The notes beneath the pieces are model-generated. The model was not told where the DNA came from, did no database searches, and saw only the letters and a program-made list of their open reading frames with translations. Shown here piece after piece: positions 1 through 10,662 of a stretch of DNA of 10,662 nucleotides. The stretch spans positions 1-10,662 of the forward strand of contig WJIN01000348.1 of the NCBI GenBank assembly GCA_014730295.1, in the 5' to 3' direction. A program made the position numbers and the translations under genes. The stretch comes from Promethearchaeota archaeon. GTDB lineage: Archaea > Asgardarchaeota > Lokiarchaeia > Sigynarchaeales > SOKP01. The stretch's first letter is position 1. The number at the start of each line of letters is the position of its first letter.

Positions 1-1046
1 ATACCTTGGAATTCCAAAGCTTCAATCATTTTTTTCTTAATAAATTCTAATAAATTAGTATCATCTTCTACTAATTTTGAACTATTTTCGATCGAATATT
101 CTATATCTTGTTTTTTAATACCAATAAAAAAATTAAATTCAATATCTTTCGCTACACTCAAAAAAGGAATTATAGTTGGAGAATAGTAATCAGCTGGAGG
201 TTCTTTACCTTGACTATTATAATACTCTCCAAAATGCGGTGTCATAATATCTTCTTCTATTTTTGGATACTCTTTCGGAATCGAATCCATAAAAAATATT
301 TTTCCTTGACGCTCTTTTTCATAATAACTTTTTTTTTTTGGACAACCAAAAATGTCACAAAATCCTTTATCTTTCAAAGCAATTTCTTCATCCGCATTTC
401 CGTCAGAATTTTTAAAATATTTATTGATTAGATAATTTCGTAGAACTCCTTTTATTGCAGAACCAGGTATATAGGGAAAACCATATATATGATCTAGTTT
501 TAAACTTGTTTCGAAAACAGAAGGGTTCCCGAATCCCACTAATAATCTACTAGCTGTTTTTGCTTTAAATCCAATAAAATTAATATTCTTTCTTGTTTGT
601 CGTAAATTATGGCTAAATTTTTCGTTATAATTTTTTAGATATTTAAACCTAAAATCTTTTTTGATATCTGGTAAATCAAATTTATTTTTAGGTCCGATTT
701 TTATATATTTTTGATACATTAAATTATAGTTATCAAAATCGGTAAAGTTTTTATTCAATATTTCTCGGGTATCTTTGGGTAATTGATAATCCTTTATCTG
801 CTTTTGAGATCTTTTTTTTGGTTTTAATTTTTTGGATTTAGTCTTATCCCCTTTCTTAATTAATTGCATATCCTTAGCATGAAGTCCTTTAGGTTCCTTT
901 ATCAACTTAAATTTAACAATATCTCCTTCTTTGGGGATAAATCCTTTAAAGCTGTCAAACCCAATATGAACATCTTTCCTCTTTTTTCTTTCTATAAATC
1001 CAAACCCTTTTTCATTATCAAAAAATTTAACTTTACCCTTCTCCAT
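1..1046 (-). CDS. cmr6: Cmr6 RAMP protein with an N-terminal cold-shock domain (3' end outside window)
   Basis: Cmr6 caps the crRNA 3' end of the type III-B complex beside Cmr1. The frame is open from ATG 1046-1044 to base 1, giving 348 residues; the C-terminus lies off the left edge. Residues 150-206 show the Cmr6 signature: ASRLLVGFGNPSVFE (165-179), then YGFPYIPGSAIKGVLRNYL (188-206). Residues 1-66 are unexpected. They match a cold-shock domain (OB fold, single-strand RNA/DNA binding): GKVKFFDNEKGFGFI at 4-18 with the RNP1 motif KGFGFI, a degenerate RNP2 (DVHIGF, 25-30, where DVFVHF is usual), and a closing EGDIVKF strand near 40-46. F15, F17 and F30 are kept; canonical W8, F27 and H29 are F, H and G. 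A Lys-rich linker (12 basic residues in 64-85) joins the domains. There is no stop or internal frameshift between them, so this is a true fusion. The gap to cmr5 is 28 nt. Confidence 0.93.
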   Translation of the reverse strand, partial: MEKGKVKFFDNEKGFGFIERKKRKDVHIGFDSFKGFIPKEGDIVKFKLIKEPKGLHAKDMQLIKKGDKTKSKKLKPKKRSQKQIKDYQLPKDTREILNKNFTDFDNYNLMYQKYIKIGPKNKFDLPDIKKDFRFKYLKNYNEKFSHNLRQTRKNINFIGFKAKTASRLLVGFGNPSVFETSLKLDHIYGFPYIPGSAIKGVLRNYLINKYFKNSDGNADEEIALKDKGFCDIFGCPKKKSYYEKERQGKIFFMDSIPKEYPKIEEDIMTPHFGEYYNSQGKEPPADYYSPTIIPFLSVAKDIEFNFFIGIKKQDIEYSIENSSKLVEDDTNLLEFIKKKMIEALEFQG

Positions 1047-1055
1047 ATTTTTTTC

Positions 1056-1061
1056 CACCTC
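1056..1061 (-). promoter_or_regulatory. Shine-Dalgarno site of the CSD-cmr6 gene
   Basis: GAGGTG lies on the minus strand with a 9-nt spacer (GAAAAAAAT) before ATG 1046-1044. This strong site supports translation starting at the cold-shock domain, not at a downstream Cmr6-only start. It also serves as the comparison for the unusual csx1 start, which has the same GAGGTG core at almost the same spacing. Confidence 0.8.
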
Positions 1062-1074
1062 TTAATCAATAGGA

Positions 1075-1482
1075 TTAGTTAATCATACCGTTTGCAAACC
1101 GACTCATCCATTTTATAAATGAAAGGATTTCAGAAGTGAAAGCTCTATATTCAGAACTATCTAAATCTAAAATATACTTAATTAATTCTCTATCATCTAA
1201 GTTAAATACTCTCTTTGGATCTTTTTTAATCCATTCGGTACAATCTTCATAAATCCGTTTATATGCTGCTGAATCCTTTTTTAAGATGAATGCGATTGTG
1301 GCTGCTAATCCATTAGTTTTTATTAACATAGGAATTCGTTTCAGATATGACTTATAATCAGAACTCCAACTCTCTTCAGCATTTACTATTTTTTGGACTC
1401 TTTCGTAGGCAAATTTAGCCCTTCCTTGTTCTACTGTCTTTATAAGATTTTGAGATGTTTCTTTACTCTTTTTTGTACTCAT
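1075..1482 (-). CDS. cmr5: Cmr5, small alpha-helical subunit of the type III-B complex
   Basis: Cmr5 is the small subunit; copies line the target-RNA face of the Cmr filament beside the Cmr4 backbone and help bind RNA. The 135-residue length and all-helical, polar composition are typical. Family features seen are EQGRAKFAYERV near residues 18-29, the central block KRIPMLIKTNGLAATIAFIL (about 48-67), and a C-terminal segment YRAFTSEILSFIKWMSRFA (about 112-130). The ATG overlaps the cmr4 stop as ATGA (1479-1482), the usual sign of translational coupling; a GAGG site for it lies inside the cmr4 3' end. No odd features. Confidence 0.95.
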   Translation of the reverse strand: MSTKKSKETSQNLIKTVEQGRAKFAYERVQKIVNAEESWSSDYKSYLKRIPMLIKTNGLAATIAFILKKDSAAYKRIYEDCTEWIKKDPKRVFNLDDRELIKYILDLDSSEYRAFTSEILSFIKWMSRFANGMIN

Positions 1483-2462
1483 TGTTTATCATCCTCTTCA
1501 TTTTCAGTTAAAAGATGAATGTTTATTAATCCCTTTCCTGTTGTAGCATTTCCTCCCATTTGTAATATTTTTGGACAATTTACATTAAAATGGGATATAA
1601 TTTTTTGAGCTTGGATATCTCCATTCTCATTTTTCACCTCTTCAAAGGAATCATAATTTATATTTTGTTCATTAGTTCCAAATAGTGGACTTGCCATTAC
1701 CAAACTATACATAATTGTTTCCACGGGAAGATATTCTTCAGTAAATAATGCTCCAGATTTTACTGTGCCCGTTTCAGGATCAATATTAGTCCTTGTTATT
1801 ACTTCAGTACTTAAATTAACAAAATCATGGAAATCATCATCACTGAGAAGAATAATATCTCTCGTTATTTTTTCTTTAATATAGTCATATTCTAGACCAT
1901 TTGGAATTAGATTTCTCGATATCCACGATGTCAATTCCCCGAGATTAGAGTCCTCTGCTACATTTTTAAAAGCATACTCTTCCAATAAAATTATTCCATC
2001 CTTGACAAATAGGTTGGTATTTTGTGGTACTTTATTATGTTTTAAGAGCAGAGATTTAAGTGATTCTTCAGGGAGATTAATATCCGGTATGCATAATTTT
2101 AGATCACTATAAAATTGCGATAATACTTTAGGACTTGTAATCCATGCAAAAACACCTTTTGCCGATTTCACTGGAAAGAGCAATAATCTTCCATCTGAAA
2201 TACTTAGAGATGATGCTCGATCAGAAGCCTCATCAGATTTTTCGGGTCCAAAAAGAACTTCTAAATCATATTTACTTATTATTCCTCTGAATTCATGTCG
2301 TAATGTTCCTTTTATGCTCGAGGCCTCGATCTTTGGAAAAGATGTATGCTTTTCTCTCTGAATTGGTTGATCTACTAATCCTAATTCAGAACCACATCCC
2401 ATATGGAGGGGCGTCTTTACTATAAAAAAAATGGGCTCAACTCTTTTGTAAATTTTTCTCAC
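1479..2462 (-). CDS. cmr4: Cmr4, backbone RAMP subunit and target-RNA endonuclease
   Basis: Cmr4 polymerises along the crRNA and cuts the bound target RNA at about 6-nt intervals. The N-terminal RAMP block is clear: KTPLHMGCGSELGLVDQPIQ (16-35), then SFPKIEASSIKGTLR (41-55). D31 in the GLVDQPIQ motif is the position of the conserved catalytic aspartate of characterised Cmr4 (D26 in the Pyrococcus protein, from memory), so cleavage is expected to be intact. The C-terminal glycine-rich loop GGNATTGKG (303-311) is also typical. The annotated start is GTG 2462-2460, but this GTG lies within a Shine-Dalgarno-like AGGTGAG. An ATT three codons downstream (2453-2451) would give an N-terminus, (M)YKRVEPIFF, closer to the usual family start; the choice is unresolved. 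It overlaps cmr5 by 4 nt and lies 30 nt from cmr3. Confidence 0.96.
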   Translation of the reverse strand: MRKIYKRVEPIFFIVKTPLHMGCGSELGLVDQPIQREKHTSFPKIEASSIKGTLRHEFRGIISKYDLEVLFGPEKSDEASDRASSLSISDGRLLLFPVKSAKGVFAWITSPKVLSQFYSDLKLCIPDINLPEESLKSLLLKHNKVPQNTNLFVKDGIILLEEYAFKNVAEDSNLGELTSWISRNLIPNGLEYDYIKEKITRDIILLSDDDFHDFVNLSTEVITRTNIDPETGTVKSGALFTEEYLPVETIMYSLVMASPLFGTNEQNINYDSFEEVKNENGDIQAQKIISHFNVNCPKILQMGGNATTGKGLINIHLLTENEEDDKQ

Positions 2463-2465
2463 CTT
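2459..2465 (-). promoter_or_regulatory. Shine-Dalgarno-like AGGTGAG overlapping the cmr4 GTG start
   Basis: On the minus strand the sequence reads AAAAAAGGTGAGAAAAATT. The GTG used as a start is part of a good anti-16S match (AGGTGA), so it cannot easily be both ribosome-binding site and initiator. No other upstream site is obvious for that GTG. The first codon suitably spaced after the match is ATT 2453-2451. This makes the cmr4 N-terminus uncertain by three residues. Confidence 0.45.
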
Positions 2466-2492
2466 TTTTATTTTTAATTTTTTTTCTAAATT

Positions 2493-3635
2493 TTAAATTT
2501 TTTTTATTTGACCAATAGAAAAGATTCCGAAACCTCTTTCTTTCCATTGGTCTGATAAATTTGTATTCATATCAATTTTGCCAATAAATTTTTTATTAGA
2601 CTTTAGATAATAAATTGATCCTGAATTTAAAGCTTTAAACATTGGTCTTGGATGTCCTTCTTTCATATTGAAACCTCCGACATAGATAGGTTTATCTAAT
2701 ACACATCCAATAACTTCTAATTTCGTTTGAAGGAATTGTTGAAAATTGGGATGATAAATCTCATGAAATATAGTTGGGGTTGCGAAATATATTTTAATAA
2801 AAAAATCTTCATTATTTTCCAAATTATTTTTTAAATCATCCAAATTTTGACTTTTAAAACCTAAAAAGTCTATTATTTGATTTGATTTTAATTCATTTTC
2901 TTCTAATTTTCTAAATTGGACCTTTCCATTTCTACCTCCAAGTCTTACAATTCCATCATCAGATATATCAATACCTTCAAAATTGATGATTAAATCAATA
3001 TCTTTAAGTCGTTTTCTTATTAAAGAATATAGGTATTGTTCTTCGGCTGTACCTGTTTCTTTTGATATTTTAATCCCTATTTTAGGTTCATTTATTAAAT
3101 GATTTGAAAGCCTAATAATCGAATAATTGCTTGAGCTATCAATTTCATTTGGATCTTGAGGTTCTATATTTAATTTATCCGCTATAGTATCATTTTTTAA
3201 ATAATAAAGTAGATCTCTTATTTTAATCCATCCATCTTGAATATTTTCGACATTATTATCCGTTTTTAAAATGTAAGGGTAATCATAAGAAGAGAGTACA
3301 CCAGGTTGATCCGAAAGGGCAATTAATTTTAATTTCTGAACAACGGGTTCTTCCGAATCTTTAGAAATTACAATATCATTAGGTAATGGAACAAAAACTT
3401 CATCATCTTTAGAGATAAAAATTCCTTTTATCCTTAAATTTAATGAAGGATCTTCGTTGGTTTCTCTCTTAGAAAAATCACCAAGATGATTCGAAAAATA
3501 TTCTGCCCTTAGGGCTCCATATATAGTTAGAGGGTTAGGGGGAAAGATACCTTCAGCCCAATTGTCTTCTATCATCCTAAAAGATTTAGCATCTCGGAAG
3601 AATAATGTATCAATAGAAGACATTTCTATAATCAT
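2493..3635 (-). CDS. cmr3: Cmr3, Cas5-like RAMP subunit holding the crRNA 5' tag
   Basis: Cmr3 pairs with Cas10/Cmr2 and grips the 5' handle of the crRNA at the foot of the complex. The 380-residue protein carries the family landmarks: the opening motif IDTLFFRDAKSF (8-19), FPPNPLTIYGALRAEY (31-46), an internal LGGRNGKVQFRKLE stretch (232-245), and the C-terminal glycine motif YVGGFNMKEGHPRPMFKAL (318-336), equivalent to the GG...GxPxPM motif of other Cmr3 proteins. The ATG at 3635-3633 follows an excellent AGGAGG site; the next Met is only four codons in, so the start is not in serious doubt. Only 5 nt separate it from the cas10 stop. Nothing looks broken. Confidence 0.95.
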   Translation of the reverse strand: MIIEMSSIDTLFFRDAKSFRMIEDNWAEGIFPPNPLTIYGALRAEYFSNHLGDFSKRETNEDPSLNLRIKGIFISKDDEVFVPLPNDIVISKDSEEPVVQKLKLIALSDQPGVLSSYDYPYILKTDNNVENIQDGWIKIRDLLYYLKNDTIADKLNIEPQDPNEIDSSSNYSIIRLSNHLINEPKIGIKISKETGTAEEQYLYSLIRKRLKDIDLIINFEGIDISDDGIVRLGGRNGKVQFRKLEENELKSNQIIDFLGFKSQNLDDLKNNLENNEDFFIKIYFATPTIFHEIYHPNFQQFLQTKLEVIGCVLDKPIYVGGFNMKEGHPRPMFKALNSGSIYYLKSNKKFIGKIDMNTNLSDQWKERGFGIFSIGQIKKI

Positions 3636-3640
3636 ATTTA

Positions 3641-5518
3641 TTATCCTCCTCTCATAATTTGTTGATAGGTTAAATATTTTGATTTGATAAAGTCACATAT
3701 ATTAAGGAATGAGCAAAGATTGGAAAAATTTCTATTATTTATGATCTCTCCTAGAGAAGCTAATATTTTATTATTAATTCTGTGATTATTATCTCTTAAT
3801 TCTTCTTCTTTGATTTTATTTATTTTTTTATTCATAAGAACAGAGCGATATAAGAGCCTTTTTAATTCTGTCATTATTAAATTTTGAATTTGCATTTCAT
3901 TTTCGTTAAAAATTTTATTATTCCTTTCATTCCACCAAAATTCACTTTTAAGACTCTTTATAAAAGTACTTGAATAAATCTTATTTTTCAGATCATTAAT
4001 TATACATTTTGCTAAATCAGTTATCAGATATTTATTTTTAGAAAGAGTTAGATACCACTTATTAGTAGATTGTATAAAACTCCCTGATGGTTTTAAAATT
4101 CCAATAGACAGCGCATTTTTATTATCAATTTCCTTCGCCTTATGCTCTAGAGTTCGAGTAATTTCAATTACCCTTTTTAAAGGTTCTTTATAATGTGCAA
4201 TACATACTCCGCATGATGCGGTAGAGATATATTTAATTTCACTGGAATCAGATAATAATTCTCTAAAATCAGGAAAATTTTGTCTTATTTCTTTTAGCAA
4301 ATCCCACAAGTTAGAAAGATTAATAAATCCGCAAATATCATCTCCTCCAGCATACACTAAGAGACCATTATGTTTTTCGAAAGTCTTTTCCACTTCATTA
4401 GCATAACTTCCAAGTCTTTGACTCATTTTTGAATGAAATTCTTCTAATTTTAACTTATCTTGCATAAAAGTCCCACTAATCCATTTTCCTATATCATCTC
4501 CATCGAATAGAAGAAATGCATAATATTTTGACCATATGGAATCTTCAAACATTTTACTATTTGTTTTAAACCAATTCTCTGCCTTTTCTTTTATCTTTTG
4601 CATTTCCTCATCCGTTTTATCGATATTTTCTAATTCACTCTTAAAGTAATAGTCTTCATCAAAACTATTCCCAAAAATCTGAATATAATCCTTAAATTTT
4701 TGCTCGAATCGGTTATCTTTTAGTAAATGACCTATTGATATTCCCGCTGTTGAATTCATAGGAGGATATGGATCTTTCAAATTATTTTCAAATGTACTAA
4801 ACCTTTTAACCATACACACTCCACACAAACCCTCTTTTTCACTCATAAACTGTTTTCTAAACATATTAATGAGTATCGCATGATTGCTAGCAAAAACTTT
4901 CTTATTTTTATAGAATATTAAAGCATTTCTTTCACCACATAAATCACATTTTACTCCGCTTTCTCCCCCTCTTCGAAATTGCTTGATGATTCTTTTATTC
5001 TTTATTGCCCCTATCCAATTTTCTAAATCACTATATTGTTTAGTATATTTTTTTTCACTTGTTATTGGTAAACTAACCCAATAATATTCTAAGAATTTAT
5101 TAATTTGCTCTTTAAATTGTTCTTGAGTCTTAGAATCAATTTCGCCTCTATTACTAATGTCTATTATCTCCCTTAAAACATCTTTAAAAGATTCTTGCAT
5201 TAATTCTATTACATATTTAATCAAATGGGTTCCTAAAGCATTTATATTTTCATTGATTTCTGTTTCATTCTCTCCTTTAAATCTAATTTTAGCGACAAAT
5301 CGATTTGGTTTTGATTTAATTTCCTCAGAAGGATAAATAACATTAAAACTCGTATAAAACTGATTATCGTTTCCGATAGATCGTTCAAATTCTTCGATTA
5401 ATTTGTCAATTAGGTGAGATAATAATTTACTTCCATTTTTGAAGTCAATTACTCTTCTTGCTTGGGCTATAAAATTTTGTACGGGACCTATAGTAAATAA
5501 AAATAATCTCTCATTCAT
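3641..5518 (-). CDS. cas10: Cas10 (Cmr2), HD-less with intact GGDD cyclic-oligoadenylate synthase motif
   Basis: This is the large signature subunit. When target RNA binds, the Palm domains of Cas10 polymerise ATP into cyclic oligoadenylate. The 625-residue protein begins directly at the first Palm region (LFLFTIGPVQNFIAQARR, 5-22), followed by SKLLSHLIDKL. A four-Cys zinc site comprises C191/C194 (CDLC) and C232/C235 (CGVC). Palm landmarks are FDGDD (338-342) and the catalytic GGDD (391-394) in LLVYAGGDDICGF. The C-terminal ~130 residues are helical. The HD nuclease domain usual at the Cmr2 N-terminus is absent (HD-bearing Cmr2 proteins run to roughly 850-900 residues), and the 24 nt to cmr1 leave no room for it. 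Interference must then depend on Cmr4 cleavage and on cOA signalling. ATG 5518 follows an AGAGGA site. Confidence 0.96.
   Translation of the reverse strand: MNERLFLFTIGPVQNFIAQARRVIDFKNGSKLLSHLIDKLIEEFERSIGNDNQFYTSFNVIYPSEEIKSKPNRFVAKIRFKGENETEINENINALGTHLIKYVIELMQESFKDVLREIIDISNRGEIDSKTQEQFKEQINKFLEYYWVSLPITSEKKYTKQYSDLENWIGAIKNKRIIKQFRRGGESGVKCDLCGERNALIFYKNKKVFASNHAILINMFRKQFMSEKEGLCGVCMVKRFSTFENNLKDPYPPMNSTAGISIGHLLKDNRFEQKFKDYIQIFGNSFDEDYYFKSELENIDKTDEEMQKIKEKAENWFKTNSKMFEDSIWSKYYAFLLFDGDDIGKWISGTFMQDKLKLEEFHSKMSQRLGSYANEVEKTFEKHNGLLVYAGGDDICGFINLSNLWDLLKEIRQNFPDFRELLSDSSEIKYISTASCGVCIAHYKEPLKRVIEITRTLEHKAKEIDNKNALSIGILKPSGSFIQSTNKWYLTLSKNKYLITDLAKCIINDLKNKIYSSTFIKSLKSEFWWNERNNKIFNENEMQIQNLIMTELKRLLYRSVLMNKKINKIKEEELRDNNHRINNKILASLGEIINNRNFSNLCSFLNICDFIKSKYLTYQQIMRGG
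3645..3650 (-). promoter_or_regulatory. Shine-Dalgarno site of cmr3 encoded by the last cas10 codons
   Basis: AGGAGG on the minus strand is formed by the final Arg-Gly-Gly codons of cas10 (AGA GGA GGA TAA), 9 nt before the cmr3 ATG. The terminal RGG of Cas10 may therefore reflect the need for a ribosome-binding site more than protein function. It predicts coupled translation of the two partner subunits. Confidence 0.7.
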
Positions 5519-5542
5519 GTTATATTTCCTCTTATCATATCA

Positions 5543-6439
5543 CTACCTTAATGAATTAATGAATTTATTAGGGACTTTATCACTATCGTTAGGAGGGCTA
5601 GTATGTCTTGGAGGAACGTAATTTAATCTTGACATAATAGGAAAATATTTATCATTTTCTTTAATTATAGAAATATATAGAGGAGATGCTAATTTCTCAT
5701 CTGAATTTGCAAAACCCATTGAATTATAGTCCTGTCTATATCTTTTCTTAAGTAAATGACACTGTTCGTCTATTTTCTTTCTTATAGCCATCCAGCTACT
5801 AAATTCTCTGCCGATTGTAATTGATTTTAAATACGGAAAATTTGAAAAAGAAAGATTCTCACTAAAAATAATTTTCCTATTTTGATTATCTAATTCATAA
5901 TTCAAATTCGTCAATTCCGTTATAATTTCGCTTAAAATTATAATTCTCTCTCTACTTAAATTATATTCAATATCAATATTAGCGTTAGTGATCTTGATAA
6001 GTCTTAATGCACCCGCACCCCTCCTAACTCTCTGACCAAGTCCACCTAAGATTAAACTGAAATATTGTAAAAGAAAGAATTTTCTTAAAAAAGCATCATC
6101 CTCGTATGATTGAATTCTTATTATAAATTTAAATCCATCTTGAATTGCTTTCCTTGTAAAATTTTTTGTAGTAAGTAATTTATATTTTTTTTGAAGAAGT
6201 TGTTTGTCGGATAAAAGTCTCAATTGAAACTTAGATTTTTTCCCGCCCTTGTCTGCAGAACCAAAATAGTCCGCCTCCCTACGATACAACTCCTCCATTG
6301 AAAGTTCTCCATGCAATGCTCTCCACCAATATCTCATTAGACCTTTAATAGGGGGTGCTCTTAATTCCACCCTATAAGGATCATATCCATGCAAGAACAT
6401 TGGAGTGATAACTTCCCACTCTGAATCTATCCAATTCAT
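5543..6439 (-). CDS. cmr1: Cmr1, RAMP subunit at the crRNA 3' end; first gene of the operon
   Basis: Cmr1 caps the head of the Cmr complex near the crRNA 3' end, where type III-B target pairing is thought to begin. Family motifs are ITPMFLHGYDPYRVELRAPP (11-30), the block IKGLMRYWWRALHG (31-44), an LYRREADYFGS segment (51-61), and the glycine/arginine loop GGLGQRVRRGAGAL (132-145). A later ASPLYISI strand (251-258) also fits. At 298 residues it is somewhat shorter than Pyrococcus-type Cmr1 (over 330), mostly in the C-terminal half; the reading frame is clean. The ATG at 6439 is preceded by AGGGA with a 5-6-nt spacer. It is the promoter-proximal gene of the minus-strand operon and diverges from the CARF-RelE gene across a 294-nt gap. 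Confidence 0.94.
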   Translation of the reverse strand: MNWIDSEWEVITPMFLHGYDPYRVELRAPPIKGLMRYWWRALHGELSMEELYRREADYFGSADKGGKKSKFQLRLLSDKQLLQKKYKLLTTKNFTRKAIQDGFKFIIRIQSYEDDAFLRKFFLLQYFSLILGGLGQRVRRGAGALRLIKITNANIDIEYNLSRERIIILSEIITELTNLNYELDNQNRKIIFSENLSFSNFPYLKSITIGREFSSWMAIRKKIDEQCHLLKKRYRQDYNSMGFANSDEKLASPLYISIIKENDKYFPIMSRLNYVPPRHTSPPNDSDKVPNKFINSLR

Positions 6440-6733
6440 ATTTTTCCCTATATTATTTTCAATAAATTTTAAGAATCCTTTTTTACAGAAAATTACTTTT
6501 TTTGTCTTCTTTTTTGATTACTTTCTAAATCTGCTTTATTTTTTTCGTCTTATATTTAAGTTAAAGAAACCTCAATATTTATATCTGTATTTATTAATGG
6601 TTTAATAAATTAATCCGTTTAATATTTGCTTCAATAAAATTATGATATAAGAATAGAAGTTTTTATCAATAAACATTTTTAAACGTTAATTTAATATATT
6701 CGAGTGTCAATTATTTAACATGGGAAAGAGAAA
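6440..6733. promoter_or_regulatory. Divergent promoter region between the cmr operon and the CARF genes
   Basis: No coding sequence is supportable in these 294 nt. The stretch must carry start signals for both transcription units. TATA-like elements that could serve are TTTAATATATT at about 6690-6700 (plus strand, about 35-45 nt before the CARF-RelE ATG) and TTAAATATAAG near 6550-6560 on the minus strand; in DNA this AT-rich both are weak evidence. GGGAAAGAG at 6722-6730 is the probable ribosome-binding site for the plus-strand gene. A perfect inverted repeat sits near the centre and is listed separately. Confidence 0.6.
6589..6610. repeat. Perfect 9-bp inverted repeat, possible operator
   Basis: ATTTATTAA (6589-6597) and TTAATAAAT (6602-6610) are exact reverse complements separated by TGGT. 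The repeat lies almost at the midpoint of the divergent intergenic region, where a dimeric wHTH regulator could control both units. All arm bases are A or T, so chance occurrence is a real possibility, and the short hairpin is too AT-rich to be a convincing terminator. Confidence 0.5.
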
Positions 6734-7738
6734 ATGACCAGAAAAGATAATATTTTGTTTATATCCTTAGGAAGATCTCCCGCAGTTGTTCCAGAAACGC
6801 TCGACGCATTGATGGATAAAGGTATCTATATCAAACGGACCTATCTTATTACGACTTCAGATGAAATTATCGTTAATAAATGCATTCCGCTAATTCAAGA
6901 AGATTTTAAGGCTCATTACCAATCAAAAAGTATGGAACTCTCTCCGTGGCAAGCTTGCCTTTCCAATGATGATATTTATACTGAGGGCGATAATCTCGAA
7001 TTAATGATAAAAGTTTCAGGTATTTTTAAGAAAGAAAGCGGAAATAATATCTATATTAGTATGGCGGGAGGGAGAAAAACGATGTCTGCAGCAATGGCGT
7101 TATTGGCGCAGATATATGGGGCTCGGGCCATCACTCATGTATTAGTTCCGTCTGAAGTTGAGAAAAAAGGAAACATCTTTCAATTGGAAAAATTAATCAA
7201 TAAGGAACGAGAACGAATACTTCATCCAAAAGAAAAGCGTTTGATCTTTTTTCCCGTTATTGGAATATCATGGATGTTGAATGATATGATAAAAGCGCTT
7301 CAAGGAATTGAGATCGCATCAATCAGAAAGGAAGTGCGTGAAATATTAATTGAAAATGGTCTTTTAGATAATAAATATAAACCAACTCCATTAGGCGAGC
7401 AATTATTCAAGTTATTAAATGATATTGAAAAATATCCAATTCCATCATCTAAATTACCAGATTTAAAGTTCAAACATGACGAATTTCCTCATGCTCCAAA
7501 AGGTTTTCAAAAATTCATAATGAAGTTATCAAATGTACCTTATATTGAAGAAATTAGAGGATTAGAATATAGAAATTCTTCGGAAACACGTATTAATGAA
7601 ATTTATTCCGATGGAAGCTTCAAATGTCAATATAGTGATGGGGATAAAGCATATGCGTTAAAAGTGATAACTACAGCTAAAAGTCGTGGAGAAGTTCAAT
7701 TCATCAAGGAAAATCTTCAGTCTTATTTTCAAAATTAA
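6734..7738 (+). CDS. cami1: CARF-wHTH-RelE protein, Cami1-like cOA-activated mRNA interferase
   Basis: The 334-residue protein has three parts. Residues 1-165 are a CARF domain of the NE0113 type, with LISLGRSP-like loop GRSPAVVPETL (13-23) and the ligand motif AGGRKTMS (111-118). Residues about 195-230 form a winged helix (IRKEVREILIENGLL, then a PTPLGEQLFKLL wing). Residues about 247-334 resemble RelE: two helices, then strands RINEIYSDGSFKCQY (286-300) and AYALKVITTAKSRGE (306-320), and a last helix. Known family knowledge: CARF-wHTH-RelE proteins (Cami1) are activated by cyclic tetra-adenylate, dock on the ribosomal stalk and cut mRNA at the ribosome. I cannot assign catalytic residues by eye. 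The ATG at 6734 has a GGGAAAGAG site; the gene is first of the plus-strand group and divergent from cmr1. A plain ring nuclease is less likely because of the C-terminal domain. Confidence 0.82.
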   Translation: MTRKDNILFISLGRSPAVVPETLDALMDKGIYIKRTYLITTSDEIIVNKCIPLIQEDFKAHYQSKSMELSPWQACLSNDDIYTEGDNLELMIKVSGIFKKESGNNIYISMAGGRKTMSAAMALLAQIYGARAITHVLVPSEVEKKGNIFQLEKLINKERERILHPKEKRLIFFPVIGISWMLNDMIKALQGIEIASIRKEVREILIENGLLDNKYKPTPLGEQLFKLLNDIEKYPIPSSKLPDLKFKHDEFPHAPKGFQKFIMKLSNVPYIEEIRGLEYRNSSETRINEIYSDGSFKCQYSDGDKAYALKVITTAKSRGEVQFIKENLQSYFQN

Positions 7739-7774
7739 ATTATTAAAGTAATTTAAATTTATAATGAAAATCTA

Positions 7775-7791
7775 GAGGTGTAGAAAAAATA
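7775..7791 (+). promoter_or_regulatory. Shine-Dalgarno site and probable ATA initiation codon of csx1
   Basis: GAGGTG (7775-7780) is followed by an 8-nt spacer (TAGAAAAA) and ATA at 7789-7791. The arrangement is nearly the same as at cmr6, where GAGGTG is followed by 9 nt and ATG. The frame is closed by stops at 7762-7767, and no ATG, GTG or TTG occurs in it before 7924, yet the intervening codons encode a conserved CARF N-terminus. Either ATA is used as a weak start or an ATG was lost by mutation or sequencing error. Confidence 0.6.
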
Positions 7792-9144
7792 GATTCTAAA
7801 ATATTTATTACAATTTTAGGAGATTCAAGGTTTTATAAATATACAAACTATACTTTTGACATTAAATCTTCGAAGAAATTTACTGTAAATCATTGGTATG
7901 CAAGTTTTGCTTTATTAAAGTATTTGAACGAAAGATCAAAAGCATCAATTAGAAAGATTTTCGTATTATACCCTGCCACAGAGGTTGGAATGCGAAGTTT
8001 TGAGAAAGGATGGAAAAAGGATGAAAACAAAAATTACAATGAGAATAAAGCGCCTGTGAAAGAAATTATCTCAAATGTTGCACCTAAAAGTTCTGATGTA
8101 ATTGGAATTTCTTTTCCCAATGTTAATTCAACAGAGGAGATCTGGGATTTTCTTACATCTTGTCTTAAATTTCTTAATAAAGTTAAAGATTCAAATATTT
8201 TCGTGGATATAACACATGGATTTCGTATTTATCAAAATCTCTTATTTTCTTTCCTCTATTATTTTGAAAATATTTCTACAAACAAATTAGAGAAAGTTTA
8301 TTATGCATTATTTCAAGGTGAAGGAGAAGAGACACCATTTATAGAGTTAGATCAGCTGATAATGCTTCAACAAGAGATTTCTCAAATAAAACTCTTAATC
8401 CAAAATTTAGATGTAGGAGCATTTGAAGCATTAAAATCTAGAGTTCGTGCGTTAAAGTCGTATATTTTGACACTTCAGAAAGTATTGTTATTAATAAACA
8501 ATGGAATTGTCAGCGATAAATTATTACCCAAACTCGATTATTTAATGGACACAGATAAGTTTGATTTCATCCCGAATAATGTTTTTTCAAATTATGATCT
8601 ATTTTTAAAAAAATCCTTTGTTAAAGGCATCCGTCCAGAAATTCTAGCCATTAAAGACGCAATATTCGGTAATGTTAAAAATGAATCTAAAATTTGGCAA
8701 CGACAACTTAATCTTGCACATTTATTGCTTTCAAGGAAAAAAGAAATTTCTACATCTTTACAATTAATCCGGGAATCTTTTATATCTTGGATATGTGAAG
8801 ATGTCTATGATTATGACTCTCTTGATACGACTAAGAGAGCAGAGGCATCGATGATTTTCAAAAAATTAAGGATCATACAAAAAGAAAATAAATTTGGAAT
8901 AAATAAAAGTTTGATATTCCAAATAATCGATAGATTAGCTCAAGTTAGGAATAGCTTTGCTCATGTTTTTTCGACCAGCGATCAAATTCTATTAATTGAA
9001 AAGAAATCACAAAACATAGTAAATTATATCGAAGAAATACTGAAAGATATTATAAGGTTGAAGAAATTGATCAATTCTAAAGATGAAAAAGAATATCTTA
9101 TAAATATTATTAATGAAATGGAAGCTAATGAATATAAGACATAA
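7789..9144 (+). CDS. csx1: CARF-HEPN ribonuclease, TM1812-type Csx1/Csx2 family
   Basis: Proteins of this family bind cyclic oligoadenylate through CARF and degrade RNA through a HEPN dimer. Counting from ATA 7789, there are 451 residues. The first strand and loop, IFITILGDSRFYKYTNYTF (5-23), match the ILxSFLGT...YxxTxYxF opening of TM1812-type CARF proteins. The second hallmark, DITHGFR, is at 140-146. After a long helical linker, the C-terminal HEPN domain shows the active-site motif RNSFAH (R387, H392, Rx4H). A start at the first conventional codon (TTG 7924) would delete 45 residues including the conserved first strand, so it is unlikely to be the native start. The gene follows cami1 by 50 nt on the same strand. 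All visible motifs are intact, so the gene is probably functional unless the start codon is truly lost, in which case it is a recent null. Confidence 0.85.
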   Translation: MDSKIFITILGDSRFYKYTNYTFDIKSSKKFTVNHWYASFALLKYLNERSKASIRKIFVLYPATEVGMRSFEKGWKKDENKNYNENKAPVKEIISNVAPKSSDVIGISFPNVNSTEEIWDFLTSCLKFLNKVKDSNIFVDITHGFRIYQNLLFSFLYYFENISTNKLEKVYYALFQGEGEETPFIELDQLIMLQQEISQIKLLIQNLDVGAFEALKSRVRALKSYILTLQKVLLLINNGIVSDKLLPKLDYLMDTDKFDFIPNNVFSNYDLFLKKSFVKGIRPEILAIKDAIFGNVKNESKIWQRQLNLAHLLLSRKKEISTSLQLIRESFISWICEDVYDYDSLDTTKRAEASMIFKKLRIIQKENKFGINKSLIFQIIDRLAQVRNSFAHVFSTSDQILLIEKKSQNIVNYIEEILKDIIRLKKLINSKDEKEYLINIINEMEANEYKT

Positions 9145-9172
9145 AGAAACTAATAAAAAGAGATAATGTCTC

Positions 9173-9205
9173 ATGATATTAATCATTAATGTTATAGAAT
9201 ATCAT
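9173..9205. repeat. Inverted repeat upstream of the CARF-wHTH gene
   Basis: ATGATATT (9173-9180) and AATATCAT (9198-9205) are exact reverse complements with a 17-nt loop; the left arm also begins a smaller palindrome, ATGAT-ATTA-ATCAT. It lies in the 101-nt gap after csx1, about 40 nt before the next start. It could be a wHTH operator or a weak hairpin ending the csx1 transcript; no T-run follows, so a canonical intrinsic terminator is not supported. Confidence 0.35.
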
Positions 9206-9245
9206 TAGAACCTTAAAAGAAAATATTTGGATTGAAAAATAGGAT

Positions 9246-10019
9246 ATGAAAAATATATATTTAATTTCCTCATTAGGAATGTCTCCAGGAGTAATTACCG
9301 GAGTAATTGATGCATTACAATACTCAAATTTAGAAGAAACCTACGATCCCAAATACATTGCAATTATAACCACTGATCACGATTTAACTCGACGAGCGGT
9401 TGAGCTAATTGAAAGGGATATCTCTCAATTTAATCCTCATATTAAAATCCTCCCTTATATTATAAATGGTCTATCCGATATTCATACGAGTAAAGACAAT
9501 TTCCAAGTTATGAAAACATTCCTCCAAGCTTTTAAACAAGGAGAGCTCTATAAGAAAAGAGCTGAGGTTGAACAAATCCATACAAATATCGCAGGTGGAA
9601 GGAAAACGATGTCGGGTGTTTTTACCGCACTTTCAAATATTTTTCCGGTAGATAGAATTTATCATCTCTTAACTTCTCCAGATATAGAACGAAATGGGCA
9701 TATAAAAAACTTTTTAGACGAGAATAACCGACTAAAAGATAATTTACTTAATGATGTGAGACTTCAGAGATACTTACATCCAAAAGCAGCGAGAGAAAAA
9801 TCAACCTTAGTAGAGATTCCCCTATTAAAAACCTTCAATTTTGATAATCTTCTATATACAGTAGAATCAATACTCAATAAAGAAAGAATTTTAAATAAAA
9901 GGATAGTGAATATGCTGATTAGGAATAGAATAATAGAACCAATTAGTAAGGAAAAATATTCTCCAACTAAAGAAGGAAAAACGTTATTTGAACTATTAAA
10001 ATATTATTTGTCATTGTAA
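9246..10019 (+). CDS. CARF-wHTH protein without effector domain, candidate ring nuclease or regulator
   Basis: The 257-residue protein has an NE0113-type CARF domain (about 1-190): YLISSLGMSPGVITGVIDAL (5-24) carries the first strand and binding loop, and AGGRKTMSG (116-124) the second ligand motif. A winged helix follows (about 205-252; LNKRIVNMLIRNRIIEP, then SPTKEGKTLFELL). The layout parallels residues 1-230 of the CARF-RelE protein two genes upstream, including LHPK before the linker (178-180 region), but stops where RelE would begin. CARF proteins with only a wHTH include cOA-degrading ring nucleases and transcription factors; sequence alone does not say which this is. ATG 9246 is the only possible start, because a stop lies two codons upstream; AGGAT abuts it too closely to be a good ribosome-binding site, and an AAAATATTT about 20-27 nt upstream would suit leaderless transcription if the host is archaeal. 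Confidence 0.85.
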   Translation: MKNIYLISSLGMSPGVITGVIDALQYSNLEETYDPKYIAIITTDHDLTRRAVELIERDISQFNPHIKILPYIINGLSDIHTSKDNFQVMKTFLQAFKQGELYKKRAEVEQIHTNIAGGRKTMSGVFTALSNIFPVDRIYHLLTSPDIERNGHIKNFLDENNRLKDNLLNDVRLQRYLHPKAAREKSTLVEIPLLKTFNFDNLLYTVESILNKERILNKRIVNMLIRNRIIEPISKEKYSPTKEGKTLFELLKYYLSL

Positions 10020-10220
10020 ATTCTTATCAGAAGTATATTTGACTCTAAGAAACAGATTTCATAAACCAATCCGAAGAAATAAGGTTATAGACTATTGTTT
10101 CATAAATAAGATTGAAATAGAGTAGATCAGACCGCATACCAAGCTTCCCAGAGTATTTTAACTACTAATCGAAAATTTTAGATTGAAATTAGATTAAATC
10201 TTTAATGTATAGTATAAAAT
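10020..10220. other. Non-coding gap with an 11-bp tandem repeat
   Basis: Stops in all frames exclude a gene in these 201 nt. The only structure noted is an 11-bp direct repeat with one or two mismatches, TTAGATTGAAA (10178-10188) followed at once by TTAGATTAAAT (10189-10199), overlapping a short palindrome AGATTAAATCT (10191-10201). It lies about 20-40 nt before the MNT start, a plausible operator or promoter position for an autoregulated toxin-antitoxin unit. No terminator hairpin with T-run is seen after the CARF-wHTH gene. Confidence 0.4.
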
Positions 10221-10645
10221 ATGTCAATAGATACTACATATCTTTATGAACGAGATAGGAAGATCTTAAATAAGATTATTGAGGCAATAAAGCAAGTTAA
10301 AGGCAATCTCGGGGCTATCTTATTTGGAAGTGTTCTTAAATCAAATGTTTATAATGATATTGATCTTGCAATCGTGAGAACACCTAATTCAGCTTCTAAA
10401 TCGTTAATGTATCTTTTATAATTTCCGCAAAATTCGATACCCGTTTTTTAACAGAGATGCACACAATTATCGTTAAAGAAGCGATCAAGGAAGAACTTCT
10501 TTTTAAAAAAGATTATTTTTAATTATTTGATATTGATATTAGGATTATTAAGGAATGGGAATCATTTCGACCCTATTATGATTTATATTTGGAGACGGTC
10601 AAAAATGACGTCCGAAAGGATTCTTCAGAGAATAGGTTTTATTGA
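10221..10645 (+). pseudogene. Broken MNT-type nucleotidyltransferase (MntA-like antitoxin)
   Basis: The first frame (66 codons, stop at 10419-10421) encodes a minimal nucleotidyltransferase core: GAILFGSVLKSNVYNDIDLA (31-50) with the GS...DxD motif (G36, S37, D46, D48). In MntA-HepT systems this fold AMPylates and neutralises a HEPN toxin. The rest of the protein continues in the -1 frame: from about 10400, ISAKFDTRFLTEMHTIIVKE and LLFKKDYF to a TAA at 10520-10522, then in that same frame FDIDIRIIKEWESFRPYYDL and LETVKNDVRKDSS to TGA 10643-10645. That tail resembles the usual MNT C-terminus (charged segment, then a WxxFxPYY-like motif). One frameshift, somewhere in 10400-10418, and one nonsense codon therefore separate it from a complete ~141-residue protein. 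No slippery heptamer is evident, so decay or sequencing error fits better than programmed shifting. There is no clear ribosome-binding site. Confidence 0.65.
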
Positions 10646-10662
10646 AAACCGATTGAAATTGA
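10605..10662 (+). CDS. Probable HepT-like HEPN (DUF86) protein, N-terminus only
   Basis: Nineteen codons are visible before the window ends: MTSERILQRIGFIENRLKL. The amphipathic pattern (RILxRIxFIExxL) resembles the first helix of HepT/DUF86 proteins, the usual partner of MNT nucleotidyltransferases. GGAG at 10591-10594 lies 10 nt before the ATG, and the start overlaps the tail of the broken MNT gene by 41 nt, as is common for this pair. The catalytic Rx4HxY motif lies outside the window, so toxin function is inferred from context only. Confidence 0.45.
   Translation, partial: MTSERILQRIGFIENRLKL

Follow-up and report, generated by a model that had tools for sequence, protein, structure and literature searches.

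A cold-shock domain fused to Cmr6 in a type III-B CRISPR locus of a Promethearchaeota archaeon, and exchange of N-terminal modules among its relatives

What is a cold-shock domain (CSD) doing at the head of Cmr6, a subunit of a type III-B CRISPR complex? The question is raised by a 10,662-nucleotide stretch of DNA from a Promethearchaeota archaeon (contig WJIN01000348.1), hereafter the window, in which the cmr6 frame opens with such a domain. It bears on how structured phage RNA is captured and unfolded at the place where type III-B complexes such as TtCmr begin to pair with their targets, the 3' end of the guide. The cmr1 to cmr6 genes of the window, Cas10 included, lie within one operon, which makes the system type III-B. 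Its features are the following:

855..1046, minus strand: cold-shock domain, Cmr6 residues 1-64 (PF00313, AlphaFold2 barrel, superposition on CspB)
783..854, minus strand: Lys-rich linker, Cmr6 residues 65-88, of differing length among relatives, with low pLDDT from residue 69
3..782, minus strand: Cmr6 RAMP core, from the LPKDT motif onward, ended by the window edge (TIGR01898, 127.6 bits; PF03787; alignment)
1055..1063, minus strand: probable cmr6 ribosome-binding site, AAGAGGTGG, read from the sequence
1075..1482, minus strand: cmr5, small subunit, with no added domain here (PF09701, 114.4 bits)
1479..2462, minus strand: cmr4, backbone subunit (TIGR02580, 215.4 bits)
2493..3635, minus strand: cmr3 (PF09700, 127.1 bits)
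3641..5518, minus strand: cmr2/Cas10, with GGDD and without an HD domain (TIGR02577, 159.8 bits; Cmr2_N from residue 6)
5543..6439, minus strand: cmr1 (TIGR01894, 50.7 bits, cut-off 28.65)

Read from the ATG at 1046, Cmr6 extends over 348 residues up to the window edge that cuts it; the protein is at least that long, and its C-terminal glycine-rich GAKTAVGYG motif would fall beyond the edge. Its match to TIGR01898 passes the curated cut-off of 51.1 bits. The cmr3 product passes the Pfam cut-off of 21 and stays below that of NCBIfam (92.5 versus 100.4), and the GPVQ motif of Cmr2 lies 17 residues into the stop-to-stop frame. As Cas10 lacks the HD domain and keeps GGDD, the complex should act through cyclic oligoadenylate. 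No CRISPR array is present in the window, whose contig may simply end before one.

Three plus-strand genes stand beside the operon, at 6734-7738, 7924-9144 and 9246-10019. Two of them are NE0113/Csx14-like (PF09623, 93.9 and 72.3 bits) and one matches TIGR02221 weakly (44.8 bits, below the cut-off of 76.25); together, they are likely a cyclic-oligoadenylate effector set. The first of the three has a relative (57.9% identity) that likewise adjoins cmr in a Lokiarchaeota locus, L001. Also on the plus strand, 10221-10421 holds a short frame with a GSVLKSNVYNDIDLAI stretch and an early stop; the stretch presumably resembles a minimal nucleotidyltransferase.

Residues 1-64 of Cmr6 are a true cold-shock domain, as the preliminary description of this DNA had proposed. 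PF00313 recognizes the N-terminus with 35.3 bits, above its gathering cut-off of 27. The structure prediction suggested there as a check returned an OB fold with pLDDT of about 95: a five-stranded barrel over residues 1-64 (pLDDT 94-96 through residue 60) that superposes on CspB-type structures at 1.0-1.4 Å. The domain is in frame with Cmr6 and shared with its four nearest relatives. The uninterrupted passage from the CSD via the Lys-rich linker into Cmr6, described earlier, holds in the open frame of the window, and the four relatives share the CSD on Cmr6. Since these relatives lie on other contigs, a frameshift or a mis-joined reading frame is excluded as the source of the fusion. The low pLDDT from residue 69 onward suggests that the linker is flexible.

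The classical cold-shock protein is free-standing and about 70 residues long, whereas the CSD of the window is the N-terminal part of a protein several times that size. With Bacillus CspB (1CSP, 1C9O, 5JX4) it shares the fold, an RNP1 motif with GFI, K7, F15 or Y15, and F17. Its RNP1, KGFGFI at residues 13-18, fits the classical K-G-[FY]-G-F-I; its RNP2, VHIGF, departs from the classical V-F-V-H-F by F27 to H and H29 to G. It differs from CspB in being a domain of a CRISPR subunit, in these two changes together with W8 to F, and in a shorter loop, like that of 5JX4, a mutant from which E36-G37 are deleted.

The preliminary description knew of no system with such a fusion. This did not hold: both Pfam domains are annotated in many relatives, and the PDB names a 'CSD domain-containing protein Cmr6'. 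That protein (376 aa) belongs to DtCmr, deposited as 9ARW, 'Structure of the guideless DtCmr Type III CRISPR complex' (released 2025-08-27); the Cmr6, Cmr2 and Cmr4 sequences of 9Z7Q, 9Z7V and 9Z7X are the same. Its N-terminal CSD and core match those of the window over residues 6-332 with an E-value of 8.2e-49, and for the window's Cmr2 and Cmr4, too, the PDB offers no better match than the DtCmr subunits (Cmr2 of 612 aa). The start of the window's Cmr2 is matched by residue 19 of DtCmr Cmr2, which suggests that the latter, too, has no HD domain. The DtCmr CSD, however, is of the canonical FFH kind, and that of the window of the VHxG kind. The Cmr6 chain in 9ARW is 161 residues long; since 157 of these fall on the core, between positions 82 and 359, at most four could belong to the CSD, which was apparently not modelled. 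In the open-licence PMC literature we found no paper joining the cold shock domain with Cmr6 and no recognizable paper on the deposited DtCmr/9ARW complex; two papers there mention 'cold shock' as well as Cmr4 or Cmr6 (PMC5438186, PMC6337395). The fusion is already known to databases and represented by a deposited structure; an account of its role did not turn up in that literature.

The profile search across Cmr6 relatives that had been recommended was carried out in two ways. In the first, we pooled the best 120 of 178 relatives found with the window's Cmr6, the best 120 of 1390 found with that of 9ARW (94 of these new) and 80 of 444 from a scan of genome contigs. Removal of five sequences under 250 residues from the resulting 294 left 289, near-duplicates included. 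Profiles for two kinds of N-terminal domain, rebuilt over two rounds, assigned a CSD to 127 of them, an alternative domain to 56 and neither to 106, in a sample biased towards CSD-Cmr6. On reversed or shuffled sequences, both profiles matched 0/289.

In the second, whole genomes were drawn from four phyla with the Cmr6 family model, a few of the classified frames ending at contig ends. A CSD is present in 9 of the 128 Cmr6 frames, two of the nine being from seed genomes. The phylum of Desulfoscipio gives 8/55 (alternative domain in three) and that of Bacteroidetes 1/25 (alternative domain in five; one over-cut-off frame outside the count). No CSD was detected among the 30 frames from the phylum of Methanophagales, where one carries the alternative domain, one lies under the family cut-off and three score like distant RAMPs, nor among the 18 of the Lokiarchaeota phylum, with no alternative domain either and five over-cut-off frames outside the count. 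As 119 of the 128 frames show no CSD by profile, the Cmr complex can do without it. One illustration is L001, which has cmr1 to cmr6 in the gene order of the window, with Cmr5 60.6%, Cmr4 52.0% and the Cmr6 core 45% identical, yet its cmr6 begins 22 bases after cmr5 and encodes no CSD.

The fusion is therefore a minority architecture, yet a widely spread one. According to their records, CSD-Cmr6 loci occur in Planctomycetes (Brocadia, Loosdrechtia), Thermotogae, Bacteroidetes, Clostridia and a Treponema, and the CSD-bearing relative P0008 comes from a Heimdallarchaeota MAG. Two apparent losses were set aside: P0059 is a gene-call artefact, since L003, with an identical core, reads the CSD in frame, and in L047 a shortened cmr6 stands directly behind an unrelated gene. 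Viral contigs were scanned for phage-borne copies; of the two stretches matched, neither is a relative of Cmr6. The CSD profile (E up to 0.01), run on 8467 frames no shorter than 45 residues from 80 loci and the window, found no standalone cold-shock gene; outside frames with Cmr6 motifs, it matched only the Cmr5 fusions of two loci, L005 and L022. We also considered whether the CSD is tied to loss of the HD domain. The association is not specific: among loci with a recognized Cmr2, the window counted with the CSD loci and 44 further loci not countable, HD is absent in 9/9 CSD, 8/8 alternative and 17/20 other loci.

Two kinds of CSD emerge from an alignment of 107 sequences, the long matches among the 109 CSDs from the protein searches. 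Thirty-three are canonical, with an FH or VH pair in RNP2; 62, like the window's, are of a V-H-[FI]-G type, and 12 are neither. Within the 62, H27 occurs in 52, G29 in 39, D31 in 49, S32 in 56 and F8 in 46. The exchanges at positions 8, 27 and 29 singled out in the preliminary description are thus present, but they are not peculiar to this protein: their recurrence makes F8/H27/G29 a conserved signature of the subfamily. Of the 62, 50 keep K7, 54 have K or R13, 55 F or Y15 and 57 F17, and these positions are mostly retained across both subfamilies. In the variant one H29 is gone and F30 and F38 mostly so; canonical CSDs have K or R at position 8 in 21/33.

We compared variability at nine positions, known from CspB studies to contact nucleic acid, with that of the other surface. 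The nine are less variable, with permutation p-values over 20 letters of 0.0018 for the canonical kind and 0.046 for the variant (0.0010 and 0.028 with a reduced alphabet). Conservation of the binding face is clear in the canonical kind and weak in the subfamily to which the window belongs. Across pairs, CSD identity tracks core identity and is lower in every bin: 73.7 versus 86.9% in the top bin, 64.0 versus 68.7% at 65-75% and 32.9 versus 48.4% at 45-55%. For the pair P0001/P0002 the values are 68.6 and 75.8%.

The N-terminal slot of Cmr6 is modular: close relatives carry a CSD, the alternative domain or neither. At least 16 non-overlapping pairs, with cores 60.8-80.9% identical, combine a CSD in one member with the alternative domain in its partner (in one of the pairs, the alternative domain of L023 is split over two frames). 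At a core identity of 65-75%, the N-terminal state (CSD, alternative or other) is the same in 252 of 543 pairs; above 85%, in 68 of 69. An IQ-TREE phylogeny of 92 cores (67 CSD, 25 alternative), run in quick mode with no mixture model and with long-branch warnings for P0064 and P0005, has 14 state changes, where shuffling gives 22 on average, and its starred branches force at least seven. The state is thus clustered on the tree, and exchange is not free. This tree supersedes an earlier FastTree of 273 rows, 16 of them without the trimming motif, with 77 changes, or 52 when CSD is scored against the rest. In the window's own group of five, all members have the CSD.

The replacement is seen most directly in L005 and L006. 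Their DNA is 92-93% identical over cmr2 to cmr4 and 88% over the remaining cmr6 core; in between, blastn finds no similarity for L005 6871-8393, about 1.5 kb that hold two cmr5 genes and cmr6 to about codon 144. The encoded proteins still resemble each other, with 44% identity for the first Cmr5 and 77% for the Cmr6 core beyond residue 90, which indicates that the stretch was replaced by a distant homologue and not by unrelated genes; the added domains differ. Four further pairs (L003/L004, L003/L011, L008/L056 and L007/L011) are similar in DNA across cmr5 as far as the beginning of cmr6, where the similarity breaks off, to return within the core. The N-terminus can thus also change alone, although at 64-70% identity this is weaker evidence than that from L005/L006.

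The alternative domain is of the type MSEKGKIIIxKSKKG...DDSLNGKECEVEREKGQIxKIxVDGKELP, as in residues 1-69 of P0051. In the Cmr6 proteins scanned for it, no Pfam family covers this N-terminal stretch. Its alignment to the CSD by hhalign reaches a local probability of 54% over 38 columns or 63% over 25, and 9% globally. The structure model shows four strands of at least six residues; a search of the PDB gave no relative (best E 0.12), and when the model was compared as a whole with known structures, every matching row started at residue 99 or later, outside the domain. It also heads frames of 795-822 residues in three genomes of Loosdrechtia's family, with a Pfam RAMP match in L152, the one tested.

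Both kinds of module occur on Cmr5 as well. In L005 and L022 a CSD-like N-terminus precedes PF09701: the CSD profile gives 9.2e-7 for L022 (Pfam CSD 18.2 bits, below cut-off) and 0.00043 for L005, which has no Pfam CSD match. The alternative domain stands on Cmr5 in L006 (6498-7172) and L013 (6495-7175), and weakly in L052 (6900-7616). L005 has two adjoining cmr5-like genes, at 6895-7299 and 7277-7951, the second with the CSD-like N-terminus.

Further N-terminal types were noted. The Cmr6 proteins of P0171, P0174, P0190, L005 and L022 begin with a SIQDQLIALGCATQEQA-like motif that matches neither the CSD nor the alternative profile. In L240, L241, L243 and L244 of the Bacteroidetes-phylum draw, the Cmr6 matches lie within frames of 746-827 residues, and other large Cmr6 fusions may therefore exist.

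The variation of the slot between close relatives and the domains on Cmr5 were not visible to the preliminary description, whose interpretation is partly supported overall. Module exchange on Cmr6 and Cmr5 is new as far as these searches reach; the open-licence PMC literature yielded nothing on point for Cas11/Cmr5 recombination and modularity.

What the domain does can be approached through TtCmr of Thermus thermophilus, like the window's system a type III-B complex whose Cas10 has no HD domain. According to its description, Cmr1 and Cmr6 sit at the crRNA 3' end, where target binding starts; the seed lies at this exposed end, proposed to be positioned by Cmr1/Cmr6, and passes between Cmr4 and Cmr5 (PMC8376896). 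The placement of Cmr6 at the end where pairing begins, assumed in the preliminary description, is borne out for TtCmr in that account. HD-less Cas10 of type III-B is described elsewhere too, and the passages concerned mention no cold-shock domain (PMC8682760, PMC10600005).

We favour, at not quite an even chance, a CSD that serves as a tethered, low-specificity arm for single-stranded RNA at the Cmr1/Cmr6 seed end and aids target capture. On its flexible linker, the domain would reach the end where the crRNA is exposed and pairing with the target starts; there it may concentrate target RNA locally and keep the seed-complementary stretch open. Captured targets could then trigger the HD-less Cas10 complex more readily, which would strengthen signalling. 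We infer RNA binding, the position of the arm and its help in capture from a nucleic-acid-binding fold, a binding face that is partly kept, placement on Cmr6 or Cmr5 and a mobile linker. The recurrence of the fusion (127/289 in the biased sample), the way CSD identity tracks that of the core, and the seed of TtCmr at the crRNA 3' end support this reading. So do the CSD-like folds of CoCoNuTs, a defence system predicted to target RNA (PMC11090510). CoCoNuT CnuB and the effector of retron Se72 are defence proteins with such folds; unlike the window's Cmr6, they belong to no crRNA-guided complex, and the Se72 model NF038236 gives 43.9 bits with Cmr6, below its cut-off of 82. The unmodelled CSD of guideless DtCmr fits a mobile arm and equally an idle one. 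Against the arm count the lower conservation of the CSD relative to the core, the loss of some contact positions, the weak conservation of the binding face in the variant subfamily, and L001 and most of the drawn Cmr6 proteins, which lack the domain. Nor need the alternative domain in the same slot bind RNA.

The module exchange is the more surprising part of these results: the modules may be several solutions to one task, or a surface driven by conflict. In the latter case what matters would be exchangeability more than identity, with CSD, alternative domain, short N-termini or nothing swapped by recombination in a contest with, for example, anti-CRISPR proteins. The CSD/alternative pairs with similar cores, the 14 changes of which at least seven are forced, and the near-identical DNA of L005 and L006 around a replaced stretch at cmr5 and the Cmr6 N-terminus all speak for it. 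Still, we consider it unlikely, because a mere decoy would not need the degree of conservation found on the nucleic-acid face, the N-terminal state is clustered on the tree, and we know of no anti-CRISPR that binds this part of the complex.

Alternatively, the CSD could handle the crRNA and not the target, binding its 3' end or the pre-crRNA during assembly or trimming and so setting the length of the complex. Besides the position of Cmr6, this explanation can draw on the 3' ends of TtCmr crRNAs, which differ according to how many Cmr4/Cmr5 segments there are (PMC8376896), and on the solved CSD-Cmr6 complex being 'guideless' with the CSD apparently unmodelled. A CSD-like module on Cmr5, however, would lie along the backbone and not at the 3' end only, and we regard a crRNA-directed role as rather improbable. 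That the domain is a passenger of gene fusion with no task in the complex is very doubtful: many Cmr6 proteins lack it, including that of L001 with the same operon order, and it diverges faster than the core, but its identity still tracks that of the core, a coherent signature is kept in 62/107 sequences, and other domains fill the slot in relatives.

Under the favoured reading of an RNA-binding arm, the CSD would be one of several small modules for the Cmr6 slot and sometimes for the N-terminus of Cmr5. More broadly, we tentatively propose, as something short of an even bet, that type III-B loci have a recombination-prone variable cassette where cmr6 begins, which at times takes in cmr5 as well and whose seed-end domains (a CSD, one without a Pfam name, or none) would vary RNA catching or anti-CRISPR display between close relatives. 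A domain with an RNA-binding fold that is present, replaced or absent among close relatives provides natural sets of complexes in which RNA capture can be tested, and the Cmr6 module suggests a handle for tuning Cmr-based RNA-detection tools.
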